From positions 1 through 64,000 of the forward strand of contig NZ_CP072648.1 in assembly GCF_018304825.1 (NCBI RefSeq): 64,000 nt of DNA. The letters are read 5' to 3'. Source of the stretch: Chloracidobacterium validum (lineage in GTDB: Bacteria > Acidobacteriota > Blastocatellia > Chloracidobacteriales > Chloracidobacteriaceae). Position numbers and translations under genes: made by a program. The notes below the pieces were generated by a model. It made no database searches and was not told where the DNA came from. It saw only the letters and a program-made list of their open reading frames with translations. Shown piece by piece: positions 1 through 64,000 of this stretch. Within the stretch, counting starts at the first letter, position 1. Each line of letters begins with the position of its first letter.

Positions 1-1392
1 ATGATGGATGACGATAAGTGGATCTCTTTCCTGGGGGAAATCGAAAAACGCATCAACCACGAGAGCTTTAGCACGTGGTTCAAGCCTGCCACACTGCAGG
101 CTTGCCAAGGCGATACTATCTATCTCTGCGTTCCGAATCGAAGCTATGAAGACTGGATTACCGAAACTTACCACGATGTTGTCGAAGAAGCACTGAAAGC
201 TGTTGGATGTGGTCACGCGCGCTTAGCGTTTGTTTACGCCGAGTCAAATGATACTAGGACATCAAATGGGCTGGTGGAAGGCGACACACTCAAAGCTCAC
301 GACACGACGACGTATGGGGCGCTTGACCCTGACTTACCAGATGGCCTAGCTGGGGCGCGCATCGTTGACCTCGAACCCCTCGAACTGCCCCTCAACCCCA
401 AGTACACCTTCGAGACTTTCGTTGTTGGCTCCTGCAATCAATTTGCCCGCGCAGCGGCGATGGCGGTGGCCGACACGCCGACTCGCACATACAACCCGTT
501 GTTCATCTATGGTGGCGTCGGACTCGGGAAAACTCACTTGATGCATGCGATTGGCCAATCAATCCGCAGCCGGGACCGACACATGCGGTTGGTTTACATC
601 TCATCGGAAAAGTTCATGAACGAACTCATCAATGCCATTCGCTACGACAAGGCCCAGGCCTTCCGTGAGAAATACCGCAGCATCGACGTACTCCTGATTG
701 ACGACATTCAGTTCATTGCCGGCAAGGAGCGCACGCAGGAAGAGTTCTTCCACACGTTCAACGCGCTCTACGACGCTCAAAAGCAGATCGTTATCTCAAG
801 TGACTGCCCACCGCGTGAAATTCCAACCCTGGAGGAGCGACTTCACTCACGCTTCGAGTGGGGACTCATTGCTGACCTCCAGCCACCTGACCTTGAGACC
901 AAGGTCGCCATTTTGAAGCGGAAGGCCGATATTGAAAAAATAGACCTGAGCGACAATGTTGCGCTCTTTATTGCTGGGAAAATCAAGTCAAACATTCGTG
1001 AATTGGAAGGCTCCCTCATCCGGCTGGTGGCCTGTGCGTCGTTCCAGCGCCGCCCGATTGATATTGAGCTTTGCAAAGAAGTCCTCAATATCGAGGAAGA
1101 AGAACGCCCCATCACCATCGAGATGATTCAGCGAGTGGTCAGTGATCACTATGGACTACGGGTGGCTGACCTCAAGTCAAAGAACAACTCGCGCAATATC
1201 GCCGTCCCCCGCCAAGTTGCGATGTATCTCTGCAAGCAACTCACCAATCATAGCTTGCCTGAGATTGGACGGCACTTTGGCAACAAACACCATACGACCG
1301 TCTTGCATAGCTGCGAAAAAATCTCACGCCTTTACCAGAAGCAGAGCGATTTCCACAGGCTCATCAACAATCTAATTAGTTCATTTAAATAG
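1..1392 (+). CDS. dnaA: Chromosomal replication initiator protein DnaA
   Basis: Initiates chromosome replication by binding DnaA boxes and melting the origin in its ATP form. The 463-residue length is normal. Domain I covers about residues 1-80, followed by a variable linker to about 130. The AAA+ core has Walker A GGVGLGKT at 171-178 and Walker B LLIDDIQF at 231-238. The C-terminal DNA-binding domain carries the DnaA signature at about 426-441 ([16 protein letters not shown]), the helix-turn-helix that reads DnaA boxes. The gene opens with two consecutive ATG codons at position 1. Its upstream region lies outside the window, so promoter and exact start cannot be judged. It is followed directly by a box-rich non-coding region that is the likely oriC. 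Confidence 0.98.
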
Positions 1393-1402
1393 ATTTACAC
1401 AA

Positions 1403-1426
1403 GTTTTCCACAGATCTGTGGAAAAC
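1403..1426. repeat. Perfect 24-bp palindrome made of two inverted DnaA boxes
   Basis: Two TTTTCCACA boxes face each other (1404-1412 plus strand, 1417-1425 minus strand) across the four-base centre GATC, and with the flanking G and C form a perfect 24-bp inverted repeat. It begins 11 bases after the dnaA stop codon. It could load a DnaA dimer, or act as a hairpin at the end of the dnaA transcript; there is no T-tract to support termination. Confidence 0.8.
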
Positions 1427-1574
1427 TCCCTGTGGATGACCTGTGGAACCTGTGGAACCGTTTACCTCGCTGTCCCTTTTTTCCACAGGTTCCACAGATG
1501 AGGGCTTTTTTTCCACAGGTTCTTCCACAGCCTAATTAGATGATAAAAGCTTAGCCATCAATGGTTTATATTTT

Positions 1575-1610
1575 TTTTCCACATTTCCACAGGCCCTACT
1601 ACTACTACTA
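1575..1610 (+). promoter_or_regulatory. Origin unwinding element: two DnaA boxes, GC spacer, five DnaA-trios
   Basis: Boxes TTTTCCACA (1575-1583) and ATTTCCACA (1583-1591) share one base. They are followed by GGCC and then five CTA trinucleotides at 1596-1610. Read on the opposite strand 3' to 5' these are GAT repeats, the DnaA-trio consensus on which a DnaA filament assembles in Bacillus subtilis. The order box, GC-rich spacer, trios matches that model. Five identical GAT-type trios is an unusually regular example. Confidence 0.8.
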
Positions 1611-1677
1611 GGAACCATGACTAAAGGTATTCATGAGTTGTAGTAAAACATAGCCGCGCGAGTTTCCCGTATGAGCC

Positions 1678-3339
1678 TTAGGCATGCTGAGCAGCTCTAG
1701 AAGCTGGCTCGACCTCGACTCGCGGTAGGATGCCAGGGAACGCGCTAGTCCAGATTGGTAAAACTTGCTGGGCGCACCAAAGCTCCAGGTCTATATCCGC
1801 CTGTGCGGCTGGGACAGGAATCATCCGCAGGTCGGTTCCTTGCAACTCAATTTTGATGTCCTGAACCTTGCCCGCATGGCGTCGGTCCAAGGCATCGGCA
1901 AGTCTGAGAATCGGAATGAGCTTGGTGATGGTTTCCTGGTGGGTGGGTGCCAAACGCATGAAGTCGTCGTGCTTTCGTTTTGGGAGGGAGCCACGGTGAT
2001 AACGAGCCAAGTTCGCCAGGATGGCAATCTCGTGCCCGTGGAAACCAGGCATCTCAGCGTGACGGATGAGATACATGGCGTGTTTGTGGTGGCTTGTGTG
2101 GGCAATGTGGTAACCAATGTCGTGAAGGAGCGCGGCGTAACCCAGCCATTCCCGTTCTAGCTCACCAAGCCCATGAAGCGCGGTGGTTTGATCAAAGATA
2201 CGTTCAGCGAGCCGGGCTGTGTGGTGGGCGTGGGCGGGTTCATAGGCGTAGCGGTGGGCCACGGCAAGAACACTGCGCTGGCGGATATCCTTGGCGCTCA
2301 CTGGCGCGTCGCCCAAGTCCCAACCTTGCTCGCGCAGGTAGTTAATCACAACGCCTTCCCGTAATGACCATTCGCACGTCGTAAGCTGGGTAAAGTTGAG
2401 TTCTTGAAAGATGGTTTCGAGCAGAATGCCGCCGGCGATGATGATGTCCGCACGGCGACTATCAATGCCTGGCAGCTTCCGGCGTTCCTTGTGCGATAGC
2501 CGCTGTAAGCGGCGGTTGAGCGTCTGAAGCGCGGCGTAGGTGAGTTCTGAGGTGAAAGCATCGAAAGGTGGGTAGAATCTCCGTGCGGTGGTGACTTTTT
2601 TGGCTATGGGGTACGACGCATCAAATTTCGCGGCTGCAAGCGCCAGAATGGTTCCTGACGTGCCAACGACTCGTTGGAAGCCGCCGGCTTCCTGGATTTC
2701 CCGCACTGTGCGCGTTAGCCCACTTCGGATGTGCGTTGTGAGGGCGGTGACATCGGCACGGGTGGGTGGGTCCTGGCGACTCAAAAACTGCTCGTGAAGA
2801 CGAACCGCGCCGAGTTTGACGGAGGCCAGATAGTGCGGCGCTTGTCCGGTTGTCAGAATAAATTCTGTGCTTCCCCCACCAATGTCCACGATAAGCGCGC
2901 GCTCACCTTGAAAATCTGTGACTTCAGCCACAGCCAGCGCAATGAGCCGCGCTTCTTCGATGCCCGAAAGAATCTCGACACGGAGACCAACGTCCTGCTC
3001 CACGCGCTGGAGAAAAACTTCCCGATTCCAGGCTTCGCGTATCGCGCTCGTCGCAACCGTGAGTATGGCGGTGACGCCATGCGCCTGCGCCAGATCGGTG
3101 AATCGGCGCAAGGTCGCTACTGCCGCTTTGATTTTTTCGTCTGTGAGGTGGTGCGTTTCAGTCAACCCTGCCGCTAGTCGAACGGTGTCTTTTTCGCGCT
3201 CGATAACACGCAGTCGCTCACCTGTCCGCGCTTCAGCGACAATGAGGTGAATTGAGTTAGAGCCAATGTCTATCGCGGCGACGCGGTGAATCGCTGGACC
3301 CGGCCTGGGTGAATGACTTTGACGGGCAGCCGCAGACAA
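1678..3339 (-). CDS. ppx: Ppx/GppA family exopolyphosphatase with C-terminal HD domain
   Basis: Predicted to hydrolyse inorganic polyphosphate and/or pppGpp. The N-terminal half is the two-lobed Ppx/GppA fold of the ASKHA superfamily: the phosphate-binding loop DIGSNS follows residue 23, and a second loop VDIGGGSTEF lies near residue 145. The C-terminal part carries an HD-type region with LLHDIGYHI and downstream histidines, as in the long (about 500-residue) Ppx subfamily. The open frame begins at a TTG codon at 3339. No ATG lies before the first phosphate-binding loop, so a non-ATG start is likely, though the ribosome-binding site is weak. Transcribed toward oriC and convergent with dnaA. 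Polyphosphatase and guanosine pentaphosphatase activities cannot be separated from sequence. Confidence 0.9.
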   Translation of the reverse strand: MSAAARQSHSPRPGPAIHRVAAIDIGSNSIHLIVAEARTGERLRVIEREKDTVRLAAGLTETHHLTDEKIKAAVATLRRFTDLAQAHGVTAILTVATSAIREAWNREVFLQRVEQDVGLRVEILSGIEEARLIALAVAEVTDFQGERALIVDIGGGSTEFILTTGQAPHYLASVKLGAVRLHEQFLSRQDPPTRADVTALTTHIRSGLTRTVREIQEAGGFQRVVGTSGTILALAAAKFDASYPIAKKVTTARRFYPPFDAFTSELTYAALQTLNRRLQRLSHKERRKLPGIDSRRADIIIAGGILLETIFQELNFTQLTTCEWSLREGVVINYLREQGWDLGDAPVSAKDIRQRSVLAVAHRYAYEPAHAHHTARLAERIFDQTTALHGLGELEREWLGYAALLHDIGYHIAHTSHHKHAMYLIRHAEMPGFHGHEIAILANLARYHRGSLPKRKHDDFMRLAPTHQETITKLIPILRLADALDRRHAGKVQDIKIELQGTDLRMIPVPAAQADIDLELWCAQQVLPIWTSAFPGILPRVEVEPASRAAQHA

Positions 3340-3573
3340 CGCTGAATTCCAAAAACACTAGATAAGGATAACTGTTGCTTCGGGAACGACGAAACCAAGC
3401 TACGACAAACGAGTGTGGCGAGGCTAGCAAAAAAAAAGCCGTGACTCAAGCAACTGACGCCGCCCAAAGACGGTGCGAAAGTGGGGCGATTCATCCTACT
3501 GACGCCGAACCAATCCGCTTGAACACCCAAGCCGTTTGGCAACCACTTTCGCCTTATGGAGGAATGCTAACCC
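3340..3573. other. Divergent intergenic region, ppx / carbonic anhydrase
   Basis: 234 bases between divergent genes. It must contain both promoters, but I see no convincing -35/-10 pair. A ribosome-binding site (GGAGGA, 3558-3563) precedes the carbonic anhydrase start by ten bases. An A9 run lies near 3429. The short open frames here look like chance. Confidence 0.5.
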
Positions 3574-4359
3574 ATGTTTTCCCACCATTACCATTTTGGA
3601 CAACGACTGGCCAGCGTTTTTTTTGCGCCAGCGCTGGCGCTGGCCTTCGTACAACCGGTCGCCGTTGCCCAGTCCCCAAAGCCGGCGCGTCCATCGCCGA
3701 TGAAGCCCGCTGGCAACCAACCCGCAGTAAGCGTGCCTGAGCAAGCCACTGAGGAAAAAACCTGGACCAACGAAGAGCTTCAAGCCGATCCTGACATGGC
3801 ACTCAAGGTTTTGATGGAAGGCAATGGCCGCTTTGCTGCGGGCAAAACTATCCACCCGCGCCAGGATATTGCGCGCATCCGTGAGACGGCCAAAGGGCAA
3901 AAGCCATTTGCCATTATTGTGGGCTGCTCTGATTCACGAGTTCCCAACGAGATCGTTTTTGACCAGGGCCTGGGTGACTTGTTTATTGTCCGAACGGCCG
4001 GTCAAGTCTCAACCTACTCTTCCTGGGGAAGCATCGAGTTTGCAGAGGAGGTCCTTGGGGCAAAGCTCATTTTCGTGCTGGGACACACCAAGTGCGGTGC
4101 CGTGCAGGCAGCCGTTCAGGTTCCCGAAGTCCCTGGGCACATCGTGACGCTCATCAATGACATCAAGCCAGCCGCCCAAAGGGTCAAGGGGCAGCCTGGG
4201 GATGAGGTTCAAAATGCCATTCGTGAAAATGTCCGCATGCAAGTCGAAAAGCTCAAAGGGCTTGAGCCGGTGCTGGCCAAGCGGGTTCGGGAAGGCAAGC
4301 TCAAGGTCGTCGGTGGCGTTTACGACATTGAGACCGGTCTTGTCACGCTCGTTGAATAG
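3574..4359 (+). CDS. Exported beta-class carbonic anhydrase
   Basis: Interconverts CO2 and bicarbonate with a zinc ion. Zinc-site residues are visible: Cys118 in GCSDSR, with Asp120 and Arg122 forming the usual Asp-Arg pair, then His171 and Cys174 in GHTKCG. Residues 1-33 look like a Sec signal peptide (basic start, hydrophobic Ala/Leu/Val stretch, VAVAQS cleavage region), and a Pro/Lys/Ala-rich linker runs to about residue 60, so the enzyme is predicted to be periplasmic. GGAGGA sits ten bases before the ATG. It is followed 84 bases later by sbtA and then sbtB on the same strand. The likely role is to supply bicarbonate to SbtA or to trap leaking CO2. Confidence 0.94.
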   Translation: MFSHHYHFGQRLASVFFAPALALAFVQPVAVAQSPKPARPSPMKPAGNQPAVSVPEQATEEKTWTNEELQADPDMALKVLMEGNGRFAAGKTIHPRQDIARIRETAKGQKPFAIIVGCSDSRVPNEIVFDQGLGDLFIVRTAGQVSTYSSWGSIEFAEEVLGAKLIFVLGHTKCGAVQAAVQVPEVPGHIVTLINDIKPAAQRVKGQPGDEVQNAIRENVRMQVEKLKGLEPVLAKRVREGKLKVVGGVYDIETGLVTLVE

Positions 4360-4443
4360 TTAGTCCAGTGGGTTGGCACGGCTGAAGACGATGCCAACCT
4401 TACCTCCACTCTTTACCTAGAAAACCAAGCATAGAGGAGTCAC

Positions 4444-5529
4444 ATGAACGCTACACAAGCCATGTTTCTGAGCTTGTTATCACCAATGGTGTTGGCTTTC
4501 ATCCTTGGTGTCATTGCCACCCGTGTCAAAAGCGATCTGAAGTTCCCAGAGGAGTTATACACGGCACTGACAATCTACTTACTTGTCGCCATCGGGTTGA
4601 AAGGTGGTTACAAGCTCTCCATCAGCAACCTGGATGATTTTTGGCGGCCAGGGCTAGCTGCGATTGCGCTAGGCGTTGTGATACCAATCGTGGCTTACCA
4701 CATCCTACGCCAGTTTGGAAAATTCGACATTTGGAATGCGGCTGCGATTGCCGCCCACTATGGTTCGGTTTCAGCCGTGACCTTTGGTGAAGCCATCGCT
4801 TTCCACGATACGCTCAAAGAAGAAGCGCTTCGGATGGCCATCGAAGCTGGTACGGTTGCGGCTGGAACTGCCGCGGATGCCCCGGCGGCGCTGGGACTCT
4901 ACAAGGCTCAGGGGTTGAACTACGAAGGCTTCCTGCCCTCACTTCTGACCATCATGGAGGTTCCGGCCATCTTGGTCGCGATCATTATCGCCCGCTTGCA
5001 AGGGAAGGACGCGGCGCTGGCTTCGGATGACAACGCCACGATGGGCGACGTCCTGCGCGAGTTGCTGGCCGGAAAGAGTACCTTACTGCTCGTTGGCTTT
5101 CTGGTGATTGGTTACGCATCAGGCAAGCGTGGTTGGGATCAGGTCGCTCCGTGGTTTGATGCCCCATTTCGTGGGATACTGACCCTGTTTTTGCTTGAAG
5201 CCGGGCTGGTAACAGGACGCCGGTTAGGTGATTTGAAAAAGGTCGGAATGTTTTTGGTAGGGTTCGGCATCCTGATGCCGATTGCAAGCGCCCTGGCCGG
5301 TATCCTGACGGGCAAAGCGGCTGGGTTGACCATGGCTGGGGCGACAGTTCTAGGGGTTTTGGCTGCTAGCGCCTCTTACATTGCCGCACCTGCTGCCTGC
5401 CGAGTGGCACTGCCGAAAGCGAGTCCGACGTATTACCTGACCGCCTCGCTGGCGATTACGTTTCCGTTCAACATCATCATTGGGCTACCGCTCTATCACT
5501 TCCTTGCCGTCAAAATTTATGGACTCTAG
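4444..5529 (+). CDS. sbtA: Sodium-dependent bicarbonate transporter SbtA
   Basis: Integral membrane protein of 361 residues with about ten hydrophobic segments in two similar halves, the architecture of the SbtA family (formerly DUF897). Family features include the conserved SAVTFGEAIAF segment in the first half and a matching Ala/Gly-rich helix with ASASYIAAPAACRVALPKA in the second. In cyanobacteria SbtA is a high-affinity Na+/bicarbonate symporter of the CO2-concentrating mechanism. A strong ribosome-binding site (GAGGAGT) precedes the ATG. The next gene, 21 bases on, encodes an SbtB-like PII protein, which supports the assignment. Bicarbonate as substrate is inferred from family and context. 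Confidence 0.95.
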   Translation: MNATQAMFLSLLSPMVLAFILGVIATRVKSDLKFPEELYTALTIYLLVAIGLKGGYKLSISNLDDFWRPGLAAIALGVVIPIVAYHILRQFGKFDIWNAAAIAAHYGSVSAVTFGEAIAFHDTLKEEALRMAIEAGTVAAGTAADAPAALGLYKAQGLNYEGFLPSLLTIMEVPAILVAIIIARLQGKDAALASDDNATMGDVLRELLAGKSTLLLVGFLVIGYASGKRGWDQVAPWFDAPFRGILTLFLLEAGLVTGRRLGDLKKVGMFLVGFGILMPIASALAGILTGKAAGLTMAGATVLGVLAASASYIAAPAACRVALPKASPTYYLTASLAITFPFNIIIGLPLYHFLAVKIYGL

Positions 5530-5550
5530 GTCCTCAGGAGGAGCATCACG

Positions 5551-5853
5551 ATGCAGAAGTCTGAGATGAAACTCGTGGTCATTATTGCTGAAGATGAGCT
5601 TGAGCCACGGCTGACAAAAGAAATTCTCAACTTGGGCGCGCGGGGGTATAGCGCCAGCCGAGTTCGTGGTGAGGGGTGGCATGGCGCGCGGAAGAGTGAG
5701 TGGGAAGGTGAGAACGTTCGGATTGAAACCATCGTCTCTGATCCCGTGGCCGACGCCATCCTGGCGCGGGTCGCCGAACGCTACATGCCTCACTTCGCCG
5801 TGGTGGTCTATGTGCAAAGCGTGAACATTCTGCGGGTGGAAAAGTTTACCTAG
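5551..5853 (+). CDS. sbtB: SbtB-like PII-family regulator of SbtA
   Basis: A 100-residue protein with the beta-alpha-beta PII ferredoxin-like fold: first strand KLVVIIAEDEL, the segment LGARGYSASRVRGEGWHG leading into the T-loop, and the second half RIETIVSDPVADAILARVAERYMPHFAVVVYVQSV. SbtB proteins bind adenine nucleotides and plug SbtA to stop bicarbonate uptake. The GARGY and RVRGEG segments align with cyanobacterial SbtB. The C-terminal cysteine motif (CGPEGC type) that redox-tunes some cyanobacterial SbtB proteins is absent; this one ends VEKFT. A strong ribosome-binding site (CAGGAGGAG) lies just after the sbtA stop, so translation is probably coupled to sbtA. Confidence 0.9.
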   Translation: MQKSEMKLVVIIAEDELEPRLTKEILNLGARGYSASRVRGEGWHGARKSEWEGENVRIETIVSDPVADAILARVAERYMPHFAVVVYVQSVNILRVEKFT

Positions 5854-5907
5854 CGCAAAGCAATCAAGCCACTGTCAACCATCACAGCACGCTTTTCGGC
5901 GCACCTT

Positions 5908-5936
5908 TTGACTTGCTTTCCAACCGAAACTAGAAT
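5908..5936 (+). promoter_or_regulatory. Sigma70-type promoter for the NYN protein gene
   Basis: TTGACT at 5908-5913, a 17-base spacer, then TAGAAT at 5931-5936. Both hexamers match the sigma70 consensus at five of six positions with ideal spacing. Predicted transcription start is near 5943, giving a leader of about 60 bases before the ATG at 6005. Confidence 0.65.
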
Positions 5937-6004
5937 GATGAAAAGCTGGAAACTAACTAACTTTTCAATCCAATACTATTCTTTGGTTCAGAGAAAGCGA
6001 TTGC

Positions 6005-6967
6005 ATGGCGTCCAATGATCCCCGGAGTAGTTCCTCCGGGTCGCACATGATTCATGCGCCCTCAAATCGAGGTCGCATTGCCATCTTCATTGACGGCAAC
6101 AACCTATTCCACGCCGCCCGCTCGGCCGGCGTCGAAATAGACTATGCCAAATTACTGACACACCTCCGGGGTGAGGATCCGCTTCTGAGGGCTTTTTTCT
6201 ACACTGGTGTTGACCAGCAGGCCGAACGCCAGCAAGGCTTTTTGCTTTGGATGCGCCGGAATGGGTACCGGGTCGTGCAGAAAGAACTCAAGACCTTCCC
6301 CGACGGAACGAAGAAAGCTAACCTGGATGTTGAAATTGCTGTGGATATGCTGTCGCTGGCTGACAAGTACGACACGGCTATCCTCGTCAGTGGCGACGAA
6401 GATTTTACCTATGCCTTGAATGTCATTGCCTACAAGGGCGTAAGGGTTGAAGTCGCGGGTTTTCGGGCGAATACCTCACCACGGTTGATTGACGTTGCCG
6501 ACCGCTTTCACGAGCTGGACGGCATCGTTGCCGATATTAGCAAGTCACCAAGCAAGCGCGACTCACAACAAACGGAAGCCCTGCGCCTCAGCGGAGAATG
6601 GTCGCTTACCCCAGACTTGCCCAGGGCTGAAACCGGACCTGAGCCCGGCAAGGAAGACGGTGGCTCGCACGATGGACAGGAACTGGACGCTCCGCTTGTC
6701 GAGCAACCAGACCAACCTTGTCCAGCGGTTGACGCGCCGGAGTTGCTGGCTAGTCTGCCTCAGTCACCAGCGGGCGACCCGGTGCCGAAACCTGAGTCAC
6801 CCCTGATCACCGATGACAACGTCATTGTGGCCACGCTGCAATCAGGCGAGCATCCCATGATTCCAGATGAGACTTGGGAAGCTTCCGAGCTGGTAGAACA
6901 AGAAAGCGCGCCCGGTGGCAACGTGAGTCCTGACATAGGCGACCTACCCCCGTCGGAGCATCCCTAA
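6005..6967 (+). CDS. NYN domain protein (LabA/DUF88 family)
   Basis: Residues 23-180 form a NYN domain, a PIN-like nuclease fold. The acidic residues expected for metal binding are present: Asp30 in IFIDGNN, Asp108 in ANLDVEIAVDM, and Asp131/Asp133 in VSGDEDF. Relatives act on RNA or in regulation (LabA in cyanobacteria); no substrate can be named here. The C-terminal 140 residues are Pro/Glu/Asp-rich, low in complexity and probably disordered, with no detectable domain. A second ATG at 6047 (MIHAPS) lies closer to the domain, but ATG 6005 has the better purine-rich upstream. It appears to be a single-gene unit with its own promoter. Confidence 0.88.
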   Translation: MASNDPRSSSSGSHMIHAPSNRGRIAIFIDGNNLFHAARSAGVEIDYAKLLTHLRGEDPLLRAFFYTGVDQQAERQQGFLLWMRRNGYRVVQKELKTFPDGTKKANLDVEIAVDMLSLADKYDTAILVSGDEDFTYALNVIAYKGVRVEVAGFRANTSPRLIDVADRFHELDGIVADISKSPSKRDSQQTEALRLSGEWSLTPDLPRAETGPEPGKEDGGSHDGQELDAPLVEQPDQPCPAVDAPELLASLPQSPAGDPVPKPESPLITDDNVIVATLQSGEHPMIPDETWEASELVEQESAPGGNVSPDIGDLPPSEHP

Positions 6968-7014
6968 AAGCACTCGCCACGGCTCGTTTCACTGTTGCCA
7001 TCAAATTTCGGCTT

Positions 7015-8631
7015 TCAGTCTGGCAGTTGGGTTCCTGTAAGCACGAACGGGCCGAGGTGCGGACCGGGCTGGTTGAGGCAGGTTTCGAGCGCCAGTTTGA
7101 GCATTGGGCGAACATCTTCCGGCGCAAGAACTGCGTCACAGAAACCACGCGCGGCGGCAAACTTTGCATCGAGCTGGGCCTCATAGGTGGCCCGCACCTT
7201 GTCCATTTCGGATTGAAGGGCTGCATCGGGCGATTGTCCCGCTGCCTTGAGCTTTTCTAGTTGCGCTGAAAAAAGCGCCATGACGGCCGACTCACCTTCC
7301 ATGACACCCATGCGTCCGGTGGGGAGCGAGAAAATAAAGTTTGGATCAAAACCCTGGCCAGCCATGGCGTAGTAGCCTGCGCCAGATGCGTGGTTGACTG
7401 TCAGCACCAGTTTCGGCACGGTAGCCGTTGCCATCGCCTCCACGAAGTGCGCACCGGCGCGAATGATCCCTGACTGCTCGGCCTCCACGCCGACCATAAA
7501 GCCCGATACGTCCTGCACAAACAGTAGTGGTCGGCGGTGGCGGTTGCACGTCTCGATGAAGTAAGCCGCTTTTTCGGCGCTTTCCCGGTAAACGATACCG
7601 CCAAAGCGCGGCGGCGCGGCGCCGGATGATTTGATGAGTCCGCGTCGGTTGGCAAGCAATCCGACTGGAATGCCTTCGATTCGCGCCTGAGCGCAAATCA
7701 TCTCGCGGGCATGGTCGGGCTGAAACTCGTCAAAGGAATCAGCGTCGAGCAAGGTGTCAAGGAAGGCTTCGGCTTCGTAAGGTAAACGATGGTCAACCGG
7801 CAGAAGCTGATAGGCTTCGCGTGGGTCGCGCTGAGGTGGACGGGCTTCGCCAACAGCAACCACGCGCGGCGGGGGGGGTGGGAGTTCAGCCACCAGCCGC
7901 CGCAGCCGCGCCAGGCAGGCCCGATCATCCGGCTCACGATAATGGGCAACCCCTGAAACTTCGGTGTGCATCCGCGCTCCGCCCAAAGCCTCTGGATCGG
8001 AGCTTTGCCCGGTTGCTCCGCGCACAAGGTTGACGCCGCCCAGTCCCATAAAGCTCGTTCCCTCGACCATCACGATGACATCTGACAACGCCGGAAGATA
8101 AGCGCCACCGGCAATGCATTGACCCATGACCGCTGCCAGTTGGGGAATGCGCAAATGTCGTCGCATGAGCGAGTTGTAATAAAACAACCGCGCCGCGCCG
8201 TACTGTCCTGGAAAGACGCCACCCTGATAGGGCAAGTTTACCCCGGCAGAGTCCACGAGATAGACAATCGGCGTCCGGCAGCGCATGGCGATTTCCTGCG
8301 CCCGTAGCATTTTCGTGATGGTTTCAGGAAACCAGGCTCCGGCCTTGACGGTTGGATCATTGGCCACGACGACGATTTCCCGTCCATGGCAGCGGCCGAT
8401 GCCGGTGACGACGCCGGCCGCCGGCGCTTGTCCATCGTACTGGTCGTAGGCGACGAGCAAACCGATTTCAAGGAACGGAGAATCGGGATCGAGCAAAGCG
8501 GCCACCCGCTCACGCGCTGTCAATCTGCCTTGCGCATGCAGGCGTTCGATTTTGGCTTCGCCGCCACCCAGCCGCAGCCGCGCCTCGAGTTCCCAAAGTT
8601 CCGCCGTCAGGGCTTCAAGCGTTTGAGACAT
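7015..8631 (-). CDS. Acyl-CoA carboxylase carboxyltransferase (beta) subunit
   Basis: 538 residues of the biotin-dependent carboxyltransferase fold (PF01039), with N- and C-terminal crotonase-like halves. Visible family segments are the N-terminal RLTARERVAALLDPDSPFLEIG, the acyl-CoA site VDSAGVNLPYQGGVFPGQYGAAR, the oxyanion glycines in QCIAGGAYLPALSD, and the C-terminal FVQDVSGFMVG and HASGAGYYAM. The DSAGVNLPYQ form resembles methylcrotonyl-CoA and related acyl-CoA carboxylases more than propionyl-CoA carboxylase. It transfers CO2 from carboxybiotin to an acyl-CoA. The biotin carboxylase/carrier subunit is not in this window, so the substrate remains open. Confidence 0.9.
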   Translation of the reverse strand: MSQTLEALTAELWELEARLRLGGGEAKIERLHAQGRLTARERVAALLDPDSPFLEIGLLVAYDQYDGQAPAAGVVTGIGRCHGREIVVVANDPTVKAGAWFPETITKMLRAQEIAMRCRTPIVYLVDSAGVNLPYQGGVFPGQYGAARLFYYNSLMRRHLRIPQLAAVMGQCIAGGAYLPALSDVIVMVEGTSFMGLGGVNLVRGATGQSSDPEALGGARMHTEVSGVAHYREPDDRACLARLRRLVAELPPPPPRVVAVGEARPPQRDPREAYQLLPVDHRLPYEAEAFLDTLLDADSFDEFQPDHAREMICAQARIEGIPVGLLANRRGLIKSSGAAPPRFGGIVYRESAEKAAYFIETCNRHRRPLLFVQDVSGFMVGVEAEQSGIIRAGAHFVEAMATATVPKLVLTVNHASGAGYYAMAGQGFDPNFIFSLPTGRMGVMEGESAVMALFSAQLEKLKAAGQSPDAALQSEMDKVRATYEAQLDAKFAAARGFCDAVLAPEDVRPMLKLALETCLNQPGPHLGPFVLTGTQLPD

Positions 8632-8637
8632 GTTAGC

Positions 8638-9075
8638 TTAGCGGCACTCGCCGGCAATTTCGTGGTAGCGGTCATGGAGCTTGTTGAGCGCCTGCTTGAT
8701 GGCTTCGTCATCGGCTTGTTGCGCCACGAGTTTTGCCACTTCGGCCGCCTCGCGTTCCAGCTTGGCCAGCAATGGACGCAGCTTGGCTGCTTCATAGCCT
8801 TTGGGCGGCTTTGAACGTGACCACAGCCGCGCTTTGCGCGCCATTTCGTCGGCGCGTTTGCGTACGGGGGCAAAGTCGCCATCTTCCATGGGGTGGAAGG
8901 TTCCAGCCAGGACGGAATGAAACTCTTCCTGAGCTTTCCAGGGGGCTTTGGGTTTTGGAGCCACGCCGGTTGTAGGTTCTTGCGCGTTGCCGCGCTCGGT
9001 CAGCGCCAATCCGGCGCCACCCAGCAGGAGCGTCAGTCCAACGAAGCCCGCCAGAGCGTTATGCATGCGAATCAT
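8638..9075 (-). CDS. Small exported helical protein of unknown function
   Basis: 145 residues. An N-terminal signal peptide (MIRMHNALAGFVGLTLLLGGAGLALTERGNAQ) is followed by a charged, mostly helical domain with repeated Ala/Lys/Glu heptad-like runs and a C-terminal LHDRYHEIAGECR. The pattern recalls four-helix-bundle cytochrome c'-like proteins, but there is no CxxCH haem motif and only one cysteine. The start at 9075 is chosen because AAGGAGT lies nine bases upstream and the signal peptide begins there; the longer frame would overlap folE. It sits between folE and the carboxyltransferase on the same strand, six bases from the latter. Confidence 0.75.
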   Translation of the reverse strand: MIRMHNALAGFVGLTLLLGGAGLALTERGNAQEPTTGVAPKPKAPWKAQEEFHSVLAGTFHPMEDGDFAPVRKRADEMARKARLWSRSKPPKGYEAAKLRPLLAKLEREAAEVAKLVAQQADDEAIKQALNKLHDRYHEIAGECR

Positions 9076-9113
9076 GGTTCTATGACTCCTTGAGAAAAAT
9101 ATCCCTGACCGGC

Positions 9114-9740
9114 TTAGTCGGTTGTCTGCCGGGCCAGGTAGTTGAAAAACTGTTCGCGCCAGGCAACTTCCTGAAAGCAGCCACGCAGCACCGTGCTTTC
9201 CACGCGGCCGGTGGCGCGCGCGCCGCGCATTTCCATGCACATCTGCCGCGCAATCAGGCAAACCGCGATGCCACGTGGGTGACAGGCTCGCTCCAGCGCC
9301 GTGGCAACGTCAGCCGCGAGGCGTTCCTGGAGCTGCGGGCGGCGCGCCGCATAGTCGAGCAGCTTGGCCGGCGCGCCAATGCCAATGCCCAACGCATCAG
9401 GGACGTAGGCAATGTGCGCCACGCCAAAAAACGGCGTCAAATGGTGGGCGCACATCGAATGAAAAGATAGCTTACCGACTGCGACGAACTGTCCGGCGAG
9501 TTCCTGGGCCGGGAACGTTGAAATTTCCGGACAAGGCTGGTCCGCAATGAAGGGGGCGAAAAACTCCGCCCAGAAGTCCGTAACGTTTTCCGCTGTGTGT
9601 TCAAGATGCACGTCACGGTCAGGCGTCAGCCGAAGCGAGTTCAGGAGCTGCCGCATGGCGCGGGCCGCTGTCAGCAAGTCAGGTTCACGGATGATTTCAG
9701 GCTTGGTTTGCTCGTCGTCGTTCGGCATGCTATGTCCCAC
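9114..9740 (-). CDS. folE: GTP cyclohydrolase I
   Basis: Converts GTP to 7,8-dihydroneopterin triphosphate, the first step of tetrahydrofolate (and pterin) synthesis. The zinc ligands of the family are present: Cys97 and His100 in SFHSMCAHHLTPFFG and Cys168 in RQMCMEMRG. The 208-residue length is normal for the homodecameric FolE type. The N-terminal 40 residues are variable. It lies divergent from asnS, with about 65 bases between the two starts, and upstream of the small exported protein on the same strand. Confidence 0.96.
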   Translation of the reverse strand: MGHSMPNDDEQTKPEIIREPDLLTAARAMRQLLNSLRLTPDRDVHLEHTAENVTDFWAEFFAPFIADQPCPEISTFPAQELAGQFVAVGKLSFHSMCAHHLTPFFGVAHIAYVPDALGIGIGAPAKLLDYAARRPQLQERLAADVATALERACHPRGIAVCLIARQMCMEMRGARATGRVESTVLRGCFQEVAWREQFFNYLARQTTD

Positions 9741-9805
9741 CCAGCGCGGATGGCAACGAACACGCTATCACAACTCTACTTCGTTGCGCTTGAATGATAA
9801 CCATC

Positions 9806-11119
9806 ATGAATCACGTTCGCATTGCTGATTTGGCAGCTTGTCTTGGACAAGAAATCACGATCAAAGGTTGGCTCTACAACGCACGGTCGAGTGGCAAGCT
9901 CTTGTTTCTCGAAGTTCGGGATGGCTCTGGCATCGTCCAGGCGGTGGTGGCTAAAAACGCCGTTTCTGAAGAAGTTTGGAATCAGGCGGCCGCGCTCACT
10001 CAGGAGTCTTCCGTGATGGTCACCGGGACGCCGCGTGAACATCCCAAGCGCCCCGGCGTGTATGAACTTGATGTAAGGGAGCTTGACATTGTTCAACTTG
10101 CGCACGATTACCCAATCACACCCAAAGAGCATGGCATTGAGTTCCTCATGGATCACCGTCACTTGTGGCTTCGCTCGAAACGGCAACATGCCATTTTGCG
10201 CGTTCGGCACGAAGTGATTCGGGCAGTGCGGGATTTCCTCGACAACGACGGGTTCATCTTGGCCGACACACCGGTTTTGACACCTGCGGCTTGTGAGGGG
10301 ACAACGACGCTTTTTGAGTTGGATTACTTTGACGATGGCAAAGCGTACCTCACGCAATCGGGGCAGCTTTACAACGAAGCTACGGCTGCGGCATTTGGCA
10401 AGGTGTATTGCTTCGGGCCGACGTTTCGGGCCGAGAAATCCAAGACGCGCCGCCATCTGACCGAGTTCTGGATGGTTGAGCCAGAGGTTGCCTACGCCAC
10501 GCTCGACGACATGATGACGCTGGCCGAGCGGTTTCTCAGCTTTATCGTGGCGCGCGTTTTGGAGCGCCGAAAAGAAGAACTCAAGTTGCTGGAGCGCGAC
10601 GTGACGAAGCTGGAAGCCGTCACCCCGCCATTTCCCCGGCTGGCTTACGACGAAGCCGTAAAGATGCTGCGCGCGGCCCATGCGGAAGGCGCGCTCGATC
10701 ACGACTTTGAATGGGGCGGCGATTTCGGCGCTCCCGATGAAACCTATTTGGCGCAGCAGTTTGACCGCCCGGTGATCGTCCATCGCTATCCGGCGCAGGT
10801 CAAGGCGTTCTACATGGAAGAAGACCCGGAGCGTCCAGAGGTTGCGCTGTGCCTGGATGTCCTTGCGCCTGAAGGTTATGGGGAAATCATCGGCGGCGGG
10901 CAGCGCATGCAGTCTTATGACAAGCTCGTGCAACGTATCGCCGACCATAACCTGCCGCGCGAAGCGTTTGAGTGGTATCTCGATTTACGCAAATACGGCT
11001 CGGTTCCGCACGCCGGTTTCGGCATGGGGATCGAGCGGTGTGTGGCGTGGTTGTGCGGGCTGGAACACGTCCGCGAGACCATCCCTTTTCCGCGCATGCT
11101 GTACCGGCTACGGCCCTAG
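9806..11119 (+). CDS. asnS: Asparaginyl-tRNA synthetase
   Basis: Class IIb aminoacyl-tRNA synthetase of 437 residues from the ATG at 9806 (MNHVRIADL); an in-frame ATG at 9794 adds four residues. The N-terminal OB-fold anticodon-binding domain is residues 1-100. The catalytic domain has motif 2 around [21 protein letters not shown] and motif 3 [13 protein letters not shown]. AsnRS and AspRS are close relatives. The overall length (no GAD insertion domain) and the segment [10 protein letters not shown], which matches AsnRS TVSGQL, favour AsnRS. Encoding AsnRS suggests direct asparaginylation, though a parallel transamidation route cannot be excluded. Confidence 0.93.
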
Positions 11120-11145
11120 TCCAACCATCGTCCCGAAACACGACC

Positions 11146-12009
11146 ATGATGAGGCATACGATCACCCTGTGCTGGCTCACGCTTGTCTTCACCGGCTGGT
11201 TTACCGGCGCGGCCGTGGCGCAAGCGCCGACCAAAGCAGCAGACGCACCACCGCGGACGCCAACCGAAACCGTCCAGGCTTTTTACAGCTTGCTTCGGGA
11301 GCGCCGATTTGCCGAAGCTTTTGAGCTTCACGTATGCGGGCCGGCCGTCGCGAAGTTGACAGCGCAGCAGATGGCCGACCTCGAGCCGGAGTTTCTCAAG
11401 CTGAGTGGCGGCATTCCAGAGAAGTTGATGACGAGTGGCGAGACCGTCACCGGCGAGGATGCGACCGTGTTTGTCGTCATTCCTTCGGGTATCGTCGCCA
11501 ACGGCAAGCCACAGACGACGACGGCTCCAATCGGACTGATTCTGAGCGAAGGGCGCTGGCTGATCGGAGACCGTGAAACCCAGGCGCTGGCCGTGGCGCA
11601 TGGCGGCAACTTCTTCAAGCTCAGTGAGGAAGGCGTCTTTCTCACCATGGCCCAGAACGAAGACGCAATAGCGCGGTTGGTGACGCAGTTGATCGAAATC
11701 GAGCAAGTGTTTGCGCGCAACAACCGCGGGCAATATGGCACGCTGCCAGAACTCATCGCGCAGCGCGGACAGTTTCGAGAAGGCATTGCCAAAATACTGG
11801 AACTGTTACAAACCGGGGAAATCGTCGGGCACACGATTGAAATCGTCGTCACGCCAGATCGTCGGGACTATGCCATTTACGTCATTCCGAAACGGCACAA
11901 CTATGACGGCCGCTATTCGTTCTATGCGGATCGAAACGGCGTGCGTTACCGCAACTACGGCGGCGCGCGCATCGAGAAAGACACGCCCGGCAACAAAACC
12001 CTCAACTAA
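11146..12009 (+). CDS. Exported protein with an NTF2-like N-terminal and a pilin-like C-terminal part
   Basis: 287 residues starting at the first of two ATGs (11146), 26 bases after asnS. Residues 1-30 are a signal peptide (TLCWLTLVFTGWFTGAAVAQA). Residues 38-150 (PTETVQAFYSLLRERRFAEAFEL... onward) resemble an NTF2/SnoaL or DUF4878-type cone fold. The C-terminal 100 residues, from IARLVTQLIEIEQVFARNNRGQYGTL to YSFYADRNGVRYRNYGGA, look like the globular part of type IV pilin or GspG-like proteins (helix, then a strand-rich region with an 'FYADRNGVRY' end). There is no N-terminal prepilin peptidase motif. Function unknown; domain assignments are by eye. Confidence 0.7.
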   Translation: MMRHTITLCWLTLVFTGWFTGAAVAQAPTKAADAPPRTPTETVQAFYSLLRERRFAEAFELHVCGPAVAKLTAQQMADLEPEFLKLSGGIPEKLMTSGETVTGEDATVFVVIPSGIVANGKPQTTTAPIGLILSEGRWLIGDRETQALAVAHGGNFFKLSEEGVFLTMAQNEDAIARLVTQLIEIEQVFARNNRGQYGTLPELIAQRGQFREGIAKILELLQTGEIVGHTIEIVVTPDRRDYAIYVIPKRHNYDGRYSFYADRNGVRYRNYGGARIEKDTPGNKTLN

Positions 12010-12045
12010 CCGACCCCGCGACGAACCCGCGCCAGGAGTCCTCAC

Positions 12046-13248
12046 ATGAGCCAGGATGCCCATCACATTGAAACATTGGCCGTTCACGCCGGTCGAACGC
12101 CTGATCCGACCACCGGGGCCGTGATGCCACCCATTCACTTGGCAACCAACTACGAGCGCGACGCGACCGGCGCCTGCCCACGCGGATTTGAATACACCCG
12201 CGAGGGCAACCCAAACCGGCGCGCGCTGGAAACCAGCCTGGCGCTGCTCGAAGGTGGTGCGGCGGCCGCCTGCTTTGCTTCGGGCAACGCGGCGGCGGCG
12301 GCGGTGTTTCAGGCGCTGACGCCCGCGCAGCACGTCGTGATTGCGCAGGATACCTACTACGGCACGGCTGTCCTGCTGAAAGACATCTTTGCGGACTGGT
12401 CACTGGAGGCAACCTTTGTGGACGCCACCCAGCCCGAAGCCATAGCCGCCGCCATGCGAACCAACACGGCACTGGTCTGGGTCGAGACGCCCTCGAATCC
12501 GCTACTGTCGGTCGTGGATCTTCCGCGCGCAGCCGAGATAGCCCATGCGCAGCAGGCACATCTGTTGGTCGAAAATACGCTGGGGACGCCGATTTTGCAG
12601 CGTCCGTTCGACTTCGGGGCCGACCTAGTCGTGCATTCAACGACGAAGTTTCTCGGCGGACACAGCGACCTTCTTGGGGGCGTCGTCATCACGAAGCGCC
12701 AAGATGCGTTTTTTGAACGAATTCGGCGGGTGCAAGTTGTGGGCGGAGCTGTTCCATCCCCATTTGACTGCTGGCTGTTGCAGCGCAGTTTGAAAACCCT
12801 GCCCTGTCGTGTCCGAACCCAATCGGAAACGGCGCTCAAGGTGGCGCGCTTTCTGGCAACGCATAAGCGCGTCGAGCGGGTGCTGTATCCCGGCTTGCCG
12901 GAACATCCGGGTTACTTGACGGCCAAACGGCAGATGAGTGGCTTTGGCGGCGTGCTGTCCTTCACGCTCAAGGAAGGGGATGCCGCCGCGAAGGCGCTAC
13001 CGGCGCGGACGCGCATCTTTACCCACGCCACGAGCATTGGCGGCGTTGAAAGTCTGATTGAGCATCGGGCATCGGCCGAAGGCCCCGGCACGCGCGCGCC
13101 GCAAAACCTGGTTCGGTTGTCCATTGGCTTGGAACACCCGGATGATCTCATCGCCGACCTTGCGCAAGCCTTGGGAGACGTTCCCCACGCCGAGCCGAAG
13201 CCGGTATTTCCCGGCGGACGGCTGCTCCGTTCCCCAAAGGAACTGTGA
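12046..13248 (+). CDS. Cys/Met metabolism PLP enzyme (cystathionine gamma-synthase/lyase family)
   Basis: Fold-type I PLP enzyme of 400 residues. Lys201 in HSTTKFLGGHSDLLGG is the Schiff-base lysine. The N-terminal LAVHAGRTPDPTTGAVMPPIHLATNY and YTREGNPNR match the family's SRxxNPT segment. The usual VDNTF(A/M)(S/T)P motif, whose Asp contacts the PLP pyridine nitrogen, reads VENTLGTP here, giving Glu176 at that position. The likely reaction is gamma-synthase, gamma-lyase or O-acylhomoserine sulfhydrylase chemistry; sequence alone does not decide. CAGGAGT lies seven bases before the ATG. Confidence 0.88.
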   Translation: MSQDAHHIETLAVHAGRTPDPTTGAVMPPIHLATNYERDATGACPRGFEYTREGNPNRRALETSLALLEGGAAAACFASGNAAAAAVFQALTPAQHVVIAQDTYYGTAVLLKDIFADWSLEATFVDATQPEAIAAAMRTNTALVWVETPSNPLLSVVDLPRAAEIAHAQQAHLLVENTLGTPILQRPFDFGADLVVHSTTKFLGGHSDLLGGVVITKRQDAFFERIRRVQVVGGAVPSPFDCWLLQRSLKTLPCRVRTQSETALKVARFLATHKRVERVLYPGLPEHPGYLTAKRQMSGFGGVLSFTLKEGDAAAKALPARTRIFTHATSIGGVESLIEHRASAEGPGTRAPQNLVRLSIGLEHPDDLIADLAQALGDVPHAEPKPVFPGGRLLRSPKEL

Positions 13249-13281
13249 AACCCAGGTGAGGTTGCAGGGGCAGACCACCGG

Positions 13282-13863
13282 TTACTTGTCCAGCAGCGCG
13301 ACTTGAAGGCCTAGCTTGAGTTGGTGGGCAATGGCTTCCAGAAGTGTTTTCTTGTCTTTGGTACTACAGTGGGTCATCACGTAGTATCCCCCGCGCGCTC
13401 GCTGCGATGATCCATACTTTTTGTCTTTTTCCGTAGCGACAAGGGGAACCTTGCACACCTGAAGCCCAAGCTCTTTCACCTTGTCAGCGCCTATTTTCTC
13501 GATTGCTCTGACAAATGACTCGGCTGCTTCGGGGCCGTCAAAGCAGGTTCCATCGGGAAACGTGATGGAGAGTCGGCGATGAGGGGCTTTGGATGGCTTG
13601 CCTTGGGCGTGATTTTGACGGGCACGCTGGCGCAGCGCTTGGTCGAAATCTCGAAGCCATTCTTTCTTGAGTTGTTCGACCTTCTTCTGAAACGCTACAA
13701 GGGATTTGCAAAGACGGCTAAGTTTTTCGACCTGCTCGAAATTCTTCTGATCCGAGGCCAGCTTGATTTCGCCAGTGAGATCGCCGATGGCGCTATCCAC
13801 TTCCTCGGACATCAATTCAAAAGCCGCCAAGATGCCTCTTGGCACGTCTGGTTTTTCTGTCAT
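13282..13863 (-). CDS. Hypothetical protein, coiled-coil N-terminus with conserved C-terminal domain
   Basis: 193 residues, not recognised. Residues 15-85 are charged and likely coiled coil (EEVDSAIGDLTGEIKLASDQKNFEQVEKLSRLCKSLVAFQKKVEQLKKEWL). Residues 96-190 look like a compact alpha/beta domain: RRLSITFPDGTCFDGPEAAESFVRAIEKIGADKVKELGL, then GGYYVMTHCSTKDKKTLLEAIAHQLKLGLQVALLD. No catalytic motif is obvious. Lysine content is higher and GC lower by eye than in neighbouring genes, which hints at acquisition. It lies between a plus-strand PLP enzyme and PBP4 and shares no obvious pathway with either. Confidence 0.75.
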   Translation of the reverse strand: MTEKPDVPRGILAAFELMSEEVDSAIGDLTGEIKLASDQKNFEQVEKLSRLCKSLVAFQKKVEQLKKEWLRDFDQALRQRARQNHAQGKPSKAPHRRLSITFPDGTCFDGPEAAESFVRAIEKIGADKVKELGLQVCKVPLVATEKDKKYGSSQRARGGYYVMTHCSTKDKKTLLEAIAHQLKLGLQVALLDK

Positions 13864-13890
13864 CTTGGATCAGGCAGGTCATGAGAACCA

Positions 13891-15285
13891 TTACCGAGCG
13901 GTGCTGGCCGTCCGTGCGGCGGCGCTTTCCGTCACCACGGCGTCTTCGCACAGCGACGGTGACATTTCCGAACCCAGCGCCAACGGCAAAGCCCCGCCGC
14001 TATCAGCGGCGACCATCGAGATGATTTCTTCCTGGAGCGTTCGTAGGCTATGCGGCGAACCCCGCTCCAGAATGGCGAAGAACAACAGTCCGCGCTTCTG
14101 CGTGTAGAGAATTCCGGCCAGGGCGCTCGTGGATGAAAGCGTTCCGGTTTTGCCGATGACCGTGCCCACCAAGTCAGGACTGGTGAAGCGCCGGTGCAGC
14201 GTGCCGGTGTCTATTCCGGCAATGGGCAGCAGTTCGCCCAGTGAAAGCTTTCGCTTTTCGAGCCAGTTCACCGCGTAGCGCATGACTTTGACCGTGGCAC
14301 GTGGCGTGACGGCGTTTTGGCCAAGCCCGGAGGTGGTTTGCAGATAGACTTCCTGCGGAGCAAGACCGACTTTCTCGATGAGGTACTGCCGCACGCCCGC
14401 CGGGCCGCCGACGCGCGCGCCGACAACGTGCGTCATTTCATTGTTGCTGTAGGCATTGATGGACTTGAGAATCTTCAGCAACGGCGAGGAACGATACTCT
14501 ATCAACGGATAACGTGGCGTCGTGTAGTCATCCACGATGGCGTTGCCGGGCGAGATGGTGATGCCCTGATAGGTCGGCAGGTGGCTGAAGGCCTTGACGC
14601 CGCGCACGGCGTTCCAGACGGCCTCGGTTTTGGGTGTCCAGCGTGTCCGGTCGAGCGTGGAAAGAATTTCACGTCCGATCACCACCGGCTGCGACCGCAT
14701 GTTGAGCAGGACACCGGCGCCAATCCGAATGTTGCCCTGGATGTTGCGGACACCCATTTCACGCAGCCGCTCCCCGATGAGGAACAAGCTTTCCGTGGCA
14801 AATGACGGATCGTATTCACCACTGATGACCAGATCGCCCATCAGCGTCCCGGTGTTCCAGTCCATCGTGCCGGTGTAGCCAACTCGGGTTGGATAGCGAT
14901 AGTTCACGCCCAGGGCTTCGAGCGCCGCCAGTGAGGTCATGACCTTGGTGACCGACGCCGGGTTGTACATCATTCCGTCATTGAGGCTCAGCACCGGCGA
15001 GCCATCGAGTGCCTCGAAATAGATGCCGTGCGACTGCACCGAGCGGGAAAAGCTCAGTAACCGTGCCGTCACCATGTCCGGCAACGTCAACGGACCCGGC
15101 AATGGTTGAACCTCCTCGACCGGCGCCGCCGGGCCGCTCACCTGACCACGCGCCGCGTGCATGGCTGGGGCTGGCCGCAAGTCATCATTGGAGATGACAC
15201 GCGGGCGCTGTTGCGCCACCAGGGGGGCGGTGAGTAAGCAGCAGGCGCTCCATACGGCGAGCGTCATCCGAATCGGGTACTTCAT
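13891..15285 (-). CDS. dacB: D-alanyl-D-alanine carboxypeptidase/endopeptidase (PBP4 family)
   Basis: Periplasmic serine peptidase that trims or cleaves peptidoglycan cross-links. A signal peptide occupies residues 1-25 (MTLAVWSACCLLTAPLVAQQ). The three PBP motifs are visible: SxxK in PASVTKVMTS, SxN in YSNNEM, and KTG in VIGKTGTLSS. The spacing between SxxK and SxN is long, as in the class C (PBP4/DacB) type with an inserted domain. The start at 15285 is chosen over upstream in-frame ATGs because GAGGAG sits nine bases before it and the signal peptide begins there. Confidence 0.93.
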   Translation of the reverse strand: MKYPIRMTLAVWSACCLLTAPLVAQQRPRVISNDDLRPAPAMHAARGQVSGPAAPVEEVQPLPGPLTLPDMVTARLLSFSRSVQSHGIYFEALDGSPVLSLNDGMMYNPASVTKVMTSLAALEALGVNYRYPTRVGYTGTMDWNTGTLMGDLVISGEYDPSFATESLFLIGERLREMGVRNIQGNIRIGAGVLLNMRSQPVVIGREILSTLDRTRWTPKTEAVWNAVRGVKAFSHLPTYQGITISPGNAIVDDYTTPRYPLIEYRSSPLLKILKSINAYSNNEMTHVVGARVGGPAGVRQYLIEKVGLAPQEVYLQTTSGLGQNAVTPRATVKVMRYAVNWLEKRKLSLGELLPIAGIDTGTLHRRFTSPDLVGTVIGKTGTLSSTSALAGILYTQKRGLLFFAILERGSPHSLRTLQEEIISMVAADSGGALPLALGSEMSPSLCEDAVVTESAAARTASTAR

Positions 15286-15372
15286 GGTGAAGCGCTCCTC
15301 TCGAGGCATGAGTTTGAGAGTGATGTGAAGACGGTTGTTCCCTGGGTTGCCGCTTGGCAAGCGCGTTTTATG

Positions 15373-16815
15373 TTAGCGCTGTGTGCCGCCGACTGTCATC
15401 TCCGAAATTTTGATGGTTGGCATCCCAACGCCGACCGGTACGCTTTGGCCGTCTTTGCCACAGGTGCCAACCCCTAAATCAAGTTCCAGGTCGCACCCAA
15501 CGGCCGTAACCTTGGTCAAGGCTTCCGGTCCGTGACCGATGAGCGTCGCATCCTTGACCGGTGCTGTGATGCGGCCGTCTTCAATCAGGTAGGCTTCGCT
15601 GGCCGAGAAAACAAACTTGCCACTGGTGATGTCCACCTGACCACCGCCAAACTGCACCGCGTAAAGCCCACGCTTCACACTGCGCACGATGTCTTCCGGC
15701 GCTTCCGTCCCGGCCAGCATGTAGGTGTTCGTCATGCGGGGCATCGGAATATGGCGATAGCTTTCGCGCCGTCCGTTGCCGGTGCGCGGCACGCCCAGGA
15801 GCCGGGCGTTGAGGTAATCGTTGATATAGCCGCGCAGGATGCCCTTTTCAATCAGCACGGTGCGGGAAGTCGGATGACCTTCGTCGTCCACGTTGAGCGA
15901 GCCACGCCTGCCGGGCAGTGTCCCGTCGTCCACAATCGTACATGCCTCGCTGGCGACACGCTGCCCGATGAGGTCTGAGAAAGCCGACGTTTTCTTGCGG
16001 TTGAAGTCGGCTTCCAGCCCGTGGCCGATGGCTTCGTGCAGCAGGATGCCGGGCCAGCCGTGGCCAAGCACGACTTCCATCGGGCCGGCCGGCGCGTCCA
16101 CGGCGTCGAACTGCAAGATGGCCAGCCGGACGGCTTCGCGTGCCAGAGCCTCCGGCCCTAGCTCTCCTTCGGTGAACATCCCGAAGCCCCGTCTTCCGCC
16201 GCCCCCGGCGCGACCGGCGCGCAGGTCGCCGTCCTGGTCGGCAATGCACATCACGCCAATGCGCGCCAGCGGCTGCATATCACCGGTCAGGACGCCGTCG
16301 CTGGTGGCGACCATGACGGCTTTCCACTCGTCGGCCAGGCTGACCTGAACTTTTTGAATTCGGCGGTCGGCCGCGTAGCAGCGTTCATCAATGTCTCTCA
16401 GCAGCTCGATTTTGCGTTCGATGGAAACCTCGCCGACAGGTTCCACGGGCGGATACAGGTCATGCGCCGCAGCGCGCGCCGTCACGGCAACCGGACTGGC
16501 CGACTTCGCCGCGTCACGGGCAATGCACGCTGCCGTCCGCGCCGCCTGGCGGATGCTCTCCCGCGAAATGTCATCCGTGTAAGCGTAGCCGGTCTTTTCA
16601 CCGACGATGACGCGCACGCCAACCCCCTGCGCGACCGACCGGTTCGCTGCCTTGATCAGGTGTTCTTCAAGATTGAGTGAGTTGGTGCGGCAGTATTCAA
16701 AGTACAGATCGGCGTAATCGCCGCCGTCCGCCAGCGCCTCGCCCAGGAGTGTGTTGAGGTCATCAGTCGTCAGTCCATAGCGGTTGAGAAAAAAAGCGAT
16801 GGCATCCGTGGTCAT
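15373..16815 (-). CDS. tldD: Metalloprotease TldD
   Basis: 480 residues from the ATG at 16815, which has GGAG nine bases upstream; the longer frame would overlap alaS. TldD proteins form a zinc metalloprotease with TldE/PmbA that acts on unfolded peptides and matures some peptide antibiotics. The zinc motif HEAIGH (within LLHEAIGHGLEAD) is intact, as is the C-terminal ADRGxxD-type region LELDLGVGTCGKDGQSVPVGVGMPTIKISEMTVGG. No tldE/pmbA partner is in the window. It lies 28 bases downstream of alaS on the same strand. Confidence 0.94.
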   Translation of the reverse strand: MTTDAIAFFLNRYGLTTDDLNTLLGEALADGGDYADLYFEYCRTNSLNLEEHLIKAANRSVAQGVGVRVIVGEKTGYAYTDDISRESIRQAARTAACIARDAAKSASPVAVTARAAAHDLYPPVEPVGEVSIERKIELLRDIDERCYAADRRIQKVQVSLADEWKAVMVATSDGVLTGDMQPLARIGVMCIADQDGDLRAGRAGGGGRRGFGMFTEGELGPEALAREAVRLAILQFDAVDAPAGPMEVVLGHGWPGILLHEAIGHGLEADFNRKKTSAFSDLIGQRVASEACTIVDDGTLPGRRGSLNVDDEGHPTSRTVLIEKGILRGYINDYLNARLLGVPRTGNGRRESYRHIPMPRMTNTYMLAGTEAPEDIVRSVKRGLYAVQFGGGQVDITSGKFVFSASEAYLIEDGRITAPVKDATLIGHGPEALTKVTAVGCDLELDLGVGTCGKDGQSVPVGVGMPTIKISEMTVGGTQR

Positions 16816-16843
16816 GCGAAATTTCTCCAGGTTGAGGAAAGCA

Positions 16844-19474
16844 TCAGCCGAGAAACCGTTCGACGATGGTCGGCGCGGCTTGCAGGGCATCGGTTAGCTT
16901 GGCGGGGTCTTTCCCCCCGGCCTCGGCAAAGTCAGCGCGTCCGCCACCACCACCGCCGACAATGGTTGCCAACTCCCGGACGATATGCCCAGCCTTGAGC
17001 TGGTTGGTGAGCGCATCGGCCACGCGCACGGCGAGAGAAACCTTCTCTCCGCCACGTAACCCAATGACCACCACGCCACGACCAAGCTTGCCCACGAGGT
17101 GCTCCGCCAACTGCCGGACGCCAGATTTGTCGAGGTCGGTGGCTTCGAGCGCGAGCACCCGCAGATCGCCGATCGGGCGCGCTTCGGCAAGGGCGCTTTC
17201 GGCGCGTTCCTGGGCCAGTTTGAGCTTGAGCGTCTCAATCTCGCGCTCGGCTTGCCGAAGCGTCGTCTGAAGCTTTCCAATCTGCGCCGGAAGCTCACCC
17301 ACGTCGCCAAGCCGGAAGGTTTCCGCCAGCTCGCCCAAAATGGCTTCATCGGTTTGAAAACGCTCGAACGCCGCTTCTCCGGTCACGGCCACGATGCGCC
17401 GGACGCCAGACGCAATCGAACTTTCACTGACAATCTTGAACAAGCCAATGTCGCCGGTTGCCGTGACGTGCGTGCCGCCGCAGAGTTCCATTGAAAAGCC
17501 CGGCACTTCAACCACGCGCACCACGTCGCCATACTTTTCACCAAACAATGCCATCGCGCCGGCGGCAACTGCGGCATCGAGCGGCATTTCACGTTTGGCG
17601 AGACTGGCATTGCGCCGAATTTGGGCGTTGACCAACCGCTCGATTTCGGCAAGTTCATCGGCCGACAGGGCGGCATAGTGCGTGAAATCAAAGCGCAGCT
17701 TATCCGGGGCCACTTCGCTGCCGGCCTGCTTGACGTGCGCCCCAAGCACTTCGCGCAGGGCCGCATGCAGCAGGTGCGTCGCCGAGTGGTTGAGCATCGT
17801 CCGGCGGCGGCGCTCGGCATCAACGGTCGCCGTCACGCGGTCGGCCGGACGCACCTCTCCGCGCAAGACCTCGACCCGGTGCGCCGTCAGCCCAGTAACC
17901 GGCGTGACGGTATCCGTAACCCGCAGCGTTGTGGCCTCATTTTCGAGCAGCCCGGTGTCGCCCACTTGTCCCCCAGACGCGGCGTAGAACGGCGTTTCAT
18001 CCAGCACAACCTCACCGACTTCGCCGGCACGCAGGGCGTCAACTATCTCCCCCTGTCGGATGACGGCGCGGACCCGGAGATCGGCCAGGGTCAGGTGGTC
18101 ATAGCCGCGAAACACGGTCGGCTTGCCATCAAGCGCGGCCTGGTAGGCCGGCGCGACGGCCTTCGCCGCGCCGCCTTTCCAGCTTTCACGGGCGCGGGCG
18201 CGCTCTTCGTCCAGCGCCGCTTCAAAGCCAGCCTCATCTACCCGCAGCCCACGCTGCTCGGCAATGTAGGCAATGAGATCCACCGGCAGGCCGTAGGTTT
18301 GGTACAGGTCAAAGACATCCGCGCCGGCCACGACCCCATCGGCCGCGTGCTGGAAGGCTTCATCCAGGCGCTTGCGTCCGGCCGCCAGCGTCGAGGAGAA
18401 CAGTTTTTCCTCGGTCGCCACGACGCGGGCAATGACGTCGGCCTGGGTTTGCAGTTCGGGGAACGCTACCGCCATGTGGTCAATCACGAAGGCGGTAATA
18501 TCGTGCAGGAAGGGCGTTTCAATCCCCAGCCGCCGGCCGTGCCAGATGGCGCGGCGCATGATTTTGCGCAGCACATAGTTGCGCCCGGTGTTGCCGGGGT
18601 AAATCCCATCGGCGATTGAAAACGCCGTGGCGCGGGCGTGGTCGGCAATCACGCGCATCGAAATGCCATCCGGGCTGTCGTAGGTGTACTCACGCCCGGC
18701 GCGGGCGGCAATCTGCGCGATGATTGGAAAAATAAGGTCGGTGTCGTAGTTGGTCTTTTTGCCCTGCAAGACCGAGGCCAGACGCTCCAGGCCGGCGCCG
18801 GTGTCCACTGATGGCTTGGGGAGCGGCTTGAGCGTTCCATCGGCGCTGCGCTCGAACTGCATGAAGACCAAATTCCAGATTTCAACGGTGGTATCGCCCG
18901 GGCCGTTGACGTGCTGGGGAAGGTTGTCCGCTGGGTCGTCGCCTAAAAAGTAGTGAATCTCCGAGCACGGCCCGCAGGGACCCGTATCGCCCATCTGCCA
19001 GAAGTTTTCCTTTTTGCCAAAGCGCAGAATGCGGTCTTCGGGCGCGCCAACGCGCTTCCACAACGCAAAGGCCTCGTCATCGTCTTCATAGACGGTGAAC
19101 CAAAGTCGCTCCAGTGGCAGCTCAAACTCGCGCAGGAGCAGTTCCCAGGCAAAGGCGATGGCTTCTTCCTTGAAGTAGTCGCCAAAGGAAAAATTGCCCA
19201 GCATCTCGAAGAACGTATGATGCCGGGCCGTTTTGCCGACTTCGTCCAAGTCATTGTGCTTGCCCCCGGCGCGAATGCATTTCTGGGATGAGGTCGCGCG
19301 CGTGTATTCACGGGTTTCCAGGCCCGTGAACACATCCTTGAACTGATTCATCCCGGCATTGGCAAACAGCAGGGTGTCGTCTGGCGGCAGGACCGGCGAG
19401 CTTTTCACGATGCGGTGGCCGTGGCGAGCGAAGTATTCAAGAAAGTGGTGGCGGATGTCGTGTCCGGTAAGCAT
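16844..19474 (-). CDS. alaS: Alanyl-tRNA synthetase
   Basis: 876 residues from the ATG at 19474 (MLTGHDIRHHFLEYFARHGH), which has GAGGGG upstream; the open frame extends further but without family similarity. Catalytic class II core at 1-250 with ASSQKCIRAGGKHNDLDEVG (motif 2 region) and the WQMGDTGPCGPCSEIHY segment. The editing domain zinc site is visible in NHSATHLLHAAL and CGGTHV. The C-Ala domain ends with VGGGGGGRADFAEAGG. It is preceded by trxA, with a 160-base structured leader between, and followed by tldD. Confidence 0.97.
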   Translation of the reverse strand: MLTGHDIRHHFLEYFARHGHRIVKSSPVLPPDDTLLFANAGMNQFKDVFTGLETREYTRATSSQKCIRAGGKHNDLDEVGKTARHHTFFEMLGNFSFGDYFKEEAIAFAWELLLREFELPLERLWFTVYEDDDEAFALWKRVGAPEDRILRFGKKENFWQMGDTGPCGPCSEIHYFLGDDPADNLPQHVNGPGDTTVEIWNLVFMQFERSADGTLKPLPKPSVDTGAGLERLASVLQGKKTNYDTDLIFPIIAQIAARAGREYTYDSPDGISMRVIADHARATAFSIADGIYPGNTGRNYVLRKIMRRAIWHGRRLGIETPFLHDITAFVIDHMAVAFPELQTQADVIARVVATEEKLFSSTLAAGRKRLDEAFQHAADGVVAGADVFDLYQTYGLPVDLIAYIAEQRGLRVDEAGFEAALDEERARARESWKGGAAKAVAPAYQAALDGKPTVFRGYDHLTLADLRVRAVIRQGEIVDALRAGEVGEVVLDETPFYAASGGQVGDTGLLENEATTLRVTDTVTPVTGLTAHRVEVLRGEVRPADRVTATVDAERRRRTMLNHSATHLLHAALREVLGAHVKQAGSEVAPDKLRFDFTHYAALSADELAEIERLVNAQIRRNASLAKREMPLDAAVAAGAMALFGEKYGDVVRVVEVPGFSMELCGGTHVTATGDIGLFKIVSESSIASGVRRIVAVTGEAAFERFQTDEAILGELAETFRLGDVGELPAQIGKLQTTLRQAEREIETLKLKLAQERAESALAEARPIGDLRVLALEATDLDKSGVRQLAEHLVGKLGRGVVVIGLRGGEKVSLAVRVADALTNQLKAGHIVRELATIVGGGGGGRADFAEAGGKDPAKLTDALQAAPTIVERFLG

Positions 19475-19549
19475 GGTCAGTCCCCTCACTGGGTGGGCGG
19501 GAGAGCGATTGGGATGGCGATGTTGAGAAAACGAGAACGCCGCCAAGCC

Positions 19550-19603
19550 GTTTTCAGCGCACCAACGCGCCTGAAAACCTGGAGACGGCGTTTCGCTGAA
19601 ACG
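19550..19603 (-). promoter_or_regulatory. Two hairpins in the alaS leader / downstream of trxA
   Basis: Inverted repeat GTTTTCAG...CTGAAAAC (19550-19557 with 19571-19578), with inner CGC/GCG pairing, and a second hairpin CGTTTC-GCT-GAAACG (19589-19603). The arms share GTTTCAG/CTGAAA sequences, so alternative pairings are possible. There is no T-tract. It may end the trxA message or shape the alaS leader. Confidence 0.4.
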
Positions 19604-19634
19604 GGCTGAAACCGGCTTTGGGTTCGCCCGGCAG

Positions 19635-19961
19635 TCACATGTGCTTGTCGAGCATGCGGGCAATGACATCCTTTGGATGCGCGCCCGTTAGCCGCTCTTG
19701 TTCCTCGCCGTTCTTGAACACAATCAGCGTTGGGATGCCGCGAATGCCAAAACGCGCGGACGTCTGGTTATTTTCGTCCACATTGAGCTTCCCGACCCGC
19801 GCGCGTCCGGCATAATCATTGGCCAGCGCTTCGACCGTCGGGGCCAGCATCCGGCAGGGAGCGCACCACGCTGCCCAGAAATCTACGAGTACCGGACGCT
19901 CGGACTGCAACACCTCACGCTCGAAGTTGCCGTCCGTAATTTCAATGACGTTGCCGCCCAT
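19635..19961 (-). CDS. trxA: Thioredoxin
   Basis: 108-residue cytosolic thioredoxin. Active site WCAPC with Cys33 and Cys36; the alanine replaces the usual glycine of WCGPC, a natural variant seen in other thioredoxins. The cis-proline loop RGIPTLIVF and the typical C-terminal helix are present. The start at 19961 has GGAGGA five bases upstream; the longer open frame is not supported. Upstream neighbour gntR-like gene is divergent. Downstream on the same strand is alaS. Confidence 0.96.
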   Translation of the reverse strand: MGGNVIEITDGNFEREVLQSERPVLVDFWAAWCAPCRMLAPTVEALANDYAGRARVGKLNVDENNQTSARFGIRGIPTLIVFKNGEEQERLTGAHPKDVIARMLDKHM

Positions 19962-20162
19962 GATAGTTCCTCCACAAGAAATGAGATTCGTCGTCCCTGG
20001 CGTTCGTGCCGACACCGGCTGGGAGCGAAGCGGCCACGAACGAACTGGTCGGTGATTACTAGCACACGCCTTTCATCTTGCGCCAATCACCAATGCTCCT
20101 GGTAGCGGTGGCGCGTTCTCGAGCCGTAACTTGGATGTTGCCGCGACATACTGGAAAAATAT

Positions 20163-21083
20163 ATGCGCCTGTGGGTTGCCAAGCAAAGTGAGGTTTCACC
20201 GCGTGAACAGCTTGTGACGCAGTTCGTCTTTGCCATTGCCAGTCAGGAACTCAAGCCTGGCGAGAAGCTTCCCAGCACCCGTGAGTTAGCCCGCCGCCTC
20301 GGCCTGCACCCCAACACCATCAGCGCCGTTTTTCAGGAGTTAGCCCGGCGTGGTTGGGTCGAGCAACGTCACGGCAGTGGCGTCTATGTGCGCTCATTGT
20401 CTGGTTCCTCGCCCGGCCAGACCGCCGCCAACTTGGATCAGTTGTTTTTGGCATTTTTGGAGCAGGCGTGGCGGTCCGGTCACTCGCTGGCCGCCATTCG
20501 GTCGCGCTTGGCGGACTGGCTGGCGACGGAGCCGCCCGATCACTTGCTTGTGCTAGAGCCGGACGAAGAACTGCGGCGGATTCTGGTGCACGAGATTCAA
20601 CAGGTGGTGCGCTGTCCGGTGCGTGGGATGAGCTTTGACGCGGGCCAATCGCCGGATGCCTATCGCCGGGCAGTTCCCGTTGCGCTTTACACCTGGGCGA
20701 ATGTACTGACGGAGCAGTTGCCACCGGGGACGGCGTGCCTGTGGCTGCGCACGCGGGCCGTTTGGCGGGAAGTGCCGCTTGATATGCTGCGTGCGCCGGA
20801 TTGCCTCGTCACGGTGGCGTCGAGTTGGCCGGATTTCCTGCGCCTGGCGCGCGCCATGTGCGCGGCCGCCGGCGGCGATTTGCTGGCTTGTCACTTTCAG
20901 GACGCCCGCGCGCCAGACTGGCAAACGCGGCTGGCCGGCAGCGACCTCGTCATCACCGATACCCTGACGGCACGCCAGGCACAAGTCCCGGTAAACCTGC
21001 GAACGCTGACCATCCTGGCCGATGAAACCCTGGAAGAGTTGCGGCTTCACACCGAGCGCTTTCTTGCCCCTGAAGCACGCTGA
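20163..21083 (+). CDS. GntR-family transcriptional regulator with an unusual C-terminal domain
   Basis: 306 residues. Residues 8-80 are a GntR winged helix-turn-helix: LVTQFVFAIASQELKPGEKLPSTRELARRLGLHPNTISAVFQELARRGWVEQRHGSGVYV. The remaining 220 residues match neither the FadR/FCD, UTRA nor aminotransferase (MocR) domains by eye. They contain a two-lobed alpha/beta pattern (ALYTWANVLTEQLPPGTACLWLRTRAVWREVP ... GSDLVITDTLTARQAQVPVNLRTLTIL) reminiscent of a small-molecule receptor. The closest GntR subgroup is the YtrA type, normally with a short C-terminus. The last 37 bases overlap the convergent glycosyltransferase gene. Confidence 0.83.
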   Translation: MRLWVAKQSEVSPREQLVTQFVFAIASQELKPGEKLPSTRELARRLGLHPNTISAVFQELARRGWVEQRHGSGVYVRSLSGSSPGQTAANLDQLFLAFLEQAWRSGHSLAAIRSRLADWLATEPPDHLLVLEPDEELRRILVHEIQQVVRCPVRGMSFDAGQSPDAYRRAVPVALYTWANVLTEQLPPGTACLWLRTRAVWREVPLDMLRAPDCLVTVASSWPDFLRLARAMCAAAGGDLLACHFQDARAPDWQTRLAGSDLVITDTLTARQAQVPVNLRTLTILADETLEELRLHTERFLAPEAR

Positions 21084-22042
21084 TGGTCGTTTCCAAAACC
21101 GTGGCGCTCGCGGACGACATAGAGCGGCCGCCGCTTGACTTCCTCGTAAATCTTTCCGACGTACTCGCCGACCAGGCCCACGCTCAAGAGTTGAACGCCA
21201 CCAATCAGCAGCACGGTGACAAGCGTCGAGGTCCAGCCGGGCACCGTCCAGCGCAGAACGAAAAAGACATAGAGCGCATAGACGATGTAGAGCGCCGCGA
21301 AGGCCGCCATCCCAAAACCCAGCAGCATGGCGGCGCGCAGCGGCCAGACGGAGAAGGAAACCAACCCGTCAACGGCAAAGCGGAGCATGCGTGTGAAGGA
21401 ATACTTGCTTTCGCCAGCAAACCGCGCCGGGGCGTCAAACTCAATCGCCGTGGCGCGGAATCCCAGCCAGCTCACGAGTCCACGGTTGAAGCGGTGTGTT
21501 TCGCGCAAGGCGCAGAAGCTGTCCACGGCGACGCGATCCATGAGCCGGAAATCGGCCGCGCCCGGCACGATGGGTGTCACCGATGCCCGATTCATCAACC
21601 AGTAGAACAGGCGGCTCGTCAGCCGCTTGCTCAGGGGAACTCCATCCGTCTCCCGGCGAACGGTATAAACGATGTCCGCGCCCTGTTCCCAGGCGCGAAT
21701 GAGTTCCGGGATGCGTTCCGGTGGGTGCTGCAAGTCGCTGTCGAGCGTGATGACGGCGTCGCCACGGGCGGCGTCCAGGCCGGCCAGCAAAGCGGCCTGG
21801 TGCCCAAAGTTGCGTGAGAAGACAAGCGTCTTGACGCGCCGATCCTGCTTCCGAAGGGCGTCCAGCACCTGGGGCGTCGCGTCGGTGGAACCGTCGTCCA
21901 CGTAGATGATTTCCACGTCATAGGGCAGGTCGGCGATGGCAGCCGACAGCGCGGCATGGAAGGCCATCAACCCGTCGGCTTCGTTGAAGCAGGGGGCGAC
22001 AATCGAGATTGGGCGGTATTCAGCCATCGGCGTTGGCGTCAT
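21047..22042 (-). CDS. Family 2 glycosyltransferase, polyprenyl-phosphate type
   Basis: 331 residues. N-terminal GT-A domain with VAPCFNEADG, YVDDGSTDATPQ and the DSDLQHPP metal-binding segment, as in dolichyl/undecaprenyl-phosphate mannosyl- and glucosyltransferases (GtrB, DPM1, ArnC). Two C-terminal membrane helices follow (AAMLLGFGMAAFAALYIVYALYVFFV and TLVTVLLIGGVQLLSVGLVGEYVGK), again as in GtrB. The ATG at 22042 overlaps the TGA of the upstream gene as ATGA, which favours it over the GTG at 22048 and implies translational coupling. It probably makes a lipid-linked sugar donor, perhaps for its membrane-protein neighbour. Confidence 0.9.
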   Translation of the reverse strand: MTPTPMAEYRPISIVAPCFNEADGLMAFHAALSAAIADLPYDVEIIYVDDGSTDATPQVLDALRKQDRRVKTLVFSRNFGHQAALLAGLDAARGDAVITLDSDLQHPPERIPELIRAWEQGADIVYTVRRETDGVPLSKRLTSRLFYWLMNRASVTPIVPGAADFRLMDRVAVDSFCALRETHRFNRGLVSWLGFRATAIEFDAPARFAGESKYSFTRMLRFAVDGLVSFSVWPLRAAMLLGFGMAAFAALYIVYALYVFFVLRWTVPGWTSTLVTVLLIGGVQLLSVGLVGEYVGKIYEEVKRRPLYVVRERHGFGNDHQRASGARKRSV

Positions 22043-23850
22043 GGACACTCCTGGGCGAGTTCGTCCCGCCGCTGGGCAATGTCGGCGCGGTCTGGCGCGT
22101 GTCGGGAAGCTTCATCGTAAGCCGCGGCCGCTTCCATACACAGACCCAACGCGCGCCGCGCCTCTGCCAGAATCAACCAAACTTGGGCATCGTCCGGGGC
22201 CAAGCGGGCGGCGCGCTCCAGATAAGGACGGGCTTCTGGCGCGCGCCCAACCGCCAGCAAGGCATAGCCGTAGTCGTAGCAAGCGCCGGGGCGGTTGAGG
22301 CTTTCCTCGTCGCCGGTCATCCAGGGGGCCAGCGTCTGAATGGCGCGGTCAAAGCGACCGGCCTGACAGTAGGCATTGCTCAGCGCATGGGCTAACCGTC
22401 GCTCGTTGGGCGCGCGGGCATAGGCCCGTTCCAGCGCGGCAATGGCTTCATCCAACCGGCCCTGCGCCCGCAAGGTGTCAGACAGGTTGCCCAGGGCAAA
22501 GACGTTGTCCGGGTGGAACTGAAGAATGCGGGCGTAGAGGGCCAAATCATTGCGCCAGTATGGAACCTGCCGCGCCGTCAGCCAGCCGTACCCGGCCAAG
22601 ACGACCGCAATGACGGCCAGTCGGGCCGTTGCCTGCGTTTCAGGCGACACCAAGCAGCTTGTCAGCCGCGCCAGTCCCCAGCCAAACAGCAGCGCGAAGC
22701 CGAGCGAGGGGAGAAACAGGTAACGATCATGAAGAAATTCCTGGGGGCGGAAATGGCGCAGGTTGAGCGTCGGAAGCAGCGGCAACCCAATCCAGACGAA
22801 CCACGTCAGCGCCAGCGGGTGGCGGCGTAGGGCCCAGAGCGCCAGGCTGCCCACGGCTGCCAGGCCCAGCAGCGGCAGCCAAAAGGCCGGCATCATCGGA
22901 CTGGTCACGTAAGCCAGCTCGTATTCTAGCCGCAAGCCGACCGGCCAGACGAGCAGCCGCAAGTAGTTCCACAGCACAAGTGGCGCGGTGAGCGCCACGG
23001 TTGTCCAGGTGAGGTACGGGGTGCCCTCAAAAACGCCCGGCAGGGCCAGCCGCCGCGCTACGATATAGCCGGCCATCACGACCGCATGCAGCCAGAGCGA
23101 CTGAAGCGCAGCTCGGCCGCGTTGCCCCCAGTTCCCGCTCCGCCCGGCCAGGTGGAGCAAAAAAACCATGGGCCACCAGAAGACAGCGAATTCCTTCGTC
23201 AGCAAAGCGCCAGCCAGCGCGGCGGCTGAAAACCAGTTGTGCCGATTGGCGATTGCCCACTGCCAGCCAGACGGAACAGATGCTTCGGCAAATCCCTGAC
23301 TCGGCATCCAGCCGGCCGCCTGCCCATGCCATCCCACGGCAAGCGTGAACAACACCATCAGGAGAGCGTCGGGGAACGACGCAATCCAGGCGACGGACTC
23401 CACATGGACGGGGTGCACGGCAAACACGGCCGTGGCCGCAATGCGCTCAAAGCCGGTGCCGAGGAGCTTCCCAGCTAGCCACCAAACGCCACCGACGGCG
23501 GCGAGATACAGCAGTACCGAAGTGGTGTGCCAGCCGCGTGGGTCTTCGCCAAAGAGCGCATAGTTGGCCGTCATCCAAACAAGGTAGAGCGGGCGATAGG
23601 AATTAGTCAGCGCGTAACCGGGCTGCCCACTCCAGACGTGGTCGGTGAAAGCGCGCCCAAGAAATCTCCACGAGCGGATGTGAAGATTTTCTTCAATCTG
23701 CAAGTGATCATCAAAGACTCGCTCGTAGCTCAGGGTTGGCGCGTAGAGCAGCGCCACCGTGAGCAAGATGATGACCAGCCACCACCACTGACGACGCCCA
23801 TCCCTTGTGTTGAGCCAAGATTCACGCAGCGGCATAATGACGGCAACCAT
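22039..23850 (-). CDS. Multi-spanning membrane protein with C-terminal TPR repeats (TMTC/GT-C-like)
   Basis: About 603 residues. Residues 20-420 contain some ten membrane helices. The first periplasmic loop has FDDHLQIEENLHIRSW, resembling the acidic loop of GT-C protein O-mannosyltransferases and TMTC-type proteins. The C-terminal 180 residues hold TPR-like repeats (FHPDNVFALGNLSDTLRAQGRLDEAIAALERAYARAPNERRLAHALSNAYCQAGRFDRAIQTL and later copies). It is translationally coupled to the GT2 enzyme that could supply its lipid-linked sugar. The start is uncertain: GTG 23853, ATG 23850 and ATG 23835 are all possible, and no clear ribosome-binding site decides. Enzymatic function is an inference. 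Confidence 0.8.
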   Translation of the reverse strand: MVAVIMPLRESWLNTRDGRRQWWWLVIILLTVALLYAPTLSYERVFDDHLQIEENLHIRSWRFLGRAFTDHVWSGQPGYALTNSYRPLYLVWMTANYALFGEDPRGWHTTSVLLYLAAVGGVWWLAGKLLGTGFERIAATAVFAVHPVHVESVAWIASFPDALLMVLFTLAVGWHGQAAGWMPSQGFAEASVPSGWQWAIANRHNWFSAAALAGALLTKEFAVFWWPMVFLLHLAGRSGNWGQRGRAALQSLWLHAVVMAGYIVARRLALPGVFEGTPYLTWTTVALTAPLVLWNYLRLLVWPVGLRLEYELAYVTSPMMPAFWLPLLGLAAVGSLALWALRRHPLALTWFVWIGLPLLPTLNLRHFRPQEFLHDRYLFLPSLGFALLFGWGLARLTSCLVSPETQATARLAVIAVVLAGYGWLTARQVPYWRNDLALYARILQFHPDNVFALGNLSDTLRAQGRLDEAIAALERAYARAPNERRLAHALSNAYCQAGRFDRAIQTLAPWMTGDEESLNRPGACYDYGYALLAVGRAPEARPYLERAARLAPDDAQVWLILAEARRALGLCMEAAAAYDEASRHAPDRADIAQRRDELAQECP

Positions 23851-24020
23851 CACGGCAAACGATCACGACCGAGGAATGGGTTCTGATGGAGTCAAGGTGG
23901 ATTGCGTAGGGTGGACTGGCAAGACTATACTACGCGCTTATCACTTGTTGCCCTGACTTTCGGTAGTCAAGCGCGACTCCGCCAGCGTGGCGGCAACCTC
24001 CCGATCTCTGAGGCATTCTC

Positions 24021-25427
24021 TTGAAATTCGAAGTCAATCATCTGTCCTCCGTTAAGAAGGAGCTGGTCATCGAGCTTCCGGTGGAGCGCGTGACGCGCAG
24101 TTTCAATCGTTTTTCCAACCAGTTTGCTCGCCAGGCGCGGATTCCGGGTTTTCGTCCCGGCAAAGCGCCCGTGTCGCTGGTACGCCAGCGTTTCCAAAAA
24201 GACATCTATGAGCGAGTGTTGGCCCAGCTTGGCACGGAGGCGATGGAGGAAGCTGTCCAGGCGTCAAATCTGCAAGTGCTCGGCGAGCCACGGATTCAGG
24301 ACATCCGCCTCACCGATCAGCTCCCCTTCGTAATCAAGGTCGAAGTGGATGTCTTCCCGGAGTTCAAGGTTGGGTCACTGGAAGGCCTGGAAGGCGTCAA
24401 GCGCGTCGTTCCGGTAACGGATGCCGACGTTGACCGCCTGTTGGAGAAATTCCGGGCGTCACTGGCGACGACGGCCCCCATCGAGGATGGTCGTCCAGCC
24501 CAGCCGGGCGACATTGTCACCGTGTCGTTGGTGGGCTACCTCCTTGAGGAGGGCGCGACGATGCCTGCCGATGGACAGGCTCCGAGTCTTACCCAGCGCG
24601 AGGAGGTGCTGGAACTTGGCAGCAAGCTGATCCGTGAGGAGTTTGACCAAGCGCTCCGGGGGAAAACCGTTGGCGAGCACGTCGTGGTGGATGTCGAGTA
24701 TCCATCGGGAGCGGCCGGAACGACGCCTGCCTCGGCCCCGATGTCGGCGGGTGGACCTGACCTCGCCGGTAAGCGCGTTCAGTTTCATCTCAAGGTGGAA
24801 CGGCTTGCCCAGCGGACGTTGCCAGCGCTCGACGACACCTTTGCCCAGCAGTTCGGAGGCTTGACGAGCCTGGAAGAGCTGCGCGCCAGACTGCGCGCGG
24901 AAATGGAAGCCGATATGGAGCGGCGCGCCATGGAAGCCTTGGACACGCAACTGCTGGATCAGTTAGTCCAGCGGACTGGCGTCGAAGCGCCGCCATACTT
25001 GGTCACAGAACAGGTGAATCGTCGCCTTGGGGACTTCGTCGAGCAGCTTGAGCAACAGGGGATTGACCCCCGCAAAGCCAACTATGACTTCCAAAAAATG
25101 GGAGAAGCCCTGCGCCCTGGCGCCGAAGCTGAAATCAAGCGCGTGGTCGTCCTGGAACAAGTCGCCCGCGAAGCCGACCTGCACGTGTCAGAGGAAGAGG
25201 TAGCAGACTATCTTGCCAGCCTAGCGGCGCAAGCCAACCTGGCCCCGGAAGTTTTACGCGCCCGCTTGACAAGGGAGAACCGACTCGATAGTGTCCGGGC
25301 TACGCTGCGAAACAGAAAAGCCATGGTCATCGTGCGCAGTGCCGCGCGGATTGAGACCCAGACCGTTTTACCGGAAGATGTCCCAGCGCCGGAAGAAACG
25401 GTTTCTTTCCCGTCTGAAAACCAATAG
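24021..25427 (+). CDS. tig: Trigger factor
   Basis: Ribosome-bound chaperone and peptidyl-prolyl isomerase, 468 residues. The N-terminal ribosome-binding domain carries the signature PGFRPGKAP (canonical GFRxGxxP) near residue 43. A FKBP-type PPIase domain follows (about 155-250), with an insertion rich in Pro/Ala/Gly ([18 protein letters not shown]). The C-terminal chaperone domain runs to about residue 450. The start codon is TTG at 24021, supported by the family's typical N-terminus ([15 protein letters not shown]) and a GAGG nine bases upstream; no in-frame ATG is possible there. It heads the tig-clpP-clpX-lon cluster. Confidence 0.95.
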
Positions 25428-25498
25428 ATATGCCTGGCTTCCACGCGGCTGGTCCGTGTGGCGCACATCTCGATAGTCCAAGGTATGGTGGCATTGCC

Positions 25499-26098
25499 AT
25501 GATTCATCCGACAGCGGCTCTTGTACCAATGGTCGTCGAGCAGACCAGTCGCGGCGAACGCGCCTACGACATCTACTCGCGCCTCCTCAAAGACAACATC
25601 ATTTTTATTGGCACGCCCATTGACGACACCATTGCCAGCCTCGTCGTGGCGCAACTGCTCTTCCTCGAATCTGAAGACCCGGAGCGGGATATTTCGATTT
25701 ATATCAACAGTCCGGGTGGTTCGGTGACAGCCGGGATGGCAATTTACGACACCATGCAGTTCGTCAAGCCAGACATCGTGACCTTCTGCATCGGTCAGTG
25801 CGCTTCGATGGGGGCGCTGCTCCTGGCAGCCGGCACGAAGGGAAAACGCTATGCCTTGCCGCACTCGCGGATTCTGATTCACCAGCCGTCCGGCGGTGCG
25901 CAGGGACAAGCCACGGACATCCTTATCCAGGCCGAAGAAATCAAACGTATTCGAGAGTTGACATCCAACATTTTGGCCAAGCACACCGGGAAGCCATTTG
26001 ATGTCATTGAAGCTGATGTCGAACGTGACCGGATCATGTCGGCGACACAGGCCATGGAATACGGTATCGTGGACCAGGTGCTAACCAACCGCGTATAG
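25499..26098 (+). CDS. clpP: ATP-dependent Clp protease proteolytic subunit
   Basis: 199-residue serine peptidase. The catalytic triad is Ser103 in [11 protein letters not shown], His128 in [12 protein letters not shown] and Asp177 in ERDRIMSA. The ATG at 25499 is chosen because the family N-terminus ([29 protein letters not shown]) begins there; the frame is open further upstream. It forms the two-ring tetradecamer that partners ClpX, encoded immediately downstream. Confidence 0.97.
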
Positions 26099-26196
26099 TG
26101 ACAGTGCCACCTGGTGATAATGGGCCTTCTGTTCACTGACTTCTGATAAATCACTCTGATGTGCCTGTGGAGCCACCCGTGAGAGGACGAGACGAC

Positions 26197-27414
26197 ATGC
26201 TACGCTGCTCTTTCTGTGGAAAGAGCCAAAACGAAGTCAAAAAACTCATTGCTGGACCGACGGTTTATATTTGCAACGAGTGCATTGACATCTGCAACGA
26301 AATCATCAACGACGACGCGCGGCAAGAGGCGGTAACGCAGCGGCCTTATCTGCCGCGCCCCGTCGAAGTCAAAGCTTTTCTCGATGACTATGTCATTGGA
26401 CAGGATGAGACGAAAAAGAAGCTCGCCGTGGCGGTGTATCAGCACTACAAGCGCATGGACATGCTCCGCAATCGCACCGCTGGCGACGTGGAAATTTCAA
26501 AAAGCAACATTTTGCTGATCGGCCCAACCGGCACGGGAAAAACGCTGTTGGCGCAAACGTTGGCGCGTATTCTCAACGTCCCATTCGCTATTGTGGATGC
26601 GACAACGCTCACCGAAGCTGGGTACGTCGGAGAGGATGTAGAAAACATCATTCTCAAGTTGCTCCAGGCCGCGAATGGCGAGATTGAGCGCGCCCAGCAA
26701 GGCATCATCTATATTGATGAAATTGACAAAATCTGCCGCAAAGACGATAACCCCTCCATCACCCGCGATGTGTCTGGCGAAGGCGTCCAGCAGGCGCTCC
26801 TCAAGATTCTGGAAGGCACGGTTGCCAGCGTGCCTCCGCAGGGCGGACGTAAGCACCCACACCAGGAGTTTTACCCGGTGGACACGACCAATGTTTTGTT
26901 CATTTGCGGTGGGGCTTTTGGTGGCTTGGAGCGGATCATTGAACGGCGCATCGGTAAGAAGTCACTTGGTTTCAATGCCAAAATTGATCGCCGGCCGGCT
27001 GCGAAAGTGGATGGGGTTTTCAGCCAAGTTCAACCAGAAGACCTCATCAAATATGGTCTTATTCCAGAGTTTGTCGGCCGGTTACCCGTTGTGGGAACGC
27101 TCCATGAACTGGACGAAGATGCCCTCATTGATATTTTGACCAAGCCCAAGAACGCCATCATCAAGCAGTATCAGCGGCAGTTTGAATGGGATAACGTGCG
27201 CTTGCGGTTCACTGACGATGCGCTCCGCGCGATTGCTCACATGGCTCATCAGCGCAAGGTTGGCGCACGTGGGTTGCGGATGATTCTGGAAGAACTGATG
27301 CTTGATGCGATGTATTTCCTGCCAAGCCAGAAGCGTATCCGTGAATTCACCGTGACACGCGAAATGGTCGAAGACCGGCGCGTTCACTTACCACTTCCAG
27401 AAAAAGCGGCGTGA
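26197..27414 (+). CDS. clpX: ATP-dependent Clp protease ATPase subunit ClpX
   Basis: 405 residues. N-terminal C4 zinc-binding domain (CSFCGKS at Cys4/Cys7 and CNECIDIC) for adaptor and substrate binding, then an AAA+ module with Walker A GPTGTGKT, Walker [10 protein letters not shown] and the ClpP-docking IGF-type loop region in [14 protein letters not shown]. The ATG at 26197 is preferred: it has GAGAGGA upstream and begins the zinc domain. The open frame extends to a GTG at 26161, adding 12 residues without family match. Confidence 0.97.
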
Positions 27415-27438
27415 AGCCTCTTCCCGCTGCGTGGTTGA

Positions 27439-27460
27439 CAGTCCCTGGTTGAGGGGACTG
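27439..27460 (+). terminator. Hairpin between clpX and lon
   Basis: CAGTCCC (27439-27445) and GGGACTG (27454-27460) pair across an eight-base loop. No T-tract follows and the lon start is only 26 bases downstream. It could be a partial terminator, processing signal or attenuator in the clpX-lon gap. Confidence 0.35.
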
Positions 27461-27486
27461 CCTGCTCGATAGCCAACAAACCGCCC

Positions 27487-29946
27487 ATGGACGAGTTCCA
27501 CGACAGTCTGCCCAGTCATATCGCCTGCTTTCCGACCGTTCCCGTCCGCGACGTGGTGGTGTTTCCGCACACCGCGATTCGTTTCAAGATAGGCCGCAAG
27601 CCATCCGTCGTCGCGCTCACCACGGCCCTCCAGCGTGATCGGTTGATTTTTCTCGTCACGCAACATGACCCCACATTGGAGGAACCGACCCCAGAGCAGG
27701 TACATCGGGTTGGGACGCTGGCACGCATTACCCACCACCTCCAGTTGGCCGATGGGACGATCAAGGTTCAGTTCGAGGGGCTTGAGCGGGCGCAGGCGAT
27801 CCGCTTTGAGGATTCTGGCAACTGCTGGATGGCCGTTGTCAAGCGCCTGCCTACCGACCGCGAGCAGAGTCCACGTATTTCGGCCCTGGTTGGAAAACTG
27901 ACGGGACTGGTTGAGCAGTACGTCCGGCAAAACCCTGACAACCCGGAGAATCTGCACGCTGACCTGCGGATCGAGGAACCGGCCCGCCTGGCTGACAGCG
28001 TGGCCAGTCACTTGAAAATTTCGGTTGAGGAAAAGCAAAAAGTTCTCGAAACCGTCTCGCTGGCCGACCGCTTGCTCCGGCTGGTGGATATTTTTGACAT
28101 CGAGCTTGAAAAGCTCCAGATGGATCGCACCATCCAGGGGCGCGTCAAAAAGCAAATGGAGCGGTCGCATCGGGAGTTTTACCTGAGCGAAAAAATCAAG
28201 GCCATTCACAAAGAGCTTGGGCGCAAGGATGAACGGTCAGAGTTTGAGGAACTCAAGCGACGGGTCGAGTCGGCGCGGTTGCCGGCCGAGGCGCACGACA
28301 AAGCGATGAGCGAGTTGCGGCGGCTTGAGCAGATGCCGATGATGTCGGCGGAAGCGGCCGTATCGCGCAATTACCTTGAGTGGCTCATCACGGTGCCGTG
28401 GCATGAGCGCTCAGAGGAAAACGGCGACTTGCAAGCGGCGCAGCAGATTCTGGATGCCGATCACTACGGCTTGGAAAAGATCAAAGACCGCATCCTGGAG
28501 TTTCTTGCCGTTCGCCAGCTTGTCAGGCAGTCACCGAGTTCGATTCTATGCTTTGTCGGCCCGCCAGGCGTTGGGAAGACGAGTTTGGGGAAATCCATTG
28601 CCCAGGCAACGGGGCGGAAGTTTGTGCGCCTCAGCTTGGGCGGCGTTCGGGATGATGCCGAAATTCGAGGCCACCGGCGCACCTACATTGGCTCGCTGCC
28701 GGGGCAAATCATTCAGATGATGAAGAAGGCCGGCACCATCAACCCCCTTATTCTGCTCGACGAGGTTGACAAGCTCACGTCTGACTACCGGGGCGATCCG
28801 GCCGCTGCCCTGTTGGAGGTGCTTGACCCGGAGCAAAATAGCACGTTTCGGGACCACTACCTCGACGTTGAGTATGACCTGTCGCAGGTTATGTTCATCG
28901 CTACGGCCAACGTCTTGCACACGATTCCGCCGGCGCTGCGTGACCGGCTGGAAATCATCCGTCTGTCGGGTTACACCGAGCGGGAAAAACTTGAAATCGC
29001 GCGGCGGCACTTGATTCCGAAGCAACGGGAAAAGCACGGGCTGTCTGAAACCCAGGTGACGTTCACCGAAGAGGCTTTGGTGGCCATCATTCAGAACTAC
29101 ACACGAGAAGCCGGGATGCGCAACATGGAGCGCGACCTGGCAGCGATTTGTCGCAAAGTCGCGCGGCGACTCTTGCTGACGCCAGAGCCTGACCGCGCGG
29201 AATATCGGGAAATCATCACGGCAGAGGTCCTTTCCGAATATCTGGGGCCGGCCCGCTACCAGCCGGCCCGACTCAAGGAACGCAGTGAGGTGGGGATTGC
29301 CACGGGCTTGGCCTGGACGGAAGTCGGGGGTGAAACCCTTTTTGTGGAAACCACGTTGATGCCAGGGCGCGGCCAAGTCATCCTGACTGGAAAGCTGGGC
29401 GATGTCATGCAGGAGTCGGCCCGGGCCGCGATGACCTATGTGCGCGCGTGCGCGACGGCGCTCGGCATTGCGCCCGATTTTTACCGGCGACAGGACGTGC
29501 ATATCCACGTGCCGGAAGGCGCGATTCCCAAGGATGGACCTTCGGCGGGGATCACCATGGCGACCGCTCTGGTGTCGGCGCTGACCGGCATCCCCGTCCG
29601 GCAAGACGTAGCCATGACGGGCGAGATTACATTGCGTGGTCGAGTTTTGCCGATTGGCGGACTCAAGGAAAAGCTTCTGGCCGCGCTCCGCCTGGGCATC
29701 CGAACCGTTCTCGTGCCGCAGGACAACGAAAAAGACATGGCAGACATCCCAGCCGAGATTCGGGAAGCATTGGATATACACTTTGTGGAACAGATGGAGC
29801 AGGTTTTTCCCCTGGCCTTGGTTGAGTCGCCAAGTTCCCGACTGGTTGATGACAAAACCCTGCCAAACAAAACCCTGACAGATGACCTGTCTCCGATCTG
29901 GAACACAGATGTGACAGATCACCTATCATCGGTGCCGGTTGAATGA
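27487..29946 (+). CDS. lon: ATP-dependent protease Lon (LonA type)
   Basis: 819 residues with the full LonA layout. N-terminal substrate-recognition domain (about 12-210, beginning [15 protein letters not shown]), helical linker, AAA+ domain with Walker [13 protein letters not shown] and Walker [11 protein letters not shown], and C-terminal protease domain. The catalytic Ser lies in [12 protein letters not shown] and the Lys in [12 protein letters not shown]. The C-terminal tail of about 30 residues beyond the protease domain is Ser/Asp/Thr-rich. The TGA stop overlaps the ATG of engB by four bases (ATGA), implying coupled translation. Confidence 0.97.
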
Positions 29947-30542
29947 AGGTCGTTGCGGCGACATTTGTGAAGAGCGCGACGGAGGCGGCACATTACCCGC
30001 CTCCGTCGTTACCGGAAGTAGCTTTTCTGGGACGCTCGAATGTCGGCAAATCGAGCCTCATCAACTCGCTCCTTGGCGTGCATGGGCTGGCCCGGACAAG
30101 CAACACACCCGGTCGGACGCAGCTCATCAACTTTTTTGAAATCAACGGCGAGCTTCGCTTCGTGGACTTACCGGGTTATGGTTATGCGCGTGTGCCACAG
30201 GCCGTACGCGAGCAGTGGCGACCAATGATCGAGGGTTATCTGCGCCATCGCGCGGCGCTTGCGCTGTGCGTTCTCATCGTGGATGCTCGGCTTGAACCAC
30301 AATCGCTTGACCTTGTGATGCAGGACTGGCTCACCGCCACGGCGCGCCGGTTTTGTGTCGTGGCCACCAAGTCGGACAAGCTTTCGCGGTCACGCCTGGC
30401 GGCTCGCCTGACGGCCTTGCGCCGGGTTTATGGCGACCGCGTTTTACCCTATTCCTCCCTGACCCGTGCTGGCGCGGAGCTGGTCTGGGAAACGATTCGG
30501 TCGGCCCTGGTGGACTGGGCCGCGCCCCGCGCCCGCGCCTGA
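29943..30542 (+). CDS. ysxC: Ribosome-assembly GTPase YsxC/EngB
   Basis: 199-residue TRAFAC-class GTPase needed for 50S subunit assembly. Motifs: G1 [11 protein letters not shown]2 threonine region [12 protein letters not shown]3 DLPGYGYA and G4 TKSDKL, all in canonical order. It begins inside the lon stop codon (ATGA overlap), so it belongs to the same transcript. This lon-engB adjacency is found in many bacteria. Confidence 0.96.
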
Positions 30543-30580
30543 CGCTTCACGCTGGATTGCGCAGCCTCGTACCCGACACT

Positions 30581-30608
30581 TTGGATAAACCTTGACGCTT
30601 GGATAAAC
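30581..30608 (+). repeat. Direct repeat upstream of rho
   Basis: The decamer TTGGATAAAC occurs at 30581-30590 and again at 30599-30608, a period of 18 bases. It lies in the 86-base gap between engB and the ATG of rho. The second copy contains a TTG codon in frame with rho. Confidence 0.75.
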
Positions 30609-30628
30609 ACTTGGTCACAGAACTTGCC

Positions 30629-31948
30629 ATGGAAGAAACGCTAGACCCGATCGAGCCTGTTGCTGTTGAAAGTGCGGACCCCCCGCCAGCCAATGGCTTT
30701 CACGACATTACCGCACTCAAGGACCTCCCGCTGTCGGACCTCATGCGCATTGCGCAGGAGTTGGATGTTCCCGGCGCCGGCAGCCTGCGCAAGCAGGAAC
30801 TGGTTTTCAAGATTTTGCAAGCGCAAACCGAGCGCTCCGGCCTCATCTTTTCTGAGGGCGTGCTGGAGTGCCTGCCGGATGGGTTTGGCTTCTTGCGCGC
30901 CCCGGACTACAACTACCTGCCGGGCCCGGACGACATCTATGTGTCGCCGTCCCAGATTCGCAAGTTTGACCTCCGCACCGGCGACACCATTTCCGGGCAG
31001 ATTCGGCCACCCAAGGAAGGTGAGCGTTACTTCGCGCTCATCAAGGTCGAAGCCATCAACTTCGAGCCGCCCGACCTGCGCCGGGAGCGTGTGCAGTTCG
31101 ACAACCTGACGCCGCTTTACCCAAACAAGCGGTTGCGCATGGAAAGCACGCCGGAAAATCTATCTGGGCGCGTCCTCGACTTGGTGACACCCATCGGACG
31201 CGGGCAACGCGGGTTGATCGTCGCGCCGCCGCGCACGGGCAAGACGATGCTGCTTCAGTCCATTGCCAACTCGATCACCCGCAATCACCCAGAGGTCATG
31301 CTCATTGTTTTGTTGATTGACGAGCGGCCCGAAGAAGTGACCGACATGCAGCGCAGCGTCCAGGGCGAAGTCGTCAGTTCGACCTTTGACGAGCCGCCGA
31401 CGCGGCACGTTCAAGTGGCCGACATGGTCATCGAAAAGGCCAAGCGGCTGGTCGAACACGGCCGCGATGTGGTGATTTTGCTCGACTCCATCACTCGTCT
31501 GGCGCGCGCCCACAACGCCACCGTGCCGCCATCCGGCAAGATTCTCTCCGGCGGGGTAGATGCCAACGCGCTCCAGAAGCCCAAACGTTTCTTCGGGGCC
31601 GCGCGCAATCTCGAAGAAGGTGGCAGCCTGACCATCATTGCGACGGCCTTGATCGACACCGGCTCGCGCATGGATGACGTGATCTTCGAGGAGTTCAAAG
31701 GCACGGGCAACATGGAAATTCACCTCGACCGCAAGCTCATCGAGAAACGCATCTTCCCGGCGGTGGACATCAACAAGTCCGGCACACGCAAGGAGGAGCT
31801 GCTGATTCCGAAGGACGACCTCAATCGAATCTTCGTGCTGCGGCGGGTGCTGAGTCCCCTATCGAGCGTCGAATCCATGGAACTCATGGTCAGCCACTTG
31901 GAGCGCTCCAAGACCAATGCCGAGTTTCTGGCTTCCATGAATGCCTAA
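30629..31948 (+). CDS. rho: Transcription termination factor Rho
   Basis: 439-residue hexameric RNA helicase. Rho N-terminal helical domain at about 25-65 ([40 protein letters not shown]), cold-shock-like RNA-binding domain ([35 protein letters not shown]), then the RecA-like ATPase with Walker A PPRTGKT and Walker [14 protein letters not shown]. The Q-loop/R-loop region [21 protein letters not shown] is conserved. ATG 30629 is preferred over the in-frame TTG at 30599, which sits inside a direct repeat. Confidence 0.96.
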
Positions 31949-31983
31949 CCAGTTCGAGCTATCCTTTCTGCGCCCGGCGTGCC

Positions 31984-33408
31984 ATGAACATCCTGTTTGC
32001 CGTTTCTGAACTTGCGCCACACTCGAAAACCGGAGGCTTGGCCGATGTGGGGGCGGCGCTTCCCAAAGCACTGGCGGCGACGGGGTTGACCGTGCGCGTC
32101 GTCACGCCACGGTATGGCTTCATCACGGCCGGCGAGTACGTTGGCCAACTGCGCGTTCCGTTTGGTTTCGGCCTCCAGACGGCCCAGGTGTTTCGAGAAG
32201 AACGCCAGGGGGTCGAAATCTTTCTGATTGATGCGCCGGCTTATTTCCATCGCGGCCGCAAGCTCTATGGTGAGCCGGACGATCCAGCCCGCTTTGCTTT
32301 CTTCAGCCGGGCCGTGATTGAACTGGCGCGGTGGTTTGGTGAACCACCGGACGTCATTCATGGCAATGACTGGATGACCGGATTGATTCCGGTGTACCTG
32401 CGGACGGCGCTGCGCGGCGATCCCTTCTTTGCCCGAACGGCGACGCTTACCAGCATTCACAACCTTGCCTTTCAAGGTTTTTTCAATCTCGACGATCTGG
32501 CCTACTTTGGATTGCCGGGCGACTTACGCGCAGGCGCTGATGGCTTGGAGTTCAGTGGTGCCGGCAGCATGCTCAAGGGCGCATTGCTCGCTTCGGACGC
32601 CCTGACGACGGTTAGCGAGCGTTATGCCCAGGAAATCCAGACGCCGGAGTACGGTTTCCGCATGGACGGCCTGCTGCGACTGCGACGCAACGATTTGGTT
32701 GGCATTCTCAACGGCGTGGACTACGACGAATGGAATCCGGCGACCGATCCGCACCTGGCGGCCCACTACACCCCGGACGACCTGAGCGGCAAGCGCGTTT
32801 GCAAAGCCGATCTACTCAAGCGATTTGGTCTGCCGGTGGAGCTTAACCGACCGGCTATTGTCATCGTGTCCCGCCTGAGCGACCAGAAAGGTCTGGACCT
32901 AGTGCGCGAGGTTGCTTGGCGGATTTTGCATTCCGGCGCCTATTTCATTTTGCTCGGTTCGGGCGACCCGCGCTACGAAGTCTTTTTTCAGCACTTGCGC
33001 GATACCGCTCCCCGGCGCATCGCGGTGTACTTTGGGCTGAACGAACCGCTTGCCCACCAGATGGAAGCCGGAGGCGACCTGTTCCTCATGCCGTCGGCTT
33101 ATGAGCCATGCGGACTGAACCAGATTTACAGCCTGAAGTACGGGACGGTGCCCATCGTCCGGGCGACCGGCGGCTTGGACGACACCATTCAGGATTTTGA
33201 CCGCGTGACCGGCAGCGGCAATGGGCTGAAGTTTCGGGCCTATGACGCCAACCGGTTGATGGAAAAAATCTATGAGGGGTTACTGCTGTACCGCCAGCCG
33301 CAGGTCTGGCAAACGATTCAGCGCAATGGCATGCGCGCCGATTTTTCGTGGGCGCGGGCCGCGTGGAAATATCGCGCCGTGTATGAGCGGGTGCGCAGCG
33401 CCCAGTGA
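31984..33408 (+). CDS. glgA: Glycogen synthase, ADP-glucose type
   Basis: 474-residue GT5 enzyme that extends alpha-1,4-glucan from ADP-glucose. The N-terminal KTGGLADVGAALPKAL motif binds the sugar nucleotide. The C-terminal domain has the retaining-GT-B signature SAYEPCGLNQIYSLKYGTVPIVRATGGLDDTI (E-x7-E type). Starts at ATG 31984, 35 bases after rho. Its TGA overlaps the GTG of the next gene. Confidence 0.96.
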   Translation: MNILFAVSELAPHSKTGGLADVGAALPKALAATGLTVRVVTPRYGFITAGEYVGQLRVPFGFGLQTAQVFREERQGVEIFLIDAPAYFHRGRKLYGEPDDPARFAFFSRAVIELARWFGEPPDVIHGNDWMTGLIPVYLRTALRGDPFFARTATLTSIHNLAFQGFFNLDDLAYFGLPGDLRAGADGLEFSGAGSMLKGALLASDALTTVSERYAQEIQTPEYGFRMDGLLRLRRNDLVGILNGVDYDEWNPATDPHLAAHYTPDDLSGKRVCKADLLKRFGLPVELNRPAIVIVSRLSDQKGLDLVREVAWRILHSGAYFILLGSGDPRYEVFFQHLRDTAPRRIAVYFGLNEPLAHQMEAGGDLFLMPSAYEPCGLNQIYSLKYGTVPIVRATGGLDDTIQDFDRVTGSGNGLKFRAYDANRLMEKIYEGLLLYRQPQVWQTIQRNGMRADFSWARAAWKYRAVYERVRSAQ

Positions 33409-34157
33409 CCGGCCTCGGCCGTCGTAGGTGGCCGAGGGCGAAGGTAAGCTCAGCAACGTTGACTGCCGTGGCACTTCGTTATCCGATTGTCATCATTGGC
33501 GGTTTCCTCGTGGATTGGACGGCGTACCGGCCGCTGGCGCAGCAGCTCGAAACGATTTGCCGCGCGCCGGTTGCCATTGTGCCGCTGACCCAGGCCAGTT
33601 GGCTCTACGCCTCGGGTGTTGGGAGCTACCGCAACTTGCTGGATATGGCGCAGGCGACGGTCGAGAAAACGCGCCAGGCCCATGCCGCGAAACGGGTCAA
33701 CTTGGTCACCCACAGCGCCGGGGGAATCGTGGCGCGGCTGTACCTGGGAGACGATGCCTATGATGGTGTGGCCTACCGCGGCCATCGCCAGACGGCAACC
33801 CTGGTCACGCTCGGTTGCCCACACGCCAGCTTGCTGTCGTGGACGCGCCGGACGATGGACTTCGTCAACAGCCACTACCCCGGCGCATTTTATGCTTCGG
33901 TGCGCTATGTCGCCGTCATCGGTTGCGCGATTCGTGGGGCGTTTCCCGGCACGCTAGCCGAGATGGCGGCCTACCAGAGCTACCGCCTGGTGTGTGGCGA
34001 TGGAACCGTTTGGGGTGATGGCGTCGTGCCGGTTGCCAGCGGACAACTGGAAGGCGCGGTAAACTATGTGTGCGACGGCATCCAGCACGTGCCCAACCGG
34101 CCTGGCGCTGACTGGTATGACCGCGCGGTGGAGCAATGGCGTCCGCACCTGCAATAA
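33405..34157 (+). CDS. Alpha/beta hydrolase, lipase-like
   Basis: About 250 residues from a GTG at 33405 that overlaps the glgA stop (GTGA); an in-frame GTG at 33468 (VALRYPIVIIGG) lies at the start of the recognisable fold and may be the true start. The first strand YPIVIIGGFLVDW is followed by the nucleophile elbow THSAGG in NLVTHSAGGIVARLYLG. A candidate Asp lies in GDGVVPVAS and a candidate His in GIQHVPN. This layout matches triacylglycerol-lipase or PGAP1-like hydrolases found in phototrophs and plants. No signal peptide is clear. Substrate unknown. Confidence 0.85.
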   Translation: MTGLGRRRWPRAKVSSATLTAVALRYPIVIIGGFLVDWTAYRPLAQQLETICRAPVAIVPLTQASWLYASGVGSYRNLLDMAQATVEKTRQAHAAKRVNLVTHSAGGIVARLYLGDDAYDGVAYRGHRQTATLVTLGCPHASLLSWTRRTMDFVNSHYPGAFYASVRYVAVIGCAIRGAFPGTLAEMAAYQSYRLVCGDGTVWGDGVVPVASGQLEGAVNYVCDGIQHVPNRPGADWYDRAVEQWRPHLQ

Positions 34158-34200
34158 CGCCCGGCCGGGTCCTCGCTGCCATCCGTGCCCTGGAGAGACG

Positions 34201-35661
34201 ATGCTCATTCAGCGGAAATTATTCATTGCCGGAAGATTTCAGAACGCGAGCAACCGCGCGACGTTTCCCGCCTACAATCCGGCCACCGGCGAAGTGAATG
34301 CAGCGGTGGCACTGGCCACGCCGGACGACTGCGACGCGGCCGTTGCCGCCGCCAAGGCGGCGTGGCGTGGGTGGAACAAGCTGCCCGTTGCCGAGCGGGC
34401 CCAGCGCCTGCGGCAGGTGGCCGATGGCATCGAAGCGCGCTTTGACGACTTTCTCGCCGCCGAAGTCGCCGACACCGGCAAGCCTTACGGCTTGGCGCGC
34501 GCCCTGGATATTCCGCGTGCCGCGGCCAACTTTCGTATCTTCGCCGACCTGGCAATTGGACTGGGCACCGAGTGCTTCGAGACCGTGACCGACGATGGCG
34601 CCGGAGCGCTCAACTACGGTCTGCGCCGACCGCTGGGCGTCGTCGGCGTGATTTGTCCGTGGAACTTGCCGCTGTTGTTGCTGACCTGGAAAGTCGCTCC
34701 AGCGCTGGTGATGGGGAATGCCGTCGTGGTCAAACCGTCCGAGGAAACACCCTCTACGGCAACCCTGCTAGGCGAGGTCATGACAGACGCGGGGATTCTG
34801 CCGGGCGTGTACAACGTCGTCCATGGATTTGGCCCAAACAGCACGGGGGAATGGTTGGTGGCGCATCCCGATGTCACCGCCATTACCTTCACCGGTGAAA
34901 CTCGGACGGGACAGTCTATTATGCGAACGGCGGCCGCGCGGACGAAACGTCTATCATTTGAGCTGGGCGGGAAGAATGCCGCGATTGTGTTCGCCGACGC
35001 TGACTTCGACCGCGCCGTGTCGGGGGTGGCCCGCTCCAGTTTTCTCAATGGCGGCCAAGTTTGTTTGTGTTCGGAGCGGGTCTATGTCGAGCGTCCGATC
35101 TTTGAACGTTTCGTCACGGCCCTGGCCGACGAGGCGCGCCAGTGGCGTCCGGGTCCGCCGGAAGACGAAACGACCAGGCTGGGTCCACTGATTTCGGCCG
35201 CGCACCGGGAGAAAGTTCTGGGCTATTACGCGGCCGCGCGGGCGGCCGGGGCGGAAGTCCACGCCGGTGGCGGATGTCCGGCGCTGGCCGCGCCGTATGA
35301 CCAGGGGTACTTTGTCGAGCCGACGGTCTGGACCGGTCTGCCTGAGCAGTCTCCCTGTCTGGTGGAAGAAATTTTTGGTCCCGTCTGCCACGTCACGCCC
35401 TTTGATGACGAAGAAGAAGTTCTTGCCTTGGCCAACGCCGGGGACTACGGGCTGTGCGCCGCTGTCTGGACGCGCGATGGCGCGCGCGCGCATCGCCTGG
35501 CGCACGCCTTGGAAGTCGGCGTGGTCTGGATCAACAGTTGGTTTGTGCGCGATCTGCGGACGCCCTTCGGCGGCATGAAGCTGAGCGGAATCGGGCGCGA
35601 AGGCGGCCGCCACTCGCTTGATTTTTACGCTGAGATAAAAAACGTCTGCGTCAAACTCTAA
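34201..35661 (+). CDS. Aldehyde dehydrogenase
   Basis: NAD(P)-dependent aldehyde dehydrogenase of 486 residues. Visible are the cofactor-binding segment VICPWNLPLLLLTWKVAPALVMGNAVVVKPSEETP, the general base Glu in FELGGKNA, the catalytic Cys in FLNGGQVCLCSER, and the C-terminal PFGGMKLSGIGREGG. The GPLISAAHREKVLGYYAAARAAGAEVHAGGG segment resembles 2-hydroxymuconic/2-aminomuconic semialdehyde dehydrogenases (ALDH8-like), but no catabolic partners lie nearby, so the substrate is undetermined. The ATG at 34201 has GGAGAG upstream; the longer open frame upstream is not supported. Confidence 0.92.
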   Translation: MLIQRKLFIAGRFQNASNRATFPAYNPATGEVNAAVALATPDDCDAAVAAAKAAWRGWNKLPVAERAQRLRQVADGIEARFDDFLAAEVADTGKPYGLARALDIPRAAANFRIFADLAIGLGTECFETVTDDGAGALNYGLRRPLGVVGVICPWNLPLLLLTWKVAPALVMGNAVVVKPSEETPSTATLLGEVMTDAGILPGVYNVVHGFGPNSTGEWLVAHPDVTAITFTGETRTGQSIMRTAAARTKRLSFELGGKNAAIVFADADFDRAVSGVARSSFLNGGQVCLCSERVYVERPIFERFVTALADEARQWRPGPPEDETTRLGPLISAAHREKVLGYYAAARAAGAEVHAGGGCPALAAPYDQGYFVEPTVWTGLPEQSPCLVEEIFGPVCHVTPFDDEEEVLALANAGDYGLCAAVWTRDGARAHRLAHALEVGVVWINSWFVRDLRTPFGGMKLSGIGREGGRHSLDFYAEIKNVCVKL

Positions 35662-35684
35662 ATCGGACGGGAGGCAGTGACACC

Positions 35685-36518
35685 GTGAGCCAGACTTCAA
35701 CCGGGGCGGTTTGTCCAGGAGAACTCAAGACGGAAGCCCAACGTGAAGCGTTTGCCCGCACCCAAACAAGCCGCCGCAATACGTGGAGGCGTTTCTGGCA
35801 AGCCGGGGTCAAGGCATTTGAAGCCGGCGATTACGAAAAAGCGCAGTTTTGCTTTGCCGACGCCGTGCGTGAAGCTCGGCGATTTGGCGAAACGGACCCG
35901 CGTTTTGCCTGCTGCCTCAACAACCTAGCGATGACCTTCGACATGCTGGGTGAAACTGCCCAGGCTGAAGCGGTTTATCGGCGCGCGATTGAGGCTGACG
36001 CCAAGGCCCTCGAAATTCAACACGGCGGCTTTGTCACGAGCCTGACGAACCTGGCCCAGATGTTGGCCGATGACGGCCGGATTGCCGAGGCGGTCAAGCT
36101 CTACGACCGGGCGGTGGCTTTTCTTGAAGCACTCCACGGTCACGATACGCTGCACATTGCTCCCCTACTGAGTGAAATGGCGCGGATGTGCGACGAGGAC
36201 GGCGACTACGCCCAGGCCGAGGCAGCGCTGCGGCGGGCGCTGGCGATTCGGGAACAGGCCCATGGACCCGACGACCTCTCGGTTGCAGTGACACTCAACA
36301 ACCTGGCCGTATCCTGCGACCTGCGCGGCAAGTATGACGAGTCCCAGGCGTTGTTGGAGCGCGCCCTGGATATTTTCGAGCGCCGGTTAGGTGAACACCA
36401 TCCAAAGGTGGCCGAGACGCTCAAAAACCTTGGGGTTCTCCACGACCGGCAGGGCCGCCGCTTGCAGGCGGAAGCCTGTTTTGCCCGTGCCCGCGCCATT
36501 CTCGAAGCGCAGGCGTGA
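35685..36518 (+). CDS. Tetratricopeptide-repeat protein
   Basis: 277 residues from a GTG start with GGGAGG upstream. It is built almost wholly of TPR units of about 42 residues, the kinesin-light-chain-like spacing: AGVKAFEAGDYEKAQFCFADAVREARRFGETDPRFACCLNNLAMTFDMLGETAQAEAVYRRAIEADAKAL and three further repeats. No signal peptide or membrane segment. A protein-interaction scaffold; partners unknown. It lies 23 bases after the aldehyde dehydrogenase and converges on the histidine kinase gene. Confidence 0.9.
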   Translation: MSQTSTGAVCPGELKTEAQREAFARTQTSRRNTWRRFWQAGVKAFEAGDYEKAQFCFADAVREARRFGETDPRFACCLNNLAMTFDMLGETAQAEAVYRRAIEADAKALEIQHGGFVTSLTNLAQMLADDGRIAEAVKLYDRAVAFLEALHGHDTLHIAPLLSEMARMCDEDGDYAQAEAALRRALAIREQAHGPDDLSVAVTLNNLAVSCDLRGKYDESQALLERALDIFERRLGEHHPKVAETLKNLGVLHDRQGRRLQAEACFARARAILEAQA

Positions 36519-36531
36519 CGGGCCGTCCCGG

Positions 36532-38526
36532 CTAGGCTGACAGCGTGGCATCCATCGGATTGGCGACGCTTTCCGTGTTGTCGGGGATGGGCAAACTCAC
36601 GGTGAAGCTGGTGCCAACGCCAAGCTGACTATCAACCCGCACATCGCCGCCATGCGCGGCAACAATGCTTTTGACAATCGAAAGCCCCAACCCAACGCCA
36701 ACGCCCATGCGGTGATTGCGGGATTGGCGATAGAGATCGAAGACATAGGGCAAGTCTTCGGGCGGGATGCCAATGCCGGTGTCGGTCACGCTCACTTCAA
36801 TGAAGTCGCGTCCGATGTTGACGCCCGCACCATTGGTGACGGTCGCCGTGAGCATGACCGCTCCGTCCTTCGGCGTGAATTTGACCGCGTTTGTCAGCAG
36901 GTTGGTGAAGACCCGTAACAGCTTGCCGCGGTCAGCCGACAACCTGACTTGAGGAAGCGTCTCGGATGGCTGATAGCGAAGGATGACTCCTTTTCGCTCG
37001 GCTTCCGGGCGGACGCCATCCACGGCTTCCTGCAAGACTTCGGTGACGTCAAGCGGCGCGCGCTCAAGCACGATACCGGTTTCCTCGCTGCGATAGACCT
37101 CCTGGACTTCGCTGAGCAAGTTCAGGGCGCGTTCAAGGCTATTGCGCGCCACGCCGACCAAGTGGCGGGTCTCCTCATCGGGCTTCCCGATGGCTTCAAA
37201 GAGTTCCAGCGCGCTGTAAACGCATCCCAGGGGCGAGCGTAGATCATGAACGAGCATGGCCGCGAAGCGTGCCTTGAGGCGGTCTATCTCACGCAACTTG
37301 GCGTTGGCCTCGGAAATGTCGGCATTGAGCTTTTTGAGCTGGAGCGCAGCGGCCTTGCGTTCTTCGATGTCGCGTAGGCGAAACACGAGTTCGGTGACGG
37401 TATCTTCGCCCCAAATCGGCGCGACCCGTCCGGCACACCACCGTTGGTGCCCATCCGCGAACTGAAACTGCGCTTCAAAGGAAACGACCTGACCGGTGCT
37501 AACGACCTGCCGCATGGCTTCGCGCAAGCTGTTGGCGTCCACAACACGATCCAGCAGATTGTGGCCCAGGAGGTCTTGTTCCTGATAGCCTAAATCAGGA
37601 TGGTTGAGGTAGGTCACATCCCCATCCAGGGTCGTGCAGATGAGGATGTCGGGCGCGTTTTCCACCAGCGTCCGAAAACGGGCTTCGCTTTCCGTGAGTT
37701 GCCGCCGCAAGCGATTCATGTCGGTCATATCTGTCGCTATGGTGGCAATGCATTGGCGCCCGCCAATCGTCAGCAGATTGGCCGACACCATCAGGTCACA
37801 GACACCACCAGCCCGGGTTTTGATTGTCAGGTCAAAACGCTGGGAGCCGGCGCCTTGTCGGAGCGACGCCATCACCAGCCGCGGCAAGGTTTGATCCAAC
37901 CACAAATCAAGTTTCGCCAGCGAGCGTCCGACTGCCTCGGCTTGTGCGTAGCCGGTCAACTGCTCAAAAGCCACATTGACGGCGATGATCTTTCCCGTGC
38001 GTGCCTCAAAGATACACCCTGGCGATGGGGTGAGGTTGAAGAAGCACCGAAACTGTTCTTCGCTCTCGCGCAGCGCTTCCCCGGCGCGTTTATAGGCCGT
38101 GATGTCTTTTGCCAACCCAACCAACAGCACCGGCTGCTCCAACCGATCCCGAACCGGAAAGACGCTTTCCCGAACCCAGCGGATTTGCCCATCGGGTCGG
38201 CAAATGCGGTATTCAATATCCGAGCCAGCCGGGTTGAGGGCGGCCGCTTCCCAGCGTTCGCGGTCATCTGGATGAATGGCCGCCCGAAGCCGATGCGGTT
38301 CGTGGATCGCCACCAGCGGAGAAAATCCCCAGATGGACTCAAACTCCTGGTTGACGAACAATAACCGCTTCTCAGGCAACGTGGCTGCCCAGAAGGCATG
38401 GCGGACGTGGTTGACAATTTGTCGCAACAGTGCCGCTTCGCTGATGGAAGGCAGCGCCAGGCGTCCTGTTTCCACCTGATGATCGTCCGTGACCTGTGCT
38501 GGCTGTGATTCGGGAACGTGTAACAT
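36532..38526 (-). CDS. PAS-domain sensor histidine kinase
   Basis: 664 residues from the ATG at 38526, which has GGAAGGAAGGG upstream. No membrane segment is apparent, so it is probably cytosolic. Three PAS/PAC modules lie in series: about 40-165, 170-285 and 290-415. HisKA follows with the phosphoacceptor His in AAMLVHDLRSPLGCVYSALELF. The HATPase domain has an N box in TNLLTNAVKFTPKDG, a G1 box DTGIGIPPEDLPYVFD and a G2 box GVGLGLSIVKSIVAAHGG. No receiver gene is directly adjacent, though the divergent neighbour encodes a receiver-PAS-kinase hybrid. Confidence 0.94.
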   Translation of the reverse strand: MLHVPESQPAQVTDDHQVETGRLALPSISEAALLRQIVNHVRHAFWAATLPEKRLLFVNQEFESIWGFSPLVAIHEPHRLRAAIHPDDRERWEAAALNPAGSDIEYRICRPDGQIRWVRESVFPVRDRLEQPVLLVGLAKDITAYKRAGEALRESEEQFRCFFNLTPSPGCIFEARTGKIIAVNVAFEQLTGYAQAEAVGRSLAKLDLWLDQTLPRLVMASLRQGAGSQRFDLTIKTRAGGVCDLMVSANLLTIGGRQCIATIATDMTDMNRLRRQLTESEARFRTLVENAPDILICTTLDGDVTYLNHPDLGYQEQDLLGHNLLDRVVDANSLREAMRQVVSTGQVVSFEAQFQFADGHQRWCAGRVAPIWGEDTVTELVFRLRDIEERKAAALQLKKLNADISEANAKLREIDRLKARFAAMLVHDLRSPLGCVYSALELFEAIGKPDEETRHLVGVARNSLERALNLLSEVQEVYRSEETGIVLERAPLDVTEVLQEAVDGVRPEAERKGVILRYQPSETLPQVRLSADRGKLLRVFTNLLTNAVKFTPKDGAVMLTATVTNGAGVNIGRDFIEVSVTDTGIGIPPEDLPYVFDLYRQSRNHRMGVGVGLGLSIVKSIVAAHGGDVRVDSQLGVGTSFTVSLPIPDNTESVANPMDATLSA

Positions 38527-38577
38527 CGCCGAGTATCCCTTCCTTCCCACACCGGGAAGCCAGTGACCTAGGGGCAA

Positions 38578-38857
38578 CCCCGGACGCTACCGCCGAAACC
38601 TGGATGGTTGCGGCCGGCCGGTGAACCTCCCACCTACCTAAGCGAAAAATTCAAGGCAGATGTGCCACGTTTTTGGCGAGAATCAACGTTGTGAGTGGTG
38701 ACGCACGTCTTCGGCATCTGTTTTCAGCGTCTTGGGGGCGAGTCAACCCAAACCTTCAGCCAGGGCTTTCACCACCCACGGCACTTGGACTAACGTTTCG
38801 TCCCACGACAACTGATCGCTTCTCCCCCCGGCACACTGCGCTTGGGACATTCTGGCT
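38578..38857. other. Divergent intergenic region between two kinase genes
   Basis: About 330 bases separate the two start codons (38526 minus, 38858 plus). The region must hold both promoters. I see no strong sigma70 or sigma54 element and no tRNA or hairpin with a T-tract. Confidence 0.4.
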
Positions 38858-41818
38858 ATGGAAACACAGGGTCCACTGGTTCATCTTGTGGATGACGATG
38901 CCGTAATTCGCCAGCTTCTGGGTATGCTGCTGCGGGAGCAAGGCTTGGAGGTGGTTACCCACAGTGACGGTTTGACGGCGCTTGGCGCGGCGGCGCACCT
39001 TGAACCGGATATCGTCTTGCTGGACATCTCGATGCCCGGTATGGACGGCATCACGCTCTGCGGACGCCTGCGGCAGCTAGACGCTTACCGGCTCGTGCCC
39101 ATCCTGATGCTGACTGGCATCAGCGATGAATCGGCGGTGGAGGCAGCGTTTGCGGCCGGCGCCACGGATTACATCCTCAAGCCGCCTAAACCGGTGGTTT
39201 TGAAGCATCGGGTGAGCTATCTGCTCCAGGCCTACCAAGCTGAACGGCAGCTTCAGGAAGCGGCGCGGCACATGCACGCCATCGTGCAGTATGCCAGTGA
39301 TGCTATCCTGACGCTGGACAATGATTTGCGCATCCTCACGGCAAATCCGATGGCCAGACAGCTCATGGGTTCAGAGTGTATCGGACAGCGCATAACCACG
39401 TTGGTTGACAGCCAGTTGCCGCTCTCCGACCTGATCCCACGCCTGGTGAAAACCGGTGAGTCCATGACCGCAGACCTAGTTGGCGGAGACGGCCGCCGCC
39501 ACCCGGTCGAACTGACTTGTAGTGAGTTCTACAGCCATCGAAAGCGACACCACACCCTGATTGTGCGGAACCTGGCCAATCGCGGACAGGTTGAGCAGGA
39601 GCTTGAGGGTGCCAAGCGGTTGCTCAATTCGGTTATCAATACGGTCGGTGAGCCGGTAGCCATCCTGTCCCCGGATGGGACGGTGGTGACGGTCAATACC
39701 GCCTGGCGGCGAACCGCCGACACGCAGGGCATGGCGGCCGGCGCCAACTACGGTATCGGAATGAACTATCTAGACCTGTGTGACCAGGCCGACCCTGAAC
39801 GTTATCCAGAGGCGCATGCGCTGGCGCTGGGGATTCGCCAGGTCGCGCAGGGAGAGAAACGGGAGTTCAGTCTTGATTATCCCTGTCAAAGTCCAGACGC
39901 GCAGCGGTGGTTTCGGGCACACGTCCTGGCCGGTCCGTTGTCATCGGTCATGGTCATCCACGAGGACATCACGCCTCGCCACACCTCGGCTGGATTGCCG
40001 TTTATCACACCCCAGCGGTGGATGCGTTTTTTGAGTGGGCTGCCGCATGGTCTGGCCATGGTGGACGGTCGCGGTCGGATTATCTTTGCCAACAACTATT
40101 TGACGACACTTTTGGGAGAACCGATGCGCAAGCTCTACGGTCAGCGCGGTCGGCGCTACCTGAGTCACCAGGGCTGGTCTCAGTTTAAGACCGCCTGGCG
40201 CCAGCTTGGCCTCGGTAAACTGCCGGAGCCGGATACTGACCGCGTCGCGGTGTCAGACAAACAGGAGGTCTGGCTGCGGAAGCCGGACGGTTGTTTAGTG
40301 CTGACGCAGATGACCCTGGCCGTGTTCCAGGATGAGCCAGGGTTGGTTCTGCTGATTGAGGACTTGACCCCCCGGCAGACGCTTGACGAGGTGCGTCGCC
40401 GCCACAACGAAGAATGGTTGGCGACGGTGGATGCGCTACCCAATCTCATTTTGCTTGAGAGTACGGAAGGCAACATTCGCCGCTGCAACCACGCCGTGGC
40501 TGCCTTCCTCGGCCTGCCTTATCCGGCTATCATTCATCAGTCATCGGCAAAACTCTTCTTTGGTCAAGCAAGTGGGTCGCTGCTGAACTGTATTCAGGAC
40601 GCATCGGCGTTTCAATTTCCGGGTGATAACCGGTGGTTTCAAATCAGTAGCTACTGGATCACACAGGAGCGCGGGATTGGAACGGGCTGGGTTCACGTCA
40701 TTGACGACATTACTGCACGGCGATTGGTCGAGCAGGATACGGCCCGCTTGATCGCGGCGATTGAGCGGGTTGGGGAAGGCGTCGTAACGTTCAACCGGCG
40801 TGGGCGCATTATTTTCTGTAATCCGGCTTTTGAACACCTGACTGGGATTCAGAACTGGGAAGCCATCGGGCGCCGGCTCAGTCGGTTGGGGTTGGGTCCG
40901 GTGGAGCGGACGACGCGCCGGGAAATCCTCCGCTGTTTGGCGCGGGGACAGGATTGGCGTGGCCAATACCTCGCGCGGCGCCGGGATGGCAGCACCTACT
41001 ACGAGGAAGCGACGGTGTCGCCGGTTCACGACGCCTCTGGCGCCATGGGCGATGTCGTCATGGTTTGTCGTGACGTAACCGAACAGCGGCGTTACGAAGC
41101 CATTGCCGAGGCGGTCAATGTGACCGAAAACGCCGGTTACATCTTTTCGGCCATTCGCCATGAAATGGGGAATCCGATCAACTCCATCAAAACAGCGCTG
41201 ACTGTGCTGCGGCGAACTGAGCAGCCTTCCCCAAGCGCGGTGACAACCTGTGTTGACCGCTGTTTATCCGAGATCGGGCGGGTGGAATACCTGCTGCGCA
41301 CGCTGCGTTCATTTAGTTTGCATGAGACGCCAGAACTCAAGGCGCAGCCGCTCGTTCCATTTTTGGAGCGATTTTGCGCGCTGATTGCCGACGGACTGGC
41401 GGCGCGCCAAATTGCTTTGGAGCGGGCTTTCGAGGCCAACCTTGGGCTGGCCTGGTTTGACGAACGGGCACTTCATCAAGCACTGATGAATCTCATTTCA
41501 AACGCAATTGACGCTTTGGCTACTACCGCCAGCCCGCGTATCGTCATCACGGCGAAACAGCAGCGGCAACTCGTTGTCCTCACGGTGTATGACAACGGCG
41601 TGGGGATTGACACGGAAAAGCAGAAGCACCTGTTCCGTCCCTTCTACACGTCCAAACCACAGGGCACCGGACTCGGCCTGGTGATTACGCAGAGGTTGAT
41701 CTCAAAGATGAAGGGCACGGTTGAACTTCAGCCACATCCCGCCGGTGGGTGTGAAGCGATTGTCACCCTCGAAGCCGCCGCCGGGAGCAAGCACCCATTT
41801 GGATATGTTATCGAGTGA
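38858..41818 (+). CDS. Hybrid receiver-PAS-histidine kinase
   Basis: 986 residues. The N-terminal receiver has phospho-acceptor Asp56 in DIVLLDISMPGMDG and Lys in YILKPPKP. Several PAS-like modules follow (about 140-250, 255-370, 385-500, 515-620 and 630-755; borders approximate). The kinase core has the phosphoacceptor His in FSAIRHEMGNPINSIKTAL, an HExxNP-type H box, then an HATPase with NLISNAIDAL, DNGVGID and GTGLGLVITQRLI. No membrane helix is apparent. Its stop is followed six bases later by an NtrC-type regulator, its likely output partner. Confidence 0.93.
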   Translation: METQGPLVHLVDDDAVIRQLLGMLLREQGLEVVTHSDGLTALGAAAHLEPDIVLLDISMPGMDGITLCGRLRQLDAYRLVPILMLTGISDESAVEAAFAAGATDYILKPPKPVVLKHRVSYLLQAYQAERQLQEAARHMHAIVQYASDAILTLDNDLRILTANPMARQLMGSECIGQRITTLVDSQLPLSDLIPRLVKTGESMTADLVGGDGRRHPVELTCSEFYSHRKRHHTLIVRNLANRGQVEQELEGAKRLLNSVINTVGEPVAILSPDGTVVTVNTAWRRTADTQGMAAGANYGIGMNYLDLCDQADPERYPEAHALALGIRQVAQGEKREFSLDYPCQSPDAQRWFRAHVLAGPLSSVMVIHEDITPRHTSAGLPFITPQRWMRFLSGLPHGLAMVDGRGRIIFANNYLTTLLGEPMRKLYGQRGRRYLSHQGWSQFKTAWRQLGLGKLPEPDTDRVAVSDKQEVWLRKPDGCLVLTQMTLAVFQDEPGLVLLIEDLTPRQTLDEVRRRHNEEWLATVDALPNLILLESTEGNIRRCNHAVAAFLGLPYPAIIHQSSAKLFFGQASGSLLNCIQDASAFQFPGDNRWFQISSYWITQERGIGTGWVHVIDDITARRLVEQDTARLIAAIERVGEGVVTFNRRGRIIFCNPAFEHLTGIQNWEAIGRRLSRLGLGPVERTTRREILRCLARGQDWRGQYLARRRDGSTYYEEATVSPVHDASGAMGDVVMVCRDVTEQRRYEAIAEAVNVTENAGYIFSAIRHEMGNPINSIKTALTVLRRTEQPSPSAVTTCVDRCLSEIGRVEYLLRTLRSFSLHETPELKAQPLVPFLERFCALIADGLAARQIALERAFEANLGLAWFDERALHQALMNLISNAIDALATTASPRIVITAKQQRQLVVLTVYDNGVGIDTEKQKHLFRPFYTSKPQGTGLGLVITQRLISKMKGTVELQPHPAGGCEAIVTLEAAAGSKHPFGYVIE

Positions 41819-41824
41819 GTCACG

Positions 41825-43219
41825 ATGACGTTAGACCCTCAGATGAGATTGCTCATCGTGGACGATGAGCCGTTGTTTCGTGAGTCTTTGGGGGAGGATT
41901 TGGCGCGGGATGGCGCGTCCGTTGTCACGGTCGGCACGGTGGCGGACGCCTGTGCCGCTATCCAGCGCGCTCCGTTTGACATCATCCTGCTCGATCAGCG
42001 ACTTCCCGACGGGGATGGCCTTGCCATTGTGCCGGTGGCGCTGGACGCCAACGATGCCGTCAAGGTGTTGTTGATGACGGCCTTTCCGAGCTATGACCAT
42101 GCCGTTCAAGCCCTGCGCGTCGGTGTCCACGATTACTTGTCGAAGCCCGTGGACGTGGCGGAAGTGCGCCATGCGGTCAACCAGCTCTATCACACGGCCA
42201 AGCTGGAACGAATTGCGGAAGTGCATCGCCTCACCGTCAGTCATGACGAGGCCACCGCGCTGTTTATCGGTCAGAGTGGGCGCGCCCAGGCAATTCAGGG
42301 ATTGATCCGCCGCGCCCAGGGAACGATGGCGAACGTCCTGATTACCGGCGAGACCGGATCGGGCAAAACGCTGGTCGCAAAAGCCATCCACTATGGTTCG
42401 CCTCTGTCCCAACGGCCCTTCATAAGCGTCAACTGCGCGGCGCTGCCTGAGACGCTGGTCGAAGCAGAACTGTTTGGCGTGGAGAAAGGGGCCTACACGG
42501 GCGCGGTGCCGCGCCGTGGGTTGCTGGAGCTGGCGGAAGGCGGAACCCTCTTTCTGGACGAAATCGCCGAAATGCCCGTGGCCATGCAAGCCAAGCTGCT
42601 GGCCGTCATCGAGGAGCGAAAAGTCCGGCGCTTGGGCGGTGAGCAGGACCGATTCGTAAACGTGCGGTTTCTGGCCGCAACGAACCTCTTGCTCCAGGAT
42701 GCTTTGGCGAACGGGAAGTTTCGTCGCGATCTATTTTACCGGCTCAATGTGCTGACAATTGACCTTCCGCCACTGCGCGAGCGGCGGGATGACATTCCAC
42801 GCCTGTGCGAGCACTTCATCCGGGAACTCGCGCCCGGCCGCCGTGTCCAGGTGGCCGCGGCGGATTTGCCGGCATTGATGCAGTATGATTTTCCGGGGAA
42901 TGTCCGGGAGCTGCGCAATATCCTGGAGCGGGCGCTCATTCTCGAAGACGGCCCGTGGCTGCATCCCTCTCGGCTGCTTGAAGCCAGCGCTGCGGCAGCT
43001 CCGGCCGCCGAGCCGATCCGGGACGCAACCGCTACCCATCTGAACCCACTGGAAACGGTCATGCGCGAGCATATCTTGGCAGCTTACACGCAATGTGGTG
43101 AGAATTTGACCCGAACGGCGCAGGCGTTGGGGCTATCGCTTTCTACCTTGCGGCGGAAACTGGTTGCGTATGGGCGGCTCTCACGCAATGCCTCGCTGGG
43201 CGCTCCCGGCGGCGACTGA
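41825..43219 (+). CDS. Sigma54-dependent NtrC-family response regulator (GAYTGA variant)
   Basis: 464 residues. Receiver with Asp57 in DIILLDQRLPDGDG; central AAA+ sigma54-activation domain with Walker A GETGSGKT and Walker B GGTLFLDEI; C-terminal Fis-type helix-turn-helix LTRTAQALGLSLSTLRRKLVAYG. The sigma54-contacting loop reads GAYTGA instead of GAFTGA; the aromatic ring is kept, so activity is expected. It is co-transcribed with the preceding hybrid kinase. A 13-base tandem repeat spans its stop codon. Confidence 0.95.
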   Translation: MTLDPQMRLLIVDDEPLFRESLGEDLARDGASVVTVGTVADACAAIQRAPFDIILLDQRLPDGDGLAIVPVALDANDAVKVLLMTAFPSYDHAVQALRVGVHDYLSKPVDVAEVRHAVNQLYHTAKLERIAEVHRLTVSHDEATALFIGQSGRAQAIQGLIRRAQGTMANVLITGETGSGKTLVAKAIHYGSPLSQRPFISVNCAALPETLVEAELFGVEKGAYTGAVPRRGLLELAEGGTLFLDEIAEMPVAMQAKLLAVIEERKVRRLGGEQDRFVNVRFLAATNLLLQDALANGKFRRDLFYRLNVLTIDLPPLRERRDDIPRLCEHFIRELAPGRRVQVAAADLPALMQYDFPGNVRELRNILERALILEDGPWLHPSRLLEASAAAAPAAEPIRDATATHLNPLETVMREHILAAYTQCGENLTRTAQALGLSLSTLRRKLVAYGRLSRNASLGAPGGD

Positions 43220-43252
43220 AAACCAAGACTGAAAACCAAGACTGAAAACCAA
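43214..43252 (+). repeat. Three tandem copies of a 13-bp unit across a stop codon
   Basis: GACTGAAAACCAA occurs three times head to tail at 43214-43226, 43227-43239 and 43240-43252, all identical. The first copy contains the TGA stop of the NtrC-family gene (43217-43219). It lies in the 147-base gap before the epimerase gene. Confidence 0.95.
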
Positions 43253-43366
43253 CGCCGAACCTCGCTGTGCCAGCAGGGGAGCCGGTGCTGCGTGGCCAAG
43301 GCAACTTTCGGTTTGGGATGCCATATGCTTTGCTGGCGCTACATCCTGCTATGAACTTGTAAGGCC

Positions 43367-44266
43367 ATGAAAAAGATTTTCATTACGGGCGCGAGTGGTT
43401 TCGTTGGGCAGCACCTGTTACCCGCGCTCAAGCTCGAAGGTTATGAGATCGTCGCGTTGTCACGGAAAGTCCGTGATACCTCAAGTGGCGTACGCTGGGT
43501 GTTGGGTGATCCGTTAGAGGCGGACGACTGGCAACGGGAAGTGGACGGGGCCTACGGAATCGTCCACTTGGCAGGCGAACCAATCGTGGGCAAGCGTTGG
43601 ACCCCTGAGCAGAAGAAACTCCTTCGCGACAGTCGCGTGGTCACGACCCAAAATCTGGTCAACGCCATTGCTCAGGCCAAGCAAAAACCGGCTGTGCTCG
43701 TCTCCGCTTCGGCGATTGGATTGTATCCAAAAAACCAGGAAACCGAGTTGGATGAAACGACCCGCCCGGCAGATGACTTTCTAGGAAAGCTCTGCCAGGA
43801 ATGGGAAGATGCCGCCAAGGTGGCCGAGGTGCATGGCGTACGGACGGTGCTGCTGCGGATCGGCGTCGTGCTCGGTCGGGATGGCGGCGCGCTGGCGCGC
43901 ATGCTTCCGATCTTCAAGCTTGGCCTGGGGGGACCGCTCGGCAGCGGTAACCAGTGGTTTTCCTGGATTCATGTGGCGGACGTGGTTGGGTTGATCCGCT
44001 GGGCATTGGCGTCGGAGAGCGCGCAGGGGCCGGTCAATGCAGTTGCGCCCAACCCGGTGCGAATGCGCGACTTCGCGGCCACGCTGGGAAAAGTTCTCAA
44101 CCGCCCGGCGTTTCTTCCGGCGCCATCTTTTGCGCTCAACCTCATGCTTGGCGAGTCAGCCCAGGTCGTGCTGGACGGGCAGCGCGCTCTGCCGCGCGCA
44201 GCTCTCCGTCAGGGCTACAGTTTTCGTTTTCCCAACGTGGAAGACGCTTTGCGCGACGTGACCTGA
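43367..44266 (+). CDS. NAD-dependent epimerase-like protein (TIGR01777/YfcH family)
   Basis: 299-residue short-chain dehydrogenase/epimerase fold. Rossmann motif ITGASGFVGQHL at residues 5-16; family features VHLAGEPIVGKRWTPEQKKLLRDSRV and the SASAIGLYP segment, where the usual YxxxK catalytic motif is altered, as is typical of TIGR01777 proteins. The C-terminal 50 residues match the family's DUF1731 region (FLPAPSFALNLMLGESAQVVLDGQRALPRAALRQGYSFRFPNVEDAL). Biochemical role unresolved; some relatives act on cell division or sugar nucleotides. Converges with the phosphatase gene nine bases away. Confidence 0.92.
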   Translation: MKKIFITGASGFVGQHLLPALKLEGYEIVALSRKVRDTSSGVRWVLGDPLEADDWQREVDGAYGIVHLAGEPIVGKRWTPEQKKLLRDSRVVTTQNLVNAIAQAKQKPAVLVSASAIGLYPKNQETELDETTRPADDFLGKLCQEWEDAAKVAEVHGVRTVLLRIGVVLGRDGGALARMLPIFKLGLGGPLGSGNQWFSWIHVADVVGLIRWALASESAQGPVNAVAPNPVRMRDFAATLGKVLNRPAFLPAPSFALNLMLGESAQVVLDGQRALPRAALRQGYSFRFPNVEDALRDVT

Positions 44267-44272
44267 CCTGGT

Positions 44273-44292
44273 GGTTTAGCCGGGAGGTTTAG
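44273..44292. repeat. Direct repeat around a minus-strand stop codon
   Basis: GGTTTAG at 44273-44279 and 44286-44292, period 13. The first copy includes the TAA stop (minus strand, 44276-44278) of the PP2C phosphatase gene. Confidence 0.5.
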
Positions 44293-46828
44293 TGGCGTAT
44301 GACGCTCGCTCAACTTCCCACTGGGGTTCCGCTTGAGCGGGGCAGCGCTGAAGAATGACAACGGTGATGTCATCGGACTGCTCGGTGTCGCCCATGTGTC
44401 GTTTGACATCCGAGATGATGGCTTCGCACAGGGGGTGCGCACCGCGCTTGGCATGGTTGTCAATGACCGAAGCCAGCGCGTCGTAGCCATAGGCATCGCC
44501 ATGTTCATTCAGGGCTTCAACGACACCGTCGCTGGTGATGACGAGGCACGCCTGGCCTTCAAGGCACAGATTGGCCTGGGACTCATCATAGGTAGTGCGC
44601 TGCATGCTACCGAGCGGCAGTCCGCCGATCTCGATAAACGCCACCGAGGACTCGCCGGTGGGGGGCCTGGCTTGCCAGTGAGCCAAGACTGGAAGGCCGG
44701 CATTGGCCACGGTGAGGCGGCCGGTCCGTGGATCAAGTTGAGCGTAGGTTGCTGCCACAAACATTCGGACGCGCTTCATGTCTGGATAGAGCAGTTCGTT
44801 GAGCCGGTTGAGCATGGCCGCGCAACCAAGCTCATCCTCTTCCGCCTCGCTGCGGAAGGTCGTGGTTGCCACGGCGGTAAAGAGCGCACCGGGCACACTC
44901 TTGCCGGAGACATCTCCTACGAAGATGCCCAACTTGCCATCGGGCGCGGTAAAGAAATCGTAGAAATCACCCCCAACTTCACGCGCTGGCAAGCTCTGAA
45001 CGGCGATGTCCCAACCTTCCAGGTGGGGAATCCTGGTTGGAAGGAACGCGGCCTGAATGCGAGCCGCCAAAACGAGCTGCTGGGCATGCCGCTGTTCTTC
45101 CACGACCCGGTCGAGCAGCGTCGGCTGGTTGTCTTGTTTGTTTTCGGGTGGTCGCCGTGTGAAAACGACCGCACCGAAGGGGAGCAGAACCAGTAGCGTT
45201 GGAAGCCAGGGGGATAGTCCGAGCGCCGGAAGGGTGGCTGCCGTAACGGCCCAGCTTGTCGTTTGATAGGTCCAGATTGCGCAGAGCGTGGTCCACAGGC
45301 CAAAGCGCTCAAACGTCGCAACCAGCACGGCGGTCAGCAACGCATGCCGCCCCAGCAGCCAAGGCGTACTGAGTGAGAGCGGCATAACTTGCGAAAATAC
45401 ATCGCTCCAGCCAATGGTTCCCAGCAGTGCGACTGTCACCAACGCCAACCGCGGGGGGAACCGCAGCCAATCCACGAGCACAACCCACGAGAAACCCACC
45501 AGCACCAGGCCCAGGTCAAAGGTATTGCGCACCAGCGTACCAACCAACAGGGTGCTGGGAGACCAAGTGTCAAGCAGCAAATAAAAGCTGTCAGCGGCCT
45601 GCTCCATCGCCGCGTTTGGTCTGACCGTGAGCCAGTGAAACAAGCCGGTCAACCCCAGTAACGCCCACCCAATGCCGCCACCCACCAGCCCTCGCTCCAG
45701 CGCCGTGGTGTAGGCAACCCGCCGGAAGAGCAGGATTGACCGGAAGACCTCTGCATATGGACGCTTGGTTTCATATTCAATATGGAGAAGCGCCGCGCAG
45801 ACGGTCCAGGTGACAGCCATCGTGGCGAACAGGGTCAGCACGCTGGATACGGCATAGCCCCCTAGCGCAATCACGAAAAAACCTGGTTCTTGCATCATGG
45901 CTAGCCGGAGCGGGTTGCTATCGGCAGCGGGGTTCTCAAACATTGTTTTGCTGACGGCATACGGCAGTGCCGGAATGAGCATCAGCACAGAACCAAGCCC
46001 AACGAGCAGGGCGCATACGGCTGGCGCGCGCCAGAGGATGACGTGGCGGCGCGAAACTTTCAGCAAGTACAGGGCCGCCGCCGCCAGGAGCGCCAGCCAA
46101 AGTGGCAGTCCGAGAAAGGGTAAGATGACGGACGAAAGGGTAAACGGGCGTGTCCAGCTATCATTGGTTGGCTGGACGCGGTGCTGAAAGTACCAAACCG
46201 TTTCCCCGCGCAAGCGAACAGTAACGACGCGCGTTAGTTCTGGCAGTTCTGGCACGGGCTGCTGCCAGCGCACTTCCGTTTCGGGCTGGTTGGGGAGTCG
46301 TTCCACCTGGGGTGCTCCCAGCCCGGCTAAGCTAGTCCCACTACTGCTATCGAGAAACGCCCGCGCCACCTGAATTGCTATATCAGGCGGGAGGGCGTTG
46401 TCGTCCGCAGGTGGAACCTCCCCATTGAGGTAGCTAATCAGTTCACCCTGGCGCGACAATCCAATTCGCGCTGCCAAGCTACCGTTCGAGCGAAACCAAG
46501 CTACATATTCCACCACAACTGGAAGGTGTAACTGGCGGGCCAGCCGCTCAAGATGCACACTGTCGTGATTCTGGCGGATGAGAGCAAATGCCGGTTGATC
46601 AAACTGGATAAAGCTGAGCGTCAGCCCGTCGGGTGGCGGCTGTCCGGCTTGACGGGTGAGCACATCCGCGGCCAGGCGTGCGTTTGTTGAACGATCAAGC
46701 CCATCCAGGAGTGCCAATGCTGGCAGGGATTGGCTGTTGAGGACAAGACCCAGGACCAGTCCGGTGAGCGCGGCAATCGCAATGGCAACAGCGGACGGAA
46801 ATGGTAGCCGGCTGGTTGGAACAAGCAT
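44276..46828 (-). CDS. Membrane-anchored PP2C-type (SpoIIE/RsbU) phosphatase
   Basis: 850 residues. One N-terminal membrane helix, an extracytoplasmic region to about residue 220, then seven or eight further helices to about 560. The cytosolic C-terminal SpoIIE/RsbU-type PPM phosphatase begins near 585 (VVEEQRHAQQLVLAARIQAAFLPTRIPHLEGWDIAVQSLPAREVGGDFYDFF). Metal-binding acids are present in VGGDFYD, VGDVSGKSVPGALF, ITSDGVVEA and QSDDITVVIL. Such proteins dephosphorylate anti-sigma-factor antagonists (STAS proteins) in partner-switching stress responses; no STAS or RsbW-like partner is nearby. The polytopic sensor half is not a domain I recognise. Confidence 0.9.
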   Translation of the reverse strand: MLVPTSRLPFPSAVAIAIAALTGLVLGLVLNSQSLPALALLDGLDRSTNARLAADVLTRQAGQPPPDGLTLSFIQFDQPAFALIRQNHDSVHLERLARQLHLPVVVEYVAWFRSNGSLAARIGLSRQGELISYLNGEVPPADDNALPPDIAIQVARAFLDSSSGTSLAGLGAPQVERLPNQPETEVRWQQPVPELPELTRVVTVRLRGETVWYFQHRVQPTNDSWTRPFTLSSVILPFLGLPLWLALLAAAALYLLKVSRRHVILWRAPAVCALLVGLGSVLMLIPALPYAVSKTMFENPAADSNPLRLAMMQEPGFFVIALGGYAVSSVLTLFATMAVTWTVCAALLHIEYETKRPYAEVFRSILLFRRVAYTTALERGLVGGGIGWALLGLTGLFHWLTVRPNAAMEQAADSFYLLLDTWSPSTLLVGTLVRNTFDLGLVLVGFSWVVLVDWLRFPPRLALVTVALLGTIGWSDVFSQVMPLSLSTPWLLGRHALLTAVLVATFERFGLWTTLCAIWTYQTTSWAVTAATLPALGLSPWLPTLLVLLPFGAVVFTRRPPENKQDNQPTLLDRVVEEQRHAQQLVLAARIQAAFLPTRIPHLEGWDIAVQSLPAREVGGDFYDFFTAPDGKLGIFVGDVSGKSVPGALFTAVATTTFRSEAEEDELGCAAMLNRLNELLYPDMKRVRMFVAATYAQLDPRTGRLTVANAGLPVLAHWQARPPTGESSVAFIEIGGLPLGSMQRTTYDESQANLCLEGQACLVITSDGVVEALNEHGDAYGYDALASVIDNHAKRGAHPLCEAIISDVKRHMGDTEQSDDITVVILQRCPAQAEPQWEVERASYATKPPG

Positions 46829-46936
46829 CCGCGAGCTACTTTCAACTGTCTGTCAGTAGGAATGCAGCGCGCAGAAGCGACAAGCGATGTGAAGACCTGC
46901 CGCTTCCGCAGTGGCTGGTGAGCTGTTCGTGGCTGT

Positions 46937-47506
46937 TCAGGATGACTTTTTCTTGGTTGACTTCGTGGGTTTCGGCTTCGTCACGGCGACACTGGAGGCC
47001 GCGCGTGGCGGCACGGTTTCAGCGGCTGGCTTAGCCGTCACCGATTTCTTGCGAGGCTGCTTCGGCTGAATGGGAGCGCCCGTGGTTGCCGCCTCTGGCA
47101 AGGGAGCCACCGCCGTGACCGGCTCTGGCGCGCTATCTTCAGCCACCAGCACGTTGGTATCCAGTTTGGCTTCTGATTTTTTACGCCTGGTAGCCGATTT
47201 TTTGGATGAACTTTTTGCCGCGCCCGCCGCCGGTTGTTCGGCAACCGCCGGCAGGGTCACGGCTGGGATAGCCTCCTCCGCCATCGCGCTCTCGCTGATG
47301 GCCGCGTTCATTTTCTGGCGGCGTTTGATTTCTTCCTGGATAAGCTTTTCGAGAACCTCATTCTCCGCCCGAAACCAGTCATCTGCCATGTGCTGCGGCG
47401 TGCTGTAGCCACGCTCCAGTGAAATCTGGTGCGCCCGGCGGCGAATGGCATCCATAACCGCCCGATCTTGCATCAATGACTGACGGACTTGCTTTGTATC
47501 AATCAT
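46937..47506 (-). CDS. DUF2934-like protein with a Lys/Ala/Pro-rich tail
   Basis: 189 residues from the ATG at 47506 (MIDTKQVRQSL). Residues 17-60 (MDAIRRRAHQISLERGYSTPQHMADDWFRAENEVLEKLIQEEI) resemble the short DUF2934 module, with the RRRAHQI...DDWFRAENEV pattern. The remaining 120 residues are rich in Lys, Ser, Ala, Thr and Pro, with repeated KK/SKK clusters ending STKKKSS, similar in composition to histone-H1-like tails. Nucleic-acid binding is possible but not shown. The longer open frame upstream runs into the divergent regulator's leader and lacks support. Confidence 0.75.
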   Translation of the reverse strand: MIDTKQVRQSLMQDRAVMDAIRRRAHQISLERGYSTPQHMADDWFRAENEVLEKLIQEEIKRRQKMNAAISESAMAEEAIPAVTLPAVAEQPAAGAAKSSSKKSATRRKKSEAKLDTNVLVAEDSAPEPVTAVAPLPEAATTGAPIQPKQPRKKSVTAKPAAETVPPRAASSVAVTKPKPTKSTKKKSS

Positions 47507-47787
47507 TTCCGTGCTAGGTTCCTCCGTACGCTTCCTAAATTTGCGCGCCCGGCAGTGAAATCTGAAAACCTGGGCAATAACCGACGCACAGGCGTGGCAA
47601 GGAGCGTGAAAGTGAAGGTCGTCCGGGTTCCCAAACGCACAGTCTGGAGATTTGCTTGGACGACGGATGGGAAAGACACTAGCATGCGGTGTGCCTTTTT
47701 GAAAACCCTGCACTAGCTTGGCTATGCTCGGCGCAAGCCTTGTTTGGTGAGCACTTTCCATTTGGAACGATTGTGGTTCACAACGTT
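47507..47787. other. Divergent intergenic region
   Basis: 281 bases between the DUF2934-like gene and the NtrC-type regulator. Open frames from both sides run into it but lose coding character. No recognisable -24/-12 or -35/-10 pair, RNA gene or repeat was found. Confidence 0.4.
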
Positions 47788-49230
47788 ATGGCTGACCATG
47801 TGCCATCCATCCTCATCGTGGACGATGAGTTGAGCATGCGTGAGTTGCTCGACCATGTGTTTCGCCGCGCCGGCTACCGGACGTTTGTTGCCGAAAATGG
47901 CGCGCAGGCCCTGGAGGCGTTGCGGGGAGCGGTCTTCGATATCGTGCTTTCGGATGTCAAGATGCCACGCCTTTCGGGCACCGAACTCTTGCACGAATGC
48001 CGTCAACTATCGCCGGACACGGTGGTGATTTTGATGACGGCCCACGGGACGGTGGAACAGGCCCGCGAAGCCTTCAAGTTGGGGGCGGACGATTTCATCC
48101 AAAAGCCGTTCGATATTGATGAACTCAAGCTCATCGTCAAAAACGCTTTTGAGAAGAGTCTCTTGCGCCGGGAGGTGGCGCTGCTCAAGCGCGAGCTGGG
48201 TGACCGGACGCGCTTGGAGAACATCATTGGGCGGAGCCGTCCAATGCAGGAAGTCTTTCAACTCATTCAAACCATTGCCGGCACCAACAGCACGGTGCTG
48301 ATTACCGGCGAGTCTGGCACCGGAAAAGAACTGGTTGCGCGTGGCATCCATGCCTGTAGCCCGCGCGCCGACCGTCCGTTTGTCTCCATCAATTGCGGCG
48401 CGTTCACCGAAACGCTGCTTGAGTCAGAACTGTTTGGTTACATGAAGGGCGCGTTCACCGGGGCGGCGACCAACAAGAAAGGGCTGTTCGAGGCGGCTAG
48501 CGGTGGGACGCTCTTTTTGGATGAAATTGGGGAAATGAGCCTCGGCATGCAGGTCAAGCTGTTGCGCGCGCTCCAGGAACGCTCGATTCGCCGTGTCGGC
48601 GGCACGGAAGAAATCCCGGTGGATGTCCGGGTCGTGGCGGCAACCAATCGTGATTTGTCCCAAATGGTTGAAGACGGCACATTTCGCAAGGACTTGTACT
48701 TTCGGGTCAACGTCATTCCGATTACGGTTCCGCCGCTCCGTGAGCGGCGGGAGGACATCCGCGACCTGGCCTTGTATTTTCTCAAGAAGTACGGGCAGAA
48801 CCGAGTCCCCCCGATTACAGGCATTGCGGAAGCTGCGCTGAAGCACCTGGAAAACTACTCGTTTCCAGGCAATGTCCGCGAACTGGAAAACCTGATTGAA
48901 CGGGCCGTTGCACTTGAGCCAACCCATGAAGTCCAACCTGAACGCCTGCCCGAGAGTGTGCTGCGCTACGATCCGGCGCGGGCGGCTTCAGCCTTCGATC
49001 TGCCGGAGCAGGGTATTCATCTCGAAAACTTCCTCATGGAGGTTGAGAAGTCCTATATTTTGCAATCGCTGCGCCGAACCCGTGGCAATCAGACCAAGGC
49101 GGCGGAACTGCTCAATATGTCGGTCCGAAGCCTGCGCCACCTGCTGGATAAGCACAAGATTCGCCAAACGGCGAGCATGTTTCGTGAGAGCAGCCCGGCC
49201 CGTACTGGCGACAGCTCAGAAGCGCCCTAG
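47788..49230 (+). CDS. Sigma54-dependent NtrC-family response regulator
   Basis: 480 residues from the ATG at 47788 (MADHVPSILIVDDE). Receiver with Asp56 in DIVLSDVKMPRLSG and Lys in FIQKPF; AAA+ domain with Walker A GESGTGKE, the canonical sigma54 loop GAFTGA in GYMKGAFTGAATNKKG, and Walker B GGTLFLDEIGEM; Fis-type helix-turn-helix NQTKAAELLNMSVRSLRHLLDKHKI. No kinase gene is adjacent, so it may pair with the PAS kinase encoded at 36532-38526 or with a distant one. The layout resembles PilR/AtoC-type regulators. Confidence 0.95.
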   Translation: MADHVPSILIVDDELSMRELLDHVFRRAGYRTFVAENGAQALEALRGAVFDIVLSDVKMPRLSGTELLHECRQLSPDTVVILMTAHGTVEQAREAFKLGADDFIQKPFDIDELKLIVKNAFEKSLLRREVALLKRELGDRTRLENIIGRSRPMQEVFQLIQTIAGTNSTVLITGESGTGKELVARGIHACSPRADRPFVSINCGAFTETLLESELFGYMKGAFTGAATNKKGLFEAASGGTLFLDEIGEMSLGMQVKLLRALQERSIRRVGGTEEIPVDVRVVAATNRDLSQMVEDGTFRKDLYFRVNVIPITVPPLRERREDIRDLALYFLKKYGQNRVPPITGIAEAALKHLENYSFPGNVRELENLIERAVALEPTHEVQPERLPESVLRYDPARAASAFDLPEQGIHLENFLMEVEKSYILQSLRRTRGNQTKAAELLNMSVRSLRHLLDKHKIRQTASMFRESSPARTGDSSEAP

Positions 49231-49270
49231 TCGCCTTTCCGACTGAAGTCCTGAACTACGCCCTACTCCG

Positions 49271-49298
49271 TCCCGAAGGTGCAAGATGGACTTCGGGA
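49271..49298 (+). terminator. Hairpin downstream of the NtrC-type regulator
   Basis: TCCCGAAG (49271-49278) and CTTCGGGA (49291-49298) form a perfect eight-base stem with a 12-base loop, 40 bases after the regulator's stop. There is no T-tract, so Rho-independent termination is uncertain. Confidence 0.4.
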
Positions 49299-49426
49299 AC
49301 GGTTGGTCAATCCCGCCCCACGGAGGGCGTGCCGGCGACGTTTCCGGTGGCTTGGCTTTACAGCCCGCTGGCCGGTTTGGGTAGGCTCTAAACAACCATC
49401 ACCTTACCCCCCAACTTGGCACAAGC

Positions 49427-50812
49427 ATGAAAAAAGTCATCATTGCGGGCGGCGGTCTGGCCGGACTGGCGGCAGCCTATGACTTGACCCAGGCTGGGTG
49501 CGCGGTCGAACTCTTTGAAGCGCGCCCGGTTCTCGGCGGGAAGGTATCGGCCTGGAAAGACGCGGACGGAGATTGGATCGAATCCGGGCTGCACGTGTTT
49601 TTTGGCTGCTACGAAGAGCTGTTCAAACTGATGCGCGCCGTCGGAGCCGACGCTCACCTGCGCTGGAAAGCTCCGGTTTGTCACTTTACGCTACCGGGTG
49701 GTGTGACCTACGACATCGTTTCCTGGCGCGGGTTGCCTTTTCCGCTGCATTTGTTGCCCAACCTAGTGACGGCTAGCCAGTTTTCCTTCAGTGAAAAATT
49801 GGCCTATGGAAAAGCCCTGCTGCCGGTGCTGTTCGGAGACAGCCGCTATGCCGATGCGCAGGACGAAATGAGCTACGCCGACTGGCACCGTCAACGGGGC
49901 GTTGGCGACAATCTGCTGGGCGGCATGCTCTTGCCGCAAACCTTGGCGCTGAAGTTTCTTCCGCCGGAAGAGCTGTCGGCCCAGGTGGTGCTCAATGTGT
50001 TTCGCCTTTTTCTCCGCCGGGACGATGGCTTTCAGGTGGCTTTCCTGGAAGGTTCGCCCGAAGAATGCCTCACGCAACCACTTGTGCGGGCGATTGTGGC
50101 GGCTGGCGGGCGCGTTCACACCGGATGCAAGGTCACGCGGATCGAGCTTGACCAAGCCGGACACGTGCGCGGCTTCGTCGTCGGTGAGTCGCTGCGCACG
50201 GCGGATGCTTACTTGTGTGCGCTGCCGGTTCACCAGATGAACCGGCTCATCCCTGAAGCGTGGCGGGCGCAGTACCCATACTTCGAGCACTTGCGAGCCT
50301 TTGCGGGGGTTCCAGTGATGAACGTCCAGCTTTGGCTCGATGGTCGCCTGACAGAGCGTGACAACCTGTTGTTTGGTGGGGCTGGGATCACGCCCGTGTA
50401 CGCCGACATGCGCGTGACCACCCCGCGCTATGCGCCAGCCAGCGGCAACACCATGCTCGAAGCCGTGGTTGCGCCGGCGCGCAATCTAATGGGGTTGAGC
50501 GACCAGGCCGTGGTGGATACGGTCTGGGAGCGCATGACTTCGTATTACCCAACCATCGCACCCCGGCTCAAGGTTGTGAAGTCTTCGGTGGTACGGATTC
50601 CGCAGTCGGTGTATCACCCTAAGCCTGGCCTAGAGCGTTACCGTCCGACACAAGCTTCGCCGGTGCGGAACTTTTTTCTCGCCGGTGGCTTCACCCGTGG
50701 CCACCGTTTCTTCGACAGCATGGAGGGCGCGACCGCCAGCGGAAGGCTGGCGGCCAAGGCGATTTTGGAGCGATTCAACCAAACGACATCCCCACCCCCC
50801 GGCGCTAACTGA
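49427..50812 (+). CDS. crtP: Plant/cyanobacterial-type carotene desaturase (CrtP-like)
   Basis: 461-residue FAD-dependent desaturase. N-terminal dinucleotide-binding GGGLAGLAAAYDL and the ARPVLGGKVSAWKDADGDWIESGLHVFFGCY segment typify CrtP/CrtQ and the related HpnE proteins, not the bacterial CrtI type. The PVMNVQLWLDGRLTERDNLLFGG...VYADM stretch, APARNLMGLSD and the C-terminal FFLAGGFTRGHRFFDSMEGATASGRLAA agree best with CrtP (15-cis-phytoene desaturase), though zeta-carotene desaturase activity is not excluded. The tail SMEGATASG is the FAD-site signature. No other carotenoid gene lies in the window. Convergent with recA. Confidence 0.85.
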   Translation: MKKVIIAGGGLAGLAAAYDLTQAGCAVELFEARPVLGGKVSAWKDADGDWIESGLHVFFGCYEELFKLMRAVGADAHLRWKAPVCHFTLPGGVTYDIVSWRGLPFPLHLLPNLVTASQFSFSEKLAYGKALLPVLFGDSRYADAQDEMSYADWHRQRGVGDNLLGGMLLPQTLALKFLPPEELSAQVVLNVFRLFLRRDDGFQVAFLEGSPEECLTQPLVRAIVAAGGRVHTGCKVTRIELDQAGHVRGFVVGESLRTADAYLCALPVHQMNRLIPEAWRAQYPYFEHLRAFAGVPVMNVQLWLDGRLTERDNLLFGGAGITPVYADMRVTTPRYAPASGNTMLEAVVAPARNLMGLSDQAVVDTVWERMTSYYPTIAPRLKVVKSSVVRIPQSVYHPKPGLERYRPTQASPVRNFFLAGGFTRGHRFFDSMEGATASGRLAAKAILERFNQTTSPPPGAN

Positions 50813-50893
50813 AGCGGAGTGCGCGCCGGGCATCCGCCGGCGATGGGGAGTGCCGGCCTGCACGCCGAGCGACGGGAGGCACGGCCGGGGAAC

Positions 50894-51946
50894 CTATTCC
50901 GACGCGCCCTTGGCCTTGGCGCCGGTGTCCGCTGACGGCGTGACACGGTGTGGCATCAAAATCGCGCGCAGTTCCTGCTCGAGCCGCTCGCAGAGGGCCT
51001 GGTTCGTCGCCAGGGCTTGCTTGGCGTTTTCGCGGCCTTGTCCCAGGCGCTCGCCCCCTTTGATTGAGAACCAGGCGCCGCTCTTCTCGATGAGCTTGTG
51101 CTCCACGCCAAGGTCGAGCAGGTCGCCAATCCGGGAAATCCCCTTCCCATAAATGATGTCAAACTCAACTTCCTTGAAGGGGGGAGCGAGTTTGTTTTTC
51201 GCAATCTTGGCTTTGGTTCGACTGCCGATGACCTCTTCGCCATCCTTGATGGAAGCCGTGCGGCGGATGTCGATGCGGACGGAGGCGTAAAATTTGAGCG
51301 CCCGCCCGCCAGTCGTCGTTTCGGGCGATCCCCACATGACGCCAATTTTTTCGCGGATTTGATTGATGAAAATCAGGCAGGTGTTGGTGCGGTTGGCCAC
51401 CGCCGTCAACTTGCGCAGGGCCTGCGACATCAGGCGGGCCTGGAGTCCGGGGAGGGAGTCGCCCATATCGCCGTCAAGCTCTGCCTTGGGGACGAGGGCA
51501 GCAACCGAGTCCACCACCACCAAATCGAAAGCCGTCGAACGAACCAAGGCTTCGGCAATTTCAAGCGCCTGCTCGCCGCTATCCGGCTGGGAGACGAAAA
51601 GGTTTTCAATATCCACGCCCAGCTTGGCGGCATAGCTGGGGTCAAGCGCATGTTCGGCGTCAATGAAGGCCACCTGTCCGCCGGTGCGCTGCGCTTCGGC
51701 AACGACGTGCAGCGCGAGCGTCGTTTTGCCGCCCGACTCCGGCCCGTAAATCTCGACGATGCGACCCCGCGGCATGCCGCCAATGCCAATGGCCGCGTCA
51801 AGGCTGAGGCAGGTTGTTGAAATTGCCGGGACTTCAAGGGCCTGGCGCTCCCCAAGGCGCATGATGACGCCCTTGCCAAATTGTTTTTCGAGTCCGGCAA
51901 TAGCGGCATCAATGGCTTTGTTGCGTTCCTGTCGTTCGTCAGTCAT
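50894..51946 (-). CDS. recA: Recombinase RecA
   Basis: 350 residues. Walker A GPESGGKT at 68-75, Walker [18 protein letters not shown], and the RecA signature [14 protein letters not shown]. Loop L1/L2 regions ([19 protein letters not shown]) are intact. The C-terminal tail is short and mixed in charge. Drives homologous recombination and LexA-type autocleavage. Upstream (51947-52171) I looked for E. coli-type, Bacillus-type and alphaproteobacterial SOS boxes and found no good match. An imperfect inverted repeat with CAGGT/ACCTG arms lies near 52097-52114. Confidence 0.97.
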
Positions 51947-52118
51947 AGGTGATGTTCAGCTCGCGGGAAAACGGACGTGGGGAAGGTAAAGTTTGCCAAA
52001 TGGCACTGAAAATGGACTTTGAACCTTACCTGCTTGGAACTAGATTGAAAAGAGCGACCCGATACGCGCCGGTGCGAACGTGGTTGGCGTCGGGATCAGG
52101 TTCGTTCGGACCTGGTCA

Positions 52119-52140
52119 TTGGACATAAGTTGGACATAAA
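52119..52140 (+). repeat. Tandem duplication upstream of the HEAT-repeat gene
   Basis: TTGGACATAAG (52119-52129) is followed at once by TTGGACATAAA (52130-52140), identical in ten of eleven bases. It lies about 32 bases before the HEAT-repeat start codon, where a leader or operator could be. Confidence 0.8.
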
Positions 52141-52171
52141 ACGAAGGCTTTTCGGCTTCCCAGGAGGTCAC

Positions 52172-53320
52172 ATGGCGGCTCCCACCAACCCGCTTTTATC
52201 CGCAATGGTTCGTCCTGAAGCGCAGTCCCGTGGGCTGTGCCCCGCGCTGGCAATGTATTTGTCTTGTGTCAACTGTCCCTTTGTCGCCGCTTGTCCGTAC
52301 AAAACCCGGCTGGGCGATTTTGGGCAAGAAGCCGCAGCGCACGAGCAGCACGAGCGTGACCGGGCGCGCCAGCTCATGGCGGTCTTGCTTGATGAACAGG
52401 CAGGGGATGCCCAGCGTCAAGCCGTTGCAGATGAAGTCGTGGGTTGGCTTGAGTCGGATGTGGGGCTGGCGGCTCAGGTGCGTGGGGAGTTGGCCATCGC
52501 CCTCGGCGACTATGGCGACGCGCGCGCCTTTGAGCCACTCGTGGCGACGTTGGGCGACTTACGACTGAGCGAAAATCAATCCACGCTGCGTGAGGACGCC
52601 GCCCTCGCGCTGGGCGAGTTGAATGACACACGCGCGCGCCTACCGCTGATTCAGTCGCTTTCAGATTGGCGTCCTGGCGTGCGCTTTGCCTGTGCCGCCG
52701 CCCTCGGCAAGCTAGGCGACCCAGAAGCCATCCCGGCTTTGCAGTCCGCGCGTCAGGTGCGCATCGGCGACGACTTTGGACAGCTCAATGAACAAGTTCA
52801 CGAGATGTGTCTCTATGCCCTGGCGTTGCTGGGTGATGCGGACGCGCGTGAGCCGCTGGAGCGCTTGCTAACGGCCGAGCGGCGGGTGGCGCTGTCTCGC
52901 GCCGAGATCGTTTTTGCTTTGGGCGAGCTAGGGAACTGCGCCAGCTTGCCGACCTTGGAGGCCTTATACGCCGACGACATTGGCGAGGGTCTGCGAAGCT
53001 ATACGGCGGTCGCGCTGGGGCGGCTTGGTCGAGATGTACGGGACACCCTGTTTGCGCTCCTGACGGCGGTTGATGAAGGGCTGGCCTTTGAAGCCGCGCG
53101 GGCTTTGGCTGCGCTGGGCGACGAGGCGGCCATTGAGCCACTTGTCTTGCGGGGGCTAACCTCGCGGCAGGGGTATGTGCGTCGCCTATCCGTTGCGGCG
53201 CTGCTTCCCTTCGCACACCGGCCGACGGTGCGGGCAGCACTCGAAGCCTACATAGACCATGAACCAGTCGCCACACTGCGTGAGCGAACGGCCCGGATGG
53301 CCGCCAAAGCCCTACACTAA
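52172..53320 (+). CDS. HEAT-repeat protein with an N-terminal four-cysteine cluster
   Basis: 382 residues from the ATG at 52172, with CAGGAGG eight bases upstream. Residues 23-41 carry Cys23, Cys32, Cys35 and Cys41 (C-x8-C-x2-C-x5-C within CPALAMYLSCVNCPFVAAC), suited to bind zinc or an Fe-S cluster. The rest is a run of HEAT/PBS-lyase-type repeats (GELAIALGDYGDARAFEPLVATL, EDAALALGELNDTRARLPLIQSL, FACAAALGKLGDPEAIPALQSA, and more). PBS-lyase HEAT proteins often act on tetrapyrrole-bearing or metal proteins, but no substrate is evident. Converges on the 2Fe-2S protein gene, with a direct repeat across the stop codon. Confidence 0.88.
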   Translation: MAAPTNPLLSAMVRPEAQSRGLCPALAMYLSCVNCPFVAACPYKTRLGDFGQEAAAHEQHERDRARQLMAVLLDEQAGDAQRQAVADEVVGWLESDVGLAAQVRGELAIALGDYGDARAFEPLVATLGDLRLSENQSTLREDAALALGELNDTRARLPLIQSLSDWRPGVRFACAAALGKLGDPEAIPALQSARQVRIGDDFGQLNEQVHEMCLYALALLGDADAREPLERLLTAERRVALSRAEIVFALGELGNCASLPTLEALYADDIGEGLRSYTAVALGRLGRDVRDTLFALLTAVDEGLAFEAARALAALGDEAAIEPLVLRGLTSRQGYVRRLSVAALLPFAHRPTVRAALEAYIDHEPVATLRERTARMAAKALH

Positions 53321-53335
53321 AGAGCCCTAAACTAA
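53308..53335. repeat. Direct repeat across convergent stop codons
   Basis: AGCCCTACACTAA (53308-53320) and AGCCCTAAACTAA (53323-53335) match in twelve of thirteen bases at a period of 15. The first copy ends with the TAA of the HEAT gene; the second covers the stop codon of the convergent 2Fe-2S gene. Confidence 0.85.
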
Positions 53336-54297
53336 TCGGCTGCGGCTTGCCCCCGGATTGGCGGTTTTTCCCAGTTAGCGAGGACGCCGTTCCACGGCGG
53401 AATGGTCAGTGACACGCGACCTTCGCAGACTGCCTTACACCCGAGGCGAATGAGCGGGTGTTGTGTTCCATCATACGGGTAGCCGATTTTTTCCAGGCGA
53501 GAGACTTCAAACGGGGTAATCGCGTTCAGGTTTTCGGCGCCACTGAGAATACCGATCCAGCATGTACCGCAAGCCCCCGTCTGGCACTCAACCGGAATGG
53601 GTCCGGTAACGCAGCGCGCGTCTTTTTCCTTGAACGATGCAGCATTCGGCATCTGCGCCGCCGCCATCGTGAGCGGTTGACCGTGGAGCGCCCGGAACGC
53701 CGCTGCCGGGTCATTTTCGTCGAAGCGAATCGTATAGATTTGGTTGATGTCGCTGCGGAGCAGCATGTCCCACAGCGAACGCGGCTCTGGGCGACGGCGT
53801 TCGGCGACGACGGCATCGGGTTCGACCGGAGAGGCCGCCGTGCGTGGCGCGGGCTGGCGAAAGACTTCAAGCCCAACCTGCTGGAGCGTCGCGTAGGCAA
53901 CGGCCGTAATGGCCAGCGTCAGGCTGGAATCGGCCCCTGTCCGGCGCGCCGCCTGGCGAATGTGATTTTCCAGCGTGGTGCGCGGTGGAGTTTTCAAGTC
54001 TGTCCAGACGGCTTTCTGCGCCTGCGGCCAAAACCGGTGGCCGTAGAAAAACCGATGTGAGGTGTGCAGGTGCTCGCTGAGCCGATACCGGCCGTTGAGG
54101 AGACAGTCCCGGCGCGCGCGTGCTTCATCTTCGGCCAGCATGTGAAACAGCTTGACGGGGTAAAAAGCAAACCACACCCGCAGGGCGTTGCGATCAACTT
54201 CGTGAACATCTGGCGTCAGGTTGGCGACAATGGCGGCCCAGTCCTGGTCGTTGTGTGAGCGTAAAAATTCGATAAACTGCTGCGCAGGGTCTGACAT
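53332..54297 (-). CDS. Unusual 2Fe-2S ferredoxin-domain protein with a helical N-terminal region
   Basis: 321 residues from the ATG at 54297 (an in-frame TTG at 54312 adds five). The C-terminal third is a plant-type [2Fe-2S] ferredoxin domain with Cys238, Cys243, Cys246 (C-x4-C-x2-C in VECQTGACGTCW) and Cys287 in LIRLGCKAVC. The last spacing, about 40 residues, is longer than the usual 29 or so. The N-terminal 145 residues are rich in aromatic and basic residues (FHMLAEDEARARRDCLLNGRYRLSEHLHTSHRFFYGHRFWPQAQKAVW) and belong to no family I recognise. A Pro/Ala/Arg linker follows. It is divergent from an MDR dehydrogenase, with a short gap. Confidence 0.85.
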   Translation of the reverse strand: MSDPAQQFIEFLRSHNDQDWAAIVANLTPDVHEVDRNALRVWFAFYPVKLFHMLAEDEARARRDCLLNGRYRLSEHLHTSHRFFYGHRFWPQAQKAVWTDLKTPPRTTLENHIRQAARRTGADSSLTLAITAVAYATLQQVGLEVFRQPAPRTAASPVEPDAVVAERRRPEPRSLWDMLLRSDINQIYTIRFDENDPAAAFRALHGQPLTMAAAQMPNAASFKEKDARCVTGPIPVECQTGACGTCWIGILSGAENLNAITPFEVSRLEKIGYPYDGTQHPLIRLGCKAVCEGRVSLTIPPWNGVLANWEKPPIRGQAAAD

Positions 54298-54408
54298 GAT
54301 GGCGTCATCCAAGAAAAACTAAGCGGCGCTCGGCAAAAGGTGTTGCCAGCCAAATTGGCTATCTTAGCCAGTTTGGTGTGGATGTGTCCACTGGGTGAGG
54401 TGTTTGGT

Positions 54409-55386
54409 GTGCGGGCGTTACGATTGACCGACGGCGTTCTCCAGGTTGCCGACGTGCCTTGCCCGAGCGCGGCGGATGAGGCGCTTGTGCGCGTTGAGTA
54501 TGCCGGTATCTGCGCCACCGATGCCGCCATCCTGAATGGCTACGCGAACTTTTCCGGCACGCTGGGCCATGAGTTCGTTGGGGTTGTGGAAACTGCGCCG
54601 GACGCCGGCTGGGTCGGCCGCCGGGTCGTCGCCGACATCAACGTGGGATGCGGCGCTTGTTGCGCGTGCGCTGCGGGCAACGCGCGCCACTGCCCCAGGC
54701 GAACGGTCCTGGGTATTCGCGACCGCGATGGCGCGTTTGCCGAGTTTGTGACCGTGCCGGCCGCCAATCTCTACGCCGTACCGGAAAGCATTTCTCCCCT
54801 CGCCGCGGTCTTTACCGAACCACTGGCCGCGGCCTGCCGGATTCTGGAGCAGGTTGCCATACCGCCTGGGTCGCTCATCGGGGTTCTTGGGGATGGAAAG
54901 CTTGGGCAACTCATCGCGCAGGTGCTCCGGGCGCATGGCTTGTCGGTCAGGCTGGTCGGACGCCATGCCGGCAAGCTTCGCATTGCTGAAAAGCTTGGTC
55001 TTCAGGTGCAAACTGCCGATGCCCTGAAGACTGCAACGCACCGCTTTGACGTGGTCGTTGAGGCAACCGGTCGCGCGGACGGCTTTGCCGATGCGTTGCG
55101 GCTGGTGCGTCCGCAGGGGACGGTTGTTTTGAAGACCACGGGCCGCGAGGCTTGGCCGCTGCCCTCGGCGGCTGTGGTTGTGCCCGAAGTCACGCTGATT
55201 GGGTCGCGGTGCGGCAATATGGCGGCGGCGCTCCAGTTGCTTGCCGAGCAGAAGGTCAACCCCTTGGTGCTGATTGAGGCGGTCTATGACCTTGCCGACG
55301 GGTTGCGCGCGGTTGAGCACGCCAGGCGGCCGGGCGCGCTCAAGGTTCTCCTGCGCATGGCTTCGGCCGCCGTGTCTGAAGACTGA
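54409..55386 (+). CDS. Zinc-type MDR alcohol dehydrogenase-like protein
   Basis: Medium-chain dehydrogenase/reductase, 325 residues from GTG 54409 (VRALRLTDGVLQV, GTGAGGTG upstream). The frame is open to ATG 54340, but the added residues are hydrophobic and unlike the family. Catalytic zinc ligands: Cys in GICATD, His-Glu in GTLGHEFVG. The structural-zinc lobe has NVGCGACCACAAGNARHCPRR, with the four-Cys pattern. Rossmann motif GVLGDGKLGQLIAQVL binds NAD(P). The substrate is unknown. It is divergent from the 2Fe-2S protein gene, and a functional link is possible but unproven. Confidence 0.85.
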   Translation: MRALRLTDGVLQVADVPCPSAADEALVRVEYAGICATDAAILNGYANFSGTLGHEFVGVVETAPDAGWVGRRVVADINVGCGACCACAAGNARHCPRRTVLGIRDRDGAFAEFVTVPAANLYAVPESISPLAAVFTEPLAAACRILEQVAIPPGSLIGVLGDGKLGQLIAQVLRAHGLSVRLVGRHAGKLRIAEKLGLQVQTADALKTATHRFDVVVEATGRADGFADALRLVRPQGTVVLKTTGREAWPLPSAAVVVPEVTLIGSRCGNMAAALQLLAEQKVNPLVLIEAVYDLADGLRAVEHARRPGALKVLLRMASAAVSED

Positions 55387-55395
55387 CCGGCAAGG

Positions 55396-56988
55396 CTACC
55401 AGCAGCCGGCGTATTGGTAAGAGACAAGTATCCAGGTCAGCCCGCCGTCATAGGACACGTAAATGGCCCAATCGTAGTCCGTGCAACCGCCGCCGCCACC
55501 CCCAACGAGTTCTTCGTGGCATAAGTAGGTGGAACGTTCCACCTCCGCGCCTTGTCCGTCGTAACCATCCTGTCCGTGCTCACCGGGATGACCATGACTT
55601 GGTGATGTCGGGCACCCTGGGCCGCCGCCCCCGTCACCATTGGGGCACGAAGGGGAATCGCTGCCCACCCCGCCGTTGCCTGGCTGCCCAGACTGGCCGG
55701 CCTGTCCAGGTTGACCGCCAACCCCGCCTCTTCCACCTCGCCCCCCATTGGCTTGGAGGGTGACTTCGACCAGCCGATTTGATGGGTAAGTAACATAGAT
55801 TGGCTTGGCATCGCCGCCATGACCGCCATCACCCCCATTGCCGCCGTTACCACCGTTACCGCCGCACCCGCCTCGCCCACCGTTTCCACCATGCCCACCA
55901 TACCCGAAGAGGCAGTGGCAGGCCAGCCCGCGTCCACCTTGTCCTCCGTTACCGCCTCTGCCACCCGAACCACCAGTCCCACCAAACCCACCTGGTCCCC
56001 CGTCGCCACCATTGGCGCGGATTTCAAAAAGCCCACGCTGGTCACAGGCAATGTTGTAGAAAAAAACTCCATCATTCGTTTCACATAAGGCGTCCCCACC
56101 GTGTTGCCCAGGTTGCCCATTCCCACCGTGAGAACCATCGGCGCCATTCGTGCCGTCCTGGCCATCCTGGCCATGGGGATTTTTTGTGCAGTCGCCATCT
56201 TTTCCCGGTCGTCCATCGGTTCCAGGCTGACCTGGAATTCCAGGCGTACCAGCCGCTCCGGGTGCGCCAGCCTGTCCGCTACAGTCAATCACCTGCCCCA
56301 ATTGAGTATCCCCTTGCGTGTGTTGGATTTGCTCCTCTTGCCAATCTTTGTAACCGCGCCCGCTTGCATCAAACACCACACGCCCTGTCTGAGCTTCTGT
56401 GAAACGAATGGCTTCCGCGTTGAACAGGTAAAACGGGCGGTATATGCGAACGGTCCATTCCTTTCCTTCCACCACGATACTGCGCGCAATGAGGACGGTT
56501 TCATCGTTGACCCTGACACGCGCTGGCACAATGATGGTATCGGCAACGTAAATCCCGCTGACTTGATGGCCCAGCCGTACCGTCGCCCTGAAGTGCGGAG
56601 TTGCTTCTAGTTCCGGCTTGAGGATTCGATACCAAAGGTCTGGCTGCAGGAGTAGGTAAGGTTTTGATGTGATGCCCTGTTGTTGCAGTTGGGCGGCTAT
56701 CTTTTGAAAGGAAACAGCTTGATGGGCGCGCACGAGTTGCGGATTCGCAATTGGATATTTGGGTTTTTCAAACTGAGCAACCTCGACCGGACTGGGCGCT
56801 ATCGCTTGCTCACCGTGACGACGTAGGACGGCCATCTGTTTGAGGTTGCGGGGAAGGTGGGCAATTGGTGGCGTGGTCGGTGCATGTGCTGCTTGCCCGA
56901 TAGCCAGACCGGGTGTGAGGCACAACATGAGCGCAAGGCTTGAGAGCAAGGTCTGGCGCACACAGGATGGCGTGACGGATGACGGCAT
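55396..56988 (-). CDS. Secreted collagen-like glycine-rich protein
   Basis: 530 residues. Signal peptide at 1-36 (RQTLLSSLALMLCLTPGLAIGQAAHA). Residues 100-215 form a globular beta-rich domain. Three glycine-rich tracts follow: 238-300 with collagen-like Gly-X-Y (GAPGAAGTPGIPGQPGTDGRPGKDGD), 326-394 mostly GGxGGx, and 413-480 mixed, each separated by a short non-repetitive insert that carries Cys residues (LCETNDGVFFYNIACDQRGLFEIRANGG; PIYVTYPSNRLVEVTLQANGG). The C-terminus has more Cys and a WxxxVSYDGGLTWILVSY tail. AGGAGA precedes the ATG. Likely cell-surface or extracellular; the inserts repeat a strand-like 'FEIRANGG/VEVTLQANGG' unit. Confidence 0.9.
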   Translation of the reverse strand: MPSSVTPSCVRQTLLSSLALMLCLTPGLAIGQAAHAPTTPPIAHLPRNLKQMAVLRRHGEQAIAPSPVEVAQFEKPKYPIANPQLVRAHQAVSFQKIAAQLQQQGITSKPYLLLQPDLWYRILKPELEATPHFRATVRLGHQVSGIYVADTIIVPARVRVNDETVLIARSIVVEGKEWTVRIYRPFYLFNAEAIRFTEAQTGRVVFDASGRGYKDWQEEQIQHTQGDTQLGQVIDCSGQAGAPGAAGTPGIPGQPGTDGRPGKDGDCTKNPHGQDGQDGTNGADGSHGGNGQPGQHGGDALCETNDGVFFYNIACDQRGLFEIRANGGDGGPGGFGGTGGSGGRGGNGGQGGRGLACHCLFGYGGHGGNGGRGGCGGNGGNGGNGGDGGHGGDAKPIYVTYPSNRLVEVTLQANGGRGGRGGVGGQPGQAGQSGQPGNGGVGSDSPSCPNGDGGGGPGCPTSPSHGHPGEHGQDGYDGQGAEVERSTYLCHEELVGGGGGGCTDYDWAIYVSYDGGLTWILVSYQYAGCW

Positions 56989-57539
56989 AACATGTCTCCT
57001 GTGAGAATGTTGTTGATATACAGTAAATTAGCCAAAAAAAACTTTTGTCAAGCCTGAGCTTGGTGAGATGAAAACGGCCATGCGCTCAAGATGCGTCTCA
57101 GCGTGCGTCCACTGGCTAGCAGCAACCTCCCGGCACACAGCCGCCGGCCATACCTACTCCAAACCGCGCTGTCCAGGCGCGAAACGCCGTCGGCTTTAGG
57201 CTCTGGATTGAAACTATCGGCACGTCGTGCTTTGGCGTGTTCAGTGGTGGGGGCAACCCAGGGTGGGCAGGTTGGGAGTTTCCAGACCCGCCCGCGGATG
57301 ACGACCCGGTCGCGCAAGGTTGCTACAGAACACGAGGTTGATTCTCCAGTTTTGCGCGGCAAGCCTGTGATGAAGTGCGTCATCGGCCGCATCCGTAGTT
57401 GACGCCAGGGGTTGATTTCTGGTAACTCGTAGCCACGTTTCAATTTGTATGTTCACTTGTTCCAGGTCGAGTTCCATCGGTTCGTGCCGCGACCGGCTGC
57501 GCCACAGCGGTCGAGCTGAGTTTCCTGAAAGGTGCTGAC
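56989..57539. other. 551-base region without an assigned gene
   Basis: Holds the divergent promoters of the collagen-like and the exported-protein genes. Near the minus-strand start is TTGACA (57046-57051, minus strand) followed by an eight-base T run (57034-57041). Between 57060 and 57480 two overlapping minus-strand frames and one plus-strand frame look weak; the minus-strand start MELDLEQVNIQIETWL (57477 downward) has coding-like composition, then stops at 57241. It may be a decayed gene or an unrecognised RNA. No tmRNA, RNase P or 6S signature seen. Confidence 0.45.
57034..57051 (-). promoter_or_regulatory. Possible promoter with homopolymer spacer for the collagen-like gene
   Basis: On the minus strand, a perfect TTGACA (57051-57046) is followed by AAAG and a run of eight T (57041-57034), then GGC and TAATTT/AATTTA (57030-57024). 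The -10 choice is unclear (spacing 15 to 17). The homopolymer in the spacer could change length by slippage. Confidence 0.35.
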
Positions 57540-58490
57540 ATGTCGCGTACTTCCCTTCGCTTGGCGTCTGTTCTTTCCATGACAGGTCTGGCGCTGACAG
57601 CTCTGGTTACGGTTGGCGGTTTTGCTGAGGCGCAGAATCCAGCCGAAACGACGGTTCCGCGCTCGGTGATGTCAGAGGCAATGCGCGTATGCGCTGGTTA
57701 CATTGGCGCGGAAGTTCCTGAGGACCTGCAAATCGTTGGAAGCGAGAAAGAAGCCTATGTGCGCGAATTCTCGCAGGGCGACTTGGTGTATATCAATCGT
57801 GGACGCGATGCCAACCTGCAAACCGGGGCGGAGTACCAAATTATTCGTAACATTGGTCCGGTGCGGGATTTGCAGGACCGCCAGCGCGTTTTGGGCACGC
57901 TCGTGCAGGAATTAGGCGTGTTGCGTATCACAGAGGTGCGTGACACCTCATCCACGGGTGAGATTACGCTGATTTGCACCGGCACGGTCAACTTGGGTGA
58001 CGTGCTCATTCCTTATGAGCGGCGTCCGATTCCAAAGGTGCGCACCTATCGGCCCCTCTCGGTTGTTGGCGCTCCGACGGGCCGGGCAACCGGGCAAATC
58101 CTGGCTTCACAAATGTCTCGTGAGCAGCTCGTGCGAAATGATGTCGTTTACGTCAACATCGGCGCCGACAACGGCATCAAGGTTGGCGACTATCTGACCG
58201 TCTATCGCCCCTTGGCCAGTGACCCCGTTTCCCGTTTTCGGGATGACCGGGTTGGACAACGACGCAGCAATGGCTTTCCTAGCGACCGCTTTCGGACACG
58301 CGACAACTCGTCCATTGCTTCTTCTAACAAAGGCTATCCGCAAGTGGCTGAGCGTACGCCACGCAGTGAGTTGCCCCGCACGCTCGTTGGGGAAATCATT
58401 ATCATTCGCACGGAAGCCAACACGGCAGTTGGGGTGTTGACCCGTACGACTCGTGAAGCCGTGATTGGGGACCGGGTCGAACTACAGTGA
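57540..58490 (+). CDS. Exported protein of unknown function with FlgT-like repeats
   Basis: 316 residues. Signal peptide at 1-31 (ASVLSMTGLALTALVTVGGFAEAQ). The mature part has two similar beta-rich halves built around 'xDxVYxNxGxxxxxxxGxxYxxxR': GDLVYINRGRDANLQTGAEYQIIRNIGPV and NDVVYVNIGADNGIKVGDYLTVYRPL, each followed by GxLxIxxVxxxxxxGxI (LGVLRITEVRDTSSTGEITLI; VGEIIIIRTEANTAVGVLTRT). That pattern is seen in FlgT C-terminal and peptidoglycan-binding-like accessory domains. Between the halves is an Arg/Ser-rich low-complexity segment (residues 225-270). Role unknown, likely envelope. Followed by alr at a short distance. Confidence 0.8.
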   Translation: MSRTSLRLASVLSMTGLALTALVTVGGFAEAQNPAETTVPRSVMSEAMRVCAGYIGAEVPEDLQIVGSEKEAYVREFSQGDLVYINRGRDANLQTGAEYQIIRNIGPVRDLQDRQRVLGTLVQELGVLRITEVRDTSSTGEITLICTGTVNLGDVLIPYERRPIPKVRTYRPLSVVGAPTGRATGQILASQMSREQLVRNDVVYVNIGADNGIKVGDYLTVYRPLASDPVSRFRDDRVGQRRSNGFPSDRFRTRDNSSIASSNKGYPQVAERTPRSELPRTLVGEIIIIRTEANTAVGVLTRTTREAVIGDRVELQ

Positions 58491-58508
58491 TGGCGAATGA
58501 CAGTGATG
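58484..58508 (+). repeat. Direct repeat across the stop codon before alr
   Basis: ACAGTGATG occurs at 58484-58492 and 58500-58508, period 16. The first copy contains the TGA stop (58488-58490) of the exported-protein gene. Confidence 0.7.
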
Positions 58509-58539
58509 ACTTGGGGGCGCGTCCCAAGTCGGCCCGGCC

Positions 58540-59670
58540 ATGACCGCTGACCTTGCCGCTTGGGCGGAGGTTGATCTCCAGCGGCTCGAGCGCAACTACC
58601 GGTGGCTTCGGCAACGGGCTGGTGTTCCGGTCATGGCGATGGTCAAAGCCAATGCCTATGGCCATGGGCTGCTCCCGGTTGCGACATACCTGCAAAATGT
58701 GGCCGATGCCGATTGGTTTGGCGTTGCCACGCCGGCTGAGGGCGCTGCGTTGCGTGATGGCGGCATCACACGTCCGATCCTGGTTATCGGTGGATTTTGG
58801 TTTGGGCAAGAAGCCGAAGTTGTTCACGGCGATTTAGCTACAACCCTGCCTGACCCCAGTTACGTCGCCGCCCTGGAACGCGCCGCTGCCGCACACGATC
58901 GCGTTGTGTCGGTTCACCTTGAGGTTGACACCGGAATTGGTCGCTTAGGGCTTTCTGAGGAGCAACTGCTGGACACGCTCGCTATCCTCAAAACATGTCG
59001 CCACATCCGCCTCGATGGCCTCATGACCCACTTTGCTTCAGCCGATGCACCGGAGCATGCCGAGTTCACCCACGACCAGATGCGTCGCTATGCCCGCGCA
59101 CTCCAGCAAGTGCAAGCGGCCGGATTCACCCCCCGCTATACGCATCTGGCAAACAGCGCGGGCTTGCACGCCTTTCTACCGGACGCGGCCGGCAACTTGG
59201 TTCGGATTGGGGGACTCCTTTACGGCATTGCGGGTGATGCGCTCTCACCGGCGTTTCCGCCGCCGCCGGTTCAGCCGGTGCTGTCATTGCATGCGCGGAT
59301 TCTCGGTTTGAAGACCGTACCGGCCGGCACCCCGTTGGGCTATGGTTGCACGTTCATCACCGCGCGGCGCACGCGCGTGGCAACGGTGCCACTGGGTTAT
59401 GGCGATGGGTTGCACCGGATACAGTCCAACCGCGGATGGGCGCTGGTGCGCGGGTGCAAAGTCCCGATGCTTGGGCGCGTGAGCATGGATGTCACCATGC
59501 TGGATGTGACCGACGTGCCGGACGTCGCGCTCGGCGACATCGCCACCTTCATTGGCGCACAGGGCGAGGCTTCGATTTCGGCTGAGGACTATGCGGCCAT
59601 CATGGACACCATCGCGCTGGAAGCCACGACCGCGCTCACGGCCCGGGTGCCCCGCCGCTACCGATCTTGA
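58540..59670 (+). CDS. alr: Alanine racemase
   Basis: 376-residue fold-type III PLP enzyme that makes D-alanine for peptidoglycan. PLP lysine Lys36 in MVKANAYGHG; the second catalytic residue, a Tyr, is in PLGYGCTF, where most homologues have SYG. Other conserved parts are HLEVDTGIGRLG and VPLGYGDGL and GRVSMDVTMLDV. It pairs functionally with PBP4 elsewhere in the window. Start ATG 58540, 50 bases after the upstream stop. Confidence 0.96.
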   Translation: MTADLAAWAEVDLQRLERNYRWLRQRAGVPVMAMVKANAYGHGLLPVATYLQNVADADWFGVATPAEGAALRDGGITRPILVIGGFWFGQEAEVVHGDLATTLPDPSYVAALERAAAAHDRVVSVHLEVDTGIGRLGLSEEQLLDTLAILKTCRHIRLDGLMTHFASADAPEHAEFTHDQMRRYARALQQVQAAGFTPRYTHLANSAGLHAFLPDAAGNLVRIGGLLYGIAGDALSPAFPPPPVQPVLSLHARILGLKTVPAGTPLGYGCTFITARRTRVATVPLGYGDGLHRIQSNRGWALVRGCKVPMLGRVSMDVTMLDVTDVPDVALGDIATFIGAQGEASISAEDYAAIMDTIALEATTALTARVPRRYRS

Positions 59671-59783
59671 CCGGACAGACCGTATCGGGCAGGCTGGCTC
59701 GCGAACGGATGGGGGTGGAAAGTTTGTCTCAAGTTGAGTGACAATCACTGCCCTATGTCAGCTCAGGAATTGACGACGACAAG

Positions 59784-62702
59784 ATGCAACATCTGGCTTG
59801 GCTACAACCGCCGTGTTACAGCCACTGGCGTCGCCTGGTTCTATTGATGCTCGCGGGCGTTGTCCTAGCGCTGGTTTCTAAAGCAAGTTGGGCGCAGAAC
59901 GTACTGCCGGCGGCACAGGGGGCTGGGGTACTCGACGAACCGCGTCCGCCGGTCGGCCGGCTGGATGGTCGGACAATCTCGCGACTCACCATTGAGGTAC
60001 AAGATGGGTTGGCTCAGGACCCGTCGCTGGCGGAAGCCATTGGCCTACAGGTTGGCGATCCGTTGACTGCCGTGCGGCTGCGGGCGGCGCTCGTCCGTCT
60101 CCATCGTTCGGAGCGGGTGGCCAATGCGGAAGTTTTTACCAGTCCAGATGGGGCAGATGGCGTTTGGGTTCGGTTTGTCGTGACCCGCCAGCTTCGCGTG
60201 GCCGAGGTGGTGTTTGATGGCGACATTATTTTTCCGGCTGAGGAACTGCGCCCGCGCCTGGCTACGCTCGAACGTGGCAACAAAATCACCACCCGGGCGT
60301 TGGTCGAAGGCGAACAAACACTGAGGGATTTTTACCGCGAGCGGGGGTATTTTCGAGCTTCGGTCAGTACGCGGGTTTCTGCCCCAAACGATGCGGCCCG
60401 GTCACGGGTGACATTCGTCATTATCCCAGGGCCACAAGCCCTGATTGGCGAGTGGCAAATTACCGGCGAGCTGAAAATCCCCCGCGCTGACTTCGATGCC
60501 AAGGTCATTCTGCATCCGGCTGGCACGCCCTACGCGATTGATTTCGTTCAGTCGGATGTCCAGCGTATTCGGGCCTTGCATGTGGCGCGGGGCTACCTCG
60601 ATCCGCGCATCAGCGAGCCACACGTCACGTATGACCCAGGCACAAACCGGGTGTCCGTGGTGGTGAACGTGATTTCCGGGCCCCTGGTCACCGTCAACAT
60701 CACGGGCTTTGAGTTGCGGCGCGAGGAACAGCGCCGAGTGTTGCCTGTGCTACGCGATGGCGGCCTCGACGACTTCACGCTGGAAGACGGGGCCCGCCGG
60801 TTGCAGACGGCGCTCCAGCAGCGCGGTTATTTCTTCGCCGCGGTTGAATGGTCGCGGCAGCGGTTGGTGGATGAGGACCGCGTTGTGGTGACGTACACCG
60901 TTGACCCTAACCGGCGCTACCGGGTGCAGGCGGTGCGTATCGTTGGCACGGACCTCCTGCGCTACCAGGATGTCGCGGCTGATTTCAAGACGCGCCCATC
61001 TTCGCTGATTCCGCCCTCGCGCGGGCTTGTTACTGAAGATACGCTGGCGCGGGATGCTGAAGTCATCGTGCGTGATTTGCGCAATGATGGTTACTTGCAA
61101 GCCCAGGTGACCGAGCGCCGCATCGGCACTGGACTCGATGATGAATCGTTGGTTGTGCTGTTTCAGGTCGAAGCCGGCCCACGGGCGCAGGTGGCAGAGG
61201 TACGGCTGGAGGGCAACCAGTTGCTGGCGACCGACCAGCTCAGACGAGTACTCAAACTTGAAGCTGGTGATTTCATCACGCAGGCACAGGTTCGTGCCGA
61301 CTTGGATCGGCTGACCTCACTGTACCTGAGTGAAGGCTTTGCTGAGGCACGCATTCGGCAGGAACTGGATGAAAGCCCTAACGATCCGGCGCAGGTCAGT
61401 CTAGTCTATGAGATTGAGGAAGGGCGGCGCTTTACCGTCAATCGAGTGATCGTCAGTTCGCGGGGGCGAACTTCCGAACGCACCCTCCGGCGTTTTCTGG
61501 CCCTGCGGCCGGGAGACAGATTGCGCCGCGACAAACTGACCCAGGCCGAGCAGTCGCTGTACGCCACCGGGGCTTTCCGGCAAGTGCTGATTCAAACGCC
61601 CTATGTCCAGGCGACGAGTCCGACCGACGCGCTGGCCGATGTCACCTTGGACGTGATTGAGTCCAAGCCTTACACCCTGGCCTACGGATTTGGTTATCAA
61701 ACCAACGACGGTCCACGTGGGTCGTTTGAGCTATCCAACGCCAACATGTTTGGACGGTTGGAAGTCGGGAGCCTCATCTTGCGTCTGAGTCGGCGGGAGC
61801 AGTTGGCGCAGGTGTCGTACCAATTTCCCCGTTTCAATTTGCCGCGCGTGACCACGCTGACCGATGGGGTAACGGCGCCCGTTCTCGTCTCGGTGCTCTT
61901 TCAACGCCAGGCGCGGGTCAGCTTTACGGCGCAGCGGTTGGCCGCGCTAATTCAATCGGAAGTCCGCTTCGATGCCCAAAGCGCCCTGATCTTTCGCTAT
62001 CGGTTGCAAAACGTGCGGGTGCTCGACTTGCGAGTGACCAATCCACCCCTTCAGCGGGTGGATGAGCCGCTCAACCTAGGAACCGTTTCGGCCACCTACG
62101 TACGGGACACACGCGATGTGCCGCTGGATGCGACCCGTGGTTCCTTTGTATCGGCAGATATGACGGTGGCCACGCCGCGGATTGGCGGTTCAGAGCGGTT
62201 CATTCGCTTTTTGTGCCAGGCGCAGGGCTATCGTCGCGTAACCGAACGGTCGCCGGTGGTGCTGGCTGGGCGGCTGCAACTTGGTTTAGCCCGCCCGTAT
62301 GGCAACACTCAGACGCTCCCCATCAGTGAGCGCTTTTTCTCTGGCGGGCCAACCACGCTCCGCGGACTGGGCTTTGAGCAGGCCGGCCCCCGCGACCCAG
62401 TTACCGATGCGCCGATTGGTGGCAATGCGCTTGTGGCGATTACGGGCGAAGTTCGCTTCCCGTTGCTGCAAAACATAGAAGGCGCTGCCTTTTATGACCT
62501 AGGGAACGTGTTTGCGCGCGTGTCAGATATTGGATTCGGTCGGTTTACCAATAGCTTGGGCGGGGGCTTTCGCATCAAGACGCCACTGGGTCCCTTGCGC
62601 GTGGATGCCGCCTACCTGCTTGACCCCCCGTTTTATGTGGCGACGCCCAACCGCCGACTGACGAACCTCCAGGTTCACATTACGTTCGGGCAAGCCTTTT
62701 GA
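59784..62702 (+). CDS. bamA: Omp85-family outer membrane assembly protein (BamA)
   Basis: 972 residues. N-terminal hydrophobic region of about 35 residues is the signal sequence (LVLLMLAGVVLALVSKASWA). POTRA-type beta-alpha-alpha-beta domains fill about 60-620, with at least five copies suggested by repeats such as VAEVVFDGDIIFPAEELRPRL, VTVNITGFELRREEQRRVLPV, VQAVRIVGTDLLRYQDVA, VAEVRLEGNQLLATDQLRRVL and VNRVIVSSRGRTSERTLRRFL. The C-terminal beta barrel runs from about 640 and includes the Omp85 motif around FSGGPTTLRGLG. The protein ends in phenylalanine (FGQAF). This inserts beta-barrel proteins into the outer membrane and shows the organism is diderm. A length above 900 suggests extra POTRA domains, as in some non-proteobacterial BamA/TamA proteins. 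Confidence 0.92.
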   Translation: MQHLAWLQPPCYSHWRRLVLLMLAGVVLALVSKASWAQNVLPAAQGAGVLDEPRPPVGRLDGRTISRLTIEVQDGLAQDPSLAEAIGLQVGDPLTAVRLRAALVRLHRSERVANAEVFTSPDGADGVWVRFVVTRQLRVAEVVFDGDIIFPAEELRPRLATLERGNKITTRALVEGEQTLRDFYRERGYFRASVSTRVSAPNDAARSRVTFVIIPGPQALIGEWQITGELKIPRADFDAKVILHPAGTPYAIDFVQSDVQRIRALHVARGYLDPRISEPHVTYDPGTNRVSVVVNVISGPLVTVNITGFELRREEQRRVLPVLRDGGLDDFTLEDGARRLQTALQQRGYFFAAVEWSRQRLVDEDRVVVTYTVDPNRRYRVQAVRIVGTDLLRYQDVAADFKTRPSSLIPPSRGLVTEDTLARDAEVIVRDLRNDGYLQAQVTERRIGTGLDDESLVVLFQVEAGPRAQVAEVRLEGNQLLATDQLRRVLKLEAGDFITQAQVRADLDRLTSLYLSEGFAEARIRQELDESPNDPAQVSLVYEIEEGRRFTVNRVIVSSRGRTSERTLRRFLALRPGDRLRRDKLTQAEQSLYATGAFRQVLIQTPYVQATSPTDALADVTLDVIESKPYTLAYGFGYQTNDGPRGSFELSNANMFGRLEVGSLILRLSRREQLAQVSYQFPRFNLPRVTTLTDGVTAPVLVSVLFQRQARVSFTAQRLAALIQSEVRFDAQSALIFRYRLQNVRVLDLRVTNPPLQRVDEPLNLGTVSATYVRDTRDVPLDATRGSFVSADMTVATPRIGGSERFIRFLCQAQGYRRVTERSPVVLAGRLQLGLARPYGNTQTLPISERFFSGGPTTLRGLGFEQAGPRDPVTDAPIGGNALVAITGEVRFPLLQNIEGAAFYDLGNVFARVSDIGFGRFTNSLGGGFRIKTPLGPLRVDAAYLLDPPFYVATPNRRLTNLQVHITFGQAF

Positions 62703-62737
62703 AGCAGCCAGGGTGTGTTTGAAGCAGCCAGGGCGTG
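62698..62737 (+). repeat. Tandem 20-bp duplication across the bamA stop codon
   Basis: Two head-to-tail copies of a 20-base unit, 62698-62717 and 62718-62737, differ at one base (T/C). The unit begins TTTGAAGCAGCC and contains the bamA TGA (62700-62702). Confidence 0.95.
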
Positions 62738-62770
62738 GACGCTGGCGTGGTGTGTTACTTGGTATGTAAG

Positions 62771-62800
62771 TTGACAAAAAGCACTTAGATAAGCTAGCAT
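62771..62800 (+). promoter_or_regulatory. Sigma70-type promoter candidate before the low-complexity protein gene
   Basis: Perfect TTGACA at 62771-62776, an 18-base spacer, then TAGCAT at 62795-62800, which matches TATAAT at four of six positions. The start codon at 62871 would leave a leader of about 65 bases. Confidence 0.5.
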
Positions 62801-62870
62801 AGCCGGATAAAAGTTTACCTTACCAGAGCGCTATCATTGACAATTTTTTAGGTTATGGGAGGTTTTGCGA

Positions 62871-63689
62871 ATGGCCTTGTCTGTTTCCGGCTCCAAATCT
62901 TCGCGCAAGATCACATCCAGTTCCCAGCTCCCAGTTCAGCCTGCCCCGCCTGCTTCCTCCCCACGGATGCCATCCGCCCGCGCCAAGTCGAAAGGTCTCG
63001 CTTCTGAATCACCCCCTGAAGCCTCCAAGCTATCTCCTGCCAAAGCTGACCAAGCTGCCAACGTAGCGCGTCCCGTGACCCGTTCGAAGCTGTCTGTAAA
63101 ATCCAGTCCAGGACCTGATTTGGTTGCTGACGCCGCTCCAGCAAGGACGCGAAAGACAAAGTCCCAAACGCCAGCCGAAACCACGCGCAAAACCGTCGAA
63201 GCCGTGGTGAAAGCGGTTCAGAGTGTGGCCTCCAAGGCGTCTGCCCGGAGCCAGTCCGCCCCACCGTCCCGCAAGGTGGTTCACCCAGCTTCGGAGTCAA
63301 AAGCGGCCGCGCCGGCGCGTGCGCTGGCGTCCGGTGCTCCAAAGGCTGAGAAGAAAGCCAAGGCCTCACCGCCAACGCCATCCGTACCGGCCGTGGAGAC
63401 GCCTGCCAGCGAAGCTTCATCGAAGAAGAAGTCCAAGAAATTCCTGGCGTCGGCTGCGCCCGTCAGCGAAGCAACCCCGCCGATGTCTTCAGCGCGGCGA
63501 AACCGTGAGCGGGAGGCACTGAATCTCTACACAACCGCCATGGAGTCGTTCAAACAAATGGATTACGACCGGGCGCGCGATGTGCTGCTCCTCTTGCTCA
63601 ACGACTTTGTCCTGGAAAGCGAGATTGCTGACCGGGCGCGGGTGTTTCTGAAGATTTGCGAGCAAAAATTGCATCCGGCTATGCTATGA
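62871..63689 (+). CDS. Low-complexity Ala/Ser/Pro/Lys-rich protein with C-terminal TPR-like domain
   Basis: 272 residues from the ATG at 62871, with GGGAGG eight bases upstream. Residues 1-200 are low complexity: Ala, Ser, Pro and Lys make up most of the sequence, with repeated SKA/KSK/KKAK motifs, no hydrophobic helix and no clear domain. Residues 205-272 (REREALNLYTTAMESFKQMDYDRARDVLLLLLNDFVLESEIADRARVFLKICEQKL) resemble one or two TPR helical hairpins. Probably cytosolic; the basic disordered arm suggests binding to nucleic acid or a scaffold role. Not a recognised family. Confidence 0.8.
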   Translation: MALSVSGSKSSRKITSSSQLPVQPAPPASSPRMPSARAKSKGLASESPPEASKLSPAKADQAANVARPVTRSKLSVKSSPGPDLVADAAPARTRKTKSQTPAETTRKTVEAVVKAVQSVASKASARSQSAPPSRKVVHPASESKAAAPARALASGAPKAEKKAKASPPTPSVPAVETPASEASSKKKSKKFLASAAPVSEATPPMSSARRNREREALNLYTTAMESFKQMDYDRARDVLLLLLNDFVLESEIADRARVFLKICEQKLHPAML

Positions 63690-63820
63690 ACCGAGTGTGG
63701 AGCGATCCGAAGTTGGCTTGACGGGGCAAGGTAGTGGTGCTTGTTTTTCCGTCACGCCGCTGCAAAAAGACAGCTTTAGGATTGGCTCCAGTTTTTTAGC
63801 GCACTTGGTTCCCGGCAACT

Positions 63821-64000
63821 ATGGTTTCTCGTTCCACTGCATCCAATCAGTTTCCGTCACCCATCAAATGTGTTGCGATTGGTGGCGGAACTGGTTTAGC
63901 AACGCTGCTCCGTGGCCTGAAACGGCGCGTCATCGAGGATGGCGATCCGCTTCCAGGGCAATGTATCGAGAGTCTAACGGCCGTTGTGACCGTGACGGAT
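63821..64000 (+). CDS. yvcK: YvcK/CofD-like protein (gluconeogenesis factor family), 5' end only
   Basis: First 60 codons of a gene cut by the window end. The translation contains IKCVAIGGGTGLATLLRGLKRR at residues 15-36 and ends SLTAVVTVTD, matching the N-terminus of the UPF0052/YvcK family (GGGTGLxxLLxGLK...ITAIVTVTDDGG). Members bind UDP-sugars and control central carbon flux and cell shape. The ATG at 63821 is chosen because it opens the recognisable N-terminus; upstream purines are sparse. Confidence 0.85.
   Translation, partial: MVSRSTASNQFPSPIKCVAIGGGTGLATLLRGLKRRVIEDGDPLPGQCIESLTAVVTVTD

Follow-up and report, generated by a model that had tools for sequence, protein, structure and literature searches.

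The closest described counterparts of the locus studied here are SbtA and SbtB of cyanobacteria (Slr1512-Slr1513), a Na+-dependent HCO3- symporter and its PII-like regulator. Some SbtB proteins contain a CGPxGC redox loop. Both proteins are parts of the cyanobacterial CO2-concentrating mechanism, and the HCO3- contacts of SbtA have been assigned by docking and mutagenesis to S114, Y140, S324 and S327 (PMC8352866). Genes of the SbtA family are known to occur widely beyond cyanobacteria (PMC10880623, in part; here and below, "in part" refers to the available portions of a source). The pairing of a carbonic anhydrase (CA) with a putative Na+-dependent bicarbonate transporter has been noted before in proteorhodopsin-containing Bacteroidota, namely in Schleiferia thermophila from Yellowstone (PMC4148732) and in Polaribacter MED152, as cited in the same paper. 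No uptake in E. coli was obtained with the SbtA-like protein of the non-cyanobacterial Labrenzia (PMC4275256, in part), and the Sbt-like protein SO_3758 of Shewanella improved formate tolerance, with the authors' models being more consistent with efflux (PMC12093963, in part).

Chloracidobacterium validum is a chlorophyll-based photoheterotroph that grows at pH 5.5-9.0 (PMC12816986, in part). For C. thermophilum, a need for bicarbonate was described as unexpected and was ascribed to carboxylating enzymes, and the route of inorganic carbon into the cell was left open (PMC4376005, in part), whereas the 2026 species paper describes bicarbonate as stimulatory, not essential, for C. thermophilum (PMC12816986, in part). 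A similar need is said to have been hypothesised for Ca. Thermochlorobacter aerophilum (PMC5459899, in part). Among the matches listed from the open-licence literature, no title or abstract start linked Chloracidobacterium to an sbtA gene or to a gene for a CA; full texts with both "Chloracidobacterium" and "carbonic anhydrase" exist. The terms "carbonic anhydrase" and "sbtA" did not occur in the main text of the Chloracidobacterium papers that were term-searched, including PMC4376005 and PMC12816986, and no link between the genes described below and the bicarbonate dependence of C. thermophilum was found in the literature searched. The locus offers a specific, testable gene set for the carbon route left open in that species.

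The three-gene locus

The window, by which we refer to the whole stretch of 64,000 nucleotides analysed (contig NZ_CP072648.1 of C. validum), contains three successive plus-strand genes at positions 3574-5853, which encode a CA, a transporter of the SbtA family and a PII protein like SbtB. The features of the region are as follows.

3574..4359, plus strand: beta-CA with an N-terminal export leader, 261 aa (Pro_CA, E 1.5e-39)
3574..3669, plus strand: predicted signal peptide of the CA, residues 1-32, AVA/QS (inspection, hydrophobicity)
4368..4403, plus strand: RNA hairpin between the CA gene and sbtA (folding)
4444..5529, plus strand: SbtA-family (Sbt_1) Na+-coupled anion transporter, presumed HCO3- importer, 361 aa (Sbt_1, E 1.2e-108)
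4807..4932, plus strand: stretch (residues 122-163) within which the TM4-TM5 region of SbtA is extended by about 32 residues (alignment, model)
5551..5853, plus strand: SbtB-like PII protein without the C-terminal CGPxGC loop, 100 aa (P-II, E 4.2e-20)
6005-6967: NYN-domain gene, between the trio and the carboxyltransferase
7015..8631, minus strand: acyl-CoA carboxylase carboxyltransferase of the propionyl-/methylcrotonyl-CoA type, a possible HCO3- consumer (domain match)

The initial annotation had described an exported-type CA adjoining SbtA and SbtB, each behind a strong ribosome-binding site, and this description was borne out by the coordinates, by Pfam-type domain matches and by purine-rich sites 5' of all 3 starts (GGAGG at 3558-3562, GAGGAG at 4434-4439 and AGGAGG at 5536-5541). 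The same annotation had pointed to a biotin carboxyltransferase 1.2 kb away. The gene is real, but it falls outside the operon because it is located on the opposite strand and is separated from the trio by the NYN-domain gene. It is kept as a neighbor in 4 of the 5 other trio-bearing genomes of the genus, and was not found in L025 or L029.

A stem of different sequence was present at the position of the hairpin in the 5 other trio-bearing genomes of the genus. The folding z-score was -1.33 in the window and -3.36, -3.90, -0.04 and -2.55 in the 4 relative sequences that were folded (L027 being identical to L024 in this region), and given these mixed values the hairpin is recorded as an observation only. 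A role as a terminator was rejected since no U run follows the stem. The single terminator-like site in the terminator scan was located elsewhere and was below the shuffle mean.

The CA contained the motifs CSDSR and GHTKCG, which supply the C-x-D-x-R and H-x-x-C active-site residues of the Pro_CA domain, and its closest PDB relatives were 1ym3 and 2a5v (129 bits). The signal peptide claimed earlier was supported by inspection of the N-terminus, in which an Arg and a hydrophobic core (best 12-residue Kyte-Doolittle mean of 2.5) precede AVA/QS after residue 32. The same kind of leader was seen in 6 relatives of the same family, and altogether in the window CA and the 12 trio relatives inspected of 15 (those other than L181, L182 and L187). 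The enzyme is predicted from its sequence to reside in the periplasm.

The transporter matched the Sbt_1 domain with 363.6 bits, as compared to a curated cut-off of 27, and its AlphaFold2 model (mean pLDDT 89.5) had the predicted fold of SbtA, aligning with 8zor over 321 residues (Z 42.8, rmsd 2.0); the next family reached Z 23.2. However, an SbtA in the cyanobacterial sense, as the name suggests, is not supported: the identity to cyanobacterial SbtA was only 25% to 28%, and a branch of length 5.82 in a quick tree split it from L186 and from the Slr1512-like proteins L128, L138 and L139, which were assigned by eye against the letters of Slr1512, itself absent from the tree. Of the 4 HCO3--site residues, 2 were kept. 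These are S110 and S311, matching S114 and S324 of SbtA; across 40 sequences, S311 was invariant and S110 occurred in at least 90%. Y140 and S327 of Slr1512 correspond to L168 and A314. The TM4-TM5 extension was confidently modelled and is predicted to lie on the outer face. Among 82 aligned rows, this stretch was 21 residues long in 68, 40 to 53 residues in 12, and 32 and 27 residues in one each; sharing of the longer loop speaks for common SbtA ancestry. As far as the literature was searched, the extra loop, if placed on the outer face as modelled, is new.

The gene for the SbtB-like protein starts 21 bases after sbtA. Its product belongs to the PII family, and the best PDB relative was 2cz4 (Thermus TTHA0516) with 100 bits, as compared to 34 bits for cyanobacterial SbtB. 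The alignment showed no C-terminal CGPxGC loop in the protein, which ends in ILRVEKFT; the motif was present only in L128, L138 and L139 among 19 aligned SbtB rows. One T-loop arginine was kept, which we take to have a role in nucleotide binding. The protein may act as a plug or regulator of the transporter.

Distribution and phylogeny of the trio

The gene order CA-SbtA-SbtB was identified in 16 genomes, namely in C. validum itself, in 5 of the 6 further genomes of the genus, in G008 from the same family, in 2 Chlorobiota and 4 Bacteroidota, and in G207, G215 and G219 of the phylum sample. The count refers to beta-CAs beside sbtA, rather than alpha- or gamma-CAs, and is exclusive of duplicate rows (L037, identical to L026, and L038, identical to L025), of L042, in which the contig starts inside the first sbtA and the CA is not visible, and of L050, which contained a CA fragment (29 bits). 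In the phylum sample, Sbt_1 was found in 52 of 198 genomes, and the trio in 4 (G062, G207, G215 and G219) of the 34 genomes for which the neighbors were viewed.

Within a class sample of 58 genomes, several of which were less than 90% complete, the trio tracked the type-I reaction centre: it was present in 7 of the 8 genomes with a reaction centre, as identified by weak matches of 28.6 to 31.9 bits (cut-off 23.3), and in none of the 50 genomes without. The sole reaction-centre genome without the trio, G002, is 85% complete. Outside the class, photosynthetic Chlorobiota also had the trio, as did Bacteroidota in which no phototrophy genes were detected. Profile searches gave no match to a reaction centre or rhodopsin in the 4 trio-bearing Bacteroidota (G063, G064, G077 and G079), where the rhodopsin search matched 0 of 14 control genomes and 4 of the 18 genomes searched. 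Phototrophy is therefore not a condition for having the trio.

Chloracidobacteriaceae were united, with G008 branching first, in the trees of CA (99/99), SbtA (98/98) and SbtB (96/97), as expected if the trio has been inherited as a unit within the family. A simple reading in which SbtA goes back to the shared ancestry of the class was rejected, since the Sbt_1 proteins of 6 class-mates (G019, G031, G045, G051, G053 and G056) were distant in the tree. No CA adjoined the Sbt_1 gene in these 6 genomes within the 7 to 10.5 kb around the gene. In L030, a CA was noted 2.8 kb from the Sbt_1 gene, and a frame with weak similarity to SbtB adjoined the Sbt_1 gene in both L030 and L031.

A single clade of Chloracidobacteriaceae and 5 Chlorobiota-like trios was recovered with weak support in the SbtA tree (62/90). 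The same clade was not rejected for CA (P = 0.144), in a tree with very long outgroup branches and program warnings, but was rejected for SbtB (P = 0.0021). With this rejection and the weak SbtA support, joint transfer of all 3 genes from one donor is not established.

Carbon metabolism of the host and the probable role of the trio

The absence of any sign of Rubisco or carboxysomes, first noted for the surroundings of the trio, extends to the whole genome, which gave no matches to Rubisco (PF00016) or the BMC shell (PF00936); the 2 profiles matched 5 and 2 of 14 control genomes, respectively. The genome does encode PEP carboxylase as well as a second CA, which lacks an export leader, and the trio is therefore not a CO2-concentrating mechanism.

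We consider it probable that the three genes form an operon for the capture of inorganic carbon, which provides Na+-driven HCO3- uptake for the anaplerotic and biotin carboxylases of a photoheterotroph. The exported CA would keep periplasmic CO2 and HCO3- near equilibrium, turning CO2 from amino-acid oxidation or from the mat into HCO3-, which the SbtA-family carrier would import together with Na+ in elevator-type transport. SbtB would bind adenine nucleotides and shut the carrier from the cytosolic side when uptake is unwanted. The imported HCO3- would feed PEP carboxylase and biotin carboxylases, not Rubisco; converted to CO2, it would also supply the 2-oxoglutarate:ferredoxin oxidoreductase that has been reported in C. 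thermophilum. The anaplerotic or carboxylase use proposed in the initial annotation is plausible in that bicarbonate is required by, or stimulates, this close relative (PMC4376005, PMC12816986, both in part), and we infer that the trio is a candidate cause of its published bicarbonate dependence. Inorganic-carbon capture is favored by the families and the predicted fold, the recurrence of the gene order in 16 genomes, the agreement of the 3 trees within the family, the association with the reaction centre in the class sample, and PEP carboxylase in a genome that gave no Rubisco or shell match. Several observations run counter to it: the transporter branch is far from the cyanobacterial SbtA proteins with proven transport, the 4 trio-bearing Bacteroidota gave no reaction-centre or rhodopsin match, the leaderless CA would allow imported HCO3- to escape as CO2, and the 2026 species paper describes bicarbonate as stimulatory, not essential, for C. 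thermophilum (PMC12816986, in part).

The substrate and direction of the carrier are themselves presumed, and it may, with a lower but appreciable likelihood, transport a different small anion, for example formate, or act as an exporter, with the CA serving CO2/HCO3- balance or pH and SbtB serving as an energy sensor. The differences in half of the HCO3--site residues agree with this, as do the null uptake of the Labrenzia protein (PMC4275256, in part) and the formate link of SO_3758 (PMC12093963, in part), both of which also count against HCO3- uptake. The pocket proposed for SO_3758 (V99, S100, S270 and I272) would match V109, S110, S311 and I313 here, if S270 is equated with S324 as in PMC12093963 (in part) and the V99-S100 match is assumed. 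Yet both crossover serines (S110 and S311) are kept, and the presence of a CA beside the carrier gene in 16 genomes suggests that the substrate is CO2/HCO3-.

We find it rather improbable that the trio serves pH and CO2 homeostasis, such that the exported CA accelerates the escape of respiratory CO2 or helps to buffer the periplasm while HCO3- import corrects the cytosolic pH instead of supplying carboxylases. Given the leaderless CA in the cell, diffusion of CO2 could by itself supply the carboxylases, and the species grows over a broad pH range (PMC12816986, in part), but the bicarbonate need or stimulation published for the sister species (PMC4376005, PMC12816986, both in part) argues against it. 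Hardly credible is a remnant of the CO2-concentrating mechanism of an autotrophic ancestor: SbtA and SbtB serve such a mechanism in cyanobacteria (PMC8352866), but here the trio is intact and conserved in 5 of the 6 other genomes of the genus, the transporter is placed off the Slr1512-like branch, and we reject the idea as the genome lacks Rubisco and shell genes.

As an extension of inorganic-carbon capture, which we regard as a long shot, the trio may be a CO2-recapture module that moved between chlorophyll-using photoheterotrophs with type-I reaction centres in 2 phyla (Chloracidobacterium and Thermochlorobacter-like Chlorobiota), with the outer loop of SbtA holding the exported CA. If so, CO2 leaking from the cell would be hydrated by the loop-held CA and passed directly to the carrier, and the module would enable light-driven heterotrophy with large anaplerotic carboxylation in hot alkaline mats.

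Comparison with known systems

The locus shares with the cyanobacterial SbtA-SbtB pair the Pfam families, the fold (Z 42.8 and 39.5), the sbtA-sbtB order and the central crossover serines. It differs in that the transporter forms a separate deep branch, with Y140 replaced by L, S327 by A and about 32 more residues in the outer loop, and in that there is no CGPxGC loop, an exported CA in the operon and no Rubisco. A non-cyanobacterial SbtA branch with a CA in the operon should help to work out the cargo of SbtA-like proteins outside cyanobacteria.

Calothrix NIES-4105 (L067) and Hydrococcus (L093) also have a non-classical Sbt_1 branch near an exported-looking beta-CA, but there the CA is located downstream and has a twin-arginine leader, and the hosts are autotrophic. 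The closest solved relative of the SbtB-like protein, Thermus TTHA0516 (2cz4), is an ungapped match from another phylum. Shewanella SO_3758 has likewise kept crossover serines, matching S322 and S324 of SbtA (PMC12093963, in part), but is associated with formate tolerance, and the term "carbonic anhydrase" does not occur in the main text of that paper. Schleiferia and Polaribacter MED152 resemble C. validum in combining light energy with anaplerotic carboxylation that would be fed by a CA and an SbtA-type carrier, the light system being a rhodopsin in these two and a type-I reaction centre in C. validum.

Arrangement of the trio genes

As the initial annotation had proposed, the genes for the beta-carbonic anhydrase (CA), the SbtA-family transporter and the PII-like SbtB protein are adjacent, with good ribosome-binding sites. 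They lie on the plus strand and are separated by 84 bases (CA-sbtA) and 21 bases (sbtA-sbtB):

3574-4359, plus strand, beta-CA gene, good ribosome-binding site upstream
4444-5529, plus strand, Sbt_1 transporter gene (sbtA), good ribosome-binding site upstream
5551-5853, plus strand, PII-like protein gene (sbtB), good ribosome-binding site upstream

The CA retained both the CSDSR and the GHTKCG motifs, and its N-terminus was judged by inspection to be an export leader ending in AVA/QS, in agreement with the signal peptide previously suggested from the sequence.

The trio begins about 2.2 kb past the dnaA gene, and in G001 and G005 of the same genus it sits just as far into contig 1; it is probably close to the replication origin. 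A GC-rich hairpin without a U run was identified between CA and sbtA (4360-4443), and stems of unrelated sequence, likewise without a U run, were present at the equivalent place in five other genomes of the genus; the hairpin may possibly serve mRNA processing or dosage control. An NYN-domain gene (6005-6967) followed sbtB in all six trio-bearing genomes of the genus and in G008, a genome from a sister genus in the same family. A promoter-like site was noted upstream of this gene (5908-5936), the number of such sites in the scan being not above that in shuffled sequences.

Distribution and descent

The order CA-SbtA-SbtB was identified in 16 of the genomes with examined loci, and at 8 of 80 loci in a scan of genome contigs (L037-L041, L043, L048 and L049).

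Genomes and loci containing the ordered trio
Chloracidobacteriaceae: window genome, G001, G003, G004, G005, G006, G008
Chlorobiota: G062 (L039), G075 (L040)
Bacteroidota: L041, L043, L048, L049
Phylum sample: G207, G215, G219

A PsaA_PsaB-family gene for a type-I reaction centre was present in the window genome, matching at 30.1 bits (cut-off 23.3). In the class sample of 58 genomes, our own included, 13 contained Sbt_1 and 8 the reaction-centre gene, and the trio was present in 7 of these 8 versus none of the other 50. The sole exception, G002, is 85% complete. Since the genomes represent one genus and one sister genus, the association counts as few independent events. Among 15 further genomes the reaction-centre gene was found in 3, all Chlorobiota, two of which encoded the nearest SbtA outside the genus in the named-genome scan (68% and 67% identity). 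Profile searches of the four trio-bearing Bacteroidota identified neither a reaction centre nor a rhodopsin.

The Chloracidobacteriaceae formed a single group in the CA, SbtA and SbtB trees, with G008 branching first. The SbtA proteins of the trio genomes and their close kin formed one clade (100/100, 24 rows) that was placed far from the Sbt_1 genes of the other class members in a tree of 82 Sbt_1 proteins, which implies that sbtA was transferred across phyla. The trees did not settle the branching order of Chloracidobacteriaceae, Chlorobiota and Bacteroidota. The simplest joint grouping, of Chloracidobacteriaceae with five Chlorobiota-like trios, was rejected by the SbtB tree.

Other arrangements were also noted. 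In L186 (G151), from the phylum sample around Thermochlorobacteriaceae, an Sbt_1 gene adjoined by sbtB grouped with Slr1512-like cyanobacterial rows, and was possibly acquired by transfer. In the cyanobacterial loci L067, L093 and L099, a CA frame that looks exported lies 0.3-0.5 kb downstream of a non-classical SbtA-like gene; in L067 and L093 this frame has a twin-arginine leader. In L097 (5965-7470), a metagenome-bin contig labelled Bifidobacterium breve, an Sbt_1 gene adjoins a weak CA match (19-32 bits); the assignment of the bin to that species seems questionable.

The transporter and its TM4-TM5 loop

The sole PDB sequence match of the transporter was SbtA (93 bits), and a predicted model built on a 40-sequence alignment (mean pLDDT 89.5) resembled solved SbtA with Z scores of 42.8 and 39.5, versus 23.2 for the next family. 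The Na+ positions of Slr1512, the cyanobacterial symporter, aligned to Y106, G107, S108, A307 and S309; they are main-chain contacts in the cyanobacterial structure (PMC8352866). The HCO3- positions S114, Y140, S324 and S327, which were docked and mutagenised (PMC8352866), correspond to S110, L168, S311 and A314, so that half of the substrate contacts are retained (S110, S311) while L168 and A314 differ. The phylogeny did not bear out a grouping with the cyanobacterial transporter: in the 82-row tree, built without Slr1512 itself, a branch of 5.82 set apart the rows from three cyanobacteria that were assigned by eye as Slr1512-like. Taken with the conserved serines, the CA partner leads us to infer that the substrate may be HCO3-.

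The TM4-TM5 region was about 32 residues longer than in 68 of the 82 rows (53 versus 21 in the measured stretch). All 6 rows of the genus had 53 residues in this stretch, G008 had 48 and each of five Chlorobiota-like rows had 40; the four Bacteroidota trios and the second SbtA of Thermochlorobacteriaceae had 21. In two Chlorobiota relatives, a second sbtA copy without the long loop follows sbtB (L039 7705-8982; L042 1330-2307). The model predicted that the insert consists of a longer TM4b and an additional helix (143-156), with a block pLDDT of 80-92. The five inner loops, including four residues on either side, contained 12 lysines and arginines versus 5 in the six outer stretches; stretch 122-163, partly counted as helix, contained 3, along with 6 acidic residues. 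With the N-terminus on the outer side, as we assume, this distribution puts the modelled insert on the outer face, and the inverted-repeat topology agrees.

Proposed role and relation to known systems

The absence of Rubisco and carboxysome genes noted for the window held across the genome: whole-genome profile searches yielded no matches to Rubisco or to microcompartment shell proteins, with the controls detected. Two beta-CAs were identified, the trio CA with its leader and a second one without a leader (contig 1, 1.40 Mb), which is presumably cytosolic. Because CA activity in the cytosol would undo the work of a CO2-concentrating mechanism, a role in supply fits better than one in concentration, given this predicted location. 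The gene at 7015-8631 encodes a carboxyltransferase of propionyl-/methylcrotonyl-CoA type; biotin carboxylases of this kind use HCO3- as substrate. PEP carboxylase was also found.

We consider it reasonably probable that the trio supplies carboxylases: the exported CA would hydrate CO2 in the periplasm, the carrier would take up HCO3- with Na+ under PII-type control by SbtB, and the imported HCO3- would feed the carboxylases. Chloracidobacterium validum, the source species of the window, is described as lacking carbon fixation genes and photoautotrophic growth on bicarbonate (PMC12816986). For C. thermophilum, one account reports branched-chain amino acid degradation genes and no growth without bicarbonate, a need that its authors put down to 2-oxoglutarate:ferredoxin oxidoreductase, to PEP carboxylase or to further enzymes of anaplerosis (PMC4376005); papers from 2021 and 2026 describe stimulation of growth by bicarbonate (PMC8245765, PMC12816986), which the latter calls non-essential. 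According to PMC5459899, a comparable need has been hypothesised in Ca. Thermochlorobacter aerophilum. HCO3- uptake is reported as proven for six cyanobacterial SbtA proteins (PMC4275256), and a review mentions active family members in autotrophic Proteobacteria (PMC10880623). Our confidence in the supply reading is slightly lowered by reported wet-lab results on non-cyanobacterial SbtA-like proteins, which are against it or neutral: a Labrenzia protein failed in E. coli (PMC4275256), and Shewanella SO_3758 was linked to formate tolerance (PMC12093963).

The closest solved relative of SbtB was Thermus TTHA0516 (100 bits; cyanobacterial SbtB, 34 bits). In an alignment with relatives, the SbtB of the trio has a shorter T-loop than the Slr1513-like proteins and lacks the CGPxGC end. 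Genes for inorganic carbon uptake, including SbtA, have been described as widely distributed among autotrophs and heterotrophs alike (PMC10880623), and for proteorhodopsin-containing Bacteroidota it was already proposed that a CA and a Na+-dependent bicarbonate transporter supply anaplerosis (PMC4148732, which cites Polaribacter MED152). As far as our literature search shows, three points are new: the association of the trio with Chloracidobacterium, a CA-SbtA-SbtB order that is kept across phyla, and the predicted outer loop of SbtA.
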